From assembly GCF_000378205.1 (NCBI RefSeq), contig NZ_KB899420.1, positions 62,001 through 126,000 of the forward strand: a stretch of 64,000 nt of DNA. The letters are read 5' to 3'. Positions within the stretch are counted from its first letter, which is position 1. Each line of letters starts with the position of its first letter. The notes beneath the pieces are model-generated. The model was not told where the DNA came from and ran no database searches. It was given only the letters and a program-made list of their open reading frames with translations. Below are positions 1 to 64,000 of this stretch, in pieces. Origin of the DNA: Sediminispirochaeta bajacaliforniensis DSM 16054. Lineage in GTDB: Bacteria; Spirochaetota; Spirochaetia; DSM-16054; Sediminispirochaetaceae. Both the position numbers and the translations under genes were made by a program.

Positions 1-2
1 TG

Positions 3-458
3 CTTGCCGTGGGAATGGGAGCGGGCGCCGCCTTCGTCGTCCTCCTATCCACGGTTACCACCGGTTTTCTCGACGTCCATTCTGCGGGAGTCTCCCTCCG
101 CCTTGCCTTTCCCGCAATAGGAAGGCACGTGGCCCCCTTACTTGTTGGTTTCGCAGGTCTCATGCTTGCCATGCTGCTTCCCGGCGGCTGGTACGAAAGC
201 TTTCTCTATCTTTTGGGCTCCCTCTTTGCCCCCTTCTTCGGGGTGATTTTCTGCCGCCGCCTCTTCTTTGCAAAAGCCCCGTTATCCATACTCCTGATTA
301 TTCTCGGCTTTGCAGCCTGGGCGGCAGGGGTCGGAGCCTACTATATCCTCTTGCCCAAGGGAACCCCTCTGGGTGTCTCCCTGCCGGCAATGCTTATCTC
401 GATGGTCGTCTATTTTCTCTTCATGAAAGGAGCTTATGTATGGAATTCAAAGGCTTAA
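3..458 (+). CDS. cytX: CytX-like hydroxymethylpyrimidine permease (NCS1 family), C-terminal part
   Basis: The frame is open at the left window edge, so only about the last 150 residues are present. They form four to five hydrophobic segments with short polar loops and a short tail, as at the C-terminus of NCS1 purine/pyrimidine permeases. A GTG at position 9 opens the same frame but is probably internal. Its last 19 bases overlap thiM, which is followed by thiE. That context points to CytX, the putative importer of the thiamine pyrimidine precursor (inference). The family call rests on hydrophobicity and context, because the conserved N-terminal half lies outside the window. Confidence 0.6.
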   Translation, partial: LAVGMGAGAAFVVLLSTVTTGFLDVHSAGVSLRLAFPAIGRHVAPLLVGFAGLMLAMLLPGGWYESFLYLLGSLFAPFFGVIFCRRLFFAKAPLSILLIILGFAAWAAGVGAYYILLPKGTPLGVSLPAMLISMVVYFLFMKGAYVWNSKA

Positions 459-1246
459 ACACGGCTTTTCACAACATACGCAGTGCATCTCCCCTGATTC
501 ACCACATCACCAACATGGTGACCATCAACGACTGCGCCAATATCACCCTCGCCTTCGGCGGTGCTCCGGTTATGACAGACTGGGAAGAAGACGCCCTCGA
601 TATGGTGGAACATGCAGGGGCCCTGGTCCTGAATATGGGGACCCTTAATCCCGATAGTATTGAAGCCATGCTGGCCGCAGGCGGCAGGGCAAGGGAACTC
701 GGCATTCCCATCATTTTCGACCCGGTCGGGGCAGGAGCCACGGCCCCGCGCCGCAAAGCTGCGAGGCAGATCCTTGAAGGTCTGCGCCCGGACATCGTCA
801 AGGGAAACGCCGCGGAGATCGCCTTCCTTGCAGGACAGGAGGTGAGGCAGAAAGGGGTCGATTCAACCCTCGAAGAGGGGGTGCTGGAAAGCGTATATAG
901 CCTGGCCTCTGCCTTCGGCATAATAGTAATTGCAACAGGACGCGAAGACCTCATATCCGACGGCAGCAATACGATTCGGATTTGCGGCGGCTCCGCCATG
1001 ATGGGAAGGATAACCGGCACGGGCTGCATGAGCGCATCGGCCCTCGGATGCTTTGCCTCGGTCTTTCCCTCGAAGCTCGAGGCGGCGGCAGGTGCCATCC
1101 TTGCCATGGACCTGGCCGGAGAGACGGCAGCCCGGGCATTGACCGCAGAAGAAGGCAGCGGCAGCTTCCGTATGCGGCTCATCGATGCAGCAAGCCGTAT
1201 GGACGACAGCACCTTTTTCCACCCGGAGCGGATCAGCCATGTGTAA
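440..1246 (+). CDS. thiM: Hydroxyethylthiazole kinase ThiM
   Basis: Cytoplasmic salvage enzyme that phosphorylates 4-methyl-5-(2-hydroxyethyl)thiazole with ATP. At 268 aa it has the normal family length. The N-terminal family signature PLIHHITNMVTINDCAN is seen at about residues 18-34. The ribokinase-like anion-hole segment GTGCMSAS, with the conserved cysteine, is near residue 193. The ATG at 440 is preceded by AAAGGAG at good spacing. It overlaps the upstream permease by 19 bases, and its own last 8 bases overlap thiE, so translation is probably coupled. Together with thiE it makes thiamine phosphate from salvaged thiazole. No thiD is seen in the window. Confidence 0.95.
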   Translation: MEFKGLNTAFHNIRSASPLIHHITNMVTINDCANITLAFGGAPVMTDWEEDALDMVEHAGALVLNMGTLNPDSIEAMLAAGGRARELGIPIIFDPVGAGATAPRRKAARQILEGLRPDIVKGNAAEIAFLAGQEVRQKGVDSTLEEGVLESVYSLASAFGIIVIATGREDLISDGSNTIRICGGSAMMGRITGTGCMSASALGCFASVFPSKLEAAAGAILAMDLAGETAARALTAEEGSGSFRMRLIDAASRMDDSTFFHPERISHV

Positions 1247-1913
1247 GCCCATGAAGTCCATGTATAAATCCATCAATGCAGCCATGAGCCTTTGCATCGT
1301 AACCGATGCGGGATTCCGCCCCGAAGACCAGTTCCTTTCCACGGTGGAGACGGCCCTGAAAAACGGTGCGACCATGGTCCAGTACCGGGAAAAAAGCGGA
1401 CGCTATTGCGACAGAGAGATATACGATCGTGGTATGAAGCTGGTGACACTGTGTCGCAGATTCGGTGTTCCGCTGGTCGTGGACGACCGAATCGATATCG
1501 CCATGGCAATCGGTGCCGACGGACTTCACATCGGCCAGAACGACCTTCCTTTGCCGGTTGCAAAGCGAATCTGGCCGGAAGGAGGGATCTTCGGTGTTTC
1601 GGTCGCAGACCTCGGGGAGATGCGGCTGGCCCAGGAACAGGAGGCCGACTATCTCGGAGTCGGGGCCTTTCCCACAACGACAAAGAAGGATTATTCCAAT
1701 GTGGAGGCAAAGCTGTTATCATCGATGGTGAAAGAAAGCAGCCTTCCGATGATGGCCATCGGCGGAATAAATGCCGAAAACGCCTCGATCCCTATCGGGT
1801 GGGGCTGTGTCGGTGTGGCGGTGATTTCGGCGATCTGGAAGGCCCCGGATCCTGCCGCGGCAACGCGACACATCCTGGAAACGGTACGGAAAGCGAAAGG
1901 AGATCGCGCATGA
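1239..1913 (+). CDS. thiE: Thiamine phosphate synthase ThiE
   Basis: Joins hydroxymethylpyrimidine diphosphate and thiazole phosphate to give thiamine phosphate in the cytoplasm. The TIM-barrel signatures are present: TMVQYREK, DRIDIAMAIGADGLHIGQND (substrate and magnesium site), GVGAFPTTTKKD (diphosphate loop) and AIGGINAENA. I chose ATG 1239 (224 aa) because GGAGCGG lies just upstream. The frame is open further upstream from 1185, but that would be a long non-homologous extension inside thiM. It overlaps thiM by 8 bases and the next gene by 4 bases (ATGA), so this is a tightly packed salvage operon. Confidence 0.95.
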   Translation: MCKPMKSMYKSINAAMSLCIVTDAGFRPEDQFLSTVETALKNGATMVQYREKSGRYCDREIYDRGMKLVTLCRRFGVPLVVDDRIDIAMAIGADGLHIGQNDLPLPVAKRIWPEGGIFGVSVADLGEMRLAQEQEADYLGVGAFPTTTKKDYSNVEAKLLSSMVKESSLPMMAIGGINAENASIPIGWGCVGVAVISAIWKAPDPAAATRHILETVRKAKGDRA

Positions 1914-2644
1914 AGGAACCGGTCAAAGCACTGCTCTGGGACAAGGACGGAACCCTGGTGGACAGCCTTGAACAATGGGTAGCCCGCGACCGTCGGCTGC
2001 TCCAGATGCTTTGCAGGAAACTGGACATCCCCGAAGCAGATCATGCCGCAGCCGTGGCGGCAGGCCTTGCCGCTATTGGTGTGAGGGAAGAGGGAATCGA
2101 CCCAAGGGGAGAGATTGCCAGGGGAACCGAGGCTTCCATCGCCGCAGCCATGGCAGGGGCGCTTAGCGCCTTCGGACAACTCCCCTCCCCCGAGGCCTTC
2201 GCTTCCCTTGTGGGAGGCTTTATAGGAGATATTCTTGCATCGGACAAAACCCCGGCCCCTTTGCGCCGGGGCATCCACGCCCTTCTGACCGAGGCCGCGA
2301 AAAGGCGTATTATCCAGGGGCTTGCAAGCTCTGACAGCAGGAAGTCCTGCCTCAAAGAGCTTTCGGCCCATGGAATCGTGACCTTCTTCACGTTCTTCGC
2401 CTTCGGCGATGAGGTTCCCAGAGCGAAACCGGATCCGTGGTGCGTTGAGCGGTTCTCCAAAGAGATTGCCATTCCCCCCTCGCAGATCCTCGTCATCGGA
2501 GATGCCCCTACCGACGAGGAGATGGCAACGGCAGCGGGGGCACAGTTTTGCGCCCTGCTCGGCGGGGCCGGGGCCAGGGAGGATTTTTCAGACCGCTGCA
2601 TCGTTGCGGGTCATCCGGATGAGATACTCTCACTTCTGGGCTGA
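1910..2644 (+). CDS. HAD-superfamily phosphatase (phosphoglycolate phosphatase-like)
   Basis: About 244 aa. Motif I is DKDGTLVDS near the N-terminus (nucleophile Asp and acid/base Asp). A Ser sits in ASSDSRK (motif II), and motif IV is ILVIGDAPTDEEMATAAGA, so this is a subfamily I HAD phosphatase with an inserted cap domain. The start at ATG 1910 follows AAAGGAG and overlaps the thiE stop (ATGA). Because it is the last gene of a thiamine salvage operon, it may dephosphorylate thiamine phosphate or a related intermediate. That role is inferred from context only. It converges with the next gene, and the two ends overlap by 15 bases. Confidence 0.8.
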   Translation: MKEPVKALLWDKDGTLVDSLEQWVARDRRLLQMLCRKLDIPEADHAAAVAAGLAAIGVREEGIDPRGEIARGTEASIAAAMAGALSAFGQLPSPEAFASLVGGFIGDILASDKTPAPLRRGIHALLTEAAKRRIIQGLASSDSRKSCLKELSAHGIVTFFTFFAFGDEVPRAKPDPWCVERFSKEIAIPPSQILVIGDAPTDEEMATAAGAQFCALLGGAGAREDFSDRCIVAGHPDEILSLLG

Positions 2645-3559
2645 AGCAGCTCCTCCTGCCGAACCCGAACCCGAACCTGATGCCTTGCCGTCCAAGGAAA
2701 GCAGGTAGCGCTTGAGCCCTAACCAGAGGAGGCCGTCGGCCTCCCGCTCTATGTCTATCTTATGTTGTAGAGGAGGCAATTTTTTTATTTCATCAAGACG
2801 GAACCCCTCTTTGATCAGAACAAAAGAGCCGAGGCCCGGGCGCAGGGCCTTCTGCGGACACAGGTAGAGGCAACGCAGACACATGACGCATTCGAAGCCG
2901 AAAACAGGGCGTCCACTCCGTATGTCGATATTTGCCACCGGACACTCCCTTGCACAGAGGCCACAGCCGATGCAATGCTCATCGGCCCGGATCCTCTTTC
3001 CGAAGAGCCTAGCACCCGGCGTCTCCAGCTTACCAAGTAGTGAAAGCAGGCGATTTCCAGGGCCCGGTATCATCCTCCGTTTTCCGCCTGAAAGAAACTC
3101 ATCTACCACGCTTCCGGCCCGTTCTGGGAGGACCTCCAGCAAGCGAGCCGCAAGAGCCGGCTTCGTAGCTACAATCCAATTGGAAGGCATAACAAGCATC
3201 CGCTCGTAGCGGACCAGGAATCCCTTTCGGGAAAGCCGGCGTTTCACAGCAACACGGCAGGCAAGATTTGGGGTTATATCTCCACCGCCGGAAACCGAGA
3301 TAACGGCAGCGGGAACAGACTTCGTTATCTCCTGTCCCCGGATCCACTCCATCACCGGCCGGGGTGCATTAGCCGCATGTACGGGATAGCAAAGAAGCAG
3401 ATAATCGAACGATCCTTTCGGTTCGGCCGCGTCATGACGCAGTTCGTGCATTTGGACGAAAGCCCCCCGCTGGTTACAGGCAGCTTTAAAGGTTTCGGCT
3501 ACATGGGTCGTGCAGCCGGTACCACTGAAAAAGACAATGCGCACTATCCGGTGATCCAT
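2630..3559 (-). CDS. EFR1-family flavodoxin/ferredoxin fusion protein
   Basis: The N-terminal half is a flavodoxin-like FMN fold: FFSGTGCTTHVAE phosphate loop, a LLLCYPVHAANAPRP segment and SVSGGG. Two 4Fe-4S motifs follow, CIGCGLCARECP at about residue 195 and CVMCLRCLYLCP at about residue 225. This is the EFR1 family layout, presumed to carry electrons in the cytoplasm; the partner is unknown. I prefer ATG 3559 because GGAGAG sits 8 bases before it; a GTG at 3568 would have no room for a ribosome site. The C-terminus ends in a Gly/Ser-rich tail. It lies 24 bases downstream of the MATE gene and is probably co-transcribed with it. Confidence 0.85.
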   Translation of the reverse strand: MDHRIVRIVFFSGTGCTTHVAETFKAACNQRGAFVQMHELRHDAAEPKGSFDYLLLCYPVHAANAPRPVMEWIRGQEITKSVPAAVISVSGGGDITPNLACRVAVKRRLSRKGFLVRYERMLVMPSNWIVATKPALAARLLEVLPERAGSVVDEFLSGGKRRMIPGPGNRLLSLLGKLETPGARLFGKRIRADEHCIGCGLCARECPVANIDIRSGRPVFGFECVMCLRCLYLCPQKALRPGLGSFVLIKEGFRLDEIKKLPPLQHKIDIEREADGLLWLGLKRYLLSLDGKASGSGSGSAGGAASAQK

Positions 3560-3583
3560 AATGAACACTCTCCGGCGATGTTA

Positions 3584-4924
3584 TCATCCGTTACTTTTCA
3601 CCACCAGCTCGCGGTTGTCAAGGCGCAGGAGAAAGAAAGCGGCAGCGGCGACAAGAAGCTCATTAGCAGGAATCGAGAGCCATATACCAAGGTCACCTAA
3701 AAATCGAGGGAGGATGAGAACGAAAATATTAATGATCACCACGCCTCGAAGAATAGCGATAAGGGCCGAATGTCCAGCCTTTCCCAGGGCGGTAAAAAAT
3801 GCAGTGGTGACGATATTGAAGCCGTTGAGCAAGAAGGAAAATGAGACAATCAGCAAACCGGTGCTTGCGACCGTAAGAAAGCGCGGGTTATCGACATTGT
3901 ACAGACGCGGCAAAAGAGAGGAAGCGGCGGCGCAGGCAGCAAACGAAAGGATGCCCACAATGAAGGCGGCATACACGGCAATTCGGAAAAAGCGTTTAAC
4001 GGAGAGGATATCTTTCGCACCATAGGCACGCCCAACCAGAGGGGCAAGGCCCTGAATGATCCCGGTTAGGACCATCCCCTGAAGCATAATGATATAGCCG
4101 GCCACCGTATACGCGGCAACGCCGTCGACACCTATGCGCCGAAGGAGCACCGCATTGAAAATGAAGGTGGTTATGGAGACGGAAAACTGCCCGATCATTT
4201 CCGAAGAACCGTTGTACAGCAACATAACGATTTCCCGCATCCGGCAACGAGGGACCACAAGACGAAACAGTGATCGTCCGGAAAGGAAGTAAAAGAGCCC
4301 GCACAGGAAGGGAAGAAGAAGTGCAATCCCGGTGGCAAGGGCGGCCCCCCGCATTCCCCAGCCGTATACCACAATAAACAGGTAGTCGAGCAGCAGATTG
4401 AGACAGTTACCTGCCAGAGAAAAAAAGAGGGAGAGAACCGGTTTCCCCTCCGTCCGCAAAAAGATGGAAAATCCGATATTGATGGTCATAAAGATGTAAA
4501 AGTAAAGCAGGACTCCCAGATAATCACGGCCGAATGGGCGCAGCTCACCTTCAAGATTGAGGAAGGTAAGGAGCTCGTCAAAAAAGAATCCGGCCAACAA
4601 CATAACGAGAAATATCGATATCGTTCCCAAGGTAAAGGTTATCGAGAAAATCCGGCTGGCCTCCTCGAAATCACCTCTTCCGAGATTATGAGTTGCAGGA
4701 ACCATTCCCCCCACATAGATCATGATCGAAATCCCCAAAAGCAGATAGAGAAAGGGAACGACGAGATTAGTGGTGGCAAGTCCCCGGCTTCCTACGAACC
4801 GTCCAATGAATAGTCCGTCGACCACGATGATAAAGGATGAGAGAAACATTCCCAGTACAGCAGGCAAGGCATAGGCAAGAAACTGTCTCACCGGCTGCTT
4901 TTGAGACAAGAGTAACTGATCCAT
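3584..4924 (-). CDS. MATE-family multidrug/cation antiporter
   Basis: Inner-membrane exporter of about 446 aa with twelve hydrophobic segments and the duplicated MATE architecture. The first repeat opens with the family-typical segment ALPAVLGMFLSSFIIVVDGL followed by FIGRFVG. MATE proteins expel cationic compounds using a sodium or proton gradient; the substrate here cannot be read from sequence. I chose ATG 4924 because AGGAGG lies just upstream; the frame stays open to 5071, but the extra 49 residues are not family-like. It sits between an AraC regulator with an effector domain and the EFR1 gene, so drug- or metabolite-induced expression is plausible. Confidence 0.9.
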   Translation of the reverse strand: MDQLLLSQKQPVRQFLAYALPAVLGMFLSSFIIVVDGLFIGRFVGSRGLATTNLVVPFLYLLLGISIMIYVGGMVPATHNLGRGDFEEASRIFSITFTLGTISIFLVMLLAGFFFDELLTFLNLEGELRPFGRDYLGVLLYFYIFMTINIGFSIFLRTEGKPVLSLFFSLAGNCLNLLLDYLFIVVYGWGMRGAALATGIALLLPFLCGLFYFLSGRSLFRLVVPRCRMREIVMLLYNGSSEMIGQFSVSITTFIFNAVLLRRIGVDGVAAYTVAGYIIMLQGMVLTGIIQGLAPLVGRAYGAKDILSVKRFFRIAVYAAFIVGILSFAACAAASSLLPRLYNVDNPRFLTVASTGLLIVSFSFLLNGFNIVTTAFFTALGKAGHSALIAILRGVVIINIFVLILPRFLGDLGIWLSIPANELLVAAAAFFLLRLDNRELVVKSNG

Positions 4925-4967
4925 GGAATCCTCCTTTTTCGTTTCCTGAAAAAGAGGATAGGAGCTC

Positions 4968-5858
4968 TTACATTTTATTACTTCTGAATTTGTGCGCAGG
5001 CCGTACGGGAACACAAAGATCAACATCAAAGAGCCCCGCCTCGTCGGTGCCTGCCGAATAGTAACGCTCAAAAATAAAGCCTTGCCCTACCGTATATCCG
5101 TGATAGGGCATCCAGACTCCGACAAGATCGTTGAAAGCAATCAAAAGCCGCTCATGTCCCCCGCGATAGCGGTAACAGGCATGCAGACCTCCGGGCATCG
5201 CGAGGGTACCCGGCCCATAGGCATCAGGCAGTTCAAAAGCGGGGTTATAGACACAGGAACGGGAATCGGTGATGAGGGGATCGTCGAAGGAAATCCCGAT
5301 AAACGATGGAGAGGAAAGCCGGCGAAGATAGGATCCCATGCTCTCGCAAAAGCGACACCAGACCTCTCCAAGGCGGGAATAAGGGCCGATGAATTTTCTG
5401 GTGACAATGCGGGTGGACGGCAGCACACGAAGAGAAATCCGGGAGTCCAGGAAGGAAAGCAGGGCATCGTCAGGGGATTCCTGTCTTTTACGTATTTCAT
5501 GGAGCTGCTCGGCATAGGGAACGGAAGCCCTGAAGGGCCGCTCATTCCGATAACGCATAGGAGAGGTGCCGAAATGATCGCGGAAGGCCGTGGCAAAATT
5601 CGAGGGACTGAATCCCGCTTCCAGGGCAATATCCGTTACCGTTGCCGATGGTTCTTTCAGTAAGCGGAATGCCCCCCGTTCGAGTCGTAATCTTTTGATG
5701 CAGGTATAAAGGCTTTCACCCGTTACCTGCCTGAACATGCGATTGAAGTAATACGGTGAAAAGCAGCAGGCATCCGCAACCCTCCCTACAGAGAGCTGTT
5801 CATCAAGATGGGTATAGATGAAATCAACAGCCTGGTGAATTATAGAAGGATCAAACAT
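4968..5858 (-). CDS. AraC-family regulator with C-terminal GyrI-like effector domain
   Basis: 296 aa. Residues about 8-105 hold two helix-turn-helix units of the AraC type (LSVGRVADACCFSPYYFNRMF and VTDIALEAGFSPSNFATAFRDHFG). The rest resembles the GyrI/effector-binding fold found in Rob- and BmrR-like regulators of drug response, with IVTRKFIGPYSRLGEVW and VWMPYHGYTVGQGF segments. Its ATG follows the fic stop directly (TAAATG) with no clear ribosome site of its own. The MATE exporter gene lies 43 bases downstream, so this is likely a ligand-sensing activator of that pump (inference). Confidence 0.85.
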   Translation of the reverse strand: MFDPSIIHQAVDFIYTHLDEQLSVGRVADACCFSPYYFNRMFRQVTGESLYTCIKRLRLERGAFRLLKEPSATVTDIALEAGFSPSNFATAFRDHFGTSPMRYRNERPFRASVPYAEQLHEIRKRQESPDDALLSFLDSRISLRVLPSTRIVTRKFIGPYSRLGEVWCRFCESMGSYLRRLSSPSFIGISFDDPLITDSRSCVYNPAFELPDAYGPGTLAMPGGLHACYRYRGGHERLLIAFNDLVGVWMPYHGYTVGQGFIFERYYSAGTDEAGLFDVDLCVPVRPAHKFRSNKM

Positions 5859-7043
5859 TTAATTTTGTTCATCATGTTCTATGCTAAGCGCCATATGGCT
5901 CTTCAATGTTTCAAAGTAGGGCCGATATCCCTTTCCTTTTTCAAAAGATAGCAATTTTAACTTTCTAAGAAATTCGATATCACGTAAAAATGTCCTATCA
6001 GACACTTTTCTATACAGGTTTTCTATTTCTTTGTTCGGGAAGGTCGATGTAGAAGGATCAAAGTATGTATCCATGGGTAAGGATAAAATCAATTCTCTCC
6101 GCCTCTTATTCATCGATGATAAGTCCTGTTTATTCTTTTTCAGATTCTTAAACACATCAAATATATGACTTTTCCATGAAACTACCAGCTGTGACTCCTG
6201 TATTTGTCCCAAAACAGCAACCAAGCCATCACGGAATCCCTGAAGCGCGTAAAAGAGAAAATCTGTTAGATTCTGAGTCTGCATAGCATGTTCTATCTGA
6301 CGATAATACATGGTTCTCGTTTCATTATAATGATTTGATAGTATGTGCGATGCAATATCAGGAAGCCCAGCCCGCATGAGAATAAAAAATTCTACAAGCC
6401 TGGCCGTCCTTCCATTTCCATCAGAAAAAGGGTGTATCCAAGCAATATACAGGTGCGTAACTATGGCCTGAATGATTGCATCTTCGATTTTCTGGCTTTC
6501 ACCAAATTGAAATTCCTTTTTTATCCACACACAAAGCTTATCAATAAGCTTTGGAACGCTCTCCGAAGATGGTGGCCGATTGTTGCCTACAATTACATTC
6601 CGCTTTCTGAAGGAGCCGGGAGTGGCATCAAAAGCCATTCCTATATTTCTACCTATCATTTCATGGAAACGCTTTAAAAGATTTGGCGTGATGTATTCAA
6701 TGTGCTTATCAAACACCAATTGCCGTAAAACTGTATTCAGAGCTGTAATAACGTTACTTACTTCTTGTTTCTGATATTCTTTGGATGGCGGGACTTCCCC
6801 CCCTGATTGGATGTTCTCAATTTCTTCGTATGTAAGGGTGTTTCCTTCTATGGCAGTAGTAGCCTGTGCCCCCGTAATCAAAGCAACGGCCAATAGTTTC
6901 CTTCGATATTCAGGTAAGATAGGGGTGTTTGTTATCGAATGTATTACACCGATACTTTCACCTAATAAAAGGGCAATGTCCTTAGTGATAGTCCATCTCT
7001 CCTGAAAGCAGAGATGTTCATAATTATTATGATATTGGAGCAT
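5859..7043 (-). CDS. Fic-family AMP-transferase-type protein
   Basis: About 394 aa. The catalytic Fic motif HPFSDGNGRTAR begins at residue 204 with His as general base. The N-terminal inhibitory motif TTAIEGN (S/T-x-x-x-E-G/N) is at about residue 62, which makes this a self-inhibited Fic protein. A winged-helix-like C-terminal region follows. Such proteins transfer AMP or other nucleoside phosphates to protein targets; the target here is unknown. I chose ATG 7043, 9 bases after AAGGAG, over an ATG at 7070. The gene is distinctly AT-rich compared with its neighbours, which suggests acquisition. No separate antitoxin gene is seen, as expected when the inhibitory helix is built in. Confidence 0.88.
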   Translation of the reverse strand: MLQYHNNYEHLCFQERWTITKDIALLLGESIGVIHSITNTPILPEYRRKLLAVALITGAQATTAIEGNTLTYEEIENIQSGGEVPPSKEYQKQEVSNVITALNTVLRQLVFDKHIEYITPNLLKRFHEMIGRNIGMAFDATPGSFRKRNVIVGNNRPPSSESVPKLIDKLCVWIKKEFQFGESQKIEDAIIQAIVTHLYIAWIHPFSDGNGRTARLVEFFILMRAGLPDIASHILSNHYNETRTMYYRQIEHAMQTQNLTDFLFYALQGFRDGLVAVLGQIQESQLVVSWKSHIFDVFKNLKKNKQDLSSMNKRRRELILSLPMDTYFDPSTSTFPNKEIENLYRKVSDRTFLRDIEFLRKLKLLSFEKGKGYRPYFETLKSHMALSIEHDEQN

Positions 7044-7270
7044 GGCGAAAAACTCCTTGTGTATTGTCATAATGATTATCTATTATTTTACACATGTCAA
7101 AGTAAAAATGTCGCAGATATCACATGTTTTTGTCAAGATAAATCACCATATAAATTAATATATTATAATAATATAAGTTTTATATGTATATTTATTTTTC
7201 AATAATATTGTCATAAACCACTATAGATTAACACTATCATATTGTCGTATCACACAACATAGGGTCTGGA
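7044..7270. other. AT-rich intergenic region upstream of fic
   Basis: Very AT-rich sequence between the fic start and the terminator of the inositol operon. It contains long A/T runs around 7141-7200 and no supportable gene. It probably holds the fic promoter, but no convincing -35/-10 pair stands out. Confidence 0.4.
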
Positions 7271-7303
7271 TAAAGAAAACCCCTTTCTTTTGCAGAAAGG
7301 GGT
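7271..7303 (-). terminator. Rho-independent terminator of the inositol operon
   Basis: A perfect 9-bp stem (ACCCCTTTC at 7279-7287 with GAAAGGGGT at 7295-7303) has a 7-base loop. Read on the minus strand it is followed by TTTCTTTA. It lies 25 bases after the last gene of the operon. Confidence 0.85.
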
Positions 7304-7328
7304 GCATCCTTCACTTTCGATTTCTGCC

Positions 7329-8282
7329 CTACTCGAACAGATCCTCTTCACATTCCGGCATCACGGATTTTAGGAAATCGACGGCCTTTACCACTCCCGC
7401 CATTGGAGACATGGTGAGATCTTCCTGCTCGATGCAGACGACTCCGTCGTAGCCGGACATCCGTACCACCACGAGAAACTCTTTCCACCATAAGGAATCA
7501 TGACCGTAGCCAAGGGCTACATAGTTCCAGCTGCGATCGGAAAACTTATCGATGGGTTTGGTATCCAAAACCCCATGAGCGGTCACCATCCGGCGTTCGA
7601 GCCGAACATCCTTTGCATGCACATGATAAATCGATGTACCTAATACCCTTGCGGCTTCGATCGGATCCCCACCCATCCAGAAAAGATGGCTGGGATCAAG
7701 ATTCATGCCGACCATATCGCCGACAGTATCGTGCAGTCTGAAAAAGCTTTCCACGTTATAGACAAGCTGGCAGCCATGGTTTTCAAGAGCAATACATTCA
7801 ATGCCATGATCGGCGGCACGTTTGACATTCTCCCGCCAATAGGGAATGGCAACCTCGTTCCACTGCCAGTTCAGAATCTCCGTGGTAATCGGAGGCCAGG
7901 AAGTGGTAATCCAGTTCGGATTACTGTCGCCGGGCCCTCCGGGCAGACCCGACATCATGATGATCTTTTTTATGCCCCACGCCTCTGCAAGCTTATAGGT
8001 CTTCCGCACCACATCTTCATGCTGCTCACCCACCTCTCCCGGTGCAAGCTGATTTCCCGAACAATTCAGGGCAATGATATGCGCACCTGCCGCATGTACC
8101 TTTCCCAGGTACTCATCACGTTTATCCTTGCTCGAGACAAGGGCATCGAGATCAGCATGAGGAGCAGAGGACCAATTGCCCATGGGAAGTTCAAGCTTTT
8201 TCACCCCAAGGGAGGTAATGGTCTTCAGCATCTGCTCAAAGGGCTGAAAACCAAGCCCGTCCGTATTAAATCCTATCTTCAT
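7329..8282 (-). CDS. TIM-barrel sugar isomerase/epimerase (AP endonuclease 2 fold)
   Basis: 317 aa cytoplasmic protein of the xylose-isomerase-like superfamily. Divalent-metal ligand segments are visible: IALENHG (Glu), MNLDPSHLFW (Asp and His), IYHVHAKDV (His) and VCIEQED (Glu). It starts MKIGFNTDGLG and is the last gene of the inositol operon, 215 bases beyond iolG with two hairpins between them. The exact reaction is not readable. In this context it probably epimerises or isomerises a keto-inositol or keto-uronate intermediate. It resembles the 53483-54472 protein in its metal-site segments. Confidence 0.75.
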   Translation of the reverse strand: MKIGFNTDGLGFQPFEQMLKTITSLGVKKLELPMGNWSSAPHADLDALVSSKDKRDEYLGKVHAAGAHIIALNCSGNQLAPGEVGEQHEDVVRKTYKLAEAWGIKKIIMMSGLPGGPGDSNPNWITTSWPPITTEILNWQWNEVAIPYWRENVKRAADHGIECIALENHGCQLVYNVESFFRLHDTVGDMVGMNLDPSHLFWMGGDPIEAARVLGTSIYHVHAKDVRLERRMVTAHGVLDTKPIDKFSDRSWNYVALGYGHDSLWWKEFLVVVRMSGYDGVVCIEQEDLTMSPMAGVVKAVDFLKSVMPECEEDLFE

Positions 8283-8354
8283 CTATTTCTCCCCCGTAAT
8301 ATTATCTTATATCAGGGTTACACCACCGGCAATAGTGTGTGTGACAGGAACATG

Positions 8355-8388
8355 AAAAGCTCCCACGGAAATCAGACGAGGAGCTTTT
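8355..8388. repeat. Inverted repeat between iolG and the isomerase gene
   Basis: AAAAGCTCC (8355-8363) pairs perfectly with GGAGCTTTT (8380-8388). On the minus strand the stem ends in TTTT but lacks a longer U-tract, so it is at most a weak terminator or a processing/stabilising hairpin inside the operon. Confidence 0.45.
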
Positions 8389-8444
8389 GATATCATGTAT
8401 GGCTTTTTAGAGGCTGCAAATTTTATCTGTTATAGCAAATTAAG

Positions 8445-8479
8445 TTGCTGGCTAAACCAATACCGGGTTCAGCCAGCAA
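8445..8479 (-). repeat. Hairpin just after iolG
   Basis: TTGCTGGCT (8445-8453) pairs with AGCCAGCAA (8471-8479), and an inner AACC/GGTT pairing lengthens the stem. It begins 18 bases after the iolG stop and has no strong U-tract. It is likely an mRNA-stabilising or attenuating hairpin. Confidence 0.5.
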
Positions 8480-8497
8480 TTCTTATATACGATTAGT

Positions 8498-9520
8498 TTA
8501 TACCACTACTTCGCTTATTTTAACAGGACGATTTTCCCGAAGGGATTTTTTTGCTGCAATGGCAATATACACAGGCATTAAACCATCGAGGCCGGAGACT
8601 TCCGGATCCCTGTCGTTAATAATTGCATCAACAAAGCTTTGAGCCTCTGCAATAAAAGCATCATTATAACGCTCCAGAAAAAACCATGTAGGTTTTTCGC
8701 AGAACACTCCATCGGCAGTACTTATCATGGATGTATTTATCCGATCATTAAAATCCTGAACACAGCCTTTATCACAATGAACTTCGACGCGTTGATCATA
8801 ACCATATCTAGCCGCTCTACTATTTTCTATAACACCTATTGCCCCATTTTCAAACTTAAGCATTATGATAGCCGTATCTACATCGTCATACTTTTTAAGA
8901 CCTGGATCGATCATAATAGTACCGTAAGCTGCAACCTCAGAGACTTCGCTCCCCGATAAATAGCGAGCCATATCAAAATCATGAATCGTCATATCCATGA
9001 AAATGCCACCAGATGTTGCTACATACTCTATTGGTTGCGGTTCGGGATCTCTGGAAGTAACCTTTACAATATGAGGATGGCCCATCGCACCAGATGCTAC
9101 GGTATCATGAACTTTTTTATGATTATGATCAAATCGGCGGACAAACCCTACTTGTAGTTTTACCCCAGAGGCCTCAACCGACGACAAAGCATGTTTTATT
9201 ACACCAGCATCGGTATGAATCGGCTTTTCGCAGAAAATATGCTTACCGGCCTTTGAGGCCTCAAGAATCAGTTCGGCATGAGAAGCTGTCGAAGAACAGA
9301 TAAAAACAGCATCAACATCAGAGTCCTGTATAAGCTTTACAGGGTCATCATAAATTTTCTTTATTCCTAGGCAGGACACCCAATCGCGGATCTCGTCATT
9401 CATCACAATGTCTGCAGCTGCTGTCACTTCAGCACCTCTTACCGATGCAACGAGATTATTACCGTGTAATCTTCCTATACGGCCCAAGCCGATCAGTCCT
9501 ATTCGCACTGTTTTTGCCAT
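8498..9520 (-). CDS. iolG: Inositol 2-dehydrogenase-like oxidoreductase (Gfo/Idh/MocA family)
   Basis: 340 aa, normal length for inositol 2-dehydrogenase. The NAD-binding Rossmann motif GLIGLGRIGRLHG is at residues 8-20. The catalytic Lys is in CEKPIHT (K99), and the active-site His/Asp are in MTIHDFD (about 180). The family converts myo-inositol to scyllo-inosose with NAD+, the first step of inositol breakdown. AAAGGAG precedes the ATG, and only 14 bases separate it from the permease gene, so it is firmly in the operon. Other Gfo/Idh enzymes act on scyllo-inositol or sugars, so the isomer preference is unsure. Confidence 0.82.
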   Translation of the reverse strand: MAKTVRIGLIGLGRIGRLHGNNLVASVRGAEVTAAADIVMNDEIRDWVSCLGIKKIYDDPVKLIQDSDVDAVFICSSTASHAELILEASKAGKHIFCEKPIHTDAGVIKHALSSVEASGVKLQVGFVRRFDHNHKKVHDTVASGAMGHPHIVKVTSRDPEPQPIEYVATSGGIFMDMTIHDFDMARYLSGSEVSEVAAYGTIMIDPGLKKYDDVDTAIIMLKFENGAIGVIENSRAARYGYDQRVEVHCDKGCVQDFNDRINTSMISTADGVFCEKPTWFFLERYNDAFIAEAQSFVDAIINDRDPEVSGLDGLMPVYIAIAAKKSLRENRPVKISEVVV

Positions 9521-9534
9521 ATAACGCCACTCCT

Positions 9535-10713
9535 TTATGCATTTCCCTTTTTTCTTGTCTGCATGTCAAACCAAACAGCAGCTACTAAAATACTGCCTTT
9601 TACGATGTATTGCCAAAATGCATCCATATTCATCATGCTCATACCATTATCAATAGAAGCCATCACCAGGGCACCGAAAATAGCGCCTGCCACCTTACCA
9701 ACGCCACCAGTCATGCTTGTTCCTCCAATGACAGCAGCGGCGATTGCATCAAGCTCAAGATTCATATTGGTAACAGTTATTGTTCCAGCATTAAGACGAG
9801 CGGCGAGAATTAAACCTGCTATTGCAACCATCATCCCATGGATGGTATATACGATAAGTAAATTTTTACTTACGTTGATTCCAGAATATTTTGCGGCATC
9901 CAGATTCCCTCCAATCGCATAGATACTGCGGCCAAAGACTGTTTTTTCCGCTACAATAGTCAAAAGAAATGAAATGATGAACATGATCAAGACCGGGACA
10001 GGCATTCCTCGATAACTATTCATGATATAAACGGCTACCAAGATACCGACAGCCGTTATTCCCCAACGAATAAGCATAGCCTGTAAAGGCTCAAACAGGG
10101 TTCCATGTTTTCGCTGACCAGAGCGCCGTTGAATTTCATTCATTAACAAAAAAAGAATTATGGCAATGCCGATAACAGTAGTTAATGTCTTACTTATGTA
10201 TGCTTGTCCGAAATAGCGTAAAGAATCCTCCAAAGGAGCAATAGTTGCACCTTTGGATATTGCCAAAACCAAACCTTTAAATACCAACTGACCACCGAGT
10301 GTCACAATAAAGGGCGCCAGCCCGGCATAGGCAATAAGAGAACCCTGCAGAACAAATACCAGCATGCCCAGCAAAAGAGAAATAATAATAGTGGGCAGCG
10401 TACCCACACTATAAAAAACCTGTAAACCTGCCGCCGTACAACCAATAAAGCCAACTACAGCACCTGCAGAAAGATCAATTCCGCCGGTAACCATTACCAG
10501 GACCATGCTGCTTCCCATGATGGCCACAATAGTCATTTGTCTCATCAAATTGGACAGATTTCGGCTCGAGAGAAATGATGTACCAAGTGTTCTAAAACCA
10601 TTACTGGTTAGATAAGAAAAGACAACCCATAGTATCACCAAAATGGCGACCATGGTAAAAGTACGCATGTCGATCTTTTTTTTAGAAAAATAGTGTTTCA
10701 TTGAATCGTTCAT
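9535..10713 (-). CDS. xylH: CUT2 sugar ABC transporter permease, XylH type
   Basis: 392 aa inner-membrane protein with about ten hydrophobic segments. It carries the family hallmark MVTGGIDLSAGAVVG and the C-terminal region VIGGTSMTGGVGKVAGAIFGA, as in RbsC/XylH permeases. The hydrophilic insertion around residues 190-210 and the basic end DMQTRKKG favour XylH. GGGAGG precedes the ATG. It forms the pore for the binding protein at 12355 and the ATPase at 10719. The true substrate may be inositol rather than xylose because of the surrounding enzymes (inference). Confidence 0.88.
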   Translation of the reverse strand: MNDSMKHYFSKKKIDMRTFTMVAILVILWVVFSYLTSNGFRTLGTSFLSSRNLSNLMRQMTIVAIMGSSMVLVMVTGGIDLSAGAVVGFIGCTAAGLQVFYSVGTLPTIIISLLLGMLVFVLQGSLIAYAGLAPFIVTLGGQLVFKGLVLAISKGATIAPLEDSLRYFGQAYISKTLTTVIGIAIILFLLMNEIQRRSGQRKHGTLFEPLQAMLIRWGITAVGILVAVYIMNSYRGMPVPVLIMFIISFLLTIVAEKTVFGRSIYAIGGNLDAAKYSGINVSKNLLIVYTIHGMMVAIAGLILAARLNAGTITVTNMNLELDAIAAAVIGGTSMTGGVGKVAGAIFGALVMASIDNGMSMMNMDAFWQYIVKGSILVAAVWFDMQTRKKGNA

Positions 10714-10718
10714 ATCTT

Positions 10719-12257
10719 TTACCTCCCTGCAACCGACGCCTGCAGCAGTTTTTCTTGTGTCGCTTCGGCAACATCAAATTCCCCAGTGATCTTTCCACCG
10801 GCCATAGTTAATATTCTGTCGCTCATTCCAAGTATTTCTTCCATTTCGGAAGAAATCATGATAACTACTACGCCTTTCTCTACCAGGTCATTCATGATTT
10901 TATAGATTTCATATTTTGCTCCGACATCGATTCCCCTGGTAGGTTCATCGAGGATAATTACTTTTGGATCACAAAATAAAGCTTTCGCGATGACAACTTT
11001 TTGCTGATTACCACCACTAAGCGTAGAAACTTTTACACTAATATTGGGAGCAACGATTCTGATGGTGTCCACATAATCTTTTGTATAAGCGACTTCTTTA
11101 TCTGCATCTAAAATACCGGCTCTTGATACTTTTTTCAAAGCAGCAAGGGTAACATTTTCTTTTATATCCATTAAGAGATTAAGCCCTAATTTTTTGCGAT
11201 CTTCACTAATGATTGCCAATCCATGCTTCAATGCATCTAATGGACTTTTAATTATTACGTCTTTATTGTCGATCCAGACTTCACCTTCACCTTTTTCACG
11301 AAAAGCACCGAACACGGATGTAAATAGTTCAGTACGTCCTGCACCCATAAGGCCACTTATACCAAGTATTTCTCCCCGATAAGCCTTCAAGTTTACATTA
11401 TCGATCAATTTTCGCCCTGGGACATCGGGATTCTCAACAGAATAATTCTTAATTTCAAAAACCAGATCGCCTCTTTTATGAGGAACTCTCGGAAACATAT
11501 TCGTCAGTTCACGACCGACCATTAATTTAATCATAGTCTCTTTATCAATATCCGATCGCTTTCTTGAATCGATGGTCTTTCCATCACGCAAGATGGTTAT
11601 CTCATCGGCAATGCGCATTACTTCATCTAAACGATGAGATATATAAATACACGTCACACCTTTTGATCGCAGCCCGTCAATAATCCCGAGTAATACATCG
11701 ACTTCTGATTCTGTAAGGGCAGAGGTTGGTTCATCCAGAATAAGAAGGCTAACGTCCTTCGCCAAAGCCTTTGCGATTTCCACCATTTGCTTTTGACCAA
11801 TACCAAGATTCTTAACTTTTTCATCGGGACGTATAAGAATAGTATCTGTAGTGTTCATGCCGATCTGTTTAAGCAAAGATAAGGTTTCTGCATACATTGC
11901 ATCAAAGTCAATAAAGCCATACCGAGTGGGCTTCTCATTGAGAAAAATATTCTCGGCAACACTCATTTCCGGAACTAAATTTAATTCCTGATGAATACAG
12001 GCAATACCGGCCCTTTCTACTTCCTTGATGCTAAAAAACTTTGCTTCATTCTCATGTATAAGCATTTTTCCGCTATAGGTATTATATGGGTACACTCCGC
12101 TGATAATCTTAATTAAAGTTGATTTCCCCGCACCATTCTCGCCAACCAGTGCATGAACGGTTCCCTCTGTCACTTTGAAATCAACCTTATCCAAAGCTTT
12201 TACGCCTGGAAATAATTTGGTGATCTTTCTCATTTCCAGTATATTTTTCTCTTGCAC
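10719..12257 (-). CDS. xylG: CUT2 sugar ABC transporter double ATPase, XylG type
   Basis: About 512 aa with two fused ATPase domains. The first has Walker A GENGAGKST at residue 39 and LGIGQKQMVEIAKAL before Walker B LLILDEPTSAL. The second has the degenerate Walker A GLMGAGRTEL and signature LSGGNQQKVVIAKAL. This is the RbsA/XylG/MglA layout that powers import. I prefer GTG 12257 because AAGGGGAAAGGG lies upstream; ATG 12275 is the alternative and would add six residues. It sits between the binding-protein and permease genes, about 97 bases after the binding-protein stop with a hairpin between. Confidence 0.88.
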   Translation of the reverse strand: MQEKNILEMRKITKLFPGVKALDKVDFKVTEGTVHALVGENGAGKSTLIKIISGVYPYNTYSGKMLIHENEAKFFSIKEVERAGIACIHQELNLVPEMSVAENIFLNEKPTRYGFIDFDAMYAETLSLLKQIGMNTTDTILIRPDEKVKNLGIGQKQMVEIAKALAKDVSLLILDEPTSALTESEVDVLLGIIDGLRSKGVTCIYISHRLDEVMRIADEITILRDGKTIDSRKRSDIDKETMIKLMVGRELTNMFPRVPHKRGDLVFEIKNYSVENPDVPGRKLIDNVNLKAYRGEILGISGLMGAGRTELFTSVFGAFREKGEGEVWIDNKDVIIKSPLDALKHGLAIISEDRKKLGLNLLMDIKENVTLAALKKVSRAGILDADKEVAYTKDYVDTIRIVAPNISVKVSTLSGGNQQKVVIAKALFCDPKVIILDEPTRGIDVGAKYEIYKIMNDLVEKGVVVIMISSEMEEILGMSDRILTMAGGKITGEFDVAEATQEKLLQASVAGR

Positions 12258-12297
12258 AGACCCTTTCCCCTTCATCCTGTATCGTCGAAAAACATAC

Positions 12298-12324
12298 GTG
12301 CCTCCCTCAAAACAAGGAAGGCAC
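12298..12324 (-). repeat. Intra-operon hairpin between xylF-like and xylG-like genes
   Basis: GTGCCT (12298-12303) and CCT (12305-12307) pair with AGG and AGGCAC (12315-12324) around one mismatch. It lies 3' of the binding-protein gene. Such hairpins often protect the upstream message and reduce downstream expression; no U-tract follows. Confidence 0.5.
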
Positions 12325-12354
12325 ACCTATAATCATTTATTCTAAAAGTATTTG

Positions 12355-13458
12355 CTATTTTTCAGGCCATTCACTTTTTGGTAGATTCTTATAAACTTCT
12401 TCCAGCGTATGAAATTTATCCCGCGCAATTAGAATGTCGTAAAGGTTATCCTTATCAATTGCAATAACATCTACAGAAAAGCTGTCGACCTGCTTATAGT
12501 TATTATCCAAAGTTGTCCATACCCCAAGCGAACTATCGATTGAGGATTGCGGATCCTTCCCTGTCGCAATCGCAACAGCAAGCTCCATAGCAGCACGATT
12601 TAATTTTGCAAGAGGTTTATACACAGTTCCTGTTTGCGTTCCTTCAACAATACGCTGGCAAGCAGCAAGATCTGCATCCTGGCCTGAAATTGGAACATTC
12701 AAACCCTGAGCAGCCAAAGCCTGTATAGCGCCCCCTGCTGTTCCATCATTGGAAGCAATAACAGCCTGTATGTCGTTATTCGTCAGCGTAAGACCATTCT
12801 CAACATTCTTTAGGGCCTCGTTCGGGTCCCAGCCTCGACACCATTGTTCGAGAACGATGTCAATATCCCCCCGGTCGATATAAGGCTGTAACACACTTTT
12901 CTGACCGGCCGCTACAAGATGCGCATTGTTATCTTCCGCAGCACCCTTGAGCCAAATAAAATTTCCTTTATCGACTTTGTTGATAACAAAATTTGCCTGT
13001 GTAACACCAACCTTAAAGGAGTCAAACGTCACGTAATAATCCAAGTCGCAATTTAATGCAAACCTATCATATGAAATAACTTTAATACCAGCATCGTGAG
13101 CAGAAGTTATGATAGGAGCAACGGCAGATGCATCCAGAGATTGTAAAATAAGAACATCAATCCCTTGATTTATAAGATTCTCGCATTGGGAAACTTGTTT
13201 TTGTGCATTATTCTCGGCAGATTGAACTAATAATTCAAAGCCATGTTCTTTTGCATACGATCTAAACATATCTATTTCACGTTGCCATCGCTCTTCCTGT
13301 GTATGCCCAACAGAGACACCAACTTTGATATTTTTAATATCCTTTGGTCCGGAAGAAGCAGCATCGCTTTCTTTTTCCGTACAGCCAAACAACAAAAATA
13401 CTGTTAATACAAATGAACAAAACATTAATAAGTTTTTCCCGTTTCCTCTCTTTTGCAT
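12355..13458 (-). CDS. xylF: XylF-type sugar-binding lipoprotein
   Basis: 367 aa periplasmic binding protein. The signal peptide ends in a lipobox FLLFGC (Cys 26), so it should be lipid-anchored. The mature part has the XylF/RbsB fold segments IKVGVSVGHTQEERWQRE, VISYDRF, ASNDGTAGGAIQALAAQG and PISGQDAD, closest to D-xylose-binding proteins. I chose ATG 13458, 8 bases after GGAGGG; a TTG at 13464 is less likely. It delivers the sugar to the XylH/XylG-type importer. The enclosing operon suggests a cyclitol ligand, but the fold alone does not prove it. Confidence 0.88.
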   Translation of the reverse strand: MQKRGNGKNLLMFCSFVLTVFLLFGCTEKESDAASSGPKDIKNIKVGVSVGHTQEERWQREIDMFRSYAKEHGFELLVQSAENNAQKQVSQCENLINQGIDVLILQSLDASAVAPIITSAHDAGIKVISYDRFALNCDLDYYVTFDSFKVGVTQANFVINKVDKGNFIWLKGAAEDNNAHLVAAGQKSVLQPYIDRGDIDIVLEQWCRGWDPNEALKNVENGLTLTNNDIQAVIASNDGTAGGAIQALAAQGLNVPISGQDADLAACQRIVEGTQTGTVYKPLAKLNRAAMELAVAIATGKDPQSSIDSSLGVWTTLDNNYKQVDSFSVDVIAIDKDNLYDILIARDKFHTLEEVYKNLPKSEWPEK

Positions 13459-13511
13459 ATACAAAACCCTCCAACCGTTTTTTGGGAAACAGCATAAGCC
13501 ATTCCCTTTTA

Positions 13512-14339
13512 CTACAAAAATCGTTGTGCTTTTTGAGATGCTGTTCGAATAACTTTTTCCGGATCAAGTTCCCAATACTCTGGACGGAACAACTCTACCG
13601 AGCATATCTCTTCGTAACCTTTTTTATGCAGTTTATCGCTGATTTTCGCTAATGGAATAATTCCGTCACCGGGGTACAGACGATGGCAGTGATCCAACAC
13701 ACCCAAAGGAAGATCTTCACAATCGTTAATGTGATAAACGAAAAGTTTATCCAACGGAACGTCATCAATTGAATCAATATTGGATAGTCGGTTATAGAGA
13801 AAAAGATTTATTGAATCCAAAGCAACGCCGACGTCGGGGCGATCCACTGCATGAACAATTTCCAAGGCCTGTTCAAGGCTACGTACACACCATCGCTTAT
13901 CACCAATAGGCTCAAAAGCAAGCTTTACCTTGTAAGGCTTAGCAATATCCGCAAGCTTATTTAGGACCTCAACGCTGTCGCTATATACATCGTCTTTACT
14001 TTTTTTATGCATATCGTCTCCCATTGTAGGAACAACGATAAGATAAGGATTACCTATTGCTTGTGCAATTTCGCATCCAAAGGTAAAAAGCGAAATCAAT
14101 GTATCCCATTGGTCGGCAGAACAAAAATTGATATTTTCTATCGAATTGAATGCATACGGTTTAAGACGGCTGGAACGAAAAAAAGATTGCAAGTCGGCAA
14201 GACTATTTTTTTCCAGATATTTTTTAAGCATGTCGAGTCGAAGTTCGATATACTTATATCCATACCTCTCACAAAGCACCAAGTCATTTTCAACCGTCGA
14301 CCGCTTCATGCAAGTGGCTTCATTAAAACCCAGTTTCAT
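13512..14339 (-). CDS. TIM-barrel sugar isomerase/epimerase
   Basis: 275 aa from ATG 14339 (MKLGFNEAT), with AGGGA upstream; the open frame up to 14411 is not family-like. Metal-binding segments of the AP endonuclease 2/xylose isomerase superfamily are visible: KLAFEPIG (Glu), VGVALDSIN (Asp), FVYHINDCED (His) and CSVELFRPEYWELD (Glu). It lies between the zinc dehydrogenase and the transporter, in the middle of the inositol operon. It probably handles a keto-cyclitol or a keto-aldonate; the precise step is unknown. Confidence 0.72.
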   Translation of the reverse strand: MKLGFNEATCMKRSTVENDLVLCERYGYKYIELRLDMLKKYLEKNSLADLQSFFRSSRLKPYAFNSIENINFCSADQWDTLISLFTFGCEIAQAIGNPYLIVVPTMGDDMHKKSKDDVYSDSVEVLNKLADIAKPYKVKLAFEPIGDKRWCVRSLEQALEIVHAVDRPDVGVALDSINLFLYNRLSNIDSIDDVPLDKLFVYHINDCEDLPLGVLDHCHRLYPGDGIIPLAKISDKLHKKGYEEICSVELFRPEYWELDPEKVIRTASQKAQRFL

Positions 14340-14368
14340 TGGCTTTTTCCCTAATACGTGAATATTAT

Positions 14369-14405
14369 GGGCACTTCCGCTTGGTAGATCGATGAGGAAG
14401 TGCCC
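14369..14405 (-). repeat. Intra-operon hairpin upstream of the 13512 isomerase gene
   Basis: A perfect 10-bp inverted repeat: GGGCACTTCC (14369-14378) and GGAAGTGCCC (14396-14405). On the minus strand it is followed only by ATAATATT, so it is a weak terminator/attenuator or processing site between two co-directional genes. Confidence 0.55.
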
Positions 14406-14419
14406 CACCACAAAAAACT

Positions 14420-15478
14420 TTATTCGTCGAACGTCAGCATAACTTTGCGGGCGTTTGCCTTATCATGGCATGCGACATCAAAGGCTTTATGGATATCCTT
14501 AAAATTGAAATGATGTGTATTCAAAGCAGCAAAATCGTAATTGTCTTTAATGCGTGAAAGGAAACGAATGGTTCGGGGAAACCATTTGTCCGTCCCGCCG
14601 GAACCTGCAATCTTCAGCGTCTTCCAGATAGTCTTACCAATTTCGACAGGAACCTTGCGACCGATGGAGTGGCCTATTAATCCAACCCGTGCGCTGTGTC
14701 CCGCAATATCGAAGAGCGACGCTATGCCCTTATCGTTGCCGGATGCTTCAATAACCACAGACGGCCCACGGCCATTGGTCAGACGAAGTATTTCGTCAAG
14801 ATAACCAGGTTTGGACGGATCCACCGTGTGATCCGCCCCGTATTTAAGAATCGTCTCCCGTCGAGAAGCAAGGGGATCGACGACAATGACTTGTGCGCCG
14901 GAAGTTCTACACACCATTGAGGCGGATAGACCGATAGGCCCGGCACCAATAATAACGCAGTCATCCGAGGCATCGGGATCACATCCATTTCCCCACACGC
15001 CCCAGTAGCCTACATTGAAGGTCTCGACCCACGCTCCCAGCTCATATGCCCAATCGTCTGGAATCACATGGGTATAGCACTCTTCAAGGATCATGTACTC
15101 GCCCATCCCCCCGGGAGAATCGGGCCGAAATCCCACCTCGCGCATATTCAGACAAGCAGAAGGCATTTTGCCGTCTTTACAGTTCGCACAGTTAAAGCAG
15201 GGAAGCACACAATCTCCGACAACCTTGTTGCCGACCTTTACACTGGTGACAGCGCTTCCTACCTCGGCAGCCTGCCCCGCCCATTCATGGCCTGGCGTGT
15301 AGGGGGCAATATCGTAACGTCCCTCTGCAGATTTTCCCTCGTAGCACTCAACATCAGATCCGCAGATACCACAGGCCTTGAGCTTGATGAGGATCTCGTT
15401 TGGTTTAAGGGGCGGCAGTTCCACCTCTTCGATCCTGAGATCTTCAGGCCCATGCAGAAAAGCTATATTGGCTTTCAT
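14420..15478 (-). CDS. Zinc-dependent polyol/inosose dehydrogenase (MDR family)
   Basis: 352 aa medium-chain dehydrogenase. The catalytic zinc ligands are Cys37 (CGICGSD) and His64/Glu65 (GHEWAG). The structural zinc cluster is C94, C97, C100 and C109 (CFNCANCKDGKMPSAC). The NAD(P) site GAGPIGLSA is near residue 178. It belongs with sorbitol/threonine-dehydrogenase-like enzymes. ATG 15478 follows GGAGGG; a TTG at 15484 is an alternative. It is a second zinc dehydrogenase beside the IolM-like gene, so it may oxidise another cyclitol position or a pathway sugar alcohol (inference). Confidence 0.82.
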   Translation of the reverse strand: MKANIAFLHGPEDLRIEEVELPPLKPNEILIKLKACGICGSDVECYEGKSAEGRYDIAPYTPGHEWAGQAAEVGSAVTSVKVGNKVVGDCVLPCFNCANCKDGKMPSACLNMREVGFRPDSPGGMGEYMILEECYTHVIPDDWAYELGAWVETFNVGYWGVWGNGCDPDASDDCVIIGAGPIGLSASMVCRTSGAQVIVVDPLASRRETILKYGADHTVDPSKPGYLDEILRLTNGRGPSVVIEASGNDKGIASLFDIAGHSARVGLIGHSIGRKVPVEIGKTIWKTLKIAGSGGTDKWFPRTIRFLSRIKDNYDFAALNTHHFNFKDIHKAFDVACHDKANARKVMLTFDE

Positions 15479-15541
15479 TAACAACCCTCCTGAAAAGATT
15501 CTTATTTGTCTTTAGATTTCTCACGAAGCCCTTAATAGGCC

Positions 15542-16519
15542 TTAGTAGGTAAGCGTATAGATATGTCGGCCACCCTTTGTCGGTCCCTTGATTACGGCTT
15601 CGATATCTTCACGACTGCGCTGCGTGACCTTATCGATGGGAGGCAACTCTCCGGCCGGATATTTGGTAATGATGTCGTTTACCAGTTTTTCAAGGTAGTT
15701 AAGCGTGTGCTCGACCCCGGCACGGGCCTTCTCAGCATCCGCCATGGTCGGATCCCCGATGACCCCTTCCGGAGTACAGATACACTCCATACCAACACTG
15801 CCGAAAGCATTGTACCATTTAATTGGGCCGACCCCGTTTTCTGCAGAGTTATTAATATGCCCCGGCGGCAGCATGGGAGAAGGCTTGGTGACAACTGCAT
15901 TCTCCTGTTTGCAAAGCTCGGGAAACAAGGCAAGGGCAAAAGACTGTTCAACCTCGTCGGCGTGGATAAAAGGAGTATCATACACCCCTCCCTGGTCCTT
16001 GGTCGCAAGATCGGTCAATCCTGTTTCGGGATTTTTGGCGGCATTCCAAAAGTGCACGTAAAGGACAATACCCGGTACCTGGAATTTCTTGCCGAATTTA
16101 TGAATGGCAAGGGGAATAACATAATCCTGACCGTGGCCATTCACTACAATCATTTTCCGGAAACCGGTATTCCAGAATCCTGCAAACACGTAGCAAAGAT
16201 AGTCGGCCAGTGTTTCCTCGGGAATCATGATCGTCCCGGGCATGCCTAGATGATGGTAGGGATGAGAACCATACCAAATAGGCTGTGCAACGGTACAACC
16301 GGTAGTCAGAGCGACCTGTTCGCAGAGCCTGGTATCGAGGTAGGTATCTTCACCATAAGGAGCGTTTGCTCCATGATTTTCCGTCGAACCTACCGGAATC
16401 AGGATTACGTCATTCTTTTCAAGACGTTCTTCCACATCTTTGTTCGTCATGTTCTGATAGTAGACACCGGTATTCTTTTCCATATGTCCACCCTTTGCCG
16501 GGATTTGCCATTTTGACAT
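15542..16519 (-). CDS. iolN: Creatininase-family hydrolase, candidate 3-dehydro-scyllo-inosose hydrolase IolN
   Basis: 325 aa. The creatininase-fold metal site is clear: VGSTENHGANAPYGED (Glu47, His49, Asp58), VVNGHGQD and HADEVEQS. These cytoplasmic amidohydrolase-like enzymes open rings hydrolytically. In Thermotoga maritima a creatininase-family protein (IolN) cleaves diketo-inositol to 5-keto-gluconate next to IolM and IolO. Here the same three neighbours occur. It overlaps the IolM-like stop by one base (TAATG), with GGAGG 9 bases upstream. The symbol is assigned from the gene neighbourhood plus the fold; a direct comparison would settle it. Confidence 0.72.
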   Translation of the reverse strand: MSKWQIPAKGGHMEKNTGVYYQNMTNKDVEERLEKNDVILIPVGSTENHGANAPYGEDTYLDTRLCEQVALTTGCTVAQPIWYGSHPYHHLGMPGTIMIPEETLADYLCYVFAGFWNTGFRKMIVVNGHGQDYVIPLAIHKFGKKFQVPGIVLYVHFWNAAKNPETGLTDLATKDQGGVYDTPFIHADEVEQSFALALFPELCKQENAVVTKPSPMLPPGHINNSAENGVGPIKWYNAFGSVGMECICTPEGVIGDPTMADAEKARAGVEHTLNYLEKLVNDIITKYPAGELPPIDKVTQRSREDIEAVIKGPTKGGRHIYTLTY

Positions 16520-17715
16520 TACCTGTTACCTCCGTAATTCTTATAATTCATGCTGACTAATATTTTTCCGGAAATGCGGTCAGCAGCCTGATCAAGTCCA
16601 GTCTGAATATCTTCAAGGTGCACCCTGCCGGTTACCATTTTACGCATATCGATCCTGCCGCTTGCCATCAAAGCAATCACATCGCTATAGATTCCCTGCC
16701 CGGACTGCCCGTTGGAACCACTGATGCCACCGGCGTTAAACATGTAGGGATATAAATCGATACTTGTTTTTCCAAGAGAATGACCGATTTGAACCGTTTT
16801 CCCGCCAATGGCAAGTGCCCCAGCCATTACAGGATAGGTGGCATTCGTCGCCCCGGAACATTCGGCAAATAAGGCAATGCCTCTACCTTTAGTAAGATCC
16901 ATCAGCACTTCCGAGGGATTCACTCCCTCTTTTCCCAATGCGATAGGGTCATAGACATAGTCGGCCCCGCACTCCTGAGCCAGTTTCCGCCTCTCTTCCG
17001 TGGTTTCAAAACAGATAAGCTTAGCAGCACCACTGGTTTTCATGAGTGAAATTGCGGCAAGGCCTATCGGTCCGGCACCAAAAACAACCACATGCCCTCC
17101 GGGACGAATGCCACCACCTCTCACAAATAAACCGTTGTAAGCAACCCCGGTAGGCTCAATCATGGCCCCCAATTCAAAGGCCGTCATTTTGTTTCCATAA
17201 AATTCCACTATGTCGTTCAGGAGGTAGCAGTATTTGGCCCTGACCACTGCATACTCTGCAAAACCGCCATCAAAGGTCAGGCCGGGCTCTTCAAGGTTTT
17301 TACATTGATTAAACATGCCCATTCGGCAGGCATCACATTCGCCGCACCAATTCATGGATTCGACACTGACCAAATCACCAAGCTTCAGCCTGTGAACAGC
17401 CGACCCCAGCTCAACGACTTCTCCGGAGAATTCATGCCCTGTAATGATCGGGTACTTGCTGTGCCCATCATACTTGGTGTACCCCTCTTCATCTTTAAGC
17501 AGCAGATGTGCGTCCGTCCCACAAATGCCGGCAGCCCCCACCTTGATTAAAACCTCATCGTCTTTAGGATGGGGATCGGGGCGATCGGTGACAGAACCTC
17601 GTATATTCTTCCAAACAGAATTTCCCCTTGCCGCACGCCTCGTACTTAACTCTCTTTCAGAAAGCTTGTATCCAGGCTTAGGCTCGAATTCCGCCTCAAC
17701 ATAAAATGCGCGCAT
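16519..17715 (-). CDS. iolM: Zinc-dependent scyllo-inosose 3-dehydrogenase-like protein IolM
   Basis: 398 aa medium-chain dehydrogenase with a characteristic N-terminal extension (MRAFYVEAEFEPKPGYKLSE), the long form I associate with Thermotoga IolM. Catalytic zinc: Cys65 (GICGTDAH), His94/Glu95 (GHEFSG). Structural zinc: C124, C127, C130, C138. The NAD site VVFGAGPIGLAA and the family segment GGGIRPGGHVVV are present. It would oxidise scyllo-inosose to a diketo-inositol that IolN then hydrolyses. It starts 12 bases after iolO and is coupled to iolN by TAATG. Confidence 0.78.
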   Translation of the reverse strand: MRAFYVEAEFEPKPGYKLSERELSTRRAARGNSVWKNIRGSVTDRPDPHPKDDEVLIKVGAAGICGTDAHLLLKDEEGYTKYDGHSKYPIITGHEFSGEVVELGSAVHRLKLGDLVSVESMNWCGECDACRMGMFNQCKNLEEPGLTFDGGFAEYAVVRAKYCYLLNDIVEFYGNKMTAFELGAMIEPTGVAYNGLFVRGGGIRPGGHVVVFGAGPIGLAAISLMKTSGAAKLICFETTEERRKLAQECGADYVYDPIALGKEGVNPSEVLMDLTKGRGIALFAECSGATNATYPVMAGALAIGGKTVQIGHSLGKTSIDLYPYMFNAGGISGSNGQSGQGIYSDVIALMASGRIDMRKMVTGRVHLEDIQTGLDQAADRISGKILVSMNYKNYGGNR

Positions 17716-17727
17716 GAATGCTCCTCC

Positions 17728-18552
17728 TCATATTTCCTTTTCTATGTTCTTCAGATATGCCAATGCCTTCTTTGCCGCTGTTTTTCCGTCGGGAACAGGC
17801 AGACACTCGACAGATATAAAGCCGGCATAGTTAATATCTTTTAGCGCAGACAAATACGAAGTAAAATCGAGGGTGCCGCTCCCAGGATAGAAGCGGGTGT
17901 TGTCCGCCACGTGAAAATAGCCGAGGCGGGCTCCCGAAACATGAATTGCATCAACGGGATCCTCTTCCTCGATGTTCATGTGAAAGGTATCCAGGTGGAC
18001 ATAGCAGTTGGGAATCTCCCAGGCATCGAGAAACTCCACAGTCTCTTTAGCCGTAGTAAAGATATTCACCTCGTACCGATTAATGACCTCGATAAAAACC
18101 TTGACCCCTTTCTCTTCCGCCGCTTTACAGATAAGCCGGAGATTCCGGGCCAGACGATCCAAATACAAAGTTCTGTCGGCCCCATCGGGGATACGCCCCT
18201 TCAGCCAGCCTATAATCAGATTGGTTTTAAGATGAGCGGCCATCTCTATGTAAGAGTGCATCCCGGCCAAAGCGCTCTGGGTAATATAGGGCCTGTCATC
18301 AATAAGATTTACTTCTCCCTGGGTATTCAGGCGTCCCGTGACAACCGCGGAAATAGTAACATTGTATCGGGAAGCGGTTTCTGCGATCCTCGTATAATCC
18401 AGAAAAGCATCTTCCCGTGTATGTATTTCGATCGCCTGATACCCCAGCATCGAAGCAACCTCAAGATTCGAACAGATTCCCCCGCGTAACAAAATTGGTG
18501 CGGAATCGGGTGCAGAATCGGCACTTGACAGTGAATAACTCCAGTCACACAT
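17728..18552 (-). CDS. iolO: 5-keto-L-gluconate epimerase-like TIM-barrel protein IolO
   Basis: 274 aa. Segments matching the Thermotoga IolO type are seen: SYSLSSADSAPDSA at the start, GYQAIEIHTRED, VFIEVINRYE (metal Glu), HLDTFHMNIEEED (Asp/His), LGYFHVADNTRFYPGSG (His) and FISVECLPVPDGK (Glu). The family epimerises 5-keto-L-gluconate to D-tagaturonate, which then joins the hexuronate route. ATG 18552 has GAGG 8 bases upstream. It is the first gene of the ten-gene operon and is read from the promoter at 18620-18648. Confidence 0.78.
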   Translation of the reverse strand: MCDWSYSLSSADSAPDSAPILLRGGICSNLEVASMLGYQAIEIHTREDAFLDYTRIAETASRYNVTISAVVTGRLNTQGEVNLIDDRPYITQSALAGMHSYIEMAAHLKTNLIIGWLKGRIPDGADRTLYLDRLARNLRLICKAAEEKGVKVFIEVINRYEVNIFTTAKETVEFLDAWEIPNCYVHLDTFHMNIEEEDPVDAIHVSGARLGYFHVADNTRFYPGSGTLDFTSYLSALKDINYAGFISVECLPVPDGKTAAKKALAYLKNIEKEI

Positions 18553-18614
18553 CGCAGCAACCTCAAACAGAATGTAATATATTAACCATACATTTAATTT
18601 ATTTATTAAAACTG

Positions 18615-18639
18615 AAATTATTGTAAGTCACAATAATTT
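18615..18639. promoter_or_regulatory. Palindromic operator over the inositol promoter
   Basis: Perfect 10-bp arms AAATTATTGT (18615-18624) and ACAATAATTT (18630-18639) with spacer AAGTC. Its position over the -10 box fits a repressor. The divergently encoded XRE-cupin protein is the natural candidate to bind it. Confidence 0.7.
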
Positions 18640-18648
18640 ACCTGTCAA
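18620..18648 (-). promoter_or_regulatory. Sigma-70-type promoter of the inositol operon
   Basis: On the minus strand TTGACA (18648-18643), 17 bases, then TACAAT (18625-18620). This is a near-consensus promoter, about 70 bases before the iolO start. The palindrome at 18615-18639 covers the -10 box and most of the spacer. Confidence 0.75.
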
Positions 18649-18857
18649 CAAATTTTTACATACATAATCCCACCGTTTATTCCGTCCATGGCGGTGTGGT
18701 AACTTGTTACAGGAAAAAACATTATAGAGACGGGAAAAGAAATGTCCAAGATAATTTGCAATACGATTTCTTATGAAATAAGCTATGTATAGGAGATTCA
18801 AGTGGTAATGTCGTTCATTTACAATAAAAATATCAACCTATAGGATATATAATAAAG

Positions 18858-18875
18858 TAATGATGAATATCATTA
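18858..18875. repeat. Inverted repeat upstream of the XRE-cupin gene
   Basis: TAATGAT (18858-18864), spacer GAAT, ATCATTA (18869-18875). It lies 75 bases before the regulator start and differs from the 18615 palindrome, so it may be an autoregulatory site or belong to another factor. Confidence 0.4.
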
Positions 18876-18950
18876 TGGACACTGAATCTATTTCTTGGCA
18901 TAGTTACACGTGTACTTTATTGAAACTAAATTTGCATGCAAGGGGTTATT

Positions 18951-19619
18951 ATGGGTGATGATGTCGATGTTGCTAAAGTGAATCTGACCCTCGGATCACG
19001 AATTCGAGCTCAGAGAAATAAACATAACATGAAAATATCCGAACTTGCCGAGCTGACAGGCCTTACATCAAGTACCATTAGTCAAGTTGAGCGGGCCTTA
19101 ATCTCACCATCGATCGCAACCTTAAAGAAGATCTGCGATGCCATGAATATTCCCATCAGCTTTCTTTTTGATGGCGTGGAAGAGAACAACAGCCAGGCCG
19201 AAGAGAATGTGGTAACGCAGGATACGACACAGGCCGATATACCCTTCCACCTTAAAATGTTTACATCGGTAAACCTGATGGGGCTCTCCCCGGTAGTCCA
19301 CAAAGAAAATCGAAAGTTCCTTTCGCCGGGACCGGGTATACGTTTCTATCTGCTAAACCCCAACCTTGCCGGTCCTATTGAGTTGATCTATAACGAATAT
19401 GATCCGGGAACAAGCACCGGTCCCCTGCCCTATGTGCACCCCGGTAGCGAATGCGGCTTGATTCTCTCGGGTGAACTGGTCGTGGAGATAAAGGGGGAAA
19501 GCTACAGATTGACTGAGGGGGACAGCATAACCTTCAACTCTACCGAGCCTCACATGAAGCGAAACGAATCGGATGTCATGTGTACCTGTATTTGGGCAAA
19601 CACCCCCCCCTGGTTTTAA
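18951..19619 (+). CDS. XRE-family regulator with C-terminal cupin sensor domain
   Basis: 222 aa from ATG 18951, which is preceded by AAGGGG; ATG 18936 lacks a ribosome site. Residues about 12-66 form a Cro/XRE helix-turn-helix (ISELAELTGLTSSTISQVERALISPSIATL). Residues about 135-220 form a cupin barrel with HPGSECGLILSGEL, GDSITF and PHMKRN, suited to bind a small ligand or metal. It is encoded divergently from the inositol operon, so it probably senses a pathway intermediate and acts at 18615-18639. The cytoplasmic regulator role is well supported; the ligand is unknown. Confidence 0.85.
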   Translation: MGDDVDVAKVNLTLGSRIRAQRNKHNMKISELAELTGLTSSTISQVERALISPSIATLKKICDAMNIPISFLFDGVEENNSQAEENVVTQDTTQADIPFHLKMFTSVNLMGLSPVVHKENRKFLSPGPGIRFYLLNPNLAGPIELIYNEYDPGTSTGPLPYVHPGSECGLILSGELVVEIKGESYRLTEGDSITFNSTEPHMKRNESDVMCTCIWANTPPWF

Positions 19620-19649
19620 GCCTCCGGCAGAGAAGCAAAGCCCAACAAT

Positions 19650-20396
19650 ATGAACTCTACATTCGAATTATATATTTTTGTTTTCCTTATAGAATTTGTT
19701 TGCTATTTTATCAAAGGCCTTGCCGGTTTCGGGGACCCCCTTATTTCGACCCCGCTTCTATCCATGACAATGGACAATTCGGTTATCTCACCGCTTAACC
19801 TCTGTCTTGCTACTCCGGTCAATGCATATATGTCCTGGCAGAATCGTAAGGCCTTTTCGATCCGTACCTCCCTGTTCATCATCCTGTGCATTCTCTGCGG
19901 GGTTATCCCCGGTACAATGCTGCTAAAGTATGCAAGCTCCTGGCTTCTTAAGGCCTTCCTGGGCATACTTGTCATCGGTATCGGTATAGAGATGATAACG
20001 AGAGACCGGACGAAAACGATGCACCCGAATAAAGTGGTCCTGGGAATCGTTTCATTTTGTTCGGGAATCACCGCTGGCCTCTATGGTATCAATCTCTTCT
20101 TTGTAGCCTACATCGAACGGACAAGTAAAAACCGTCAAGCCTTTCGCGGAAATATTTGTTTCGTCTTTTTGATTGAAAATATCTTCAGAATTGTCACGTA
20201 TATCGTAAGCGGTCTTCTGACAAAAAGCGTAATGATGCTGGCCCTTGCGGCACTGCCCGGCATGGCTTCCGGATTCACCTTAGGATCGGTGGTTGATAAG
20301 AAACTCGGCGAACAGGCGATACGCCGTGTCATCATTACTATCTTTATGGCCGGAGGATTCAGCATTTTTATAAAGGCACTTATTTTTAGAGCGTGA
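19650..20396 (+). CDS. TauE/SafE-family (DUF81) membrane permease
   Basis: 248 aa integral membrane protein with about seven to eight hydrophobic segments. The N-terminal repeat has the family-like glycine-rich loop IKGLAGFGDPLISTPLL, and a second repeat contains FCSGITAGLYGINLFF. Members move sulfite, sulfoacetate or other organic anions across the inner membrane. It follows the XRE-cupin gene by 30 bases on the same strand, so it may export or import an acid linked to the inositol pathway (inference). No good ribosome site precedes the ATG. It faces the LuxR gene tail to tail, 20 bases away. Confidence 0.75.
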   Translation: MNSTFELYIFVFLIEFVCYFIKGLAGFGDPLISTPLLSMTMDNSVISPLNLCLATPVNAYMSWQNRKAFSIRTSLFIILCILCGVIPGTMLLKYASSWLLKAFLGILVIGIGIEMITRDRTKTMHPNKVVLGIVSFCSGITAGLYGINLFFVAYIERTSKNRQAFRGNICFVFLIENIFRIVTYIVSGLLTKSVMMLALAALPGMASGFTLGSVVDKKLGEQAIRRVIITIFMAGGFSIFIKALIFRA

Positions 20397-20416
20397 GGAG
20401 AAGCAGGGGAAGGGTT

Positions 20417-21037
20417 TCAGACTTTCTGGTTCAGAAAATAGAGCAGGATTTCCTTGTCGTTGTGGAAATCCATCTTTTCCATGATTCGGGATTTGTAGGT
20501 ACTCACGGTCTTGGGGCTAAGGCAGAGATTTTGCGCTATGTCACTGTTGCTGATTCCCGATGCCAGCAGCAAGAGCACCTGCAATTCCCGATCGGACAGT
20601 CTCTCGATAGGCATATTGCCGCCGGTGCCATGGAGGCGGTCGGCCATCTTTTCCGCAATATTTCTGCTTACATAGCATCGCCGGTTCAGAACCGTTTTCA
20701 GGGCATAGCCAATCTCTTCGATAGCGGAACTCATCATAAGATAGCCGGTGGCACCGGCTTTGAGGGAACGCTCGGCAAAGTGCTCCTCGTTCTGCATGGT
20801 GAATACAAGAACCGGAATACCAATCTCATGGTCTCTGAGGGATTTGATGAATTCAAGTCCGCTGCAGGAACGAAAGATCAACTCCATAATGATAAGATCA
20901 CACTCCCGCAGCTCATCGAAAACGTCGCCTTCACCGGTATAACAATCGATAAAGGCGACGGAAGAGAAGCTCTCAGTCAGCAGCTTTGTGAGAGCATAGT
21001 TGATAAACGGCGAGTGATCTACCAGTGCTATTTTCAC
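20417..21037 (-). CDS. NarL/LuxR-type response regulator with Glu at the phosphorylation site
   Basis: 206 aa: a receiver-like domain (1-120) and a LuxR helix-turn-helix (LSDRELQVLLLLASGISNSDIAQNL then LSPKTVSTYKSRIMEKM). The conserved Thr80 and Lys93 of the receiver switch are present. The phospho-acceptor position reads IIMELIF, with Glu52 instead of Asp, and only one acidic-pocket Asp (LVDHS) is kept. It therefore probably works without phosphorylation. Its GTG start overlaps the PfkB kinase stop (GTGA). It is the last gene of the sugar operon, and no histidine kinase is adjacent. Confidence 0.85.
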   Translation of the reverse strand: MKIALVDHSPFINYALTKLLTESFSSVAFIDCYTGEGDVFDELRECDLIIMELIFRSCSGLEFIKSLRDHEIGIPVLVFTMQNEEHFAERSLKAGATGYLMMSSAIEEIGYALKTVLNRRCYVSRNIAEKMADRLHGTGGNMPIERLSDRELQVLLLLASGISNSDIAQNLCLSPKTVSTYKSRIMEKMDFHNDKEILLYFLNQKV

Positions 21038-21987
21038 GGTGTTCGTTTTCCCGACTCTTCCTTGTATCGTTTAAGGGCATCATGATAGGCAGGAATTCCT
21101 GCCGTTGCACCTATCTTTCTGATGTTCTCTCCGGCCACCACCGTCGCAAAAAGGGCGCAGGCCGCAAGGTCCCATCCATTCAGTAGGCCGCGAATAAATC
21201 CGGCGACATAGGAATCACCGGCTCCGGTGGTATCGACGACCTCTCCGAAATCCACAGGAGCGACAACATAACCGTCGGCGTCCGCAGGCTTCACATAACT
21301 GCCATCGTTTCCTAGCTTTATTATGACATGTTTTGCACCGGCTGACTGCAAAAACCGGGCAATTTCCTCGGGACTATCCTTTTGGGCGATCTCTTTCGCC
21401 TCACCATAGCTGGGTAGAAAATAGTCGATATAGGGAAGACTCTCCCGAATTCCACTGAACCACCTGTTGCTTCTATCCCAGGAAACGTCCACCGTGGTAA
21501 GCTTTCCCTTCTCTTTCGCATACCGGAGTATCTTCGCCACATTCTCACCATCCAAAAGAGGCAGAGTATAGAGCCCCCCGACATGGACAATTTTCGCATT
21601 ATCAATGGCATCCCACTTAATATCCTCGATTCCAAGGTGATTATTGGCCCCCGGATAGAAGAGAAAGCAGCGTTCGCCGTTCTTCCTGATCAACGCCACG
21701 GAAGAGCTGGTTGAATCGCCTTCTGCAACAACCAACCCCGAGCTATCGATGCCGCAGGATTTGATCCTGCCTATGAGCAGTTCACCGAAGATATCGGCAC
21801 CGATTTTTCCGTTGAAAGCCACATCGACATCCAACTTCGAAAGGGCAACCGCGACATTGAAGCTGTCTCCCCCGGTATTCAACTGAATTGTTTCAACCTC
21901 CTGCGTATCGATCCGAAAATCGACCGCTTCCACGGGGCGGACAAGTATATCCGTAATGATCTGCCCGATGCTTACTACTTCACTCAT
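21034..21987 (-). CDS. PfkB-family carbohydrate kinase
   Basis: 317 aa ribokinase-fold enzyme. The N-terminal substrate motif NTGGDSFNVAVALSKLD and the C-terminal ATP/anion-hole motif DTTGAGDSYVAGF (about residues 248-260, catalytic Asp in GAGD) are intact. Such kinases phosphorylate sugars, sugar phosphates or nucleosides. In this operon, with an FGGY kinase and a class II aldolase, it may add the second phosphate before aldol cleavage (inference). It begins 2 bases after the permease stop and is coupled to the LuxR gene by a 4-base overlap. Confidence 0.87.
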   Translation of the reverse strand: MSEVVSIGQIITDILVRPVEAVDFRIDTQEVETIQLNTGGDSFNVAVALSKLDVDVAFNGKIGADIFGELLIGRIKSCGIDSSGLVVAEGDSTSSSVALIRKNGERCFLFYPGANNHLGIEDIKWDAIDNAKIVHVGGLYTLPLLDGENVAKILRYAKEKGKLTTVDVSWDRSNRWFSGIRESLPYIDYFLPSYGEAKEIAQKDSPEEIARFLQSAGAKHVIIKLGNDGSYVKPADADGYVVAPVDFGEVVDTTGAGDSYVAGFIRGLLNGWDLAACALFATVVAGENIRKIGATAGIPAYHDALKRYKEESGKRTP

Positions 21988-21989
21988 GC

Positions 21990-22832
21990 TTATTCCTTTA
22001 CAGATCCTGCCAACATTCCTTCAAGTAAATATTTCTGTAAAAACAGCATGATGATCACAGCCGGAACAAGACTGATGATACCGCCTGCCGTCAACAGACC
22101 CATGTCCAAAGCGAACTGACCACTAAGAGCCGCCAGGCCGACAGGCAGCGTCCAGGTATCCTGAGTCTGCATGAAGACCACGGTAAACAGATATTCATTC
22201 CACGATGAGAGAAAACAGTAGGTTCCTACCGATACCAGTCCGGGTAAGGCAACGGGAAGAAAGATTTTTATGTACGAGGTGATAAACGAACAACCGTCGA
22301 TCATCGCGGATTCTTCTATCGTGGGAGTGATTTTGTCGAAATAGTTTTTCAACGCCCACGTGCAGAACGGGATTGTTATTGTCAGGTAGCATATCTCCAG
22401 CCCGGTAAAGGTTCCTAAAAGCCCGATCCGCTTTACCATCAGAAAGAGAGGAATGAGGACCAGCACCGCTGGAAACATCTGAGAGACCAGCAAATAACGG
22501 AGAAAAAACTCCCGCCCTTTAAACTTGTAGCGCGAGAGAGCATAGGCTGCCATGGAAGATATCACGAGAGTGACGACGGTATTATAGAGCGACATGATCA
22601 GGCTGTTTTTTATAAAGGTGCCGAATTGTATCTTTTCCCATATCTTCACATAGTTTCCGAAATCGAAAGTCTCCGGAAACAGGGTAATCGGGGTTTGAAA
22701 CATCTCGGCCCTGGTTTTGATCGAGGTCAAAAAGAGCCAGATCACAGGGGTAAGGATAAAGAGCAGGGCCAGGACCACCAACAGGTTCACACCCACTGCA
22801 GAGAAGAATCGTTTCGTTTTGGTATTACTCAT
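21990..22832 (-). CDS. CUT1 sugar ABC transporter permease, MalG type
   Basis: 280 aa with six hydrophobic segments. It has the MalG-type EAA loop: EESAMIDGCSFITSYIKIFLP, a few residues before ALPGLVSVG, the contact to the cytoplasmic ATPase. No ATPase gene is present in this operon, so a shared MsmK/UgpC-type ATPase encoded elsewhere must energise it (inference from CUT1 transporters). It overlaps the partner permease by 8 bases. Confidence 0.88.
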   Translation of the reverse strand: MSNTKTKRFFSAVGVNLLVVLALLFILTPVIWLFLTSIKTRAEMFQTPITLFPETFDFGNYVKIWEKIQFGTFIKNSLIMSLYNTVVTLVISSMAAYALSRYKFKGREFFLRYLLVSQMFPAVLVLIPLFLMVKRIGLLGTFTGLEICYLTITIPFCTWALKNYFDKITPTIEESAMIDGCSFITSYIKIFLPVALPGLVSVGTYCFLSSWNEYLFTVVFMQTQDTWTLPVGLAALSGQFALDMGLLTAGGIISLVPAVIIMLFLQKYLLEGMLAGSVKE

Positions 22833-23730
22833 CGTCTTCTCCCCGCTTTTTGAGAAACACCATCATGATACCAAGAAGTACGACAAGGAAGAGGCACATA
22901 AGAACGCAAACGGCTGTCGCATAACTTATCTTCATGTCGACAAAAGCAAGCTGCCACACATAAAGGGGAAGAGTCAGGGTATGATGGGCAGGGCCTCCCT
23001 TTGTCAAAACAAGAATGATATCGATGAAATTGAAGGCTCCGATAAAGCCGTAGAGACTGAGGGTCAGAATCAAGGGCTTTAGTAACGGCACGGTGATTTT
23101 GCGAAACGAGGTAAAGCTCCCTGCGCCGTCTATCATGGCAGCCTCGTAGAGTTCGTTCGGAATGGTCTGCAGGCCGCCGAAGAGCATCACCATGAAAAAG
23201 GGAGCCCCCCGCCAGACATTCACCAATACAACGGAGATGAGCACAAACTGCGTGCTTGCCAGCCAGGGGATGGGAGCGCTAATAATATGCATACGCAAAA
23301 GCATTTGATTTATCAGCCCGACCGAGCCGTGATACAACCATTTCCACATGATGGCCGCGAGGGCCCCGGGAAGCATCCAGGGAACGAGAAACAGTGATCG
23401 CAGAACCGTTTTATTGATGAGTACCTGTTTGCTTTTCAACAGCAGGGCAAGAGCAAAACCGAGGCCGAATTGAAAGACGATGGAATAGACCGTCCATCTG
23501 ATGGTAATGAAAAGGGACTTCCAAAGAACCGGATCGGAGAGCGCCTTGCCGTAATTACGAAAGCCGGAAAAATTGCCTGCACCCTTGCTGATAAAATCAA
23601 GATCAAGGAACGAGTAGCGTACGGTGTTGACGATCGGAATAAGAATGCTTGTCAGCATTATCAGAACTATAGGCAGCAAAAAGAGCCTGTAATTCGTTTC
23701 GTAGTACTTGTGTTTGCCGTTCATAATCAT
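22825..23730 (-). CDS. CUT1 sugar ABC transporter permease, MalF type
   Basis: 301 aa with six hydrophobic segments. The EAA loop ELYEAAMIDGAGSFTSFRKIT precedes PLLKPL. It partners the MalG-type permease downstream and the binding protein upstream to import a sugar or oligosaccharide. ATG 23730 and ATG 23724 are both possible; GGAGAG lies 13 bases before the first. A hairpin (23745-23771) sits between this gene and the binding-protein gene, which would favour more binding protein than permease. Confidence 0.87.
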   Translation of the reverse strand: MIMNGKHKYYETNYRLFLLPIVLIMLTSILIPIVNTVRYSFLDLDFISKGAGNFSGFRNYGKALSDPVLWKSLFITIRWTVYSIVFQFGLGFALALLLKSKQVLINKTVLRSLFLVPWMLPGALAAIMWKWLYHGSVGLINQMLLRMHIISAPIPWLASTQFVLISVVLVNVWRGAPFFMVMLFGGLQTIPNELYEAAMIDGAGSFTSFRKITVPLLKPLILTLSLYGFIGAFNFIDIILVLTKGGPAHHTLTLPLYVWQLAFVDMKISYATAVCVLMCLFLVVLLGIMMVFLKKRGEDDE

Positions 23731-23744
23731 TTTGGTAAAGCCGC

Positions 23745-23771
23745 TCTCCCGCCGAAAGACACGGCGGAAGA
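23745..23771 (-). repeat. Hairpin between binding-protein and permease genes
   Basis: CCGCCG (23749-23754) pairs with CGGCGG (23762-23767), extended by TCT/AGA beyond one mismatch. It lies in the 67-base gap after the binding-protein stop, without a U-tract. It is a likely mRNA-stabilising element. Confidence 0.5.
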
Positions 23772-23797
23772 GTCGGCATACATCATAGCCTCTCCTG

Positions 23798-25087
23798 CTA
23801 TTCGTTCAGGGCTGCGGTCATTGCACTCTGAAGCTGCGCAAGGCATGCCTCCGGTGTAATCTCTCCAAGAAGTGCACTCTGAAAAATCGGCGGAGCAACC
23901 GAGCGTTCTATAGAGACCCATTCCGGTATTTGCGGCGGAGGAGTGACATTGTCTGCGTCCGCGGCCTGGAGGCTCTCTACAAACACCTTGATAACGGGAT
24001 CCTGTTTCGCAAGCTCCTGCGCCTTTTGGGTAACAGGAAGGCCATTGCCCTTATCGACCGCCCAGATCTTCTGGGCCTCATCCGAGACCAGATACTTTGC
24101 AAAAAGCAAGGCCTCTTGCGGATGCTCCGTGGTATTGAAAATTCCAACGGGGCAGCCGCCGATGTGACAGGCGTTCTTCTCCCGTTTCGGTTCAAGAGCA
24201 ACACCCCAATTGACCGACGAATCATACATGTTCCCAAGGTTCCAGGGGCCGTTAAACATCATGGCCACCTTCCCGGACAGGAAATACTGCTCTTCGCCCA
24301 CATAGTCTACCGAAGGGGTATCGGGTGGAACAACCTTGTATCGTTGAAAGAGATCAAGATAAAAGTTGAGCCCTTCAAGATTCTTCTTGCTGTCTACGAT
24401 AACGTTCCGGTTGGAATCGACCCATTCCCCGTCTCCTGCGGCAAGCATAAACTCCCTGATGGGAATGGTAAGGGAGACATCACCCCGTGTCACGAATCCC
24501 CATTGGTCGATGACACCGTCGCCGTCGGTATCCTTCGTCAGTTTCTTCGCATCGGCAAGAAACTCTTCCCAGTTTTTCGGAGGCGCGGCATTGCCGTCGG
24601 CATCAACGATTCCGGCTTCGATGAAAAGATCCTTGTTGTAGAACATGACATTGGAACCGGCAAACCAGGGGATTGCATAGAATTCGCCATTGTACTTGGC
24701 CTGGGAAACGCTGACTCCGCATATGTCGTTGAGCCTGTCCCAACTTTTCAGTTCGCCGTCAAGGTTCAGGAGAATCCCCTTCTCTCCATAGTCCGCGGCC
24801 CCGGTCTGATTGAGCTGCGAAAGATCGGGAAGTGTTCCGGCCGCTATGGCCGTCATGGTCTTCTGTTCCACACTGTCCCACGGAGTCAGAACAACATTCA
24901 CCTTGATTCCCGGATGCTGCTGTTCGAACGACTCGACGATCAGATCCATTGCTTCGACATTCGAGGGACGAGTATCACGCATCCAGAATTCGAGCTCGAC
25001 GACACCATCACGTTCCTGTTTCCCACCTGCAATCACAAAAGAGATGCACAGGAGGGCAAACATCGCCACCAGACAAAGTCTTTTCAT
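23798..25087 (-). CDS. CUT1 extracellular sugar-binding protein
   Basis: 429 aa periplasmic binding protein. The signal peptide MKRLCLVAMFALLCISFVIA is followed by GGKQE, with no Cys at the cleavage site, so it looks secreted rather than lipid-anchored. The mature part has the MalE-like order: VELEFWMRDTRPSN, ESFEQQHPGIKVNVV, QLNQTGAADYGEKG, IPWFAGSNVMFYNKDLF, GKVAMMFNGPWNLG. An EF-hand-like DTDGDGVIDQWG loop is typical of this family. The ligand is not readable from sequence. It lies between the aldolase and permease genes. Confidence 0.9.
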   Translation of the reverse strand: MKRLCLVAMFALLCISFVIAGGKQERDGVVELEFWMRDTRPSNVEAMDLIVESFEQQHPGIKVNVVLTPWDSVEQKTMTAIAAGTLPDLSQLNQTGAADYGEKGILLNLDGELKSWDRLNDICGVSVSQAKYNGEFYAIPWFAGSNVMFYNKDLFIEAGIVDADGNAAPPKNWEEFLADAKKLTKDTDGDGVIDQWGFVTRGDVSLTIPIREFMLAAGDGEWVDSNRNVIVDSKKNLEGLNFYLDLFQRYKVVPPDTPSVDYVGEEQYFLSGKVAMMFNGPWNLGNMYDSSVNWGVALEPKREKNACHIGGCPVGIFNTTEHPQEALLFAKYLVSDEAQKIWAVDKGNGLPVTQKAQELAKQDPVIKVFVESLQAADADNVTPPPQIPEWVSIERSVAPPIFQSALLGEITPEACLAQLQSAMTAALNE

Positions 25088-25111
25088 ACCCTTACTCCTT
25101 CTTTTTATCTG

Positions 25112-25954
25112 CTATCTTTGCCAAGAGAGCAGACTGATTTTATGATCAAGGACCTTGGCCACTGCCTCTTTTCCCGCGGAAAAGATTTCGACAGGAGCAA
25201 CAAAGTCTTTCGTTTTCGTCGTTTCCTTTATTGACTGCTGAAATGCATTCATGAGATCAAAGCCGATATTGAGTTTACTGATGCCAAGGCGGGCCATTCG
25301 CTTTACATCTTCATCGGGAACCTTCGATCCGCCATGGACAACAATCGGTTTCGAAGCCAGGGACAAAATCTTCTCCAGCCGCTCGAAATCGATTACCGGC
25401 GCCTCGGAATAGACCCCGTGGGCTGTGCCGATCGCAACGGCCAGGGCATCAACGCCTGTCTTTTCGAGAAAATCGGAAACCATGGCAGGGTCCGTCATAT
25501 GCGATGAAATCTCATCTTTCCCCTCGGTTCCCAAAACGATCTGCCCCAGCTCGGCCTCAACGGTGACGCCTTTCGCATGCGCATATTCGACAATCTCTCG
25601 TGTCAGTTCGATATTTTTCTCATAGGGATGGGCCGAGAAATCGGCCATGACCGATGAAAATCCGGCATCGATACAGCCTTTCAACAGTTCGGTTTCGCAG
25701 CCGTGATCAAGCTGCAGGGCAATAGGAACCGATGCGTTCTCCGCACCGGCCTTCGTCATGGCAACCGCATAGTGCTTCGTAAGGTGGTCGAGGTCGTTCT
25801 CCCAGTAAATCTGCACCACGGCGCCGACCCCGTTTTTTTCCGCACAATCGATGACCGCCTGGATCATCTCCATGTTGACGACATTGAAGGCTCCGGCCGC
25901 ATAGCCGTGTTCCTTGCCGTGGCGAAGGACCTCGTTCAAGTTAGTGTATGGCAT
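25112..25954 (-). CDS. Class II ketose-bisphosphate aldolase
   Basis: 280 aa zinc-dependent aldolase of the fructose/tagatose-bisphosphate family. The catalytic Asp and zinc His are in QLDHG (D83, H84), with further zinc His in GTAHGVYSE and IVVHGGSKV. Phosphate-binding glycines and Ser are in VHGGS, and NIGFDLMNAF near the C-terminus fits the second phosphate site. It splits a ketose phosphate into DHAP and an aldehyde. It overlaps the FGGY kinase by 14 bases and precedes the transporter genes, so its substrate is probably a phosphorylated product of the imported sugar. Confidence 0.88.
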   Translation of the reverse strand: MPYTNLNEVLRHGKEHGYAAGAFNVVNMEMIQAVIDCAEKNGVGAVVQIYWENDLDHLTKHYAVAMTKAGAENASVPIALQLDHGCETELLKGCIDAGFSSVMADFSAHPYEKNIELTREIVEYAHAKGVTVEAELGQIVLGTEGKDEISSHMTDPAMVSDFLEKTGVDALAVAIGTAHGVYSEAPVIDFERLEKILSLASKPIVVHGGSKVPDEDVKRMARLGISKLNIGFDLMNAFQQSIKETTKTKDFVAPVEIFSAGKEAVAKVLDHKISLLSWQR

Positions 25955-27410
25955 CCTTTCTCCTCTTGTTCAGCTTTTCAGCCTGTTTGTAATATTTCTG
26001 ATATCGCTGGCTATAGTATTCTTCATACTCTTTCTGTGGGTGGACCTTGACAAAGCTGGGCTGGATGGTCGCTTTTATCTCTTCCCAATCCCTGTATATT
26101 CCCGTACCGAGAAAGGCAATCTTTCCCACCCCGATGAGGGTGGAGACATTCTCCACATCGATGAGTATGGCGTGATTCAGCGTGTCCGCCTTTAGCTGGG
26201 TAAAAACATCGTTTCTGGTCATTCCTCCTGTCATGAAGATTGAATAGTGCTGTACCGAATATTCTTTACAGTAGAGTTCCAGTATCTGCCTGAAATTAAA
26301 GGATATTCCCTCGTAGATGCTGTAGGTGATCTCTTCGGGAGTGGAGCGGGGGGTCAAGTCGAACCAGATTCTCTTTTCCAGGTAGTTGTTATTTACGAAG
26401 GTATTCGGGATATAGATTGGTGATTCCAGGTTTCGATGCGCAATAAAGTCCTTGATGCTGTACTGATCGGTGATCCAGTTCACCAATCGCCCGACGCTCC
26501 CGAAATGGCCGAGGGTGATATACTTGTGATCCAAAAAGCCCGGATAACAGGAGAAGCGATTGCTCTCCTTGATATTCGGCGGTATGAACCGCTCATCCGT
26601 AACGCTGATAAGCCCCTCACCGATTCCCGTCGAATCGATAATCTGATTCTTGTTGTCGATTCCCATGGCGGCGGCAATACAGCTCCGATCGTGTCCTCCC
26701 AGGACAACGGCCACCGTGCCATCCAGATGCAAAGCTTCTTTGATCTCGCTTTTCATATTTCCGATTACCGTCCCGGGCATACAGGGTTCGGAAAGCTGAT
26801 CGGTCCTCAGCCCGGTATAGGAGAGGAGCGGCGCCGACCACTGGTAATCGGTGATATCGAAAAGCATGGTTCTGGAGGCTATGGTGTAATCGGTAAAGAA
26901 AGCACCGACGAGCTTGTAGTTTATATAATCCGCGATACACACCCATTTGTGCATGGATGTGAAAATTTCTTTCTGATGTTCCCTGAGCCACAGGATTTTA
27001 TGGATCGAAAACATCGAATCAAGAGGCATACCCGTAATCCGAAAGAGTTCTTCACTACCGATATCACCGGCAAGCGTCTTCGCCTGTTCCCTGGCCCTGC
27101 GGTCCATCCAGCTGATTGCGGTGGACAAAGGGGTGCCATCCTGTGCAACGGGGAAGCCGACCTCTCCCATGCTCGACACGGAGATCGCCGCGATATCGCT
27201 TTTGTGCTTTGATTCAAGATTACGAAGAGAATCCCGTATGCAGGAAAGGGTGAGTGCCCAGATTTGATCGGGATCATATTCGACGACACCGCTGCTGCCG
27301 CGTATGAGCGGTATCTCCATATCCGCGGCAGCCACGAGCTCACCCTCTTCAAGCAAGACCCCGGTACTTATGTGCGAACTTCCGATATCGACACAGATAA
27401 TATTTCTCAT
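25941..27410 (-). CDS. FGGY-family carbohydrate kinase
   Basis: 489 aa, normal FGGY length. The N-terminal ATP-phosphate motif VDIGSSHISTGVL, the substrate segment STAISWMDRRAREQA and the second nucleotide segment FMTGGMTRNDVFTQLKAD are visible. GGHDRSCIAAAMG includes the catalytic Asp. Members phosphorylate xylulose, ribulose, fuculose, glycerol and similar polyols. It is the first gene of the block ending with the LuxR gene and overlaps the aldolase. Whether it has its own promoter in the 107 bases after the ROK gene or is read through from it is unclear. Confidence 0.87.
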   Translation of the reverse strand: MRNIICVDIGSSHISTGVLLEEGELVAAADMEIPLIRGSSGVVEYDPDQIWALTLSCIRDSLRNLESKHKSDIAAISVSSMGEVGFPVAQDGTPLSTAISWMDRRAREQAKTLAGDIGSEELFRITGMPLDSMFSIHKILWLREHQKEIFTSMHKWVCIADYINYKLVGAFFTDYTIASRTMLFDITDYQWSAPLLSYTGLRTDQLSEPCMPGTVIGNMKSEIKEALHLDGTVAVVLGGHDRSCIAAAMGIDNKNQIIDSTGIGEGLISVTDERFIPPNIKESNRFSCYPGFLDHKYITLGHFGSVGRLVNWITDQYSIKDFIAHRNLESPIYIPNTFVNNNYLEKRIWFDLTPRSTPEEITYSIYEGISFNFRQILELYCKEYSVQHYSIFMTGGMTRNDVFTQLKADTLNHAILIDVENVSTLIGVGKIAFLGTGIYRDWEEIKATIQPSFVKVHPQKEYEEYYSQRYQKYYKQAEKLNKRRKDAIH

Positions 27411-27517
27411 GCATACCTCACCAACATCATCGATGGTAAAGCATCTATGAGATTTTCATATCAGACGGCCATGCAGGTTTATGTCGGATTCCTTTATCCG
27501 CTCCTGTAGGAATCGGC
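27411..27517 (-). other. Gap between ROK and FGGY kinase genes
   Basis: It contains an inverted repeat on the minus strand, GATTCCT with AGGAATC, near 27490-27513 without a U-tract. No clear promoter was recognised. The kinase ribosome site GGTGAGG lies just before its ATG. Confidence 0.35.
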
Positions 27518-28768
27518 TTACAAGCCGCTTCCCTCCGACTCGGGAGTCGTATCTCCGAGTATCTGAAGCAGGGCTGCGGCGGAAAGCCCCTTGCCGATGG
27601 GAGAAGCACTTTCGGTATTATAGCTCAGGGTGAGCGCGGAATCGATGGGAGAAAGCAGAAGCGGACGCAACTCATGTTCGACGGTATCGAACAAAAATCG
27701 ATTACCGTCGATGATAGGGCCGCGAAAAAGCAGAGCCTCGGGGTTGAGAACATTGCAGATATCGGCAAGCTTTGCGGCAAGGGCCTTTGCCGCATAGGTA
27801 AATACTTTTTGCGCAAAGCGGTCGCCCTGATTTGCAAGATTGATGAGGGTTTTGATGGTGACATCTTCCGCGCCATCTTGATGATGGATGATACCGCCCG
27901 AGTTGACCACGCTGCCGATCATATTCCGGAACGAGCGAATAAGGTTTGACTCCGAGGTTACGGTCTCAAGACAGCCGTTTTTTCCGCAATAGCAGAGCTC
28001 ATCTGAGAGCTCCGTCTTGGTGTGGCCTATTTCCCCGGCGTAAAACGACGCCCCGGTGTAAAGCTCCCCCTGCAAGAGCAAGCCCAAACCGGTTCCTTCT
28101 CCAAGCCACAGGAGCAGCATGTTTTCAAAGGCTTTTCCGTCGCCGTAATACTTTTCTCCCAGTACCGCTGCATTTGCGTCGTTCATCATAAAGGTGTGGA
28201 TACCGTATGCAGAGCCGATGGCATCGGTTATCTTAAATTCCTGCCATGTTTTGGACGCATAGAAGCTGTGGGAAATTCCCTTACGGGGATTGATATAGCC
28301 GCCGATTGCCAAGCCGATGGCAATGGCCCGCATATCTCCCCCTTTCGACGACGCATGCCGTTGTTTAACCTGGCCGATCACCTGATCGATAACGGCCAGA
28401 AAGGCCTCGGGAGAGATATCCGATTCAAAAGGGATCTTGTCGGAAGAGCACAATTCCACCCCATGGGGATTTACCAAAATGGCCTGAATCGTCCTGCCGA
28501 CGACAATGGCAACGACATTTCCCAGGCCGGTGGCAATGCGGAAGGAAAGGGTCCGGCCGCTGCCTCCGGGTTCCTGCATAAGTATTCCCGATTCAACAAG
28601 GAACTGGGTGTACTTGATGACCGAGGCCATGGTATAGCCGGTGCATGTCACGATCTCGGACCGGGTCATGGCGCCGTTTGCAAGAATGAATCGAAGGATT
28701 TCCGACGACCGCTGCCTTCGCAGCAGCGACAGGTCGTTCATCTTTTTCACCGAACTCTCTTTTCTCAT
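27518..28768 (-). CDS. ROK-family transcriptional repressor
   Basis: 416 aa, the length of DNA-binding ROK proteins (NagC/XylR). The winged helix-turn-helix at about residues 18-62 includes ILANGAMTRSEIVTCTGYTMASVIKYTQFL. The sugar-kinase-like domain holds GLAIGGYINP, the NDANAAVLGE motif, GTGLGLLL and the zinc motif GHTKTE followed by CYCGKNGCLET. It responds to a sugar or sugar phosphate. Its ATG overlaps the stop of the upstream permease (ATGA), so it is made together with the transporter it probably controls. Confidence 0.9.
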   Translation of the reverse strand: MRKESSVKKMNDLSLLRRQRSSEILRFILANGAMTRSEIVTCTGYTMASVIKYTQFLVESGILMQEPGGSGRTLSFRIATGLGNVVAIVVGRTIQAILVNPHGVELCSSDKIPFESDISPEAFLAVIDQVIGQVKQRHASSKGGDMRAIAIGLAIGGYINPRKGISHSFYASKTWQEFKITDAIGSAYGIHTFMMNDANAAVLGEKYYGDGKAFENMLLLWLGEGTGLGLLLQGELYTGASFYAGEIGHTKTELSDELCYCGKNGCLETVTSESNLIRSFRNMIGSVVNSGGIIHHQDGAEDVTIKTLINLANQGDRFAQKVFTYAAKALAAKLADICNVLNPEALLFRGPIIDGNRFLFDTVEHELRPLLLSPIDSALTLSYNTESASPIGKGLSAAALLQILGDTTPESEGSGL

Positions 28769-29577
28769 CCCTTAATGGCTCCCGACAGGAGGGCTTTTGT
28801 CAGATAGCGGAAACTTAAAACACCGATAAACATTGGCGGCAGTATGCTCAAGGTAATGGCCGCAGCGGTTTGCCCCCAGCGGATACCAAAAGAAGTAATA
28901 AAAAACGTCGCCCCAACCGTAACGGGAGTCGCTACCTTTGTTGTGAGTATAAGCCCAAATAAAAACTCATTCCAGGCATAGATGAAGCTAAGTACCGAGA
29001 CCGACGCAAGGACGGTTGTCGCAAGCGGAAGGATGATCATCCGCATGGTCTGAAAGGTGCTAGCGCCGTCCACGAAGGCAGCCTCTTCAAGTTCGATGGG
29101 CAAATCCTGGAAAAAGCTCAGCAGCACCACCAGGGCAAGGGGGAGATTAATGAGACAGGATAAAATCGCCAGACCGAGAACCGTATCCAAAAGGCCGACC
29201 GACTGGAACATAAAATAAAAGGGGATGGCAAAGATAATCAAGGGGAAGGTCCGAAGGTTCGTTACAAAGGGCAGAAGGAATTTCTTTCCGACACCATGGC
29301 GGACCATCCCGTAGGCCGCTGGAAGGGCCAGGAGGATTGAAAACAGTGTACCAAGAAGTGCGAGACCGAAACTATTTCTCAGGTATGTCCCAAAATGAAG
29401 TGACGGCGAGGTAAGAACTTCCGCATAATTGGCAAGAGTCGGCTTAAAAAAAAGGAGCGGAGGGGAAGCGGATATTTGGGCAGGCGTTTTTAGAGAGGTT
29501 GCGATCGTCGCCAAGAGCGGCAGATTACAGATAAGAACCACCAGAACATAACAGATAATACGTAATGTTTTTTTCAT
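28765..29577 (-). CDS. CUT1 sugar ABC transporter permease, MalG type
   Basis: 270 aa with six hydrophobic segments and an EAA loop at ELEEAAFVDGASTFQTMRMI, followed by LPLATTV. It begins 2 bases after the MalF-type gene and overlaps the ROK gene by 4 bases. No ATPase gene accompanies it, so a shared ATPase is expected. It is part of the binding-protein/MalF/MalG/ROK operon transcribed leftward from about 31900. Confidence 0.88.
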   Translation of the reverse strand: MKKTLRIICYVLVVLICNLPLLATIATSLKTPAQISASPPLLFFKPTLANYAEVLTSPSLHFGTYLRNSFGLALLGTLFSILLALPAAYGMVRHGVGKKFLLPFVTNLRTFPLIIFAIPFYFMFQSVGLLDTVLGLAILSCLINLPLALVVLLSFFQDLPIELEEAAFVDGASTFQTMRMIILPLATTVLASVSVLSFIYAWNEFLFGLILTTKVATPVTVGATFFITSFGIRWGQTAAAITLSILPPMFIGVLSFRYLTKALLSGAIKG

Positions 29578-29579
29578 CG

Positions 29580-30440
29580 TTATTTCCTTGTAATCTGTCG
29601 CATGGAGAAAATCAGCGGTATCAGAAATACGATAAGAAGAACCATGGCCGCAGCAACGGCCGTTCCTATCTGCTCCTGCTGAAAAAACGACTTATAGATA
29701 AAAATACTCAGGCTGGTAGTCATCCGCCCTGGTCCCCCTCCGGTGAGCACATAGATATGATCGAAGACCCTGAAGGAATCGACAAACCTGACAAAGGCCG
29801 CAATGGAGATATTCGGCAATAAAGCAGGGATTGTGATATACCAAAAGACTCCCCACTCGGAAGCACCATCTATCCTGGCGGCCTCGATAACATCCCCGGA
29901 GATGGACTGTAATCCCGAAAAAATAATCAGGAAGGCAAAAGGCGTCCATTGAAGAATCTCGATCGTCACGAGCGTTCCGACGATCCAGGGAGGATTCAGC
30001 AAGCTAACATAGATTCCGAACATCTGCATGATTTGTGAAATCGGCCCCACGAATTCGTTCAAAAGAAGCCGGTACATGATTCCCATCAGGACAGGGGCGA
30101 TCATCAAAGGCAGCATGATGAAGGTCAGAAGAATCTTATAGCGCTCGAGCAACGGAGCAAGTGCTATGGCAAGCCCAAGCCCGAGAAGGACTTCGAAGAA
30201 TGTCGCTACAATTGCAAATTTGGCACTGAACCAGAAACTGCCCCAAAAAGCAGGAGAAGTCAGCACCTCTTTATAATGTTGAATGCCGATAAGCCTCGGC
30301 GATCGTATGGTCCGAAAGGTGACATCGCTGAAACTGTATATGATATTTGTAACAAGCGGATATCCAAGCGTAATAAGCAAAAACAGCGCCAGGGGCGCAA
30401 TGAAAAGATATTTTCTGTACCGGGTCATGCTACTGGTCAT
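29580..30440 (-). CDS. CUT1 sugar ABC transporter permease, MalF type
   Basis: 286 aa with six hydrophobic segments. The EAA loop reads DVIEAARIDGASEWGVFWYI, followed by TIPALLPN. The start at 30440 has AGGGGGAG immediately upstream; an in-frame ATG four codons later is an alternative. It lies 68 bases after the binding-protein stop, separated by a strong hairpin, and directly before the MalG-type gene. Confidence 0.88.
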   Translation of the reverse strand: MTSSMTRYRKYLFIAPLALFLLITLGYPLVTNIIYSFSDVTFRTIRSPRLIGIQHYKEVLTSPAFWGSFWFSAKFAIVATFFEVLLGLGLAIALAPLLERYKILLTFIMLPLMIAPVLMGIMYRLLLNEFVGPISQIMQMFGIYVSLLNPPWIVGTLVTIEILQWTPFAFLIIFSGLQSISGDVIEAARIDGASEWGVFWYITIPALLPNISIAAFVRFVDSFRVFDHIYVLTGGGPGRMTTSLSIFIYKSFFQQEQIGTAVAAAMVLLIVFLIPLIFSMRQITRK

Positions 30441-30470
30441 GCTCCCCCTCTTTCTACTCCGAGATTATAA

Positions 30471-30502
30471 AAAACGGGCGACGCTTTGTCGTCACCCGTT
30501 TT
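30471..30502 (-). terminator. Strong attenuator/terminator hairpin after the binding-protein gene
   Basis: GGG-CGACG pairs with CGTCA-CCC inside AAAACGGG...CCCGTTTT. On the minus strand the stem ends GTTTTTTATAAT, a real U-run. It lies 6 bases after the binding-protein stop and before the permease genes, so most transcripts may end here and leave permeases at lower level. Confidence 0.75.
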
Positions 30503-30508
30503 CCAACA

Positions 30509-31855
30509 TTATTTATGTATCGATTCCTTCATTCGCTGTTCGGTATGCGCCAGGGCCGTGTCGATCGACTGGTCCCCGGACCAAACGGCGGAAAACTCTT
30601 CTGCCATAACCTCATAGACGGGCACGGCATAATCGGCTGTCCCGCCGTTCACAACATAGGCATATCGCTCCAGATACTCTGCCACGGTCGGAAATTCGGG
30701 TCTGATATCGGCAAGACTCGAAAGCACCATCGAAGCGGGAGGGCTGCCGCCTGCTCTGCCGTAAATCTCCATCGCTTTGTCGCTGAAGAGATAGTCGACG
30801 AATTTACCAGCAGCCGCTTTATGGATGCTTGCCGCATTCATGCCGATTCCCAGGCTGTGAACATGGGTCCGATGGCCGAGGCTTCCGGCAGGAAGCGGAG
30901 CAACCCCGATTTTGTCGTAGACCGAAGGGGAGTCATCGGGATTTGTAAGGGTGGAATAGGCGGCGTTCCACTGCAACATCGAAGCGACCTGGCCCGCCTT
31001 GAATGCCTCATTCGATTCGGCAAACTCATAATTGAGGCTCCCCGGAGGCGTGGCTTTGTTATCGATAATCATCTGGTAAATCTCAAGTCCGCGTTTTGCT
31101 TCAGGACTATTGATGGTGATATTCCCCGCCTCATCCATCCAGTTGCCGCCATTTGAAACCATGGTGCTCTGCCAGATCATGATATTGAAAATCAAGTTCT
31201 TCAGCTGCAGTACAGTACCGAAGGTCGTTGGCGATTCGGGATTAATCGACTTGGTAAAAAACAGAGTGGTGGCAAGATAATCGTCCCAATCCCACTGCGC
31301 CGGGTCTTTCGGAGAAAGTTTCTTTCCCAGATATTTCTGTGCTATGGCAGTATAGCTGCTCTTCCAGGAAGCGTCCGTAAGCAGCCTATGCATCAAATCC
31401 TTGCGATAGATAGTGAAGTGCAGACTGACATCGGTCGGCACACCGTACTGCTTACCATCCAGTGCCAGAGAATTAAGGGTTGCAGGAATAAACGTCTTGC
31501 CGGGATCGCTGGTAACATAGGAATCCAGCGGTTCCAGATAGGGAGCATAGCGGCCAAGGCTATAGGTGGTCACCAGATTCAGATCGAACTCCGTGCTACC
31601 TGCAGCCATATCCGCAAGAAGTTTATCATAAAATCCCTGCCTGCTAAAAAGGAGCATCTCTACTTCCACATTATCTTTTATTCCCTGATCTGCATTGTAG
31701 GCATCGAGCACCTTCTGCATTGCCTCGCTCTCCGGCCCCGGCCAGAAAAGGAAGGTCACCTTTTCTCTTCCTGCTTCCGCTTCCGACTGACCACCGGCCC
31801 AGAGCACTCCCGTTACCAATAAAAGAGCGACAAAAAGCCCCATACTCTTTTTCAT
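30509..31855 (-). CDS. CUT1 extracellular sugar-binding protein
   Basis: About 448 aa. Signal peptide MKKSMGLFVALLLVTGVLWA, then GGQSE, again without a lipobox Cys. The mature domain follows the MalE/UgpB pattern: VTFLFWPGPESEAMQKV, TEFDLNLVTTYSLGRYAPYL, DGKQYGVPTDVSLHFTIY, FKAGQVASMLQWNAAYS. I chose ATG 31855, 8 bases after GGAGG; a GTG at 31861 is an alternative. It is the first gene of the operon and probably the specificity component. The substrate is unknown; the divergent AGE epimerase hints at an amino sugar or mannose/cellobiose-type sugar. Confidence 0.9.
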   Translation of the reverse strand: MKKSMGLFVALLLVTGVLWAGGQSEAEAGREKVTFLFWPGPESEAMQKVLDAYNADQGIKDNVEVEMLLFSRQGFYDKLLADMAAGSTEFDLNLVTTYSLGRYAPYLEPLDSYVTSDPGKTFIPATLNSLALDGKQYGVPTDVSLHFTIYRKDLMHRLLTDASWKSSYTAIAQKYLGKKLSPKDPAQWDWDDYLATTLFFTKSINPESPTTFGTVLQLKNLIFNIMIWQSTMVSNGGNWMDEAGNITINSPEAKRGLEIYQMIIDNKATPPGSLNYEFAESNEAFKAGQVASMLQWNAAYSTLTNPDDSPSVYDKIGVAPLPAGSLGHRTHVHSLGIGMNAASIHKAAAGKFVDYLFSDKAMEIYGRAGGSPPASMVLSSLADIRPEFPTVAEYLERYAYVVNGGTADYAVPVYEVMAEEFSAVWSGDQSIDTALAHTEQRMKESIHK

Positions 31856-31908
31856 AGACACTACCTCCTTGCAATTATATGGATATTATACATCTCATAA
31901 GAATTCAG

Positions 31909-31972
31909 TCAATTATTAAATGTAAAAATTATATTTATATCGTGATTATATATTATCAATTGTTAAAATATA
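31909..31972. promoter_or_regulatory. Divergent control region with direct repeats
   Basis: Between the binding-protein gene and the AGE epimerase gene, two similar AT-rich elements occur: TCAATTATTAAATGTA (31909-31924) and TCAATTGTTAAAATATA (31956-31972). They lie 47 bases apart start to start and may be sites for the ROK repressor. AAATGTA and TACATTT also bracket the interval as an inverted pair. Confidence 0.4.
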
Positions 31973-31995
31973 CATTTCATGGTATGGTATGACTC

Positions 31996-33204
31996 ATGAA
32001 TACGATACATACAAAAGAAGCCATACGGAATTACCTGGAAACTTGCACGACGCAGCTCTATGATAATATTTTGCCTTTTTGGCTCCAAAACGCCCCTGAT
32101 ACGAAACACGGCGGATTTTTTCATCAATTTGATCGAAACGGAAGCCTGAATTCCCAAGAAAAAGGGATTTGGGTCCAGGGCCGCTTTACCTGGCTTCTGT
32201 CATGGTTAGGTAACAACGCCGGTTCGGAAAAAGAGCGTAGTCGTTATCTTGGCCTGGCGGAAACAGGGGCGCGATTTCTCCTCGACCACGCAATAGCCCC
32301 AAACGGACGCTGCTACTATCTGCTCGGTCGATCGGGAGAGCCGCTCAGGCAGCGGCGATACCTGTTCAGTGAGGTATTCACAGCGCTCGGCCTTCATGCA
32401 TACGGAAGTGTCGCAGGGGATAAAGAGAGTGTGGAACAAGCCAAACGGCTCATCGAAGTGATTGAGCATTATCTCGCGCATCCCGAGCTTCTCGAAAGCA
32501 AGTACCTTCCGGGGGTCGTATCCCTGCGTTCGCACTCCATGACCATGATCATGATCAACCTCTTCCAGCAGATGCGCTCGCAAAGTACGAACGACGAAGT
32601 GAAAACAGGATTAACCAAACGGATCGAAAAGCAGATCGACGAATTCCTTCGTTACTTTTTCCATCCTTCGGAAGAGGTTGTACTCGAATTCAGCGGCCCC
32701 GAGGGCGAGATCGTGGACACACCTGCGGGGCGGGAAATCAATCCCGGTCACAGCCTTGAAACAGCCTGGTTCCTCATGGAAGAGTATCGCTACTCCAAAA
32801 ACCATCTCTACCTCGATCGGGCCATGAAGATAATCGACTGGGCATTTGCACGGGGCTGGGATACACGCTACGGCGGTTTCTTTTCATTTCTCGACCTCTA
32901 TGACCACGATTCTCCGCACATCGAAGCGACCATGAAATACTGGTGGCCCCATACCGAGGCCCTTTACGCATCGCTGCTTGCCTACGCGCTCTCAGGGAAA
33001 GAGAGCTACGCGGATTACTTCCTGCAAGTCGCCGACTATCTCTTCGGCAGCTTTCCCGACCCGGACTATCCCGAGTGGTTCGGATACCTAAGCCGAGACG
33101 GTGTCCCAACCTCGGGTGCGAAGGGTAACCTCTGGAAGGGGCCCTTCCATATCCCCCGGAGCCTGAAACTCTGCCTGGAGCTGCGCCCCCTCCTCGACCT
33201 ATAG
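31996..33204 (+). CDS. AGE-family sugar epimerase/isomerase
   Basis: 402 aa with the (alpha/alpha)6-barrel family features: KHGGFFHQFDRNG, KGIWVQGRFTWLLS, SEVFTALGLHAYG, REINPGHSLETAWFLMEE (catalytic His), YWWPHTEAL and KGNLWKGPFHIPRSL (second catalytic His). Members include N-acylglucosamine 2-epimerase, cellobiose 2-epimerase and mannose isomerase. Which one this is cannot be decided from motifs alone. It is divergent from a CUT1 transporter with a ROK repressor and is probably induced by the same sugar. ATG 31996 is the only sensible start. Confidence 0.87.
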   Translation: MNTIHTKEAIRNYLETCTTQLYDNILPFWLQNAPDTKHGGFFHQFDRNGSLNSQEKGIWVQGRFTWLLSWLGNNAGSEKERSRYLGLAETGARFLLDHAIAPNGRCYYLLGRSGEPLRQRRYLFSEVFTALGLHAYGSVAGDKESVEQAKRLIEVIEHYLAHPELLESKYLPGVVSLRSHSMTMIMINLFQQMRSQSTNDEVKTGLTKRIEKQIDEFLRYFFHPSEEVVLEFSGPEGEIVDTPAGREINPGHSLETAWFLMEEYRYSKNHLYLDRAMKIIDWAFARGWDTRYGGFFSFLDLYDHDSPHIEATMKYWWPHTEALYASLLAYALSGKESYADYFLQVADYLFGSFPDPDYPEWFGYLSRDGVPTSGAKGNLWKGPFHIPRSLKLCLELRPLLDL

Positions 33205-33262
33205 CGAAACGGGACTTGGGAAAAAATGAAGAATGTGTCATTATCATATGGTACATTCGACA

Positions 33263-34198
33263 ATGAAAAGCAGTGGATTTATAACAACATGCAGGGCCGT
33301 GTTCCTTATCTGCATCATCTTTTTCTTCCGGGTGATTGCGGCAAATGCACAAACAGGAACACAAGGGGCCCCGCGTTCCGTCTTCTCGGAACTCAGGATC
33401 CTCAAGAGGGCCTATCCCAATACACTATTTTCCATCTCCTACGACACCATGGTGGAGGACTGGAAAATCACCATAGAGGCCAATGAGAAGAGCACCTCAC
33501 TCTATTGGGCGGACGGCCGCTATGTAAAATCCGATCAGTATGATGAGAAAGAACGCTACCGCCTTCTCATCTATCCGTACCGGATAGAGCTCATGGATCC
33601 CGCAACCCTTTCGCCAGAACAGATAGCCGCCATCGAATCCTTCGGCTCAACGGAACGGCGCAGCAAGGCGCCGGTCTCGAACACCGCCTTCTTCGATGCC
33701 ATCTACGATAGCGCAACGCGCAGCTCGGTCGAAAGCCATATCGTAACGTTCACCTTTCTGGGAAAACAGATTAATGTGCACGAGAAGATCACCGGCCCGC
33801 TCAAGCGGGTCGAGACCACGATCTTGCAGCTTGCCCGAAACGACAGCGTGGTAAAGGAGTTCACGGAGAGCATTGCGAGCATGCACGGTTACGCGTGGCG
33901 AGAGGTCCGCGATACCGCAGGGCGCTCCTTTCACAGCATGGGGCTGGCACTGGACATGCTGCCTTCTCAGAGGGAGGGCAAAGTCATATACTGGCTTTGG
34001 GAAAAAAACAGCGGGAACGAGACATGGATGCTTGTGCCGCTGGATAAACGGTGGATGCCTCCCGATTCGGTTCTCTCGGCTTTCGAAGAAGAAGGCTTTA
34101 TATGGGGAGGGAAATGGCCTGTTTGGGATAATATGCATTTTGAATATCGACCCGAACTCATCATCTCTGCCAGAGAAAACCAAAGGAAAAGCGAATGA
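33263..34198 (+). CDS. Secreted M15-family peptidase (D-Ala-D-Ala carboxypeptidase-like)
   Basis: About 311 aa. An N-terminal signal peptide (basic start, hydrophobic stretch to about residue 27, then ANAQT) sends it to the periplasm. The C-terminal half has the zinc site of M15 peptidases: SFHSMGLALDM gives His and Asp (about 223 and 230), and WDNMHFEYRPE gives the last His (about 292). It would trim peptidoglycan peptides. The start is uncertain: ATG 33233, 33248 and 33263 are in frame with no strong ribosome site. Its stop overlaps the DUF1893-ABC gene (ATGA), tying a zinc enzyme to a metal importer. Confidence 0.78.
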   Translation: MKSSGFITTCRAVFLICIIFFFRVIAANAQTGTQGAPRSVFSELRILKRAYPNTLFSISYDTMVEDWKITIEANEKSTSLYWADGRYVKSDQYDEKERYRLLIYPYRIELMDPATLSPEQIAAIESFGSTERRSKAPVSNTAFFDAIYDSATRSSVESHIVTFTFLGKQINVHEKITGPLKRVETTILQLARNDSVVKEFTESIASMHGYAWREVRDTAGRSFHSMGLALDMLPSQREGKVIYWLWEKNSGNETWMLVPLDKRWMPPDSVLSAFEEEGFIWGGKWPVWDNMHFEYRPELIISARENQRKSE

Positions 34199-35214
34199 CC
34201 CCATCCCTGGTTGCGAAAAAAAACGGTACGCTCTTCTTTACCAGCAACGGTCGCTGGCTCTATCCCCTGTTCGAATTGGAAGAGGCATGCCTGCATAACA
34301 ATATCGCCCCCTCGGATCTGTGTGTCGAGGATTCCATCGGAGGCATTGCCGCCGCAGGAATGATGCTGCATCTCGGCGTGAGAGATGTCCATATCCGCAT
34401 CCTGAGTCGGCTGGGCCTCAATTATTTCAGGCAGCATGGAATCACCCCGGGCTGGGACCAGCTTGTCGACAAAATCAGCTGTAAAACCGAAGAGATGCTA
34501 TCGGGCACGATGACTCCGGAGGAGATCTACATCTTTTTGAAAAAGCGGGCGGGCCTTACCGGGGGGATTCCCGTGGATATCGAAGAACTCTATGTCGGCT
34601 ATGGACGCCATAAGGTACTGAATGGGCTATCGCTCCACATGGATGCAGGAGAGGCCCTCATCATCCGCGGCAGCAACGGATCGGGGAAGACCACCCTTTT
34701 ACGAAGCCTTTTGGGGCTGCAGCCGATCGCTACCGGAAGCATTCGTCTTAACGGCGAATCAATCCAAAGCCCCGACTGGAACAAGCACCGCTGGATGTGC
34801 GGTTATGTGCACCAGGGACAGGTCACGAACGACTTCCCGATCTCGGCCAGGGAGGTTATCGAGATAGGCCTCTCAGGCAAGGCGGCAAAAAAAGAGGAGG
34901 CCGCAGCGAAGATCGAGATTGCGGCCCGAAGGACCGGCGCCTTTCCCCTCCTTGATCGCCCCTTCCACGAGCTCTCCGGCGGAGAAAAGCAACGGGTCAA
35001 CCTGGCCCGCTGCCTCTGTCAGGATGCCAGGCTCATTCTCCTGGACGAACCATCATCCTACCTGGACAAGGAGGGGAGAGCGGTCCTGAAGGAGCTTCTC
35101 GAAGAGATGAGCAGAACCGTTATTCCCACCATTCTCCTCGTCTCCCACGATGCCGACTGGACCTCCGCCCTCGGCTGGCCGGAGAGGTCTCTGGAGGGGG
35201 GACAACTATGTTAG
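34195..35214 (+). CDS. Metal ABC transporter ATPase with N-terminal DUF1893 domain
   Basis: 339 aa. Residues about 1-120 resemble the small DUF1893 domain (TSNGRWLYPLFELEEA, SIGGIAAAGMMLHLGVRDVH, ILSRLGLNYFRQHGITPGWD, CKTEEMLSGTMTPEE). Residues about 128-339 are a ZnuC/TroB-like ATPase: Walker A RGSNGSGKTTLLRS at about 157, signature LSGGEKQRVNLARCL at about 259, and Walker B LILLDEPSSYLD. The usual family is about 220-250 aa, so this is a fusion. It is coupled to the M15 gene and overlaps the permease by 7 bases. It probably energises zinc or manganese uptake. Confidence 0.85.
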   Translation: MTPSLVAKKNGTLFFTSNGRWLYPLFELEEACLHNNIAPSDLCVEDSIGGIAAAGMMLHLGVRDVHIRILSRLGLNYFRQHGITPGWDQLVDKISCKTEEMLSGTMTPEEIYIFLKKRAGLTGGIPVDIEELYVGYGRHKVLNGLSLHMDAGEALIIRGSNGSGKTTLLRSLLGLQPIATGSIRLNGESIQSPDWNKHRWMCGYVHQGQVTNDFPISAREVIEIGLSGKAAKKEEAAAKIEIAARRTGAFPLLDRPFHELSGGEKQRVNLARCLCQDARLILLDEPSSYLDKEGRAVLKELLEEMSRTVIPTILLVSHDADWTSALGWPERSLEGGQLC

Positions 35215-36011
35215 AGCTGCTGCAACTTCCCCCTGTCTGGAAGGGGCTTTTGCTATTGGTGGCAGGCGGGTTCCTCTTTCCCGTCACAGGTGTCTACATC
35301 GTCCGTATGAACCTGCTTTCGATCCGTTTCATGATGATGCATTCACTCATGCTCGGAGGCGCCATCGCCCTGGCCGCAGACCTTTCACCCGTCGGCGTAA
35401 CAACGGCGGTGAACGTCCTGCTGGTATTTCTGCTCGTATGGCTCTCCCGAAGCGGCGGCATGGAGATGGGCAGGGTCAACCTCTTTCTCATGATCCTGAG
35501 TATCGGCCTTGCCAGTATCCTTATGTACGCCTTCCACGTCCCGGCGAAGGATACGATGAATCTGCTCTGGGGCAGCCCCTTTACCGTCGGCTGGGATGAT
35601 TTTATCTCGGTCGGGCTTCTGGGCCTGGTCGTGATCGTTTATCAGGCCCGCTATGTCCGCCAGATCCGGGCGGTCTTCTTCGACCCGGACATTGCCTTTA
35701 CCTCCGGGGTCAATGAAAGTGCACACACCTATTTCATTGTCGGACTAACGGCCCTTGCGGTTGCGGCCGCCATGAAGCTCATGGGTGCCTTTCTCATGGA
35801 TGCACTTATTCTGCTTCCGGCCATCATTGCATCCTCCCAGGCTTCCAGCATGAAATCGGTCTTTCTCCGGGCCTCCTTTCTGGGAGCTGGCCTCAGCCTT
35901 ACCGGCTTCTTCGTCGCATTGCTTCTGAACTGGCCGGTGAGTGGAACCATTGCCGTTTTAGCCTCCATCGTTATGGGGATTAATCTAATAAAAAGGAGAT
36001 GTTATGCGTAA
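35208..36011 (+). CDS. Zinc/manganese ABC transporter permease (ABC-3 family)
   Basis: 267 aa with about eight hydrophobic segments, matching ZnuB/TroC permeases: GVYIVRMNLLSIRFMMMHSL near the start, LWGSPFTVGWDD in the middle and MGAFLMDALILLPAIIAS in the conserved late helix pair. It forms the membrane channel for metal taken up by the ATPase and binding protein on either side. It overlaps both neighbours (7 and 8 bases), so the three are translated as a unit. Whether the metal is zinc or manganese cannot be told. Confidence 0.85.
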   Translation: MLELLQLPPVWKGLLLLVAGGFLFPVTGVYIVRMNLLSIRFMMMHSLMLGGAIALAADLSPVGVTTAVNVLLVFLLVWLSRSGGMEMGRVNLFLMILSIGLASILMYAFHVPAKDTMNLLWGSPFTVGWDDFISVGLLGLVVIVYQARYVRQIRAVFFDPDIAFTSGVNESAHTYFIVGLTALAVAAAMKLMGAFLMDALILLPAIIASSQASSMKSVFLRASFLGAGLSLTGFFVALLLNWPVSGTIAVLASIVMGINLIKRRCYA

Positions 36012-36735
36012 GTTTTTATTGATCTGTTTTGTCGTCCTGATGCCCTTCTCACTTGCGGCACAAAATGTCGTTGCCTCCACCAGCTGGACCGCCGCCTTTG
36101 CCATGGCAGCCGGCGCCGACTCAGTCACCTTCCTCGCTCCGGCGGAGATGACCCACCCTGCAGAATACGAGCTCATGCCTTCCGATATTCCGAAAGTGGC
36201 CAAGGCCGACTATTTTGTGTATGCAGGATATGAGGTAATGATGGACGAAATCAACAAAACCCTTTCGGGCGACAGCTCAAAGGGAATCCAAATCGTCACC
36301 CAGTACGATTGGGAGACCATGGAACAGTCGGTTATGACCATTGCCAGACGCATGGGAACCATAGAGAAGGCAAAGGAAAACCTTGAAGCATTACAAGCCT
36401 TGTACGAACAGGCGGCACAAAAAGCAAAGGAAAGCGGTCTTGCCGGGCAGAAGGCCCTTGTCCATCGCTACCAGGTGCCCTTTGCCCAAACCCTTGGGCT
36501 TGAGGTCGTCGGCAGCTTCGGCCCCCAACCCCTGACCCTCGGCCAGATCAATCAGTTCAAGGATTCCGATGCCACCATCATCCTGGACAACATTCATAAC
36601 CCCATTGCAAAGCCCCTGCAGGAGATCCTCCCCAAAGCGACATGCTTCACACTCATCAATTTTCCTGGAACCAAGGGAACAAAAACCATCAACGATGTAA
36701 TTTCATACAATCTTACGGTGGTGACAAAAAAATAG
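36004..36735 (+). CDS. Short metal-binding protein of the ZnuA/TroA type
   Basis: 243 aa with a signal peptide (MRKFLLICFVVLMPFSLAAQ). The N-lobe metal motif MTHPAEYELMPSDI (His51, Asp61) matches TroA-like proteins, and a second His lies in ALVHRYQVPF with Asp in LDNIHNP. It is 50 or more residues shorter than typical ZnuA and lacks a His-rich loop, so the C-lobe is reduced. It delivers a divalent metal to the permease. GGAGATGTT precedes the ATG, and it overlaps the permease by 8 bases. It ends the operon. Confidence 0.78.
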   Translation: MRKFLLICFVVLMPFSLAAQNVVASTSWTAAFAMAAGADSVTFLAPAEMTHPAEYELMPSDIPKVAKADYFVYAGYEVMMDEINKTLSGDSSKGIQIVTQYDWETMEQSVMTIARRMGTIEKAKENLEALQALYEQAAQKAKESGLAGQKALVHRYQVPFAQTLGLEVVGSFGPQPLTLGQINQFKDSDATIILDNIHNPIAKPLQEILPKATCFTLINFPGTKGTKTINDVISYNLTVVTKK

Positions 36736-36749
36736 TTGCAGCCGATCAT

Positions 36750-36791
36750 AACCCGAGGCCGGTACTAAGCTACTAACGCCGGTCGCGGGTT
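36750..36791. repeat. Long-loop inverted repeat between convergent genes
   Basis: AACCCG (36750-36755) pairs with CGGGTT (36786-36791), with inner CCGG repeats (36759-36762 and 36779-36782) able to pair. There is no U-tract in either direction, so it is a possible but unproven terminator between the metal operon and the DUF234 ATPase gene. Confidence 0.3.
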
Positions 36792-36811
36792 CGGTCACGA
36801 TGCTATACCGG

Positions 36812-38146
36812 TTATAAACCTTCATTTTTCACTACATGATCTATATCCTGCAAGCCAAGTCCAATATATTCTTTTTCATATTCTTTATAGTTCTTAATCA
36901 AATTCTGTGACTTTTCCTTTAACTCGGTTATGTTAATTTTATCTTTATTCAACTTTACTTCTGCCATCTTTATTCTTTTATTCAATTCATCAATGCAGAC
37001 TATATCGATTTCATTCTGATTCCCTTTTTCCCAGTAATTTCCTATCTCCATATATTTCCCAGAGTTTCGATAGATTTCCTGATAAAGTTTTTCAAGTATA
37101 GGGCCACTATAACTTTTCAGAGTTTCTTTCAATTTATTTCGTATATATTCATAATTATTATTCTCAATGGCCGTTCTATATTTATATACATATCGAAACC
37201 AGAATTTCAAAAAATTATCACTTATACAATATTTCTGGATTCTTCCCGTTGGTTTTGCTCCTATAGGCTTTATCTTTCCAACGATATTATAATCAGTTAC
37301 TAATTTCTCTAAATACCCTCCAATGTCCTTTTCTAATATTGATTCAATTTCACTTCGTGAAGTTCGTCCTTCTGATAGAAGCTCTAAAATAGAAAAATAG
37401 GTTCCATATTCTTTCCCAAATTCTTCTATTAGAATCGTTCGCCCTTCCTCTATGAACGGTGAATCTACTTCAAAATAAAATCTCAATATTTCTTCTTCAC
37501 TAAATTTCTTATTTGCTAATAATATTTCCTGATAGCGTGGAACCCCGCCTGTAAGTAGGTAGTTTATGAATAAGTTCTCATTACTATATCTATTCTCATC
37601 TTCCAATATTTCTTTTATTACATGTGGAGGGAATGGTTTTAGATACATTACTCTATCTGCCCTTCCAAATAGAGGTTCTTTACTGTCCTTAAATATTTTA
37701 GTCATTAATGAATAAACTGATCCTATACAGATGAGGTGTATATTTGATGTATCCTTATATTGATCCCATACGTTCTGTACGTCTGAATATACTGATCGGT
37801 TTATTTGGAAAAACTCCTGAAATTCATCTAATATTACAACAATTTTCTCGTTCTGACCGATATCCATTATTATCTTGAATACATCTTTAAACCTACGAAC
37901 GTTTCCGTATATAGGGATATCGAACTTTTCTTTTATTGCCTGAGTAAACTCCTCACACAGAAGTACCTCATCTTTTTTTGAAACAAACAAATATAGAGTT
38001 TTTTTTCCTTTTGAATAAAGTTTTGACAGCGATGTTTTCCCTATTCTTCTTCTCCCCGTTATCACTGTCATTATCGATGTATCTCGGACTTGTTTATATT
38101 GTGTTTCGAGTATTTCTAATTCGCGTTCTCTTGCATAGAATTTCAT
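36812..38146 (-). CDS. AAA-type ATPase with DUF234 domain
   Basis: 444 aa. The P-loop GRRRIGKTSL is at residues 31-40, with Walker B VVILDEFQEF at about 101-110 and sensor-like CIGSVYSLM. The C-terminal part is the DUF234/restriction-like fold seen in archaeal-type ATPases (SDNFLKFWFRYVY, EIDIVCIDELNKRIKMAEVKL, where Glu/Asp/Lys resemble a nuclease core). Function is not established for this family. It is strikingly AT-rich and Lys/Ile/Glu-rich compared with its neighbours, which suggests transfer. Palindromes lie at its 5' side. Confidence 0.82.
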   Translation of the reverse strand: MKFYARERELEILETQYKQVRDTSIMTVITGRRRIGKTSLSKLYSKGKKTLYLFVSKKDEVLLCEEFTQAIKEKFDIPIYGNVRRFKDVFKIIMDIGQNEKIVVILDEFQEFFQINRSVYSDVQNVWDQYKDTSNIHLICIGSVYSLMTKIFKDSKEPLFGRADRVMYLKPFPPHVIKEILEDENRYSNENLFINYLLTGGVPRYQEILLANKKFSEEEILRFYFEVDSPFIEEGRTILIEEFGKEYGTYFSILELLSEGRTSRSEIESILEKDIGGYLEKLVTDYNIVGKIKPIGAKPTGRIQKYCISDNFLKFWFRYVYKYRTAIENNNYEYIRNKLKETLKSYSGPILEKLYQEIYRNSGKYMEIGNYWEKGNQNEIDIVCIDELNKRIKMAEVKLNKDKINITELKEKSQNLIKNYKEYEKEYIGLGLQDIDHVVKNEGL

Positions 38147-38162
38147 TCCAAACCCTTATATA

Positions 38163-38202
38163 GTAATATATATTACTGTAACATGTGTTACTATATATTA
38201 CA
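38163..38202. repeat. Palindromic sites upstream of the DUF234 ATPase gene
   Basis: GTAATATATATTAC (38163-38176) is a perfect 14-base palindrome. TTACTATATATTACA (38188-38202) is a close, imperfect copy 12 bases on. They lie 17 to 56 bases before the ATPase start and look like operator sites. Confidence 0.5.
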
Positions 38203-38233
38203 ATCGAAAATATCCCTAATGATGAATTCGGCT

Positions 38234-38263
38234 GCTTATCGGCTCGACTCCGGACAGATAAGC
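38234..38263 (-). repeat. Hairpin after the Crp/Fnr gene
   Basis: GCTTATC (38234-38240) pairs with GATAAGC (38257-38263), flanked by GGC/GCC. It lies just after the regulator stop on the minus strand without a U-run. It is a possible terminator. Confidence 0.4.
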
Positions 38264-38269
38264 CGTCAC

Positions 38270-38881
38270 TCAAGTGCGGGGGGGCCCAGATTTCTTTATT
38301 GTCGCCCGTATCCTGCTCAGTGAAACCGCAGTTATCCCCAAATATGAGGCTATATGGTATTGGGGAATCCTTTCTTCATAACCGGGATAATCCTGGAGGA
38401 AGCGGAGGTACCGTGTTGTCGCATCATCGAGCAGCAAAGATCGCTCCCGCTGCTCTTTTTCTATAAACAATTTCGTAACATAATTCTTTATCAATTCATT
38501 CCAGCAGGGGTGGCCCTTTTCGGCCCTCCGATAATCATCGAAACTTGCACTTGTATACAAGACTTCGGAATCCTCCAGCGCCTGGATGGAATACCAAATT
38601 TCTTTCTTTTCAAGAAATGGAGAATATCCGGAAAGAAACTGACCTGTTCTTCGAAACGACAAGGTCTTTTCATTTCCCGAACTATCGATACAGTAGACTC
38701 TGAAAAAACCTGAGTAGATGAATGCGAGGCTACTTGTACTGTCCCCTGCCCGCAGGAAAAAATCATGTTTATCAATACACTTCGACCGCAGCTTCGTTAT
38801 AATCATATCCATCTCTTCATCAGGGATATCTGCATATTTCCCCAATTTTTCAAAGAGAAAGGCCTTTATATCTGCAGTCAT
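38270..38881 (-). CDS. Crp/Fnr-family transcriptional regulator
   Basis: 203 aa. Residues about 25-120 form a cyclic-nucleotide-binding-like barrel (FFLRAGDSTSSLAFIYSGFFRVY, RTGQFLSGYSPFL). The C-terminal helix-turn-helix IPQYHIASYLGITAVSLSRIRATIKK is of the Crp type. No FNR cysteine cluster is seen. The C-terminus is short and ends soon after the recognition helix. GAGGG precedes the ATG, and the acyltransferase gene ends 25 bases upstream on the same strand, so the two may be co-transcribed. The ligand is unknown. Confidence 0.8.
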   Translation of the reverse strand: MTADIKAFLFEKLGKYADIPDEEMDMIITKLRSKCIDKHDFFLRAGDSTSSLAFIYSGFFRVYCIDSSGNEKTLSFRRTGQFLSGYSPFLEKKEIWYSIQALEDSEVLYTSASFDDYRRAEKGHPCWNELIKNYVTKLFIEKEQRERSLLLDDATTRYLRFLQDYPGYEERIPQYHIASYLGITAVSLSRIRATIKKSGPPRT

Positions 38882-38906
38882 TTAAGTACCCTCGATATCG
38901 ATGTTC

Positions 38907-40052
38907 CTATTTTCGTATGGAACAAATATAACAAAAAAAGCTATTTCGCTTAAGAACACACTCAAAAAGAAGCGTAAACACAAGATAGGTACTGATCGTT
39001 GACAACCCCCACACAAGGTAGTGATTCATGTTGCTCTTTAACAGAAAGAAGTTGATAAACGTAATAATAGCATAGTGAAACACATACAAGGCGAAAGAAC
39101 TTTTGGAAAGATATGCTAAAAGGGGGCTATTCTTGTAGAAATGGGTTTTGGCGAATCCCAGAATAAAAAGAATTAATGCATAAGCGGCTATTCCCCACAA
39201 CATAGCAACAAGCACCTCTTTGCCGTAGCCCTCGGGAATAAAAGAACAAAATCGCTTTACGTAGAGATATACAAGGCTTGATATCGCTCCTATGGTTCCG
39301 TACAGTTTGCTATGCCGGGCCATAACCCTAAAAATATCCTTCGACTGTCCCATGATGTAGCCAAAAATAAAAAGAGAAAAATACACTGCCTCGTTGGCCC
39401 AATCACCAATAAGCGATTGATAACCGGGGAAAAAGGGTCGCAGGCTCATCTCGAATATGACAATCACGACTCCCGGAAGTAAAATACTGTATTTTCCTGC
39501 AAGAAATCCGTTGATCTTTGCAACTATGCCTAACCTCTCCTTCAGAAAGACACAGATCGGAAGGCCGATAAGTGAGAAAACAAAAAGGTAGCCGCAATAC
39601 CAGAGTTGTGCCCAAAAAAGATACTGGTGCAATTTCAGAAAAAATTGGGGATAAAACGCAAAGAAAGAACCGGTAAACCCGTACCTGGTGGTGGCAAGGA
39701 CATACCCGGAAAGAGGGCCGATGGTCAAAACCAGAAAAACAATCGGTAAAATCAGCCGCTTGAACCGTTCGACAATAAACTCCTTCGGAGTTCTCTTTCT
39801 TAGCCCCAGATATACCGAGATTCCGGAAATGAAAAAAAGTATTCTCATAAACCAAAGGTTGAGGAAATCGGACATCAGGATATAGAACCACGAGTCTATC
39901 TTAGGTTCGATATAGATATAGGCATGCCCGATGTGGGAAAAGCTTACCGCCGTATGGTATGGCACCAATAACAAAACGACACTCACTTTGATCCAATCCA
40001 GGAAATATTCTCGTTGCGTGCCTTTTCTTAGGATCTGTTTCTGTTCGATCAT
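38907..40052 (-). CDS. Membrane acyltransferase (acyltransferase 3 family)
   Basis: About 381 aa with ten or more hydrophobic segments. The N-terminal motif YFLDWIKVSVVLLLVPYHTAVSF carries the conserved His of acyltransferase 3 proteins, followed by RILFFISGISVYLGLRKR. C-terminal SSFALYVFHYAIITFINFF fits too. Members acylate sugars or lipids of the envelope; MdoC-like proteins are the closest in layout. ATG 40052 follows AAGGGG; an ATG at 40076 is an alternative. No other polysaccharide genes are adjacent, so the substrate is open. Confidence 0.82.
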   Translation of the reverse strand: MIEQKQILRKGTQREYFLDWIKVSVVLLLVPYHTAVSFSHIGHAYIYIEPKIDSWFYILMSDFLNLWFMRILFFISGISVYLGLRKRTPKEFIVERFKRLILPIVFLVLTIGPLSGYVLATTRYGFTGSFFAFYPQFFLKLHQYLFWAQLWYCGYLFVFSLIGLPICVFLKERLGIVAKINGFLAGKYSILLPGVVIVIFEMSLRPFFPGYQSLIGDWANEAVYFSLFIFGYIMGQSKDIFRVMARHSKLYGTIGAISSLVYLYVKRFCSFIPEGYGKEVLVAMLWGIAAYALILFILGFAKTHFYKNSPLLAYLSKSSFALYVFHYAIITFINFFLLKSNMNHYLVWGLSTISTYLVFTLLFECVLKRNSFFCYICSIRK

Positions 40053-40147
40053 ATTCAATGTGCCCCTTGTAGACATTGTTTAGATAGAACGTACAGAAAC
40101 CTAACCATAAAATCATTAACATAGGATAATAGTTGGCACGAATACGA

Positions 40148-40873
40148 TCACTGGTAAGAGGAAAACCGGATAATAGAGGGATCGGGCTCTGCCGGATTTG
40201 GGCTGGTAATGGTCTCGACCAACATCACCAACGCACCGGGGAAGTATTCCACCATCATGTTGGCATTGGCCGGTTCGTTTTCAACAGCAAAAACTATGTG
40301 CTCGTTTTCGGCAAGACGGCGACAGGCATCCTGTTTGAAAGAGAGATCGGGTATGGCTGCATCCGGCTTAAAAAGAAAGCGGGTATGTTCATCGACGGGG
40401 ATATTGTGGGCCTGAAACGAAGCGATGGTCCCGGCACTCATATTCTCCTTGTCCCTGCCGGTAAGATAGACGATTGTCAGGCCCTGTTTCCTAATCGCCT
40501 GCAAAAATTCCCTCACACCGGCATAGGGCCTATCATAGGCAAGGTAGGAATCGGTAAAAAAACGCTGCCGCCAGAATCGACGGAGCGCCCGGGATTCCGC
40601 GTCGGTAAGCTGGATGCGACCGGAAAGGGGGGTAAAGACATTCCAGCCGCACGCCTCCGGCCCGATCGTATCAACTATCGGCCGTAAGCAGGGAATAATC
40701 GAGACTGCCTCCTTAAGAATTTGGTAATTGCGGGGGATGGTATCCATCACCGTGCCATCGATATCAAAGAGGGCAATACCTTCCTGCAGATGCAGGCCCA
40801 GATACGTCTCAATCCATTGAAGGCTTATTCCCGAAATATGGTTGTCTGCTGTGGGTTCAGGCTTCCGGCTCAA
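40148..40873 (-). CDS. HAD-superfamily hydrolase
   Basis: 241 aa. Motif I ALFDIDGTVMDT (Asp37, Asp39), motif II TIVYLTGRDKEN and a late Asn/Glu segment VFAVENEPANANMM in place of the usual GD-x3-D motif are seen, so it is a HAD phosphatase-like protein. The cap region (about 60-110) contains Trp/Arg-rich sequence. It is the last gene of the RpiR-controlled transporter operon and overlaps the upstream hypothetical gene by 17 bases. It may dephosphorylate an operon intermediate. Confidence 0.72.
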   Translation of the reverse strand: MSRKPEPTADNHISGISLQWIETYLGLHLQEGIALFDIDGTVMDTIPRNYQILKEAVSIIPCLRPIVDTIGPEACGWNVFTPLSGRIQLTDAESRALRRFWRQRFFTDSYLAYDRPYAGVREFLQAIRKQGLTIVYLTGRDKENMSAGTIASFQAHNIPVDEHTRFLFKPDAAIPDLSFKQDACRRLAENEHIVFAVENEPANANMMVEYFPGALVMLVETITSPNPAEPDPSIIRFSSYQ

Positions 40874-41363
40874 GGCTGAACTCCCCCTTTTCTGTTACTA
40901 CTATTGCATGACAACGCCAAAATTCTATGGCGGATGATAACTGATCGAGGGTGATGGCGGGATCATGGATCTCCCGTGGAGCGCTGCGTCCCGGATAGAT
41001 CGTATGAATAAGGAAGCTATCTTCTTTTCTCCAGCCCCACAGGCACACCCAGCGTGTAAGTTCCTTTTCGGCAAAGATGAGATGAGAAGGGATAGCCCGC
41101 CCCCGTCTAAATGCCCAAAAGGATTCGTCCTTCTTGTCTGCTTCGGGGCGAACTACTTTCAGGCCGCTTCGTCCGACAGGCTCTTCCAATTCACACTCCA
41201 AAACAATGGGCTTATCGCTCTTCGATGCAGCCTGAAAGGGAGGCAGAAAGCCATGCAGCTCCTCTAATATCTCCCCGACCGGTCGAATAAAATCATCTTG
41301 ATGTGCCTCAAAGTGCTTGGGGTCGGCCCATTGCCAGCACACGGTTTCCGTAGCTTTTTTCAT
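40857..41363 (-). CDS. Uncharacterised small cytoplasmic protein in sugar operon
   Basis: 168 aa from ATG 41363, which overlaps the permease stop (ATGA); longer readings up to 41471 run into the permease gene. I do not recognise a family. There is no signal peptide or membrane segment. It is Trp- and acid-rich (CWQWADPKHFEAHQDD, WVCLWGWRKEDSF) and ends in a conserved-looking DQLSSAIEFWRCHAIVVTEK. Its tight coupling on both sides (4 and 17 bases) shows it belongs to the transporter operon. A sugar- or phosphate-handling role is possible but unproven. Confidence 0.6.
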   Translation of the reverse strand: MKKATETVCWQWADPKHFEAHQDDFIRPVGEILEELHGFLPPFQAASKSDKPIVLECELEEPVGRSGLKVVRPEADKKDESFWAFRRGRAIPSHLIFAEKELTRWVCLWGWRKEDSFLIHTIYPGRSAPREIHDPAITLDQLSSAIEFWRCHAIVVTEKGEFSLEPEA

Positions 41364-42232
41364 TTCAACCCCGAACTCATATAGCCTTCCATAAATCGCT
41401 TTTGGAAGATAAGGAAAAGAACGACAAGGGGCAAAGCCACAATCAGTGTCGCCGCAGACATCAATCCCCACTGAGCTCCGATCTCTCCGAGCTGCGTAAA
41501 ACGGGCAAGCCCCACCGTCAGCGGCCGGGAGGCATCACTGCGAGTGATGATAAGGGGCCAAAGCAGACTGTTCCAGTGCCAGTTTATCGAAGATATCGAA
41601 AAGGCTATCACCGCAGGAGTGGCCATGGGCAGGTAGATGTGCCAAAGGATACGGTACCAGCTGCAACCGTCGACCAGCGCGGCGTCGCCATAGTCTCTGG
41701 GAATACCAAGAAAGCTTTGACGCAGGAGAAAGACACCAAAGGCGCTTCCCCAAAAGGGGACAGCCATTGCCGCGATGTGGTCATACAGGCCGAGGACCCG
41801 GATGGTCTGGAAATTCGGTACCAGCAGCGCAACGGTGGGAATCATCATCTGCGTAAGGATGAGGGTGAATAAGATGCGCTCACCACGAAAGCGATAAAAG
41901 GAAAAGGCAAAGGCAGCCAGGCTGCTGGTTACCAACTGGACAGCAAGGACCATGACAACCAGTATCAGGGTATTACGGAAATAGAGGGCAAAGGGAGCCA
42001 GAGAAAAGGCCCGCAGGTAGTTTCCAAGGCTCAAAGCCGAACCAAACCAAATCTGTCCACGGGCAAATGGCTCGGAAGCAGGCCGAAGGCTTGCAATCAG
42101 CGACCAGATGAGGGGCATGGACCACAGAAGGGCAAGGCAGAGGCCAAGGGCGGCCGCAATCCAACGCAGTACACGTGCGCTAACCCGGGGCTGTTTTTTC
42201 GAGCCGGAACTAACAGCATGGATATCAGACAT
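41360..42232 (-). CDS. CUT1 sugar ABC transporter permease, MalG/UgpE type
   Basis: About 290 aa with six hydrophobic segments and the EAA loop DYGDAALVDGCSWYRILWHI followed by YLPMATPAV. I chose ATG 42232 (MSDIHAV), preceded by GGGAGG; the frame extends to 42268 inside the neighbouring permease. It overlaps the MalF-type gene by 8 bases. It imports the sugar bound by the 43179 protein, again with no ATPase gene in the operon. Confidence 0.87.
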   Translation of the reverse strand: MSDIHAVSSGSKKQPRVSARVLRWIAAALGLCLALLWSMPLIWSLIASLRPASEPFARGQIWFGSALSLGNYLRAFSLAPFALYFRNTLILVVMVLAVQLVTSSLAAFAFSFYRFRGERILFTLILTQMMIPTVALLVPNFQTIRVLGLYDHIAAMAVPFWGSAFGVFLLRQSFLGIPRDYGDAALVDGCSWYRILWHIYLPMATPAVIAFSISSINWHWNSLLWPLIITRSDASRPLTVGLARFTQLGEIGAQWGLMSAATLIVALPLVVLFLIFQKRFMEGYMSSGLK

Positions 42233-43106
42233 CCTTCGACCTCCCTTCGCTGAAGATGAAATTCGCAATGGTGAACATCAAAAGAACGAGGATCAGAATC
42301 ACCGTAATGGCCGAAGCCTGTCCCACATTCAGGCTCTCAAAGCGTACCTGCCAAAGGTGGTAGAGCAAAAGGGAACTCCGCTCGCTGGGGCCTCCCTGGG
42401 TCATCACGAAGACATGGTCCACGGTTCGAAAGGCACCGATAACGGCCACGGTAGTGACAAAAAGGGTGGTCCTTCGCAGCAGCGGCAGGGTAAAGCGGAA
42501 AAAGGTGATCACAGGCCCCGCCCCTTCGATTTCCAGGGCTTCATAGACATCCTTCGGGAGATTTTGTACCCCGGCAAGATAAAAAATCATATAAAATCCC
42601 GTATCCTTCCAGAACGCAACGATAACCATCGCCCACAGGGCCATGTCGGGGTTTCCAATCCAGTTTTCCGGCCCCGAATAGCCGAAAAGGCGAAGAAACG
42701 AGTTAAAGAGACCATAGTCGGGGGTAAAAAAGAAAAGCCAGATCGTTGCGGCAGATACCATGGGAAGGATGGTGGGATGAAAAATCGCAACCCTGAGCCT
42801 GGCAAAACGCTTTTTTCGCAACCAGAGGGCGAGAAAAAGCGAGGCCACAACCATGGCGGGAACAAGAACCACCACGTAACGCACCGTATTGGACATGATG
42901 AGCCGAAACTGCTGGCTTTCAAAGAGATCCCGGTAATTTCCCAAGCCGAAGAACTGAGGATCCCGATACTTTGGAATGTTGAGACGATGCTGATACAAGC
43001 TGCCGACGATACTTGAGATACTGGGATAAACGGTGAAGATGAGAACAAAAACCAGCGTAGGCAGAATCAAAAGATAGGGAAGGAGGGGGTGTGATTTTCG
43101 AATCAT
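42225..43106 (-). CDS. CUT1 sugar ABC transporter permease, MalF/UgpA type
   Basis: About 293 aa with six hydrophobic segments. The EAA-like loop reads DVYEALEIEGAGPVITFFRF, followed by TLPLLRR. ATG 43106 has GGAG 5 bases before it; a GTG at 43112 is an alternative. The gap to the binding-protein gene (72 bases) holds small GC-rich hairpins such as ACCGG/CCGGT at 43145-43157. It pairs with the MalG-type permease. Confidence 0.87.
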   Translation of the reverse strand: MIRKSHPLLPYLLILPTLVFVLIFTVYPSISSIVGSLYQHRLNIPKYRDPQFFGLGNYRDLFESQQFRLIMSNTVRYVVVLVPAMVVASLFLALWLRKKRFARLRVAIFHPTILPMVSAATIWLFFFTPDYGLFNSFLRLFGYSGPENWIGNPDMALWAMVIVAFWKDTGFYMIFYLAGVQNLPKDVYEALEIEGAGPVITFFRFTLPLLRRTTLFVTTVAVIGAFRTVDHVFVMTQGGPSERSSLLLYHLWQVRFESLNVGQASAITVILILVLLMFTIANFIFSEGRSKDV

Positions 43107-43178
43107 GGGCACTCCGAACCGCCCCCGCCACCAGCCCCGAAGGGACCGGGTGCCGGTAAGCGGGAATGGTGTTGGCTG

Positions 43179-44480
43179 TTATCTAAAATCCTTGAGAGCC
43201 TCATCGGCTTCCTTTTGGGCCTGGGCCATTGCGGCCTCAGCCGTCATATCACCGTTAAAGGCGGCCTGGATATAGGTGTGGAAGATCGTACGGACCTGGT
43301 TCAGGTTCTGCAGCGAAAGCTCTTTGCCTGCATTGTCCAGGGCCTTTCGGGTCTCCAATGCCTGGGGATGCTCCTTGATGTACTCCTTCATGACGTCCTG
43401 ATCATAGGCACTCTTTCGCGTGGCGATATAGCCGGTCTGAATGGAAAACTGAGCGGCACGGGCAGGGTCGGTCATAAAAACGGCAAACTCAAAGGCGACC
43501 TTTTTCTGCGCATCGCTTAAGCCGGAGACCATGTAGATGTTGCCGCCTCCGGGAACGCTGGCAAAGGTGCCTTTTTCTTTCCCCGGAACACCGCAGACAC
43601 CAACCGTAAAATCGGCCTGGGAAAGGATCTTAGAAAGGCTGCCGGAACTATGGACGATCATCGCCGTATTCCCCGAGACAAAATTGGGCACCACATTCCC
43701 CCATGAGGACTGGACCCCAGCGGGCATTGCGTGATACGTGGCAGAGAGACTGTTGTAGTACTTCACCGCATCGATTACCGAAGGATTATCGAAGTAGACC
43801 TCGGTATCGCTCTCGCCGACAATATTCTGTCCGGCCCCAATCGCCAGGGGCTGAAAAACCCAATAGGGCCATCCCGAAGGCCATTCGATGCCCCAGCGTT
43901 TTACAGCATCTCCATCCTTCAGCGTCAGGGCCTCTGCGGCTGAAGCAAGCGTATCCCAGCTGTCAGGCGGGGCGATCCCCTCTTTTTCGAGCAGATCGGC
44001 GTTGTAGTACATCACCACAGCGCTCCGCTGAAAGGGAAGGCTCCAGAGCTTACCCTGATAATAGGAGTTATCAAGAAAGACCGGGAGAAAATCGTTCAGG
44101 TAGGCCTTACCATCCTTCATCTCATCCACGTAGTCGCTCAAGGGTTCCACATACCGGGCGTTAACCAGGTCGAAAAGGTCGGTGGCAAGCATGACCGCCA
44201 AGGCGGGAGCCTGACCTCCTCCATCGATCGCGGTTTGGATAGAGGTCTTTATATCGGTGTACCCACCGGCGTAGACAGGCTCGATCGTTACCCCGGGGTG
44301 GCTCGCCATAAAATCCCTGGCATAGCCGTCGAGGATCTCCGTTACCGGGGCATCCACCGCCACAGGGTAGGCTATCTGGATCGTCACAGGCCCCTGTGAA
44401 GTCTCCTTCTGCCCTCCGGCAAATCCATTCACCGTTACCAAAACAGCGATTAGCGAGAGCAATAATACCTTTTTAGGCAT
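43179..44480 (-). CDS. CUT1 extracellular sugar-binding protein, UgpB-like
   Basis: 433 aa. Signal peptide MPKKVLLLSLIAVLVTVNGF, then AGGQKE without a lipobox Cys. The mature domain has MASHPGVTIEPVYAGGYTDI, MLATDLFDLVNARYVEPL, WSLPFQRSAVVMYYNADLLE and NTAMIVHSSGSL, a UgpB-like order seen in glycerol-3-phosphate and phosphosugar binders. AAGGAGG precedes the ATG, which overlaps the RpiR stop by 8 bases. It is the specificity component of the transporter. The ligand cannot be named from sequence; a phosphorylated compound would fit the terminal HAD phosphatase. Confidence 0.88.
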   Translation of the reverse strand: MPKKVLLLSLIAVLVTVNGFAGGQKETSQGPVTIQIAYPVAVDAPVTEILDGYARDFMASHPGVTIEPVYAGGYTDIKTSIQTAIDGGGQAPALAVMLATDLFDLVNARYVEPLSDYVDEMKDGKAYLNDFLPVFLDNSYYQGKLWSLPFQRSAVVMYYNADLLEKEGIAPPDSWDTLASAAEALTLKDGDAVKRWGIEWPSGWPYWVFQPLAIGAGQNIVGESDTEVYFDNPSVIDAVKYYNSLSATYHAMPAGVQSSWGNVVPNFVSGNTAMIVHSSGSLSKILSQADFTVGVCGVPGKEKGTFASVPGGGNIYMVSGLSDAQKKVAFEFAVFMTDPARAAQFSIQTGYIATRKSAYDQDVMKEYIKEHPQALETRKALDNAGKELSLQNLNQVRTIFHTYIQAAFNGDMTAEAAMAQAQKEADEALKDFR

Positions 44481-45360
44481 CTTTTCCTCCTTGTTTACGA
44501 ATGTTTTTTCCCGATGCCCGATTCCAGGCTCCTCGGGTCGATTCCAATGCCGTAAGTTGCTCCTTTACCTCGTTCCGATAAATCAGCTCACAGGCAAGTA
44601 AGATCAAGTTGGCAAAATGCATGGGCACCGCAATGCTGTTTTTGAACTGGAACTCACCCCGGGGCACATGGAGAAAACAGGAAGCACCGGCCACATAGTC
44701 GGGATGAATCGTCGCCGAAACCAGAAGGGTCCAGACCGATCGCTTGCGTGCCAGATCGAGGAGCGGCCACAGCCATGCATCGTTGTCGCTATAGTGAAAA
44801 AGGAAAAGGGCGTCGTCGCTTCCCATCGGATGAAGGAGATCAGGACGGTGGCTCGGGTCCTGGGTCACCATGAGGGCCTGCCGCCCGTAGCGACGAAGGC
44901 GCTGAGCAAGATAGTGGGCCGGATAGTAGCCCGTACCCTCGCCGAAAAAATAGAGGGTCCTGGCGGAAAAACAACGGGAGGCAAGGTCGTTGAGGGTTTG
45001 CGCCGAGATCGAACGCTCAAGCCGCTGAAGGGAGCGGATGTCCACCGCTGCCGCCTCATGGATAAGCTCTTCTACGGAATGGACCCGATCCTGCATACGC
45101 TCAGAGGCACGAAGGGCGTCTATCTGTGTAGAAAAAAATTGTTCGACCGAATTCTGAAAGCTTCGATAATCATCGAAGCCGAGTTTACGAAAACAGCTGA
45201 TAACTACCGGCTTGCTTACTCCGGCAGCCTCGGCAAGCTTCAACTGGGTAAGTGAGACAGCAAATTCGGGATGATTATTGATGTACGAAACAAGATCCCG
45301 TTCTGTCCGGGAAAGCTCGCTTTCCCCGGCCTGCAGTCGTTCCAACCAATCGGTACCCAT
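44473..45360 (-). CDS. RpiR/MurR-family transcriptional regulator
   Basis: About 295 aa. The N-terminal RpiR helix-turn-helix (VSLTQLKLAEAAGVSKPVVISCFRKLGFDDYRSF, about 37-70) is followed by a SIS sugar-phosphate-binding domain (about 120-265; FFGEGTGYYPAHYLAQRLRRYG, FLFHYSDNDAWLWPLL). It responds to a phosphosugar. I chose ATG 45360; GTG codons at 45363 and 45366 are alternatives next to the GAGG ribosome site. It is the first gene of the transporter operon and probably autoregulates through the palindrome at 45376-45391. Confidence 0.87.
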   Translation of the reverse strand: MGTDWLERLQAGESELSRTERDLVSYINNHPEFAVSLTQLKLAEAAGVSKPVVISCFRKLGFDDYRSFQNSVEQFFSTQIDALRASERMQDRVHSVEELIHEAAAVDIRSLQRLERSISAQTLNDLASRCFSARTLYFFGEGTGYYPAHYLAQRLRRYGRQALMVTQDPSHRPDLLHPMGSDDALFLFHYSDNDAWLWPLLDLARKRSVWTLLVSATIHPDYVAGASCFLHVPRGEFQFKNSIAVPMHFANLILLACELIYRNEVKEQLTALESTRGAWNRASGKNIRKQGGKDA

Positions 45361-45375
45361 CACCACCTCGGTAAA

Positions 45376-45391
45376 ATTATTATGTAATAAT
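45376..45391. promoter_or_regulatory. Palindromic operator before the RpiR gene
   Basis: ATTATTA (45376-45382), spacer TG, TAATAAT (45385-45391), perfect. It sits 16-31 bases before the ATG and downstream of a possible promoter, so binding there would block transcription. Confidence 0.5.
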
Positions 45392-45408
45392 ACACCAAAA
45401 ACACAATT

Positions 45409-45438
45409 AATATACCATATAAACGATATTACAGTAAA
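45409..45438 (-). promoter_or_regulatory. Possible promoter of the RpiR operon
   Basis: On the minus strand TTTACT (45438-45433), 18 bases, TATATT (45414-45409). A moderate match to a sigma-70-type promoter, about 50 bases before the start codon. Confidence 0.4.
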
Positions 45439-45492
45439 ATTGTTAGATAAAAATTAACCATCAATGTTTTTCCTGTTAGCTGTATCGTGTAT

Positions 45493-45643
45493 GTAGTGTT
45501 AGGAATATTGGTGGTATAAGGTGCTTAATTCATTTCCCCATCGTTCATTACAGACATGAGCATACAGAAAATCGGACAGGAGGGGAAACGCAAGATCTTT
45601 TCCAGGGAAAACGACATAGTGCCACCAATATTCGTGACACTAC
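45493..45643. repeat. 22-base inverted repeat enclosing about 107 bases
   Basis: The left arm 45493-45514 (GTAGTGT, TAG, GAATATTGGTGG) is matched by the right arm 45622-45643 (CCACCAATATTC, GTG, ACACTAC). Twenty of 22 positions are complementary. The interior has no credible gene. The right arm ends 8 bases after the LolA-like gene. It could be a small mobile remnant or a paired binding site. Confidence 0.55.
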
Positions 45644-45651
45644 TCACAACA

Positions 45652-46431
45652 TCATTCACGCGACATGCGCTCGAGAAAATTCTTCGAATAAATGTAATTG
45701 GGCTGTTCTTTGAGTGTCGGCTGGGTAATGGTAATCTGTGTTTTCTCATTGACAAAGGAGCCGTTTACCATCGCCCCTTCGAGATTCTCGACGATAAGCA
45801 TGTAGCCGGGGATGTGTTTTGTTCCGACGCTCTGGTAGGAGGGAATGGCGGTAGTTCGAAGCAGCGTACCCGATAAGCTGTAATCCTCGGTTTTGCGCAC
45901 AAGCCCGTCGTCGCTGATCCATATGTTCATGATGGGATAGGTTACCTGATCGTTGGTGGCCTCCAGGCGCAAGAGCCAGCAATCGAAGCGGCCGAGCTTG
46001 GTCCGCTCTCCGCGAATAGCACGATAATCTTCGGCAAGGGTCGAACGGGTAAAATCGGAATTTCGGGCATTGCTGTTTTGAAAGCGGTTTTTCGAACTGG
46101 TCGAGTTGAATTTGCGGCTGTCGGGATCATAGAACCAGAGGGTATCCCCCTGCTTCAGATAGCCTTGGCCCCGGTTGATCTCAGGCTCGGAGATCAGGAT
46201 CACATATTTCTCCTCCTCGTCACGCCTGAAGATAACACATTCGGTGGTATCGCGACCTTCACCCGGAACATCACGAACGATGGTATATCGAGCCGAAAAA
46301 TCACTCTCGGGAAAGGAAACGAGGGAGTCGGCCTTTTTCAGCAAGGCCTGATAATCGACGGCAAAGAGGGGGAAGGCAGCAAAGAGTACCGCTACAGTAA
46401 AGGCCAAAAGAAAACCATATCTGCGCATCAT
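45652..46431 (-). CDS. LolA-like outer-membrane lipoprotein-sorting protein
   Basis: 259 aa with a signal peptide ending near LFAVDYQ. The mature part matches the COG2834-type LolA-like family: DFSARYTIVRDVPG, DEEEKYVILISEPEINRGQGYL, DTLWFYDPDSRKF, STLAEDYRAI, CWLLRLEA and NIWISDDGLVRKTEDY. Such periplasmic half-barrels carry lipids or lipoproteins to the outer membrane. It is the last gene of the envelope operon, overlapping the FtsX-like permease by 4 bases. It probably receives cargo from the ABC complex encoded upstream. Confidence 0.82.
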   Translation of the reverse strand: MMRRYGFLLAFTVAVLFAAFPLFAVDYQALLKKADSLVSFPESDFSARYTIVRDVPGEGRDTTECVIFRRDEEEKYVILISEPEINRGQGYLKQGDTLWFYDPDSRKFNSTSSKNRFQNSNARNSDFTRSTLAEDYRAIRGERTKLGRFDCWLLRLEATNDQVTYPIMNIWISDDGLVRKTEDYSLSGTLLRTTAIPSYQSVGTKHIPGYMLIVENLEGAMVNGSFVNEKTQITITQPTLKEQPNYIYSKNFLERMSRE

Positions 46432-47738
46432 TCACCTCCGGCAAGGACTTGAGCAAGACCGGCCCGTAGACTCTTCAGCGCCGGTCCCAACAGGGCAAGT
46501 ACCACGGCGGAAAATACAATCCCGACATTGGCAGCAATGGTTGCGGGAGAGAAATCGGCGCTGAGCCTGCCGTTTCGCAAAAATATCTCAAAGCCGGGTA
46601 TGGCATCATAGGAAAAACGGGAAAGAATGAACAGTATGACATGAGAAAAGAGGAAGCCGCAGAGGGTACTTAACAGGGTAAGAATGGCCCCTTCAAAGAA
46701 AAGAACAGCAAAGAGACTCCCCTCCCCTAAGCCCATCGCCTGCATGGTTGCAAATTCCATTCGCCGTTCGTGAAGGATAAGGCGATAGGTGAGCACGCTG
46801 CTGGTAAACACGATCAGGAGCATCATGGCAAAGAGGATGTACGAGCCGCCCTGCAAAGCAAAAAGCAGCTCTGTCACCTGGGAGACATAGACCGGCAGGG
46901 ATAGGACAAAATAGCGAACACCATCCCAGCTCCGGCTCAGCTGATAGGAAAAATCATCCCGGTTCGCCATATAGGGGGCTGCCTGCAACAGGCTTGAAAC
47001 GGCGTAGTGCAGCCGTGCGGCCTTCTCATTAATCCCCTTCAAATCGGAAAAAAGGAGCCCGGCGGAGGAGTATTCGTCAGAATCCATTCCTAAAAGCGCG
47101 TTCAGGGCCCGCCGGTCCATAAAGCTTCGGTAATAGCCGAAAAGCGAGGCATCGCTGATGATACCCGTAATTCGAAGATCGGCGCTGTTTTTTTGTCCGG
47201 TCAATGTATCGACCTGAAGCAGTACCGTATCGCCGACCCTTGCCCCAAGCAGCTTGGCAACGGGTGCGGAAATGATGATGGTATCACCGCCATCAAGATT
47301 GACCTTGCCACCCTCGCCGCGGCTCATATCCACCGCATTGAAAAGTGCTGCTTCGGCATCCCAGTCGACACCAAAGACATTCTTCTGCCTAACCGCTTTT
47401 CCGTTAAAATAGAGAACAGCCTTCTCAAAGCAGTTGGTTCGATACAGGATAGCCTGAGGATTCAGCCGGGATGCATCGATCGCCTCACCCACAGCCTCGG
47501 CATCTGCCACGCGGATCATCATCCTGTGGGAAGAGCGATCGAAGCCAAGGACAAAGAGATCGCCGCCGTAATGCAGCTGTGCAGCCTGGAAAACGGCATC
47601 GCGCATGCCTGCGGAGAGGGAGGTAATGACGGTGATAAAGGCAAACCCGAAGCTTAGGGCAATGAAAAGAAAGAGGTACTTACGAAAATGGCCGAAAAGG
47701 TAACGGGCCGAAAGAGCGGTGGCATGAAAGAATCTCAC
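46428..47738 (-). CDS. FtsX/LolE-like ABC transporter permease
   Basis: 436 aa. A first hydrophobic helix (YLFLFIALSFGFAFITVIT) is followed by a large periplasmic domain of about 220 residues and three C-terminal helices (YILFAMMLLIVFTSSVLTY, GSLFAVLFFEGAILTLLSTL, ATIAANVGIVFSAVVLALLG). This is the MacB/LolE topology, which passes substrates out of the inner membrane rather than importing them. The start is GTG 47738, right after AAG in a GGGGCTAAG context, one base after the stop of the partner permease. It likely forms a heterodimer with the next permease. Confidence 0.82.
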   Translation of the reverse strand: MRFFHATALSARYLFGHFRKYLFLFIALSFGFAFITVITSLSAGMRDAVFQAAQLHYGGDLFVLGFDRSSHRMMIRVADAEAVGEAIDASRLNPQAILYRTNCFEKAVLYFNGKAVRQKNVFGVDWDAEAALFNAVDMSRGEGGKVNLDGGDTIIISAPVAKLLGARVGDTVLLQVDTLTGQKNSADLRITGIISDASLFGYYRSFMDRRALNALLGMDSDEYSSAGLLFSDLKGINEKAARLHYAVSSLLQAAPYMANRDDFSYQLSRSWDGVRYFVLSLPVYVSQVTELLFALQGGSYILFAMMLLIVFTSSVLTYRLILHERRMEFATMQAMGLGEGSLFAVLFFEGAILTLLSTLCGFLFSHVILFILSRFSYDAIPGFEIFLRNGRLSADFSPATIAANVGIVFSAVVLALLGPALKSLRAGLAQVLAGGE

Positions 47739-47739
47739 C

Positions 47740-49185
47740 TTAGCCCCTCCTCATGGCCACAACGGGCTCGATCTGTAGGGCCTTACGGACGGGAAAGAGA
47801 GAGGCTACAAGGCCGGACGCCACGGAGAGGAGAATACTTACCAGAGCGGTATCAAGATGTGGTTCGAAGTGAAAGGTCGAACGACCGAGCAATGCCACAA
47901 CAAGAGAATTATCGATAGGCAGGGCCCGGCTGTTGACTACCCCAAAAAGCAGAGAGGCAAGAAACACACCGATTGTTCCGGAAACCAAAGCCACCGCGAC
48001 ATTCTCGCCGTAGACAAGCAGACGGATATCACGATCCTCGGCACCGACGGCCCTCAGGGTTCCGATCTCAGAAGTACGCCTGAATACGGCCACGAGAAAC
48101 ATGTTGGCAATGCCGATAATCCCCGCAATCATCACAAGGAGGTAGCCTCCGTTAAAAAGAGTCTGGAGCAGCAGGACCAACATGGCGGCAGGGCCGGCCG
48201 CCTGATGCCAGAGCACCGGCTCGGCCCCAAGAGCCGACAACTGCGGGCGGAGTTGCCTGGCAAGGGCCTTGGAAGAGGTGCCCGCAGCGGTACGAAGAAG
48301 CATAAAATTCCAGCTTCCCTCCCCCTGGCGCTTCTCCCTGGGAGAAGAGAGTTGCTTCCGCAGCTCATCGATGGAGAGATCCCCAAGATTCCCATCTGTC
48401 GCTTCCGGTTCATCGGTAAACTGCGAAGCAAAGAGATCATCAAGCTGCGTATTCGCATCGAGCAGGGAGACCGCCTCATCCGAAGGAGTAAAGTCACCGG
48501 CAACCATGACGGAGTTCAAGGCCCGGACAGTATCGGCATCGGCTATAGCCACCTCGTTCAGCAGTTCAATATCACCGCGGTAGCGATAGATCCCGCATAA
48601 GGGAAGCTCAAGAATGCGAAATCCCATCTCCCCAAGGCTGCTGAGCATCACCATATCACCGGGTGATGGGCTGCGCCCGGTCTCCCGTTTGATCTGCTGC
48701 GCCTGCTTTTCGGAAAGAAGCAGCCCCTTTTCCTGAGAACGAAGCGCGAAGCCCTCGATCACCTCTATCCCGGAGAAGAACGAAAAATAGGAGGTCGGAT
48801 CAACGCCAAAAATAAGGCTCTGGTAACGGCGGCCGGCAATATCCATGGCGGCGAAGCCGGTGAGCTGAAAGGTGTAAGCGCCGATCTTATCATTGGCATC
48901 CAGCATATCCTGGATCTCCCGGCGGTTTTTTAACACCGGAATGGAAAAAAATTCCCCGATTGCGGGATTATTGACCCCGAAGATGCTCAGGGACTCCTCG
49001 CTCTGCGGAAAAACTGCAAGGTCGCCGGTAAAATTCTCGGTATAGCTTTTCCGCAGCCCCTCTGCCGATTCCTCGAGGATGGTATTGCCGATGAAAAAAA
49101 GAAAGGTCAACATCGTAAGGAGAAGGGCGGCAAGCATATTCTTCTTCCAGTTTTTCACGAAGAATTTGATGACCAGGAAGAACAT
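47740..49185 (-). CDS. FtsX/LolC-like ABC transporter permease
   Basis: 481 aa with one N-terminal membrane helix (NMLAALLLTMLTFLFFIGN), a periplasmic domain of about 290 residues and three C-terminal helices. The conserved FtsX-domain segment MFLVAVFRRTSEIGTLRAVG and the final ALQIEPVVAMRRG (contact to the ATPase) are clear. It pairs with the 46428 permease and the LolD-like ATPase, which ends 3 bases before its start. The complex probably extracts a lipid or lipoprotein for transfer to the LolA-like carrier. Confidence 0.85.
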   Translation of the reverse strand: MFFLVIKFFVKNWKKNMLAALLLTMLTFLFFIGNTILEESAEGLRKSYTENFTGDLAVFPQSEESLSIFGVNNPAIGEFFSIPVLKNRREIQDMLDANDKIGAYTFQLTGFAAMDIAGRRYQSLIFGVDPTSYFSFFSGIEVIEGFALRSQEKGLLLSEKQAQQIKRETGRSPSPGDMVMLSSLGEMGFRILELPLCGIYRYRGDIELLNEVAIADADTVRALNSVMVAGDFTPSDEAVSLLDANTQLDDLFASQFTDEPEATDGNLGDLSIDELRKQLSSPREKRQGEGSWNFMLLRTAAGTSSKALARQLRPQLSALGAEPVLWHQAAGPAAMLVLLLQTLFNGGYLLVMIAGIIGIANMFLVAVFRRTSEIGTLRAVGAEDRDIRLLVYGENVAVALVSGTIGVFLASLLFGVVNSRALPIDNSLVVALLGRSTFHFEPHLDTALVSILLSVASGLVASLFPVRKALQIEPVVAMRRG

Positions 49186-49188
49186 AGT

Positions 49189-49881
49189 CTATCGCCCGTT
49201 TCCAAGGATCTCTCGTTCGACATTGCCGTCATGGAGGAGAATCACATGATCGGCCATATCCCTGATCACCGGATCGTGGGTGGAAAAGAGGAAGGTGGTA
49301 CCGTTATTCCGGTTGATCTCTTTCATAAGCGAAAGGATCCTCTCCCCGGTTGCCGAATCGAGGTTCGCCGTGGGTTCGTCGGCAATGACGAGGTCGGGAA
49401 CCGTCACCAGGGCCCTGGCAATAGCCACCCGCTGCTGCTGCCCGCCGGAGAGCTCTGCGGGTTTATGGTCCTCCCTGCCGTCGAGCCCTACCTTCTTAAT
49501 TACCTCACTTACCTTCTTCCGCCGCTGGGAAGAAGAAAGGGGAGAGCGGGCGATGATAAGAGGCAATTCGACATTTTCAAAAACCGATAGGACCGATATG
49601 AGGTTGAAGGATTGAAAGATGAAGCCGAGATGCTCCCGCCGGAATCGGGTACGCTCACGACGGGAAAGATCATCCATCGGGACACCTTCGATCACGAGCC
49701 GTCCGGAGGAAGGTCTGTCGAGAAGACCGATGATGTTCATCATGGTGGTCTTCCCCGATCCCGAGGGGCCGGCGACGGCGACAAAATCCCCCTTCTTGAT
49801 TTTGATCGAAATTCCGCTGAGAGCCGCCACTTCGGAACTGCCCCGCTGATAGCTTTTGGTAATAGCGTCGAGTGTGATCAT
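49189..49881 (-). CDS. LolD/MacB-type ABC transporter ATPase
   Basis: 230 aa from ATG 49881, which overlaps the glycosyltransferase stop (ATGA); the longer frame to 49998 is not family-like. Walker A GPSGSGKTTMMN is at about 39-50, Q-loop FIFQSFNLISVLSVFENVELP, signature LSGGQQQRVAIARAL, Walker B DLVIADEPTANLDS and H-loop LFSTHDP. The spacing and the ENVELP segment are those of LolD/MacB ATPases. It powers the two FtsX-like permeases that follow. Confidence 0.9.
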   Translation of the reverse strand: MITLDAITKSYQRGSSEVAALSGISIKIKKGDFVAVAGPSGSGKTTMMNIIGLLDRPSSGRLVIEGVPMDDLSRRERTRFRREHLGFIFQSFNLISVLSVFENVELPLIIARSPLSSSQRRKKVSEVIKKVGLDGREDHKPAELSGGQQQRVAIARALVTVPDLVIADEPTANLDSATGERILSLMKEINRNNGTTFLFSTHDPVIRDMADHVILLHDGNVEREILGNGR

Positions 49882-50642
49882 AACAGGTATTTGGCAAATC
49901 CTTTCACTGCATAAACACAGAATTTTTCCAGCGAGGAGAAAAACGAAAAACCGTAGGTCCTTCGATAGAGCTGCCACTGAAGCCCGGCCGATTTCCACTT
50001 ATTCCCGGTAAGAGATTCCGAAAAGACCCGAAAACGTACCAGATCACGCTTCAGGCCGTAGACAAAACCGTGGGCCTTCACGATGCTCAGAAAAAAGTGG
50101 TAGTCGTCCCGCCCCACCGGCGCCTGGTGGGACTGCCTGATATCGCCGGTAATGGAACGGTCGAACATGGCAGAAGAGGCACAGATGTGATCGGAATGCA
50201 GCAGCCGTCGATAGGAGCCGTATTCGGGGATCGGAATGGTGATACCGGTGGTAAGGGAGCCTTCCCGGGTGATCTTCTTATATCCGGTACAGGATAAAGG
50301 CGCCCCGCTTCTTTTCATGGCAGCGACCTGAAGTTCCAGCTTTTCGGGAAGCCATAGATCGTCCGCATCGATAAAAGCGATAAAACGGCCTCTGGCAGCC
50401 TCAAAACCAACATTGCGGGCCGCGATGGGTCCCTTGTTGGCAGGAAGTCTGACGATCTTCACCTTTTCGTTGTCACCGACAGCCTTCTGCAAGACAGCAA
50501 CGGAGTCGTCCTGGGACCCATCATCCACCACGATCCATTCATACGCTTCATAGCTTTGAGCAAGGACAGACCGTGCCGTTGCCGCAATAAACTCCTCCGC
50601 ATTGTAGAGGGGAGTGATAATCGACACCAGATCATCTTCCAT
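49878..50642 (-). CDS. Family 2 glycosyltransferase
   Basis: 254 aa. The GT-A nucleotide-binding region SIITPLYNAEEFIAATARSV, IVVDDGSQDDS and the metal motif AFIDADDLW are present. Residues 110-200 carry the acceptor part (SSAMFDRSITGDI, GRDDYHFFLSIV). No membrane segment is obvious, so it works on the cytoplasmic side. It adds a sugar to an envelope glycan or lipid; the acceptor is not known. Its start overlaps the barrel gene stop (TAATG) and its stop overlaps the ATPase start, so all are translated together. Confidence 0.87.
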   Translation of the reverse strand: MEDDLVSIITPLYNAEEFIAATARSVLAQSYEAYEWIVVDDGSQDDSVAVLQKAVGDNEKVKIVRLPANKGPIAARNVGFEAARGRFIAFIDADDLWLPEKLELQVAAMKRSGAPLSCTGYKKITREGSLTTGITIPIPEYGSYRRLLHSDHICASSAMFDRSITGDIRQSHQAPVGRDDYHFFLSIVKAHGFVYGLKRDLVRFRVFSESLTGNKWKSAGLQWQLYRRTYGFSFFSSLEKFCVYAVKGFAKYLL

Positions 50643-51922
50643 TACCAGTTCCTTTTGATCGTCCCGGAAAGCCGGACGGCAAACACAAAAAAGGCCCGCC
50701 GGTCGTTCGCGTCGGGATTATCAACATAGTATCCGCCCGTCTTTGGCCCGAAGACCAGAGGAGCGGCAATATAGCATTGTAGCTCAGGGTAAAGCTTTAT
50801 GCGAGCCCCGGGGATAAGCAGCATGGAATCGGTATATTGGTTGTACCGCCCCTGGAGAAAAAAACTCGTCGAAGGCGAAGCCTTGAACCCGAGGTTGAGG
50901 GCATAGTTGTGGCCATAATAGAGGGGATAGGTAACATCGACAAGCTCCAGCTCACTTTCCTCCCCGTTGAAAAAGTACTCACCCTGGAGCTGGAGACGTT
51001 CGTCGAAAAAATCGATATACAAGCCGATATTGGCAGAAAGGTCGTCGACGTTGTCGATCTTTTCCTTCCCGGCGATGATGGCCGTCGTCTCCTCGCCGTC
51101 CATGGCATGGGCCCACAGCCCCTCCTGATAAAGCTCGATCCGATCAAAGAGGGTGGTTTTCAGCGAGTAAAAGGCGCGATTGTTCATTTCACCGTGGTAA
51201 AAATCACCCACTGTGAGGTCGAAGAGCTTGTTTGCGATGTTGATCTTCCCGCCGAAGCCGACCTCAGATGTTTGGGGGTGCTCCGGGTCGTCAAGGAAGC
51301 CATTTCGTGTCAGGGCAAGAAGTTCCACGCCGCCGGTTCCCAGGGGGTAGTCGACTTTCAGGCTATAGGAGCGTTCAGGGAAATCGTCCCGGATGTCGTT
51401 GAAATCATCGGAGAGGCGGGCGGGAAGGTCGGTAAAGGGAAAGATGGGGGAAATCCCCCAGGAGACCTTTTGGATACCGAAACGCATGAAAAGAAGATTT
51501 CCAAGGGTGTAATCGCCGAAGAGCTCGGGAATATCAAACAGGTAATCAGGATGTTCGATTCTGTAGGATTGGAAAACGCGGAAACGAGAGTTTATCCTGG
51601 TATCGAAGGAGATGGTGGCATCGGCGTCGTAGATAACCAGGTCGCTAAAATCATCAAATTCAAGTTCCGGCGAGTAGCCAAAGGAAAAGTTGTACTGGCC
51701 CTTAAAGAAAAAGCGATCGTCATCGAGAAGCGTGCTCAGCACATCATTGCTTTCCGCAGCCTCAGGAGGCGATTGGACCTCCGGCTCCGTGGTATCCTGC
51801 TGTTCGCTTTCCGCAGGCAGCTCGAAAAGGTCATCAATGTTTACACCGTTATGATCATCGTCCGCAGCAAGAGGAAAGAAGGCGAAGCACAGAAGAACCA
51901 CAACGAGAAATAGCGTTCGCAT
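50642..51922 (-). CDS. Predicted outer-membrane beta-barrel protein
   Basis: 426 aa with a signal peptide (MRTLFLVVVLLCFAFFPLAA), an acidic, Glu/Gln-rich linker (about 21-65) and then repeated amphipathic strands with aromatic ends (FFFKGQYNFSFGYSPELEF, SRFRVFQSYRIEHPDYLF, SLKVDYPLGTGGVELLALTR, AFFVFAVRLSGTIKRNW). The last strand ends in an aromatic residue, as usual for barrels. I do not recognise the family. It lies directly upstream of the glycosyltransferase and the Lol-like ABC genes, so it may be the outer-membrane component of that system. Confidence 0.65.
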   Translation of the reverse strand: MRTLFLVVVLLCFAFFPLAADDDHNGVNIDDLFELPAESEQQDTTEPEVQSPPEAAESNDVLSTLLDDDRFFFKGQYNFSFGYSPELEFDDFSDLVIYDADATISFDTRINSRFRVFQSYRIEHPDYLFDIPELFGDYTLGNLLFMRFGIQKVSWGISPIFPFTDLPARLSDDFNDIRDDFPERSYSLKVDYPLGTGGVELLALTRNGFLDDPEHPQTSEVGFGGKINIANKLFDLTVGDFYHGEMNNRAFYSLKTTLFDRIELYQEGLWAHAMDGEETTAIIAGKEKIDNVDDLSANIGLYIDFFDERLQLQGEYFFNGEESELELVDVTYPLYYGHNYALNLGFKASPSTSFFLQGRYNQYTDSMLLIPGARIKLYPELQCYIAAPLVFGPKTGGYYVDNPDANDRRAFFVFAVRLSGTIKRNW

Positions 51923-51930
51923 ACCTACCC

Positions 51931-52959
51931 CTAACCCATGATTTTTTTATATACATCTACCCCTTTCTTGCGAAGGGTAATATAGATACTAAACACTTTT
52001 ATCATATTTTTGTAAACAATGTAAAATGCAATCCTTTGGTCTCTTCGGAGGAATCGTTTCCGGCGCTTTTTCTCTGAGGGATGGGCATGCAGCAGGCGGT
52101 TACAATCGAGAAAAAAGACCTTTCGTTCCTTGCAATCCAGCCTGTCCCAGACCCAGTAGGCATTATTCAGCATCATGATAATGAAGTCTATCCCATGTTG
52201 GTCCCAGAGACCACGGGAAGTGATGAAATCGGCCATAAAACCGAAATGAGCGATGAAGGCAAGGAATTTGGTACCTCCCCCTTCCATGGATTGTCCTGTT
52301 CGAAAGAGGCGATGGTAGTAAAGGGGTTTGTCGATAAGGATAACCCGGCGGGCGGCCAGGACGGTAAAGAAGTGAAAGGGGGTGTCCTCAAAAAAAAACT
52401 CCCCTTCAGGGAAGAAAAGCTGTTGGCTGAGAAGAAAATCCCGACGGTAGAGCTTACGCCAGGGCACGGGCGAGAGGAGAAGAAGTGCCCTTCTACTCTC
52501 CTCATCGAGGGCGACAGGAGCCGACAGGGCAAGGCCGCTCCAGTGGTGACGGTCGTAGGCGGCAATGGGCTCACCTCCCTCTGGTGCGGTATAGAAATCA
52601 CAAAGGGAAAAGTCGGCCTCACTCTCCTCCGCCGCCCGGTAGAGGGTTTCAAAGAGCTCAGGCTCAACCCAGTCGTCGCCGTCGGTAAATCCCACGTAGC
52701 GGCCCCTGGCCTGGCGAATACCGATATTCGACGGGATGCCTGTACCTCCCGGGCTGTTCTCGGAAAGCGGAATACAATGGATGCGCGTATCCATTTCGGC
52801 ATAGCGTTCGGCAATGTCACGGCTGCCATCGGTAGATGCATCGTCTATGACGATGATCTCCAGATCCTCAAGGCTCTGTGCAAGCAGAGAGTCGAGACAG
52901 CGCTCAAGATAGGGCGCGGTATTGTATACGGTAACGATAACCGAAACGGCTGGAGCCAT
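51931..52959 (-). CDS. Family 2 glycosyltransferase
   Basis: 342 aa. The N-terminal GT-A fold has VSVIVTVYNTAPYLERCLDS, IIVIDDASTDGSRD, the family-typical TGIPSNIGIRQARGRYVGFTD and the metal motif FTDGDDWVEPE. A C-terminal region rich in Arg/Lys and aromatic residues (CNRLLHAHPSEKKRRKRF) may touch the membrane. It makes an envelope glycan or glycolipid. It is the first gene of the envelope operon, 8 bases before the barrel gene. GAGGTG lies upstream of the ATG. Confidence 0.87.
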   Translation of the reverse strand: MAPAVSVIVTVYNTAPYLERCLDSLLAQSLEDLEIIVIDDASTDGSRDIAERYAEMDTRIHCIPLSENSPGGTGIPSNIGIRQARGRYVGFTDGDDWVEPELFETLYRAAEESEADFSLCDFYTAPEGGEPIAAYDRHHWSGLALSAPVALDEESRRALLLLSPVPWRKLYRRDFLLSQQLFFPEGEFFFEDTPFHFFTVLAARRVILIDKPLYYHRLFRTGQSMEGGGTKFLAFIAHFGFMADFITSRGLWDQHGIDFIIMMLNNAYWVWDRLDCKERKVFFLDCNRLLHAHPSEKKRRKRFLRRDQRIAFYIVYKNMIKVFSIYITLRKKGVDVYKKIMG

Positions 52960-53034
52960 GTGGTTTTAGCACCTCAGTCCTTTTGATCTGTATAACACCA
53001 TATAATTTCACCTCAAAAATAACGAAAGAAGCAA

Positions 53035-53274
53035 TTAAAGCTTCCCACAGGGAGCATCATCCTTTTTAATAAGCGGTTTAAGCAGATATTCAAGGCCGTT
53101 GCATTTTATTTCCAGCATCATGGACATACACCGCCCCAATTCTCCGTTGGGAAGGCCTTTGTTTACGAACCACAGAAAATACTCTTCGGGTATCTGCAGT
53201 AACAATCTGTCTTTATACTTACCGAAGGGCATTCGATAATTAGCTAATTTTACAAGACCCTCATGATCTATCAT
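53035..53274 (-). CDS. DUF3820 family small protein
   Basis: About 79 aa from ATG 53274; an upstream ATG at 53316 adds 14 residues without a better ribosome site. The DUF3820 core is plain: YRMPFGKYKDRLLLQIPEEY, LWFVNKGLPNGELG and LEIKCNGLEYLLKPL. No established function exists for the family. It stands alone, between the envelope operon and a sugar operon, and is cytoplasmic by sequence. Confidence 0.7.
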   Translation of the reverse strand: MIDHEGLVKLANYRMPFGKYKDRLLLQIPEEYFLWFVNKGLPNGELGRCMSMMLEIKCNGLEYLLKPLIKKDDAPCGKL

Positions 53275-53432
53275 AGCACGACTATACATGAAGCCATGGA
53301 AGTTGCCCATATGCAAACAAAAAATTTGAAAAAGATATCAGAGCAGGCCATTATAAAGGATCAGATCAGGTTTTTAGTGAAATACGTCGGAACTATAATT
53401 TTGATAAAACATAGATAAAAAAGAACTATAAA

Positions 53433-53461
53433 TAGACGTATCGCTATCAACGATACGTCTA
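53433..53461 (-). terminator. Rho-independent terminator of the 53483-59141 sugar operon
   Basis: TAGACGTATCG (53433-53443) and CGATACGTCTA (53451-53461) form a perfect 11-bp stem with a 7-base loop. On the minus strand it is followed by TTTATAGTTCTTTTTT. It lies 22 bases after the isomerase stop. Confidence 0.85.
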
Positions 53462-53482
53462 ATGCGGGAAAAAAGAAGCATA

Positions 53483-54472
53483 TCACTCGTTTTTCAAAGC
53501 ACTGTCAAAAGCAATGGATGAAGGGGAAAAATTCATTCGTTTTATATAGGCACAACTCTCTGTTGCGCCGGTTTCGCGGTCCATACCAGAATCCTCCCAT
53601 TCAACAGAGAGAGGCCCCTTATACCCGGACCGGTTAAGCTCCCTGATGATACCGTCGAAGTCGACATCACCATGGCCAATGGAGACAAAATCCCATGCCC
53701 GCCTTGTATCCCCAAAGGGGAGAAAGGAGCCGAGAATGCCTGCCCGGTCGTTTTTCTGCATCTTTACATCTTTCATATGAACATGATAGACACGCTGCGC
53801 AAAGTCCCTGACAAATCCAACCTCATCAACGCCCTGCCACAGCAGATGGCTCGGATCATAATTCAGCCCGAGAGTCGGCCGGTATTCAAAACGTTCGAGC
53901 AATCTTTCTGTAGTATAATAGTCGAAAGCGATCTCCGTCGGATGGACCTCCAAGGCGAATGTAACCCCGCAGGCATCAAATACATCAAAAATAGGAGTCC
54001 ACAGGTCATAGACAAGCTTAAACCCATCGTCAATCATCTGGGCCGAGGTCTGGGGATAGGAGTACCACCGGGCCCAGATCGGTGAACCGGTAAATCCGTT
54101 GACAACATCAACCCCAAAGGCCTGAGCGGCACGGGCCGTGTCCTTCATCTCCTCAATGGCCCAGGCCCTGATGGCCTCGGGCTGTCCCGCCAGCCTGGAA
54201 GGGGCAAAGTTATCCAGCCGCTCATCCCAGAGGTCGCAAACACACTGCCCCGTAAGATGAGCACTGATGGCCCGACATGCAAGACCGTATTTCGCCAAAG
54301 TTTGCTGTACATAGGGAATATAGCTTTCATCATGCAAAGCCTTCTGCACATCAAAATGTGCATGTGTGGCAAGCTCAAGCCCGTCATATCCCATCTTTTG
54401 GGCAAGAGCACAGAGCTCTTCAAGTCCCAGATCACCAAATTGCCCGGAGGCCAATGTTATCAATCGTTTCAT
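53483..54472 (-). CDS. TIM-barrel sugar isomerase/epimerase
   Basis: 329 aa, xylose-isomerase-like superfamily. Metal-ligand segments: TFALEVHPTEIAFD (Glu), LGLNYDPSHLLW (Asp, His), VYHVHMKDVKM (His) and LSVEWEDSGMD (Glu). It starts KRLITLASGQFGDLGLEEL and is the last gene of the RbsABC-type sugar operon. The layout resembles the 7329 protein of the inositol operon. It probably isomerises a product of the Gfo/Idh oxidoreductase encoded just upstream. Confidence 0.77.
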   Translation of the reverse strand: MKRLITLASGQFGDLGLEELCALAQKMGYDGLELATHAHFDVQKALHDESYIPYVQQTLAKYGLACRAISAHLTGQCVCDLWDERLDNFAPSRLAGQPEAIRAWAIEEMKDTARAAQAFGVDVVNGFTGSPIWARWYSYPQTSAQMIDDGFKLVYDLWTPIFDVFDACGVTFALEVHPTEIAFDYYTTERLLERFEYRPTLGLNYDPSHLLWQGVDEVGFVRDFAQRVYHVHMKDVKMQKNDRAGILGSFLPFGDTRRAWDFVSIGHGDVDFDGIIRELNRSGYKGPLSVEWEDSGMDRETGATESCAYIKRMNFSPSSIAFDSALKNE

Positions 54473-54484
54473 ATTCGCTCCTAT

Positions 54485-55558
54485 TTACAGGGAAATACAC
54501 CGTGAGGTACGGGCCGATTCATAGATGGCATCAATGATACGCATCAACACAAGTGCTTCAGAGGGAGTGTTCAATACATCTGCTTCGCCAGTAACACCTT
54601 GTACAAAGTTCTCGGCATTCGCAATTCTTCCCATTGTTTCATCCCGTTCCGTGATGATCTCACGATTAACCTGGCGGCCGAATTCCTCGGTAAAAAGGCA
54701 ATTTCTGTACATGATGGTTTCATCATATCCATCTCTGCCGAAGAGGCCTTCCACCAGCCCCCCAGCCTTAGCCCCCTGAAACGTGACGGAAACCTCTTCC
54801 CGTTCATTCATTTCGGCCCAGGAATTCCGGATCAAAAGGCACCGTCCATCCTGGAACGTAACCATAGCATGACAAGCCGTTTCAACATTCATCTTGCCCG
54901 TTCCGTCGGCAACGCCCCAAGGACCTTTAAAGTGAGGATTCCCCATAAAATCATCAAAGGTAACGGCCAAAACCTGACGGGGTTCGGGGTGCCCCATGAA
55001 ATAGAGGGCCAAATCGATCATATGCAAAAGATCGATGACCGCACCTCCCCCGGCAAGTTCCTTATCGGTAAACCACCCGCCGAATCCGGGAATACCGGCG
55101 CGCCTGATCCAGGTAGCCTGAGCAGAATTGATGCGCCCCGTCACTCCTTCCCTGATATAGGTTGCCATGGCCTGCGCCTCGGGACGGGCACGGTTATTGA
55201 ATCCGAACATCAGAATCTTTTTGGCATTCTCTGCTGCATGAATCATCCCCTGCAGTTCCTTTGCATTTCTGGCAGGGGGTTTCTCACAGTATACGTGCTT
55301 TCCCTTTTCCAGGGCTTCAATTGCCAGGGATGCATGAAATTTGTTGGGAGTAGCAATGGATACAGCGTCCAGTTCCGGAAAAGCCTGAAGCATCTCTTCC
55401 AGGGTCTTGCAGGTTTTTTTGATTCCGAATTCCCTGCTGAAGCTTTCCGCTTTTTCTTTATTAAAATCCGCAACCGCCTGGATAGAAGCACCTGCACGTC
55501 TGAAACCCTTAACGTGATAGGCCGCCATAGCGCCGGCCCCCACAATACCAATATTCAT
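54485..55558 (-). CDS. Gfo/Idh/MocA-family oxidoreductase
   Basis: 357 aa from ATG 55558, preceded by AGGAG; the open frame to 55609 overlaps the permease and is not family-like. The Rossmann motif IGIVGAGAMAAYHVKGF is at residues 3-19. The catalytic Lys is in CEKPPARN, and the substrate-site segment GGAVIDLLHMIDLALYF holds Asp and His. It oxidises or reduces a sugar or cyclitol with NAD(P). It sits between an RbsC-type permease and a TIM-barrel isomerase, an arrangement that parallels the inositol operon, but the substrate is unknown. Confidence 0.82.
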   Translation of the reverse strand: MNIGIVGAGAMAAYHVKGFRRAGASIQAVADFNKEKAESFSREFGIKKTCKTLEEMLQAFPELDAVSIATPNKFHASLAIEALEKGKHVYCEKPPARNAKELQGMIHAAENAKKILMFGFNNRARPEAQAMATYIREGVTGRINSAQATWIRRAGIPGFGGWFTDKELAGGGAVIDLLHMIDLALYFMGHPEPRQVLAVTFDDFMGNPHFKGPWGVADGTGKMNVETACHAMVTFQDGRCLLIRNSWAEMNEREEVSVTFQGAKAGGLVEGLFGRDGYDETIMYRNCLFTEEFGRQVNREIITERDETMGRIANAENFVQGVTGEADVLNTPSEALVLMRIIDAIYESARTSRCISL

Positions 55559-55568
55559 AGAACCACTC

Positions 55569-56546
55569 CTATCTACCTTTCTTCGTACTCTGTGCCAAAA
55601 CAGCCACAATGATAATGATTCCGGTTACCAGACCGTTGAGGAACGGAGGCACATTGGCCATAATCAAAACGGTGTTTATGATCCTGAGCATGAGAACGCC
55701 CAGGAAGGTACCGATGATCTTACCTTTCCCCCCTTCCATAGAGGTTCCGCCGATGGCTACCGCAGCGATGGCATCCATTTCATACCCTGAACCGGCGCTT
55801 GCCGCCTGGATGGATGTTAAACGGCTGGCCAGCAAAAAAGCGGACAGCCCATACAGCGTTCCGGCATAGGTGAATATGAGCATCTTAATTCTGTCGACAT
55901 TGATACCGGATAACCTTGCGGCCTGCTGGTTCGAACCCACCGCATACACATAGGTCCCGAATTTGGTCTTCGACATGAGCATTGCGGTGATGAAAGAAAT
56001 GATAATGAAGAAAATCATGAGATGCGGAATTCCAAAAAAACGACCGGCTGCAATATTCCGAAAGGGAGCGTACATCTGATTGTCCACCGTAAACGGCCCC
56101 CCCTGCCCCATCTGGTTGATAACCGATCGCCAGGCCGACATGGTTGCCAGGGTTACGATAAACGGAGCAATCCTTCCCTTGGTAACCAAGAGGCCGTTCA
56201 CCAAACCGAGAATAACTCCCGATCCTATGCAAAAGAGCAACGTCAGAACAATGCTATGCGTATTATTCAGAACCGAAACACCGAAGCCGCTGATCAAAGC
56301 GACTATCGACCCAACAGAAAGGTCTATCATTCCTGCCGAGATAACAAGGCTCATGCCCATTGCACATATACCGATTACCGCGCCCTGAACAAACAGGTTG
56401 GCGATATTGTTCCAGGCAAGAAAGGAAGGGCTGACAACAATGGCAACGATCAATAAAAGAATAAAACTCAGCCAGTGACTGTAGTTTGCTGTCAGATTTT
56501 TCAGGAAATCCTTTCCCTGAATTGTGTTCAACGGTAAACCTTTCAC
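55569..56546 (-). CDS. CUT2 sugar ABC transporter permease, RbsC type
   Basis: 325 aa with about nine hydrophobic segments. RbsC-type features: VISAGMIDLSVGSIVALISGF, RIAPFIVTLATMSAWRSVINQM, YAVGSNQQAARLSGINVDRIKM and AIGGTSMEGGKGKIIGTFLGVL. It forms the membrane channel with the double ATPase, which it overlaps by 4 bases. Together with the 58134 binding protein it imports a monosaccharide-sized ligand. Confidence 0.9.
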   Translation of the reverse strand: MKGLPLNTIQGKDFLKNLTANYSHWLSFILLLIVAIVVSPSFLAWNNIANLFVQGAVIGICAMGMSLVISAGMIDLSVGSIVALISGFGVSVLNNTHSIVLTLLFCIGSGVILGLVNGLLVTKGRIAPFIVTLATMSAWRSVINQMGQGGPFTVDNQMYAPFRNIAAGRFFGIPHLMIFFIIISFITAMLMSKTKFGTYVYAVGSNQQAARLSGINVDRIKMLIFTYAGTLYGLSAFLLASRLTSIQAASAGSGYEMDAIAAVAIGGTSMEGGKGKIIGTFLGVLMLRIINTVLIMANVPPFLNGLVTGIIIIVAVLAQSTKKGR

Positions 56547-58045
56547 CCCTGCGCCTCCATGTGTGTACCTGTCGAATATTCCATAATAGCAACTTCCGAA
56601 ATTTCCTCTTTACTCAACTCCGCGGCCATTTCTCCCTTATAAAGAACGAAACAACGGTCCGCCAGATGGTGAATTTCAGGATATTCATTGGTAAAAAACA
56701 AAATAGCCTTACCCTGGGAAGCAAGTTCTATGACCAGCTTGTAGATAGCGTACTTTGCTCCCACATCAATACCCTGGGTCGGGTTATCCATAATATAGAC
56801 ATCAGCATCAATCTCCAGCCAACGGCTTACAATCACTTTCTGCTGGTTTCCCCCGGAAAGCGAGGTGATCGGATTCATATCATTGGCGATTTTGATATCC
56901 AGCCGTTTTCGATTCCTTTCAAACCGATCAACCTCTTCCTTACGGTGAACAAACACGCCCCTGTGCTTGGCTGCAAAATAGGCAAGTGAATTATTATTAC
57001 GAATGCTCATATCCGGTAAGATGCCCCGTTCTTTTCTGTTTCGGGGAATCATTCCTATGCCGCTTTGCATAATATCTCTGATATTTTTCATCGTAAGCAA
57101 ACCGTCTTTTGTCTCCACCCTGCCGGATTCCAGGGGCGTTGCACCGAATAAAGCGGTGGCCAGTTCCTCGGTACCCGACCCCTGCAGACCGGTAAATACG
57201 ACGATTTCGCCTTTATGCAGGGTAAAGGAGATATCCTTGAAGCTTTTTCCACTTGCTCCCTGAACATTCAGAAACACTTCATCGGTGACATACGAGGGAA
57301 GTCCCTCTTTCAGATGGGCCTGAACAAACCGTTTGCCGACAAGCAGCTCGGTGGCATAATGTTCATCGATATCCCGTAAGATTCCCGATTGGATAAACGC
57401 TCCGTCGCGCAGCACCGTATAGCGGTCACAGATACGAAACAGCTCAGGCATTTTGTGAGAAATATAAATAAACGAAACACCTTTCTTTTTAAATGTCGTC
57501 ATGATGGTGAAAAGTTTTTCAATTTCCTGATTGTTCAGAGCCGTGGTAGGTTCATCCATAATGATCAGCTCCGAAGAAAATAAAAGGGCCCTGGCTATCT
57601 CCACCATCTGCTTTTGGGCAGTATCAAGATCTCCTACAATTGTGGATGCACTGATTCGCGTATCCATGGAATCAAGAACTTCCTGGGATTGCAAAAGCTC
57701 CCTCTTTTTATCGACCTTCCATGCATGCCTGGTGTATTCCTCTCCAAGAAACATATTTTGAAACACGGTGAGGTCATTGCAGAGATTCAGTTCCTGATGA
57801 ATAAATCGGATCTTTTTTTCCGCAGCTTTTCGCGGAGTCATTCCAACCACTTCCTGCCCATCGATGAAAATTTTGCCGTAATCCTGAAAGAATGTTCCGG
57901 CCAAAACATTCATCAACGTGGTCTTGCCAGCCCCATTTTCTCCTAACAGTCCATGGATTTCTCCCGGCTGGACATCGAAGGAGACATCTTTCAGCGCCTG
58001 TACCGCGCCGAAGGACTTGGATATATTTCTCATTTCCAGAATCAT
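56543..58045 (-). CDS. CUT2 sugar ABC transporter double ATPase, RbsA type
   Basis: 500 aa with two ATPase domains. The first has Walker A GENGAGKTTLMN at about 36 and Walker B ELIIMDEPTTALN. The second has GLQGSGTEELATALFG in place of a standard Walker A, SLSGGNQQKVIVSRWL and VYIMDNPTQGIDVG. An Asn replaces the usual Glu in the second Walker B (MDNPT), as often happens in the degenerate half of RbsA proteins. It lies 88 bases after the binding-protein stop with a GC-rich hairpin between. Confidence 0.9.
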   Translation of the reverse strand: MILEMRNISKSFGAVQALKDVSFDVQPGEIHGLLGENGAGKTTLMNVLAGTFFQDYGKIFIDGQEVVGMTPRKAAEKKIRFIHQELNLCNDLTVFQNMFLGEEYTRHAWKVDKKRELLQSQEVLDSMDTRISASTIVGDLDTAQKQMVEIARALLFSSELIIMDEPTTALNNQEIEKLFTIMTTFKKKGVSFIYISHKMPELFRICDRYTVLRDGAFIQSGILRDIDEHYATELLVGKRFVQAHLKEGLPSYVTDEVFLNVQGASGKSFKDISFTLHKGEIVVFTGLQGSGTEELATALFGATPLESGRVETKDGLLTMKNIRDIMQSGIGMIPRNRKERGILPDMSIRNNNSLAYFAAKHRGVFVHRKEEVDRFERNRKRLDIKIANDMNPITSLSGGNQQKVIVSRWLEIDADVYIMDNPTQGIDVGAKYAIYKLVIELASQGKAILFFTNEYPEIHHLADRCFVLYKGEMAAELSKEEISEVAIMEYSTGTHMEAQG

Positions 58046-58076
58046 GAGAGGCTTTCTCCCTTTCTCTTAACAGGAA

Positions 58077-58104
58077 GCCTGGGGCAGGCAAGCCCCCCCC
58101 AGGC
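58077..58104 (-). repeat. GC-rich hairpin after the binding-protein gene
   Basis: GCCTGGGG (58077-58084) pairs perfectly with CCCCAGGC (58097-58104). It lies between the 58134 binding-protein stop and the ATPase start, with only a weak U-run after it. It is a likely attenuator or message-stabilising element. Confidence 0.55.
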
Positions 58105-58133
58105 AACAAAGGACAGCACTAGTTCCTCGCGTA

Positions 58134-59141
58134 TCAGAGGCCGTAGCGGGTTTTATAGAGATCACTTTCCATATACGTTTTATAATTGGTCTTATCTACC
58201 ATGTCGGTGGGAATCTTGTAACTCTTCTCAAGTTTCTCTCCCTGGAGGACTTTCAGTCCAAGATCGACAGCATCCCGAACCATGGAAGGAGAAAAGGTAT
58301 ATGTCACAAAATCAATACCTTCCAGGCCGGAATTTTCAAACAGGTCCATAAACCCCTCTCCGGCGGAAACACCATTGACCAGACGAATGTTTATCTTGGC
58401 ATTGCCATGATAGTTTTTCAATGCTTCGACAATACCAAATACAATCTCATCATCATGGGTAAATATGGCCTTAACAGATTCGATTTCGTCCTTACTCTTT
58501 GTATTAAGGAAGTTTTCCATCTGCTCCATTGCAGTCTGCTGACTCCAGTTCGTAACAAAAGACTGGACAAGGTTGAAGTTTCCACTCGCGGTGGAGAGGA
58601 ATCCATTGGTCCTTTCCATCGGCACAGTTGAACTGTCGCCCTTAAACTCAAGATAGTTTACTTTTCCTTTTGCAAGATCTTCTTTGAAATAGTCGTTGAA
58701 ATAGCGGCCGGCTTTTTCTCCAATGGCAATATTGTCACCGGAAATTTCGGCATCGGGGGTTAAGCCGGTGATAAAACGGTCATAGACAATTAAAGGGACC
58801 CCGGCATCCATAACAGACTGTGCCGCACTGCGCAGTTCATCACCATTCACAGGCCAAAGGACCATAACATCGGGCTTCATTACAAGAATGGTCTCGACAG
58901 CATTGCTCTGTTCCCCGGATTCGGCAGCAGTCATGAAGTGATAATCAAAACCATATTTTCGGGAAAGGGCTTTGACTTGGGCTTCACAGTGACGAATGGA
59001 TTCAGCAGTGAATCCATGATCCGCACTGGGGGTCACAACCCCCATCATCTGTTTCTTTTCAGCTTTTTCCTGTGCACCGTTGGCAAAAACAAAGCTGCTC
59101 ACAAGCAACAGGGCGGCAAGAATCGTCAGTGTTTTTTTCAT
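58134..59141 (-). CDS. CUT2 periplasmic sugar-binding protein
   Basis: 335 aa from ATG 59141, preceded by GGAGG; the frame up to 59198 would add 19 non-signal residues. The signal peptide MKKTLTILAALLLVSSFVFA is followed by NGAQEK, without lipobox Cys. The RbsB-like fold shows VVTPSADHGFTAESIRHCEAQ, LWPVNGDELRSAAQSVMDAG, LIVYDRFITGL, FKGDSSTVPMERTNGF and IFTHDDEIVFGIVEAL. It binds a monosaccharide or cyclitol. Its strong promoter lies at 59187-59214, and the gene is divergent from the LacI regulator. Confidence 0.9.
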   Translation of the reverse strand: MKKTLTILAALLLVSSFVFANGAQEKAEKKQMMGVVTPSADHGFTAESIRHCEAQVKALSRKYGFDYHFMTAAESGEQSNAVETILVMKPDVMVLWPVNGDELRSAAQSVMDAGVPLIVYDRFITGLTPDAEISGDNIAIGEKAGRYFNDYFKEDLAKGKVNYLEFKGDSSTVPMERTNGFLSTASGNFNLVQSFVTNWSQQTAMEQMENFLNTKSKDEIESVKAIFTHDDEIVFGIVEALKNYHGNAKINIRLVNGVSAGEGFMDLFENSGLEGIDFVTYTFSPSMVRDAVDLGLKVLQGEKLEKSYKIPTDMVDKTNYKTYMESDLYKTRYGL

Positions 59142-59186
59142 ATAACCTCCTGATGACAGGACTTTTTCGTATCCTGTCTGTTTTTT

Positions 59187-59214
59187 AGTATAAACCATTC
59201 TGAAAAACTGTCAA
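59187..59214 (-). promoter_or_regulatory. Sigma-70-type promoter of the RbsABC-type operon
   Basis: On the minus strand TTGACA (59214-59209), 16 bases, TATACT (59192-59187), a near-consensus pair 46 bases before the binding-protein start. Confidence 0.7.
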
Positions 59215-59291
59215 ACTTTTTCGTAAAATTTTATGAATCACCCACACAAACGGGGTATATCCATGTAATATTTCCATAATCACCCTTTTTT

Positions 59292-59306
59292 ATGAAATTT
59301 TTTCAT
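59292..59306. promoter_or_regulatory. Candidate operator for the LacI-type regulator
   Basis: ATGAAA-TTT-TTTCAT is a perfect inverted repeat (59292-59306) in the divergent region between the binding-protein and regulator genes. The arms resemble LacI-family half-sites but the centre lacks CG. Confidence 0.4.
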
Positions 59307-59324
59307 TGATTTTCAGAGTTGTAT

Positions 59325-59343
59325 TGAAATCAACCCTATTTCA
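59325..59343. promoter_or_regulatory. Second inverted repeat upstream of the LacI-type gene
   Basis: TGAAAT (59325-59330) and ATTTCA (59338-59343) with a 7-base spacer, 32 bases before the regulator start. The half-sites resemble those at 59292-59306, so both may be sites of the same protein. Confidence 0.4.
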
Positions 59344-59374
59344 GTTTATCCTGTAGCCGGAAAGGAATGTAACC

Positions 59375-60385
59375 ATGGCTAAAGAGACGAAGAAAATCAC
59401 TTACTCAGAAATTGCCAGACGTTCAGGGATTTCTATTGCGACTATCTCCCGGGTAATGAATAACTCCTCAAACGTAAAGGAGGAAACAAGAAAAACCGTG
59501 ATAGATGCAATGAAAGAACTCGGCTATGATACTTCCGCCCTTGAGGTACTTCCCTCAAGGAACAATAACCTAATCCTTTTCAATATCCCCTCAATGGACA
59601 ATCCGTTTTACAGCCCCATCATCCAGGGAGCAAAGGCGGCAGCCCTTAGAAACGGCTACAATATGCTGCTTAATGCCGACCCGATCGACGAGCCTTCGAT
59701 AAATGACTTTCTTTCTCTTCTAAAAAAAACCGATGCGGCAGGAGTCATCGCCACGAACTGCATGCCCCGTTCCGCCCTGCTTAAACTAAACAACACCATT
59801 CCTTTGGTTCAGTGCTGTGAATGTATTCCATCCCTTGAAATCCCCTTTGTAACGATCGATGATGTAACCGCAGCGCAAAAGGCTGTGGAATACCTCATTT
59901 CGCTTGGAAGAAAACGCATTGCCTTTATCAATGGCCCCCTTCAGTATAAATACGCTCAAGACCGCCTAAAAGGATATCTGGCTGCCCTTGATGAAGCGAA
60001 CTTCGCACGGGATCCCAGCCTTATTCTTCAATTACAGGAAATTAGTTATGACATGGCTGTCTCTGCAGCTTTTCAGCTGCTCAACACCTCGAACCGTCCC
60101 GATGCCTTTTTTACCAGCAGCGACGTCTATGCCGCGGCCGTGATCAATGCCGGAAGGAAATCCGGCCTGTCGGTCCCTAAGGACATTGCCGTGGTAGGTT
60201 TCGACAATATCGACCTTTCCTTCATGTGCACTCCCTCCATCACCACGGTTAATCAGCCTAAATTCCAACTGGGATTTCACAGTTGCGAAATGCTGATAAA
60301 ACGGATATGCCACGAGCAACTTCCTATCAGCAGTATGTATTTGAGCACCGAACTTATCATCAGGGAAACCACGCAAAAGGTGTAG
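59375..60385 (+). CDS. LacI-family transcriptional regulator
   Basis: 336 aa. The N-terminal LacI helix-turn-helix with hinge (ITYSEIARRSGISIATISRVM, then NNSSNVKEETRKTVIDAMKE and LGY) covers residues 8-50. The effector domain follows: FNIPSMDNPFYSPIIQGAKAA, FVTIDDVTAAQKAVEYL, RKRIAFINGP, FFTSSDVYAAAVINAG, DIAVVGFDNIDLSFMCTPSI. AAAGGAATG lies upstream of the ATG. It is divergent from the RbsABC-type operon and probably represses it until the sugar binds. A 15-base and a 19-base inverted repeat lie in the shared region. Confidence 0.9.
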   Translation: MAKETKKITYSEIARRSGISIATISRVMNNSSNVKEETRKTVIDAMKELGYDTSALEVLPSRNNNLILFNIPSMDNPFYSPIIQGAKAAALRNGYNMLLNADPIDEPSINDFLSLLKKTDAAGVIATNCMPRSALLKLNNTIPLVQCCECIPSLEIPFVTIDDVTAAQKAVEYLISLGRKRIAFINGPLQYKYAQDRLKGYLAALDEANFARDPSLILQLQEISYDMAVSAAFQLLNTSNRPDAFFTSSDVYAAAVINAGRKSGLSVPKDIAVVGFDNIDLSFMCTPSITTVNQPKFQLGFHSCEMLIKRICHEQLPISSMYLSTELIIRETTQKV

Positions 60386-60443
60386 TGTCTGCCGCCCAGC
60401 AATTGATTGACGACGTAGAGTAATTACATCTTAGAGGTGTAAT

Positions 60444-60544
60444 ATGTTAGTTTCAGTTGTTCCCATAGGAAATTCAATAAGGGAGATGATACCTTACTCA
60501 TAGAGAATGTAGATGAGCAGGATGATTTTACATGGGAGTGGTAA
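60444..60544 (+). pseudogene. mazE-like antitoxin remnant
   Basis: From ATG 60444 the reading MLVSVVPIGNSIREMIPYS ends at TAG 60503. MazE/AbrB-type antitoxins begin with a similar VVPIGNS-(x)-IRIP segment. In a different frame, 60500-60544 encodes IENVDEQDDFTWEW and a stop, which looks like a typical antitoxin C-terminus. The middle of about 40 residues is missing. So the gene seems to have lost an internal segment and its frame. It overlaps the toxin remnant by 13 bases, as in intact mazEF operons. Confidence 0.55.
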
Positions 60545-60862
60545 TAGCTCAATATGAAGTATATTTGATAAATTTAGACCCTACAGTAGGACATGAAATA
60601 AAAAAAACAAGGCCTTGTTTGATAATTTCTCCCAATGAGATGAATGAATCAATTCCAGACAATCATAGTAGCCCCTATGACAACAAAATCGCATCCCTTT
60701 CCGACGCGTGTTCCCATTGTATTTGAAAAGAAAAATGGTTGGATAGTATTAGATCAGATAAGAACTGTTGATAGGAAAAGACTAATTAAGAGAATTGGTA
60801 AGATCAATAAAAAAGAAATAGTACTTGTAAAAAATATACTGCAAGAGATGTTAGTAGATTAA
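60532..60862 (+). pseudogene. mazF/pemK-like toxin gene broken by a 4-base tandem duplication
   Basis: The first frame (60532-60639) gives VVIAQYEVYLINLDPTVG, then TRPCLIISPNEMN; the second (from 60644) gives FQTIIVAPMTTKSHPFPTR, then GWIVLDQIRTVDRKRL. Together they read as one MazF endoribonuclease of about 108 aa. At 60639-60646 the sequence is ATGAATGA followed by ATC; removing one ATGA restores the frame exactly (SPNEMNQFQTIIVAPMT). The toxin is therefore probably inactive. It belongs to the decayed mazEF locus. A sequencing error is possible but the neighbouring antitoxin is also damaged. Confidence 0.75.
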
Positions 60863-60977
60863 CGTCAAAATAATGTATCGGTTCTTCATGCATGTGTTCC
60901 AACATTGATTGGAATTATCTCTTGTTCCTTTATGATAAAATCTACTGGAGCCCGACACGTCAGATTGATCTATTACC

Positions 60978-61253
60978 TTATTTGTATGCGTCTTTCCGGT
61001 GAACAATATCAATAATATAAATTATTACCTCACTCCCTTCGACTGCATAAAACAATCGATAATTACCAATTCTATATCGATAGAACTCTGAGTAATCACC
61101 CTTTAAACGTTTTATATTGGGGCCAAAGTAAGGATTTCGTTTAATCAAAGGATATACGTATTCAACTATCTTTTTATACAATTTTTTATATTCGGGCTGC
61201 TGTACTTTTTTTTGAAAATTATCAGTTTCAGCTATAACAAAGTTATCCGACAA
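60978..61253 (-). CDS. RelE/ParE-family toxin
   Basis: 91 aa, typical RelE/ParE length. Core segments: FQKKVQQPEYKKLYKKI, KRLKGDYSEFYRYRIGNYRLFY and IIYIIDIVHRKDAYK, with the conserved Tyr/Arg C-terminal end. It would cut mRNA at the ribosome or poison gyrase; which one is not decidable. It overlaps the ribbon-helix-helix antitoxin gene by 11 bases, antitoxin first. It lies in the AT-rich toxin-antitoxin island. Confidence 0.85.
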   Translation of the reverse strand: MSDNFVIAETDNFQKKVQQPEYKKLYKKIVEYVYPLIKRNPYFGPNIKRLKGDYSEFYRYRIGNYRLFYAVEGSEVIIYIIDIVHRKDAYK

Positions 61254-61485
61254 TTTTATATTGTCCTTCGGCTATTTCTTTTTTACCCCGGTTTAAAGCA
61301 GTAAGAATTTCTTTATCTTTTAGTATTTCATCCATTTCACTATCTGAGACAAAGCTTTCTTCAGTTAAAAAGGCAATAGTTGCATACTCTATAAAGTTCG
61401 AAATAGAACGTCGCTCGCCTTCTGCTGCGGACCTGAATAGCTCGTATGTATCATCATCAATACGGATGGTTATCGTCTTTGCCAT
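61243..61485 (-). CDS. Ribbon-helix-helix antitoxin (CopG type)
   Basis: 80 aa. The N-terminal strand and helices KTITIRIDDDTYELFRSAAE and RRSISNFIEYATIAFL form a CopG-like DNA-binding fold. The acidic C-terminus (SDSEMDEILKDKEILTALNRG) would wrap the toxin. It precedes the RelE-like toxin gene and overlaps it by 11 bases. It probably autorepresses the pair from the region just upstream (61486-61530). Confidence 0.82.
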   Translation of the reverse strand: MAKTITIRIDDDTYELFRSAAEGERRSISNFIEYATIAFLTEESFVSDSEMDEILKDKEILTALNRGKKEIAEGQYKIVG

Positions 61486-61545
61486 TTCACACCTCGTATT
61501 CTATTTTATTCATTTACATTCTCTTTGTCAATTAAATTGCTACCA

Positions 61546-61760
61546 TCAAAGATTTGATGTGAGTTGGTCAACTATTTCCATACTACAACTAAGTTCTGAA
61601 TTCACTTCTTCTGCCAGTCTATACAGTTTTCTTAAATCATGGATACGGGGTATTTTTCTATCATAAAGCACTATTCCATTTTCGTGAATCTCTTTTTGAA
61701 CAACAGACAAAGATTTTCAGCGATATCATGAATACATGCAGTGTAGCCTGTACAAGATAC
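61546..61760 (-). pseudogene. HEPN-domain protein remnant
   Basis: On the minus strand, up to the stop at 61546, the frame reads VVQKEIHENGIVLYDRK, then IPRIHDLRKLYRLAEEV, followed by about 14 more residues. KxHDLxxLxxLA is the typical HEPN core, where a preceding A-x-E-K-x-L-K-A helix is expected. That helix seems to lie further upstream in another frame (TACIHDIAENLCLLFKK). A TGA interrupts the frame near 61720. No full N-terminus or partner nucleotidyltransferase gene remains. It is a decayed member of a HEPN/MNT-type toxin-antitoxin pair (inference). Confidence 0.4.
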
Positions 61761-61782
61761 GGAACGATAAAGGTGAATTTTG

Positions 61783-61811
61783 TTGACATATGGGTGACAA
61801 TTGAGTATCCT
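61783..61811 (+). promoter_or_regulatory. Promoter of the Phd/PIN operon
   Basis: TTGACA (61783-61788), 17 bases, TATCCT (61806-61811). Start codon ATG 61829 follows with CAGGAG before it. Repeated TGACA elements in the spacer could be antitoxin binding sites. Confidence 0.6.
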
Positions 61812-61828
61812 TACATCAGGAGAATACT

Positions 61829-62107
61829 ATGAAATTTATTACCGTAAGAGATTTAAGAACCTCACCTGCCCAGATTTGGAAGCAATTACCGGAAGAGCAG
61901 GAAATGGTAATAACAAATAATGGAAAGCCAATAGCATTATTAACACCATTAAGTGATGCAAATTTAGAAGAAACAGTGAAGGCTATCCGAAAAGCACGGG
62001 CAATTAATGCCGTGAAAGCAATACAAGAAATTTCATTAAAAAATGGAAATAGTGAGATGAGCAATGAAGAAATTGAAAAAGAAATAAAAGAATATAGAAA
62101 GAAGTAA
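61829..62107 (+). CDS. Phd/YefM-family antitoxin
   Basis: 92 aa. The N-terminal Phd/YefM fold is seen in FITVRDLRTSPAQIWKQL and EMVITNNGKPIALLTPL. A charged, helical C-terminus (SNEEIEKEIKEYRKK) would neutralise the toxin. AGGAG lies before the ATG, and the toxin gene begins 3 bases after its stop. It is a DNA-binding repressor of its own operon. Confidence 0.85.
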   Translation: MKFITVRDLRTSPAQIWKQLPEEQEMVITNNGKPIALLTPLSDANLEETVKAIRKARAINAVKAIQEISLKNGNSEMSNEEIEKEIKEYRKK

Positions 62108-62110
62108 TAG

Positions 62111-62500
62111 ATGAATGTAGTAATTGATACAAATGTCATAATATCGGGTTTATTAAATCCAAAAGGCGTGCCTGGACAGATTATAAATTTGATCTTACAT
62201 GAAAAGTTGACGTTATTATTTGACAATAGAATTCTGGAAGAATATCGCGAAGTTCTTAATCGAAAAAAATTTGGACTACATCGAAATATAATAGATCCAT
62301 TATTTGATTTTATAAGAAATGAAGGAATATTTGTTATCCCCGAACCAATACAAACTGAATTTGATGATAAAGATGATAAGAAATTTTTAGAAGTAGCTAT
62401 TAGTGGAAGTGCTGAATATCTGATAACAGGAAATAAAAGGCACTTTCCAGATAATGAAATAATAGTGACACCGAGAGAATATTTTGAAGAATGGAAATAG
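62111..62500 (+). CDS. PIN-domain toxin (COG1569 type)
   Basis: 129 aa. PIN-fold acidic residues: VVIDTNVIISGL (Asp6), DNRILEEYREVL (Glu), DDKDDKKFLEVA (Asp) and the closing YLITGNKRHFP. It matches the small PIN proteins of the type annotated as putative toxin components; they cut RNA using magnesium. It is encoded right after a Phd-type antitoxin. Both are AT-rich and intact by sequence. Confidence 0.85.
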   Translation: MNVVIDTNVIISGLLNPKGVPGQIINLILHEKLTLLFDNRILEEYREVLNRKKFGLHRNIIDPLFDFIRNEGIFVIPEPIQTEFDDKDDKKFLEVAISGSAEYLITGNKRHFPDNEIIVTPREYFEEWK

Positions 62501-62640
62501 AGAAGATTTGTAGAGCGGATCAGCATTTGCCACCTGGGACCAGAAACTTAATATACTTCCTCATCTTCATTGTGTTGTTCCTGAGAAGGACATCCATGGC
62601 TCGGTTACGAGAAAAAAGATTGATTAATAATAGAATGTAT

Positions 62641-62653
62641 TGTACATTGTACA
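62641..62653. promoter_or_regulatory. Palindrome over the start of the VapC-like gene
   Basis: TGTACA-T-TGTACA (62641-62653) is a perfect inverted repeat one base before ATG 62655, and further flanked by ATGTA/TACAT. It replaces any normal ribosome site and looks like an operator for the paired antitoxin. Confidence 0.55.
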
Positions 62654-62654
62654 T

Positions 62655-63047
62655 ATGGGTATATTGGTAGATGCAAATATATATTTAGCTGTAATTCTTA
62701 ACGAACCTGAAAAAATTAAGATTATTGAAATAACTCAAGCAGATGATTTGATTTCTCCAGTTGTATTACCGTTTGAAATAGGAAATGCACTATCTGCTAT
62801 GTATAAAAGGAATAGGTTAGATAAAAATCAAATAATAGAGTGTTATTCAATTTTTCAGCAAATACCAATTCGATTGATAGATGTTAATGTACAAACATCG
62901 TTAGCGATAGCTGCTGATTATGGTATCTATGCTTATGATGCTTATTATTTAGAGATAGCAAAACGATTTAAGTGTAGTTTGATGAGTTTAGATAATAGGA
63001 TGAAAGAAGTCGCAAGTGATTTAGGAATCCATTTATTGGAGGTTTAA
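62655..63047 (+). CDS. VapC-like PIN-domain toxin
   Basis: 130 aa from ATG 62655; a TTG at 62640 is in frame but unlikely. PIN residues: ILVDANIYLAVIL (Asp), PFEIGNALSAMY (Glu), YGIYAYDAYYLEIA (Asp) and LMSLDNRMKEVA (Asp). It would cleave RNA. The gene is followed at once by a Phd-type antitoxin gene (TAAATG), so the order is toxin first. Its start lies next to a palindrome and lacks a ribosome site, which should keep its translation low. Confidence 0.83.
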   Translation: MGILVDANIYLAVILNEPEKIKIIEITQADDLISPVVLPFEIGNALSAMYKRNRLDKNQIIECYSIFQQIPIRLIDVNVQTSLAIAADYGIYAYDAYYLEIAKRFKCSLMSLDNRMKEVASDLGIHLLEV

Positions 63048-63272
63048 ATGAGAGTATTTAACTATTCAGAAGCAAGACAGAATTTTGCCTCAATATTGAA
63101 TATGGCAACAGAAGAAGATGTTGTAATAGCAAAGAAAGATGGGACCAAGTTTAAGATAGTACCACTTACTAAAAATGAAAATAAATCACCGTTTGATGTT
63201 CCCGGGATTAAGAGCAACATAACAACCAAAGAAATACTTGAGATCATGAAGGAGGCTCGTGAGACATTTTAG
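63048..63272 (+). CDS. Phd/YefM-type antitoxin
   Basis: 74 aa. The N-terminus RVFNYSEARQNFASILNMAT and DVVIAKKDGTKFKIVPL is the Phd/YefM fold (DNA binding and dimerisation). A short helical C-terminus (TTKEILEIMKEARETF) would bind the PIN toxin. TTGGAGG near the toxin end serves as its ribosome site; the start directly follows the toxin stop, which couples the two. The strong ribosome site here, and the weak one at the toxin, favour excess antitoxin. Confidence 0.82.
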   Translation: MRVFNYSEARQNFASILNMATEEDVVIAKKDGTKFKIVPLTKNENKSPFDVPGIKSNITTKEILEIMKEARETF

Positions 63273-63280
63273 AACAGCAG

Positions 63281-63307
63281 GCTGTAATTACGTCCTGTAA
63301 TTACAGC
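63281..63307. repeat. Perfect 11-bp inverted repeat after the last antitoxin gene
   Basis: GCTGTAATTAC (63281-63291), spacer GTCCT, GTAATTACAGC (63297-63307), then TTT. It could end the toxin-antitoxin transcript, although the U-run is short. Confidence 0.5.
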
Positions 63308-63497
63308 TTTGAGCCACAAAACTTCAGCTAACACGGGATGGGTGTAGCGCATCCATCGCCCGAAAGCAGTCGAGAAAAGTGTTTGTTCGCCTGCCAAAAG
63401 CCGGTTTTTTGTACTACCCACATCCTTGTTTTTGTTTTGATTTTTACGCCTTCCTGAAGTATTGCGGCGATTTTTGTTCTTTAGCCAAAAGCTCCTG
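63308..63497. other. GC-richer structured segment without a supportable gene
   Basis: 190 bases between the antitoxin and the LacI-type gene. It contains a stem CGGGATGG (63337-63344) with CCAT-CG-CCCG (63356-63365), and AACAC/GTGTT farther apart. A minus-strand frame (63269-63505) is open, but its Lys/Asn/Arg-rich start and lack of a recognisable domain give no reason to call it a gene. Confidence 0.35.
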
Positions 63498-64000
63498 TCA
63501 TTCATCTATCTGAAGAGAACTTTTTATTATAATGTCTCCTCCCAATGAGGTTTTTCCGGATATTTTTTTCAAAATTCTGAGGGCAGCCGTTTTTCCAATT
63601 TGCTCAACTGGTTGTTTGATATATATCCCTTCAGGATAGAATTCATCAATGCTACTATTATCTTTATAGCCCAAAAGAAATATTTCTTGGGGGATTTTGA
63701 TGCCCTTGTTTCTGCAGAAAAGTACAATATTTGTAGTGATCATCTCGTTACTTGCAACTATGGCATTACACCCGGCCTGTAATAATGCTTGAATCTGGTC
63801 CCGATTACTTTTATCAGAATCTGCATTAAAAAAAACTATTGAGTCATCAAAGATAATATCAAATTCTTTTAGGGAGTCCTGATATGCCTTTAGCCTTTCC
63901 TGAGTCGTACTAATCTTGGGATTGTCGGCAATATATCCAATTCTCTTGAACCCCTTCTCAATAAGATAAGAAACACCTTTTTTCATGGAGCTGTAGTCTG
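63498..64000 (-). CDS. LacI-family regulator, C-terminal part (cut by window edge)
   Basis: The frame stays open to the right edge, so the DNA-binding N-terminus lies outside. The visible 167 or so residues are the C-terminal subdomain of a LacI/PurR effector domain: SYLIEKGFKRIGYIADNPKI, TQERLKAYQDSLKEF, LLQAGCNAIVASNEMITTNI and IPQEIFLLGYKDNSSIDEF, followed by a typical IKQPVEQIGKTAALRIL and the closing sequence. It senses a sugar; its target is not visible. It is AT-rich like the adjacent island. Confidence 0.8.
   Translation of the reverse strand, partial: DYSSMKKGVSYLIEKGFKRIGYIADNPKISTTQERLKAYQDSLKEFDIIFDDSIVFFNADSDKSNRDQIQALLQAGCNAIVASNEMITTNIVLFCRNKGIKIPQEIFLLGYKDNSSIDEFYPEGIYIKQPVEQIGKTAALRILKKISGKTSLGGDIIIKSSLQIDE

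Follow-up and report, generated by a model that had tools for sequence, protein, structure and literature searches.

A DUF1893 domain fused to the ATPase of an ABC-3-type importer: conservation in spirochaetes and a possible regulatory role

The window, i.e., the whole 64-kb stretch of Sediminispirochaeta bajacaliforniensis DNA analyzed here, encodes on its forward strand a protein joining a domain of the orphan family DUF1893 to the ATPase of an ABC-3-type importer operon. The fusion is conserved among spirochaetes, and beyond them DUF1893 recurs on unrelated importers, since an ECF S component is fused to the domain or encoded directly beside it in 49 of the 80 best of 565 confirmed relatives. 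DUF1893 probably assists importers from the cytoplasmic side. As to how it helps, we tentatively propose a ligand-binding regulatory domain of the importer ATPase, a reading held at somewhat less than even confidence, with substrate processing as its main rival and metal sensing in third place.

The fusion protein and its operon

The fusion gene (34195..35214, + strand) is an open reading frame with an ATG start, coding for 339 amino acids. A Pfam search of the whole protein assigned residues 4-113 to PF08973 (TM1506/DUF1893; 39.1 bits against a cut-off of 27, E 6.9e-10) and residues 142-287 to PF00005 (ABC_tran; 103.6 bits, E 1.8e-29). The first 128 residues searched alone returned PF08973 only (42.6 bits, E 5.8e-11). 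These results bear out the preliminary description, which had read the N-terminal region as DUF1893 joined to a ZnuC-like ATPase and had named a profile search as the way to check it. As modelled, the DUF1893/TM1506 domain occupies residues 1-124 (34195..34566, +) and the ABC ATPase domain residues 125-339 (34567..35211, +). In an alignment of the fused proteins the latter shows the complete motif set, comprising Walker A (GSNGSGKTT, 159-167), the Q-loop (Q207), the signature (LSGGE, 260-264), Walker B (DEP, 284-286), and the H-loop (H318). A sequence search of the PDB retrieved the DUF1893 protein of Borrelia burgdorferi (9e9a, E 6.3e-10), with TM1506 (1vk9) as a weak further match at E 0.027. 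A chance match to DUF1893 was ruled out by the Pfam score, the PDB sequence match, and the conservation among fused proteins. The genome holds a single DUF1893 copy.

Structure prediction led to the same assignment. The full-length model, computed from an alignment of 28 fused proteins, reached a mean pLDDT of 89.9 and a pTM of 0.83; the DUF1893 domain modelled alone (36 sequences) reached a pLDDT of 94.3. The domain-alone model superimposes on 1vk9 with Z 17.4 (rmsd 1.6, 114 residues aligned) and on 9e9a with Z 9.6. That the N-terminal region might instead align as part of the ABC fold, the counter-reading raised in the preliminary description, was rejected: ABC matches of the full-length model begin at residue 121 or later, and the domain alone matches 1vk9.

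All neighboring genes of the cluster lie on the same strand and overlap. Directly downstream, with a 7-base overlap, follows an ABC-3 family permease gene (35208..36011, +; PF00950, about 84.5-84.9 bits), which in turn overlaps by 8 bases a gene for a divergent ZnuA-family binding protein of 243 amino acids (36004..36735, +). The latter matches PF01297 with 31-34 bits, limited to profile positions 1-77 (77 of 263). Upstream, a gene for an M15 D-Ala-D-Ala carboxypeptidase (33233..34198, +; PF13539, 62.3 bits) shares its last 4 bases with the fusion gene; of the fused loci, only those of the window and the sister genome have it there. A riboswitch was sought as a clue to the transported substrate, and the Rfam search gave no match in the 64-kb window; it returned three tRNAs only from 11 ECF-type loci and one TD-2 sRNA only from seven spirochaete loci. 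Beyond the operon, an ATPase-like gene on the reverse strand (36812-38146, -) coincides with a stretch of 32% G+C, compared with about 52-59% in the adjoining operon, and by this composition looks recently acquired.

Conservation and origin among spirochaetes

PF08973 was detected in 82 of 392 genomes of the spirochaete phylum (own genome included). Within these, the domain is fused to the ATPase in 28 genomes and encoded next to it as a separate gene in two (loci L047 and L049, with the identity of the ATPase confirmed). Of the remaining genomes, 10 carry a standalone form of the CxTE subfamily, the same as the fused forms, 36 a standalone Borrelia-type protein, and six a member of the typical subfamily. 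The window's own locus is counted once in these numbers, and one truncated fused open reading frame (L063, 283 amino acids) was kept in the fused class. Every one of the 30 fused or split loci is followed by an ABC-3-type permease gene. A separate neighbor count used a simplified gene set, and 12 loci lacking a DUF1893 gene in that set were left out of this count only. The fused forms span nine genera and seven families, so that the conserved pairing to which the preliminary description had tied a functional clue does exist, fused in 28 and split but adjacent in two of the 392 genomes.

Apart from that of the sister genome, the fused proteins share 35-43% overall identity with the window protein. 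Ten residues of the DUF1893 part (W21, P24, D46, G50, A52, A53, S71, C96, T98, and E99) as well as the ATPase motifs are nevertheless invariant in all 28, and because of these ten residues the DUF1893 part appears to be under selection.

Several loci showed further features. Standalone Borrelia-type DUF1893 genes sit in a constant neighborhood (L008-L031 and L071), and the position of C96 is Asp in 25 of 25, residue counts for this type resting on 25 examined of the 36 genomes. At L053 (21-1303), a standalone DUF1893 gene overlaps a tetrapyrrole methylase gene. A Vut_1 (PF02592) gene lies two genes past the fusion at L069 (7973-8686), belonging to a cluster found at position +2 in four spirochaete loci.

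The history of the association was approached through two trees, their rows classed by us as fused, split, or unfused from inspection of the loci. In the permease tree (47 rows), all 28 fused and both split rows fall inside one clade of 34 with support 100/99. Four unfused rows are nested in this clade, and the other unfused relatives lie outside. Two of the nested genomes (G304, G391) carry DUF1893 elsewhere, and in the other two (G364 and G240, loci L182 and L184) none was detected. Since the permeases of fused and split loci belong to one clade, the association of DUF1893 with this importer probably arose once, with later fission or loss. The DUF1893 tree, which comprises 117 columns and has several weak forks, places standalone CxTE forms among the fused ones; fused plus split forms as a clade, a grouping fixed before the tree was inspected, were rejected (p-AU 0.0027). 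Such a topology fits a repeated release of the domain from the fusion.

The binding protein largely accompanies the subfamily. Its profile picked up 57 of the 392 genomes at an E threshold of 0.001; 44 scored at least 158 bits and were taken as the family count, the remaining 13 staying below 50 bits. DUF1893 of the CxTE subfamily occurs in 40 genomes and the binding-protein family in 44, with both in 35 (table 35/5/9/343; Fisher p 3.5e-36, a value that ignores genome relatedness and to which the fused and split loci themselves contribute 30 of the 35). In 24 of these 30 the cluster also includes the gene for the binding protein; in the other six that gene is elsewhere in the genome.

Candidate pocket, partners, and possible functions

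Across 151 DUF1893 sequences, D46, G50, and E99 are invariant. In the domain model, D46 (codon 34330..34332, +) ends strand 3 and S71 (34405..34407, +; Ser in 145 of 151, Cys in five, Ala in one) ends strand 4, while the C96-K-T-E99 motif (34480..34491, +) starts the helix after strand 5. From this order of secondary structure and the fold of the model, D46, S71, C96, and E99 would come together at the ends of three neighboring strands in one conserved pocket. Position 96 is Cys in 125 of 151 sequences, Asp in 25 (all Borrelia-type), and Glu in one. Such acidic replacements speak against Cys as an obligatory nucleophile and would fit a role in metal binding or acid-base chemistry. Beyond the DUF1893 family, the solved folds nearest to the domain model are FdhD (2pw9, Z 9.0; 4pde with GDP bound, Z 7.9), PurH (Z 8.1, 7.9, and 7.6), and deaminases (Z about 6-8, top 7.8); all of these values, 9.0 at most, are middling and lie at or close to the level where the resemblance may amount to a common arrangement and no more.

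According to the proposal we favor, the fusion protein is the ATPase of an ABC-3-type importer, with DUF1893 added to its N terminus as a cytoplasmic domain. The domain may bind a common cytoplasmic small molecule in its pocket, our guess being a nucleotide or NAD/ADP-ribose, and ligand binding by the ATPase-tethered domain would alter how readily the importer runs. A single common cellular ligand, as opposed to the transported substrate, is suggested because the residues stay constant while the partner changes from an ABC-3 ATPase to an ECF S component. The GDP-bound FdhD structure among the nearest folds counts in favor of a ligand-binding regulator, as do the conserved fusion with its ten invariant residues, the co-occurrence with the binding-protein family, the recurrence of the domain with ECF and ZIP partners, and the self-ADP-ribosylation stated for TM1506 (see below). 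Against it, four importers nested in the fused clade dispense with the fusion, two of them in genomes without detected DUF1893, the acidic residues at position 96 (Asp in the 25 Borrelia-type sequences, Glu in one) have to be accommodated, and the fold comparisons are middling as stated. Two further observations are not obviously explained by an ATPase regulator, namely the survival of free DUF1893 where the binding-protein family is missing (five of the 40 CxTE genomes) and the fusions, described below, to the substrate-binding subunit of ECF systems and to aldo/keto reductase, polyferredoxin, and nucleoside diphosphate kinase.

These partners were recorded in a contig scan with a typical-subfamily query, in which the best 80 of 565 confirmed relatives, a biased sample, cover Clostridia, Bacteroidales, Lentisphaeria, Synergistaceae, Halanaerobium, and others. 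A profile constructed for this analysis detected an ECF S component fused to DUF1893 in 21 of these 80 loci and, in 28 others, encoded on the same strand right beside it; the statement in the preliminary description that the domain is normally found alone is therefore not borne out in this sample. In 20 of the 80, DUF1893 is fused or adjacent to a [4Fe-4S] aldo/keto reductase, and neither partner occurs in 24. Of the S-component open reading frames in the same best 80 loci, 54 are joined to DUF1893 or lie no more than 400 bases from it on either strand, compared with three elsewhere. All seven fused proteins submitted to Pfam (L077, L080, L134, L104, L074, L090, and L139) scored above the PF12822 cut-off; the single adjacent S component submitted (L122) reached 29.9 against a cut-off of 30.7. 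The S component received no NCBIfam name, its best hits (folT family, CD3073) scoring below cut-off, and neither did L132 or L008. Other fusions join DUF1893 to an aldo/keto reductase (L131), a polyferredoxin (L128), and a nucleoside diphosphate kinase, NDK (L106, 8013-8867; L125, 7983-8831). At L127 (7983-10565), an open reading frame of 860 residues contains DUF1893 at residues 8-133 and no further Pfam match in the remainder.

This spread of partners speaks for the main rival. DUF1893 could act on the imported molecule, modifying it as an enzyme or capturing it as a trap (metabolic trapping), while tethered to any convenient importer subunit. We regard this as rather unlikely, though clearly ahead of the explanations that follow. 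Its predicted fold is enzyme-like with the Asp, Gly, and Glu set invariant in 151 of 151 sequences, the transporter partners vary from the ATPase through the ECF S component to ZIP, and the redox and kinase fusions, together with the reductase beside or fused to the domain in a quarter of the best 80 loci, would suit an enzymatic role. Free DUF1893 proteins, which persist and fall among the fused forms in the tree, point in the same direction, and so does a remodelled binding-protein site compatible with a substrate other than free zinc or manganese. On the other side, HxE and CxxC, the zinc motifs of cytidine-deaminase-like enzymes, were both missing from residues 1-124, and we know of no substrate shared by the ABC-3-type, ZIP, and ECF partners.

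The preliminary description had suggested that DUF1893 senses or regulates metal transport. Of this, the conserved importer fusion as a functional clue stands, whereas sensing of an imported divalent metal, with D46, C96, and E99 as metal ligands, appears doubtful. It would accord with the membership of the operon partners in the ABC-3 and ZnuA families, with the free DUF1893 gene located directly before a ZIP metal transporter gene in three spirochaete loci (L035, L041, and L045), and with the replacement of C96 by Asp or Glu only, both possible metal binders. The binding protein itself speaks against it, as its canonical metal-ligand segments are partly lost, with HPAEY, VHRYQ, and DNIHNP in their place. 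In its family, Ala or Pro replaces the first canonical His (DPHxY), an invariant His stands two residues before it (HPPEY), and the second canonical segment, DPHxW, is missing; the third ligand position is His or Asn in nearly all members, and a DNxH-type motif has an invariant Asp and His. By this alignment to the genome's two canonical proteins, made at low identity and with the exact correspondence a matter of judgement, the canonical four ligands are not all present in the window protein, two usual positions being missing. In the PDB it matched mainly metal-binding proteins of the Mn/Zn family, with E values no better than 1e-5, and the top matches are confined to its N-terminal part. The same genome also already holds two canonical ZnuA-type systems elsewhere, with two high-scoring ZnuA-family proteins (270 and 222 bits) and three high-scoring ABC-3 permeases (176-232 bits) on contig C2. 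A crude scan with consensus sequences upstream of 30 operons revealed no clear excess of metal-regulator boxes over shuffled sequence (observed/expected at up to three mismatches: Fur 2/1.2, Zur of B. subtilis type 1/0.3, MntR 0/0.2, PerR 2/2.1, Zur of E. coli type 4/6.5). Finally, the commonest partner outside the spirochaete subfamily, within the best 80 of 565 loci, is an ECF S component without assigned substrate, and because of this pairing metal need not be the common factor of DUF1893 partners. The system is thus a metal importer by family and, judged by its details, an uncertain one; for this third, divergent ABC-3-type importer of the genome a zinc or manganese substrate should not be assumed.

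A more specific variant starts from TM1506 of Thermotoga maritima, which, according to a passage in the review PMC8946771 that cites Iyer et al. 2011 for this protein, self-ADP-ribosylates on an Asp; the literature searched offered no other biochemical statement. DUF1893 might then be a general cytoplasmic importer module using NAD at D46, either as a self-ADP-ribosylation switch or by passing ADP-ribose to the incoming molecule, which we consider slightly less probable still than metal sensing. If true, this would make it, to our knowledge, the first importer controlled or coupled through ADP-ribosylation. Least credited is the view that the fusion persists passively and does nothing itself, which is very improbable: the trees fit several fissions or losses, but ten residues would hardly stay invariant in 28 of 28 proteins at such low overall identity.

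Comparison with known systems

The closest structural counterparts of the domain, TM1506 (1vk9) and 9e9a, have the same fold by the Z values given and share the invariant Asp, Gly, and Glu; the window domain differs from them in its fusion to an ABC ATPase. Further marks that set the spirochaete subfamily apart are W21 and CxTE, with about seven residues fewer before its CxxE motif than the NR...GxCPxE form. Systems with ZnuC/TroB-type ATPases likewise combine an ABC ATPase, an ABC-3 permease, and a ZnuA-family protein in one operon. In contrast to these, the window ATPase has an extra N-terminal domain of about 124 residues, its permease is divergent (about 84.5 bits as opposed to the 176-232 bits of the genome's other ABC-3 permeases), and the ligand site of its binding protein is remodelled.

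The fusions of DUF1893 to ECF S components (PF12822) in Clostridia and others also tether the domain to an importer subunit. They differ in the importer class and in carrying DUF1893 at the C-terminal end of the membrane protein, the S component being weakly folT-like. The orphan domain thereby gains a consistent partner, namely importers of at least two unrelated classes to which it is directly fused, and this link makes its function directly testable. The literature searched on DUF1893/TM1506 and related subjects contained nothing describing a DUF1893-ATPase fusion. Importer ATPases with an extra ligand-binding regulatory domain are exemplified by MalK, MetN, and OpuA, in which that domain is C-terminal and of other folds, whereas the extra domain in the window is N-terminal with a predicted, possibly deaminase-like fold. 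What the window encodes is accordingly a known type of importer equipped with a regulatory or accessory domain that is new relative to the literature searched.

Follow-up and report, generated by a model that had tools for sequence, protein, structure and literature searches.

The window analysed here is a 64,000-nt stretch of the Sediminispirochaeta bajacaliforniensis genome (4.57 Mb), in which seven minus-strand genes, all real and intact, occupy positions 52959-45652. From 5' to 3' they encode a family 2 glycosyltransferase (GT2a), an outer-membrane beta-barrel, a second family 2 glycosyltransferase (GT2b), a LolD-like ATPase, two FtsX permeases (FtsX1 and FtsX2) and a LolA_like carrier (Table 1). 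The successive junctions are an 8-nt gap, a 1-nt overlap, a 4-nt overlap, a 3-nt gap, a 1-nt gap and a 4-nt overlap. A first-pass annotation had proposed a tight operon of these seven genes, and the open reading frames, the Pfam assignments and the predicted barrel bear it out.

Table 1. Features of the seven-gene operon, listed 5' to 3' with window coordinates.
Feature	Coordinates	Strand	Evidence
GT2a, family 2 glycosyltransferase, 342 aa	51931..52959	-	PF00535 122 bits; DGDD motif
Barrel, predicted outer-membrane beta-barrel, 426 aa, signal peptide, C-terminal W	50642..51922	-	AF2 model; homologues adjoin LolA_like phylum-wide
DDLF motif in barrel, residues 31-34 (ORF numbering; F33 or F34 depending on start)	51821..51832	-	Conserved [DE]x[LIMFV]F after signal peptide
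GT2b, family 2 glycosyltransferase, 254 aa	49878..50642	-	PF00535 127.7 bits; DADD motif
LolD-like ATPase, 230 aa	49189..49881	-	ABC_tran 115 bits; TIGR02211 227.9 bits
FtsX1, type VII ABC permease, 481 aa	47740..49185	-	PF02687 FtsX 63.7 bits; orthologues in alignment A3
FtsX2, type VII ABC permease, 436 aa, LolE-like fold (predicted)	46428..47738	-	PF02687 FtsX 45.3 bits; PF12704 MacB_PCD 35.6 bits
LolA_like periplasmic carrier, 259 aa, signal peptide	45652..46431	-	PF17131 109.6 bits; clade-A insertion in GAMVNGSFVN

Pfam assigns families to six of the seven proteins, the barrel being the exception. Both glycosyltransferases retain an intact DxDD motif, and the ATPase has intact Walker A, LSGGQ and Walker B motifs; its start was set at ATG 49881, rather than that of a longer GTG reading frame from 49998, because homologues begin there. 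The top-scoring NCBIfam model for GT2a, PRK10073, remained under its cut-off. Among the seven proteins there was no Pfam match to TPR, MMPL, DUF1329 or DUF1302, and no adaptor family of the MacA type; the ATPase is a separate gene, not fused to MacB.

Predicted folds and the resident Lol and Lpt genes

The AF2 model of FtsX2 (pLDDT 87.4) matched LolE with Z 26.7 (rmsd 4.1, 389 residues aligned) and MacB with Z 18.7, and on this model the protein is predicted to have a LolE-type permease fold, nearer to LolE than to MacB. The carrier profile matched NE2245 (3buu), which belongs to the LolA superfamily (E 6.5e-32). With matches admitted up to E 0.1, the window carrier still hit only PF17131 and not PF03548. 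By eye, its signal peptide has no lipobox, and we thus read the protein as a soluble carrier.

The barrel had no match when its sequence profile was compared with the PDB, and the sole NCBIfam model it matched lay far under that model's cut-off. Its AF2 model (pLDDT 71, pTM 0.70) has about 18 strands (DSSP) over residues 71-425, preceded by an acidic, low-confidence N-terminal stretch (residues 13-67) that we read as a disordered tail (about residues 21-67). Among the fold matches listed were OprD (Z 20.3), Wzi (19.4) and AlgE (19.3), with MOMP also within about one Z unit; the matches listed are porins, and no Omp85 protein is among them, which excludes nothing. Since OprD, AlgE, Wzi and MOMP are tied within about one Z unit, the fold can be called porin-like, and naming a family by fold was dropped. 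In 27 of 33 barrels the motif [DE]x[LIMFV]F lies no more than 35 residues past the predicted signal peptide; among other ORFs with a signal peptide the count is 17 of 375 (signal peptides being called by a crude in-house rule). The motif's phenylalanine is invariant in alignment A1. By analogy with the TonB box, this motif may be a carrier-docking site, and so may connect carrier and barrel.

Elsewhere in the genome we found a LolCE-like pair (C10; 204 and 176 bits, better than the window permeases) and a canonical PF03548 LolA (C5:187533), and on these grounds housekeeping Lol identity was rejected for the operon. The score of the window ATPase against the LolD equivalog TIGR02211 (227.9 bits) does not reach the cut-off of 307.75, nor does that of FtsX2 against the LolCE equivalog (49.9 of 362.45 bits). 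LptF_LptG matches in the genome lie only on C16, outside the operon, and LpxC was not detected in this genome. The genome holds five LolA_like genes, alongside two systems of the MMPL type and another two with FtsX. The additional loci (G000; L037-L040 on C21, C1 and C5) comprise MMPL with LolA_like (L037), MMPL with LolA_like and a DUF1302 barrel (L038), LolD-FtsX-FtsX-LolA_like-barrel-like (L039) and LolA_like-barrel-FtsX-FtsX (L040).

A conserved five-gene core in two clades

The first-pass annotation had suggested searching other spirochaetes for the same gene order. In full, this order was seen in two species only, the window's own and G001 (4,653,970 bp), a congener with 94% DNA identity over the operon. 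What is present phylum-wide, in two classes of Spirochaetota, is a five-gene core in a different order, composed of the LolD-like ATPase, two LolE-type FtsX permeases, the LolA_like carrier and the outer-membrane barrel; this core is a well-supported conserved module. Its usual arrangement in other spirochaete families is LolD-FtsX1-FtsX2-LolA_like-barrel, mostly without glycosyltransferases. The genus of the window departs from this: its barrel gene has been relocated upstream, between the two GT2 genes, and this barrel-first order is confined to the genus. GT2 genes flank few cassettes, and GT2a has no fixed place; a GT2b homologue, 55% identical, adjoins the barrel in L036, and pieces with 42-47% identity are found in L044. 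A fixed seven-gene system was rejected on account of the few flanking GT2s and the genus-specific order.

Carriers matching the LolA_like profile (E up to 1e-10) were found in 109 of the 247 genomes of the phylum, a count that takes in paralogous LolA_like proteins; at this threshold there was no match in the small f20 genomes or in G111. Even barrel relatives found with E values of only 1e-4 to 1e-9 directly adjoin LolA_like in the loci fetched, and this synteny supports the distant homologies. A scan of the genome contigs with the barrel returned only one new relative. The objection that the barrel might be a common unrelated porin fails, since barrel and carrier genes travel together. The annotation's idea of Lol-like export through all envelope layers likewise holds up, given the predicted LolE-type fold, the LolA-superfamily carrier and a barrel co-conserved with that carrier across the phylum.

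A related module on an Alphaproteobacterial plasmid consists of an ATPase, one FtsX, a LolA_like carrier and a 480-aa protein that weakly matches the barrel profile, followed by a two-component system. In Aliiroseovarius (L090:11317-14678), genes for a transglutaminase, an ectoine synthase and a ketosynthase adjoin the module, and these neighbours suggest a polyketide or a lipid as its possible cargo.

A tree of the carrier and both permeases revealed a fully supported split between clade A (17 rows, including the window) and clade B (15 rows). Clade-A carriers have an insertion of about eight residues, lying within GAMVNGSFVN in the window, which is missing in clade B, in the plasmid homologues and in paralogue L039; the fragmented MAG locus L044 was not typable by this feature. 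Both clades occur in at least seven genomes (G049, G055, G058, G231, G245, G262 and G288), with G055, G262, G245 and the second G231 copy assigned to clade by the insertion, and this co-occurrence indicates that the split is an old paralogy.

At many clade-A loci (L051, L073, L079, L080, L138, L141, L144 and L145) the gene for the LolD-like ATPase has been shifted past the barrel and onto the other strand, whereas clade-B cassettes keep it as their first gene. Clade-B type cassettes at L048, L049, L055, L056 and L070, together with that on the Aliiroseovarius plasmid (L090), are followed by genes for an OmpR-type regulator and a histidine kinase, which may form an envelope stress circuit.

Linkage of clade A to glycan genes

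The neighbours of cassette loci include RmlA, RmlB, RmlC, RmlD, UDP-glucose dehydrogenase (UGD), WecA-type transferases, ManC, Wzx, Wzz/GNVR, SLBB, Wzi, TagF-like and GT2 proteins. At least one glycan neighbour was found at 13 of 35 cassette loci and in 1 of 40 random regions (p 1.1e-4), a test that is partly post hoc because the reference families were chosen after some loci had been seen. For at least two such neighbours the counts were 11/35 and 0/40 (p 8.5e-5). The random regions were drawn from ten of the genomes, and same-locus references were excluded.

This linkage follows the clades. Glycan-linked loci make up 14 of the 17 rows of clade A and none of the 15 of clade B, and the linkage label changes 3 times on the tree, as against 10.7 in shuffles. 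In 20 new loci, scored with a reference set fixed beforehand, glycan neighbours accompanied six of the eight carriers with the insertion and one of the 12 without it (p 0.0044), these loci being partly non-independent, with many from one family (f25). Clade-A loci without glycan neighbours are L071, L072, L081, L142 and L143. The annotation's proposal that the operon could build and export a glycolipid or glycosylated lipoprotein stands in part: the statistical link to sugars, with clade A in polysaccharide loci, is upheld, and the GT2s as a fixed part are not.

Proteins of ~290 aa with a weak Wzz match are encoded just upstream of three clade-A cassettes (L043:4631-5539, L073:4496-5359 and L080:10967-11860), and are homologous to proteins of L046 and L078 that have no Wzz match.

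A candidate export route and its rivals

The outer membrane of most spirochaetes lacks LPS, and little is known of the route by which surface glycolipids and glycans get there. In the open-access literature we found no paper in which polysaccharide loci of spirochaetes are tied to a barrel and a LolA-like carrier, and nothing usable on glycolipid transport in treponemes or on LolA together with exopolysaccharide. The cassette is a candidate for cell-surface building in LPS-free spirochaetes, and the comparison yields a defined phylum-wide gene set, with the carrier insertion as a marker separating its two versions.

Our preferred reading, whose chances we put a little short of even, is that the cassette is a trans-envelope exporter of an amphiphilic, probably glycan-bearing lipid. 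The lipid nature of the cargo is well supported; that the cargo carries sugar is something we infer. In this genus and some others, cytoplasmic GT2s would add sugars to a membrane-held acceptor, of which their GT2 identity gives no indication. Judging from the predicted fold, the LolD-like ATPase and FtsX1/FtsX2 would act by mechanotransmission, in the manner of LolCDE, to pull cargo with a lipid anchor out of the inner membrane's outer leaflet. The cargo would then pass to the soluble LolA_like protein, which may shield its acyl chains across the periplasm, and the insertion observed in clade-A carriers may be an adaptation to glycan-linked cargo. At the outer membrane the carrier would dock on the barrel, perhaps via [DE]x[LIMFV]F in the flexible tail, and the barrel would either insert the cargo or pass its head group outward. 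The cargo might be a lipid-anchored glycan or an acylated partner of glycan assembly, with clade A as the glycan-linked paralogue and clade B taking some other cargo.

Such a scheme would amount to an Lpt-like pathway assembled out of Lol-type components in an organism where no LpxC was detected. Like LptB2FGC-A-DE, it would be an ATP-driven lipid route from inner to outer membrane with a large barrel at its end; unlike Lpt, the window has other permease and carrier families and a putative soluble shuttle rather than a bridge, and the LptF/G genes, which may be alternative glycolipid carriers, lie elsewhere. With E. coli LolCDE-LolA-LolB it would share a type VII ABC exporter with two permeases that delivers lipid cargo to a LolA-fold carrier. 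It differs in having a carrier of PF17131 and not PF03548, a barrel gene beside the carrier, and a separate Lol system in the same organism. A more specific version is possible but rather doubtful: in spirochaetes that lack LPS, clade A would supply the outer membrane with glycolipids or lipid-anchored surface polysaccharides by an Lpt-like route of Lol parts. The 18-strand barrel would present a carrier-docking box in its disordered tail, and the clade would derive from a clade-B cassette moving another lipid.

The main rival to a glycolipid exporter is a second, dedicated lipoprotein-sorting route, in which the cassette would bring a small set of acylated proteins, in clade A those of polysaccharide assembly, to the outer membrane or the cell surface, and the barrel would act as a LolB substitute or surface flippase. 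Gene linkage speaks for a shared process and not for a shared substrate, and a lipoprotein of a polysaccharide pathway could be the cargo. The nearest folds, LolE and the LolA superfamily, and the absence of a LolB-like gene from the cassette agree with such a route, which has been proposed for Borrelia BBJ23-29. This nearest published case, of unknown cargo and reported as confined to Borrelia, has in common with ours a spirochaete host and a clustered LolD-like ATPase, FtsX permease of LolE-like fold, LolA-like carrier and outer-membrane barrel, but its barrel is described as being of the Omp85 type, and it has one homodimeric permease, two TPR proteins and no reported glycan link (PMC13078400). 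The window operon, in contrast, has two permeases, a barrel predicted to be porin-like, GT2s and no TPR protein among its seven genes. We consider a lipoprotein route unlikely, as the genome already has its separate LolCE pair and PF03548 LolA, the scores stay short of the LolD/LolCE equivalog cut-offs, and no neighbour, judged by family, is constantly adjacent to the cassettes.

Alternatively, the barrel could be a polysaccharide secretion pore of the AlgE or EpsX/Wzp type, with the Lol-like parts as accessories. AlgE and Wzi do lie within about one Z unit of the top matches, and clade A is found in EPS loci, two of them with SLBB proteins. The EpsX/EpsY composite OPX/beta-barrel translocon is the nearest barrel-in-EPS-locus system; it has an 18-strand barrel in polysaccharide loci, the window barrel being predicted to have about 18 strands, and requires an OPX partner (PMC9601211). 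No match to Poly_export (PF02563) was found in the window's genome, whereas controls were positive in five genomes, and an OPX/barrel translocon was rejected for this reason. The same barrel family is also paired with the carrier in clade B, which has no glycan genes, and a weakly matching barrel is paired with it on the Alphaproteobacterial plasmid, so a secretion pore appears improbable. More improbable still is efflux of hydrophobic small molecules in the manner of MacAB-TolC or AmeABCD, even though type VII permeases include MacB (Z 18.7) and the genome has MMPL, LolA_like and DUF1302 genes together. AmeABCD, which is tied to monoterpene export, and the MMPL + DUF1329 + DUF1302 systems resemble the cassette in joining an inner-membrane transporter, a LolA-superfamily carrier and a barrel, but AmeABCD has an RND/MMPL motor in place of an ABC transporter, and its carrier and barrel families differ (PMC6394551). 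Against efflux stand the permease fold, predicted to be nearer LolE, a cassette that encodes neither MacA nor TolC, and the glycan linkage of clade A.

In the congener G001, an acyltransferase-3 (Acyl_transf_3) gene lies between an isomerase gene and GT2a (L041:7167-8567) and overlaps the GT2a start, which fits a modified glycan; the window, without that gene there, has a 93-aa PF12843 (QSregVF_b) ORF between the isomerase gene and GT2a (52950-53464). At 38907-40076 the window encodes a 389-aa membrane protein that is acyltransferase-3-like by eye.
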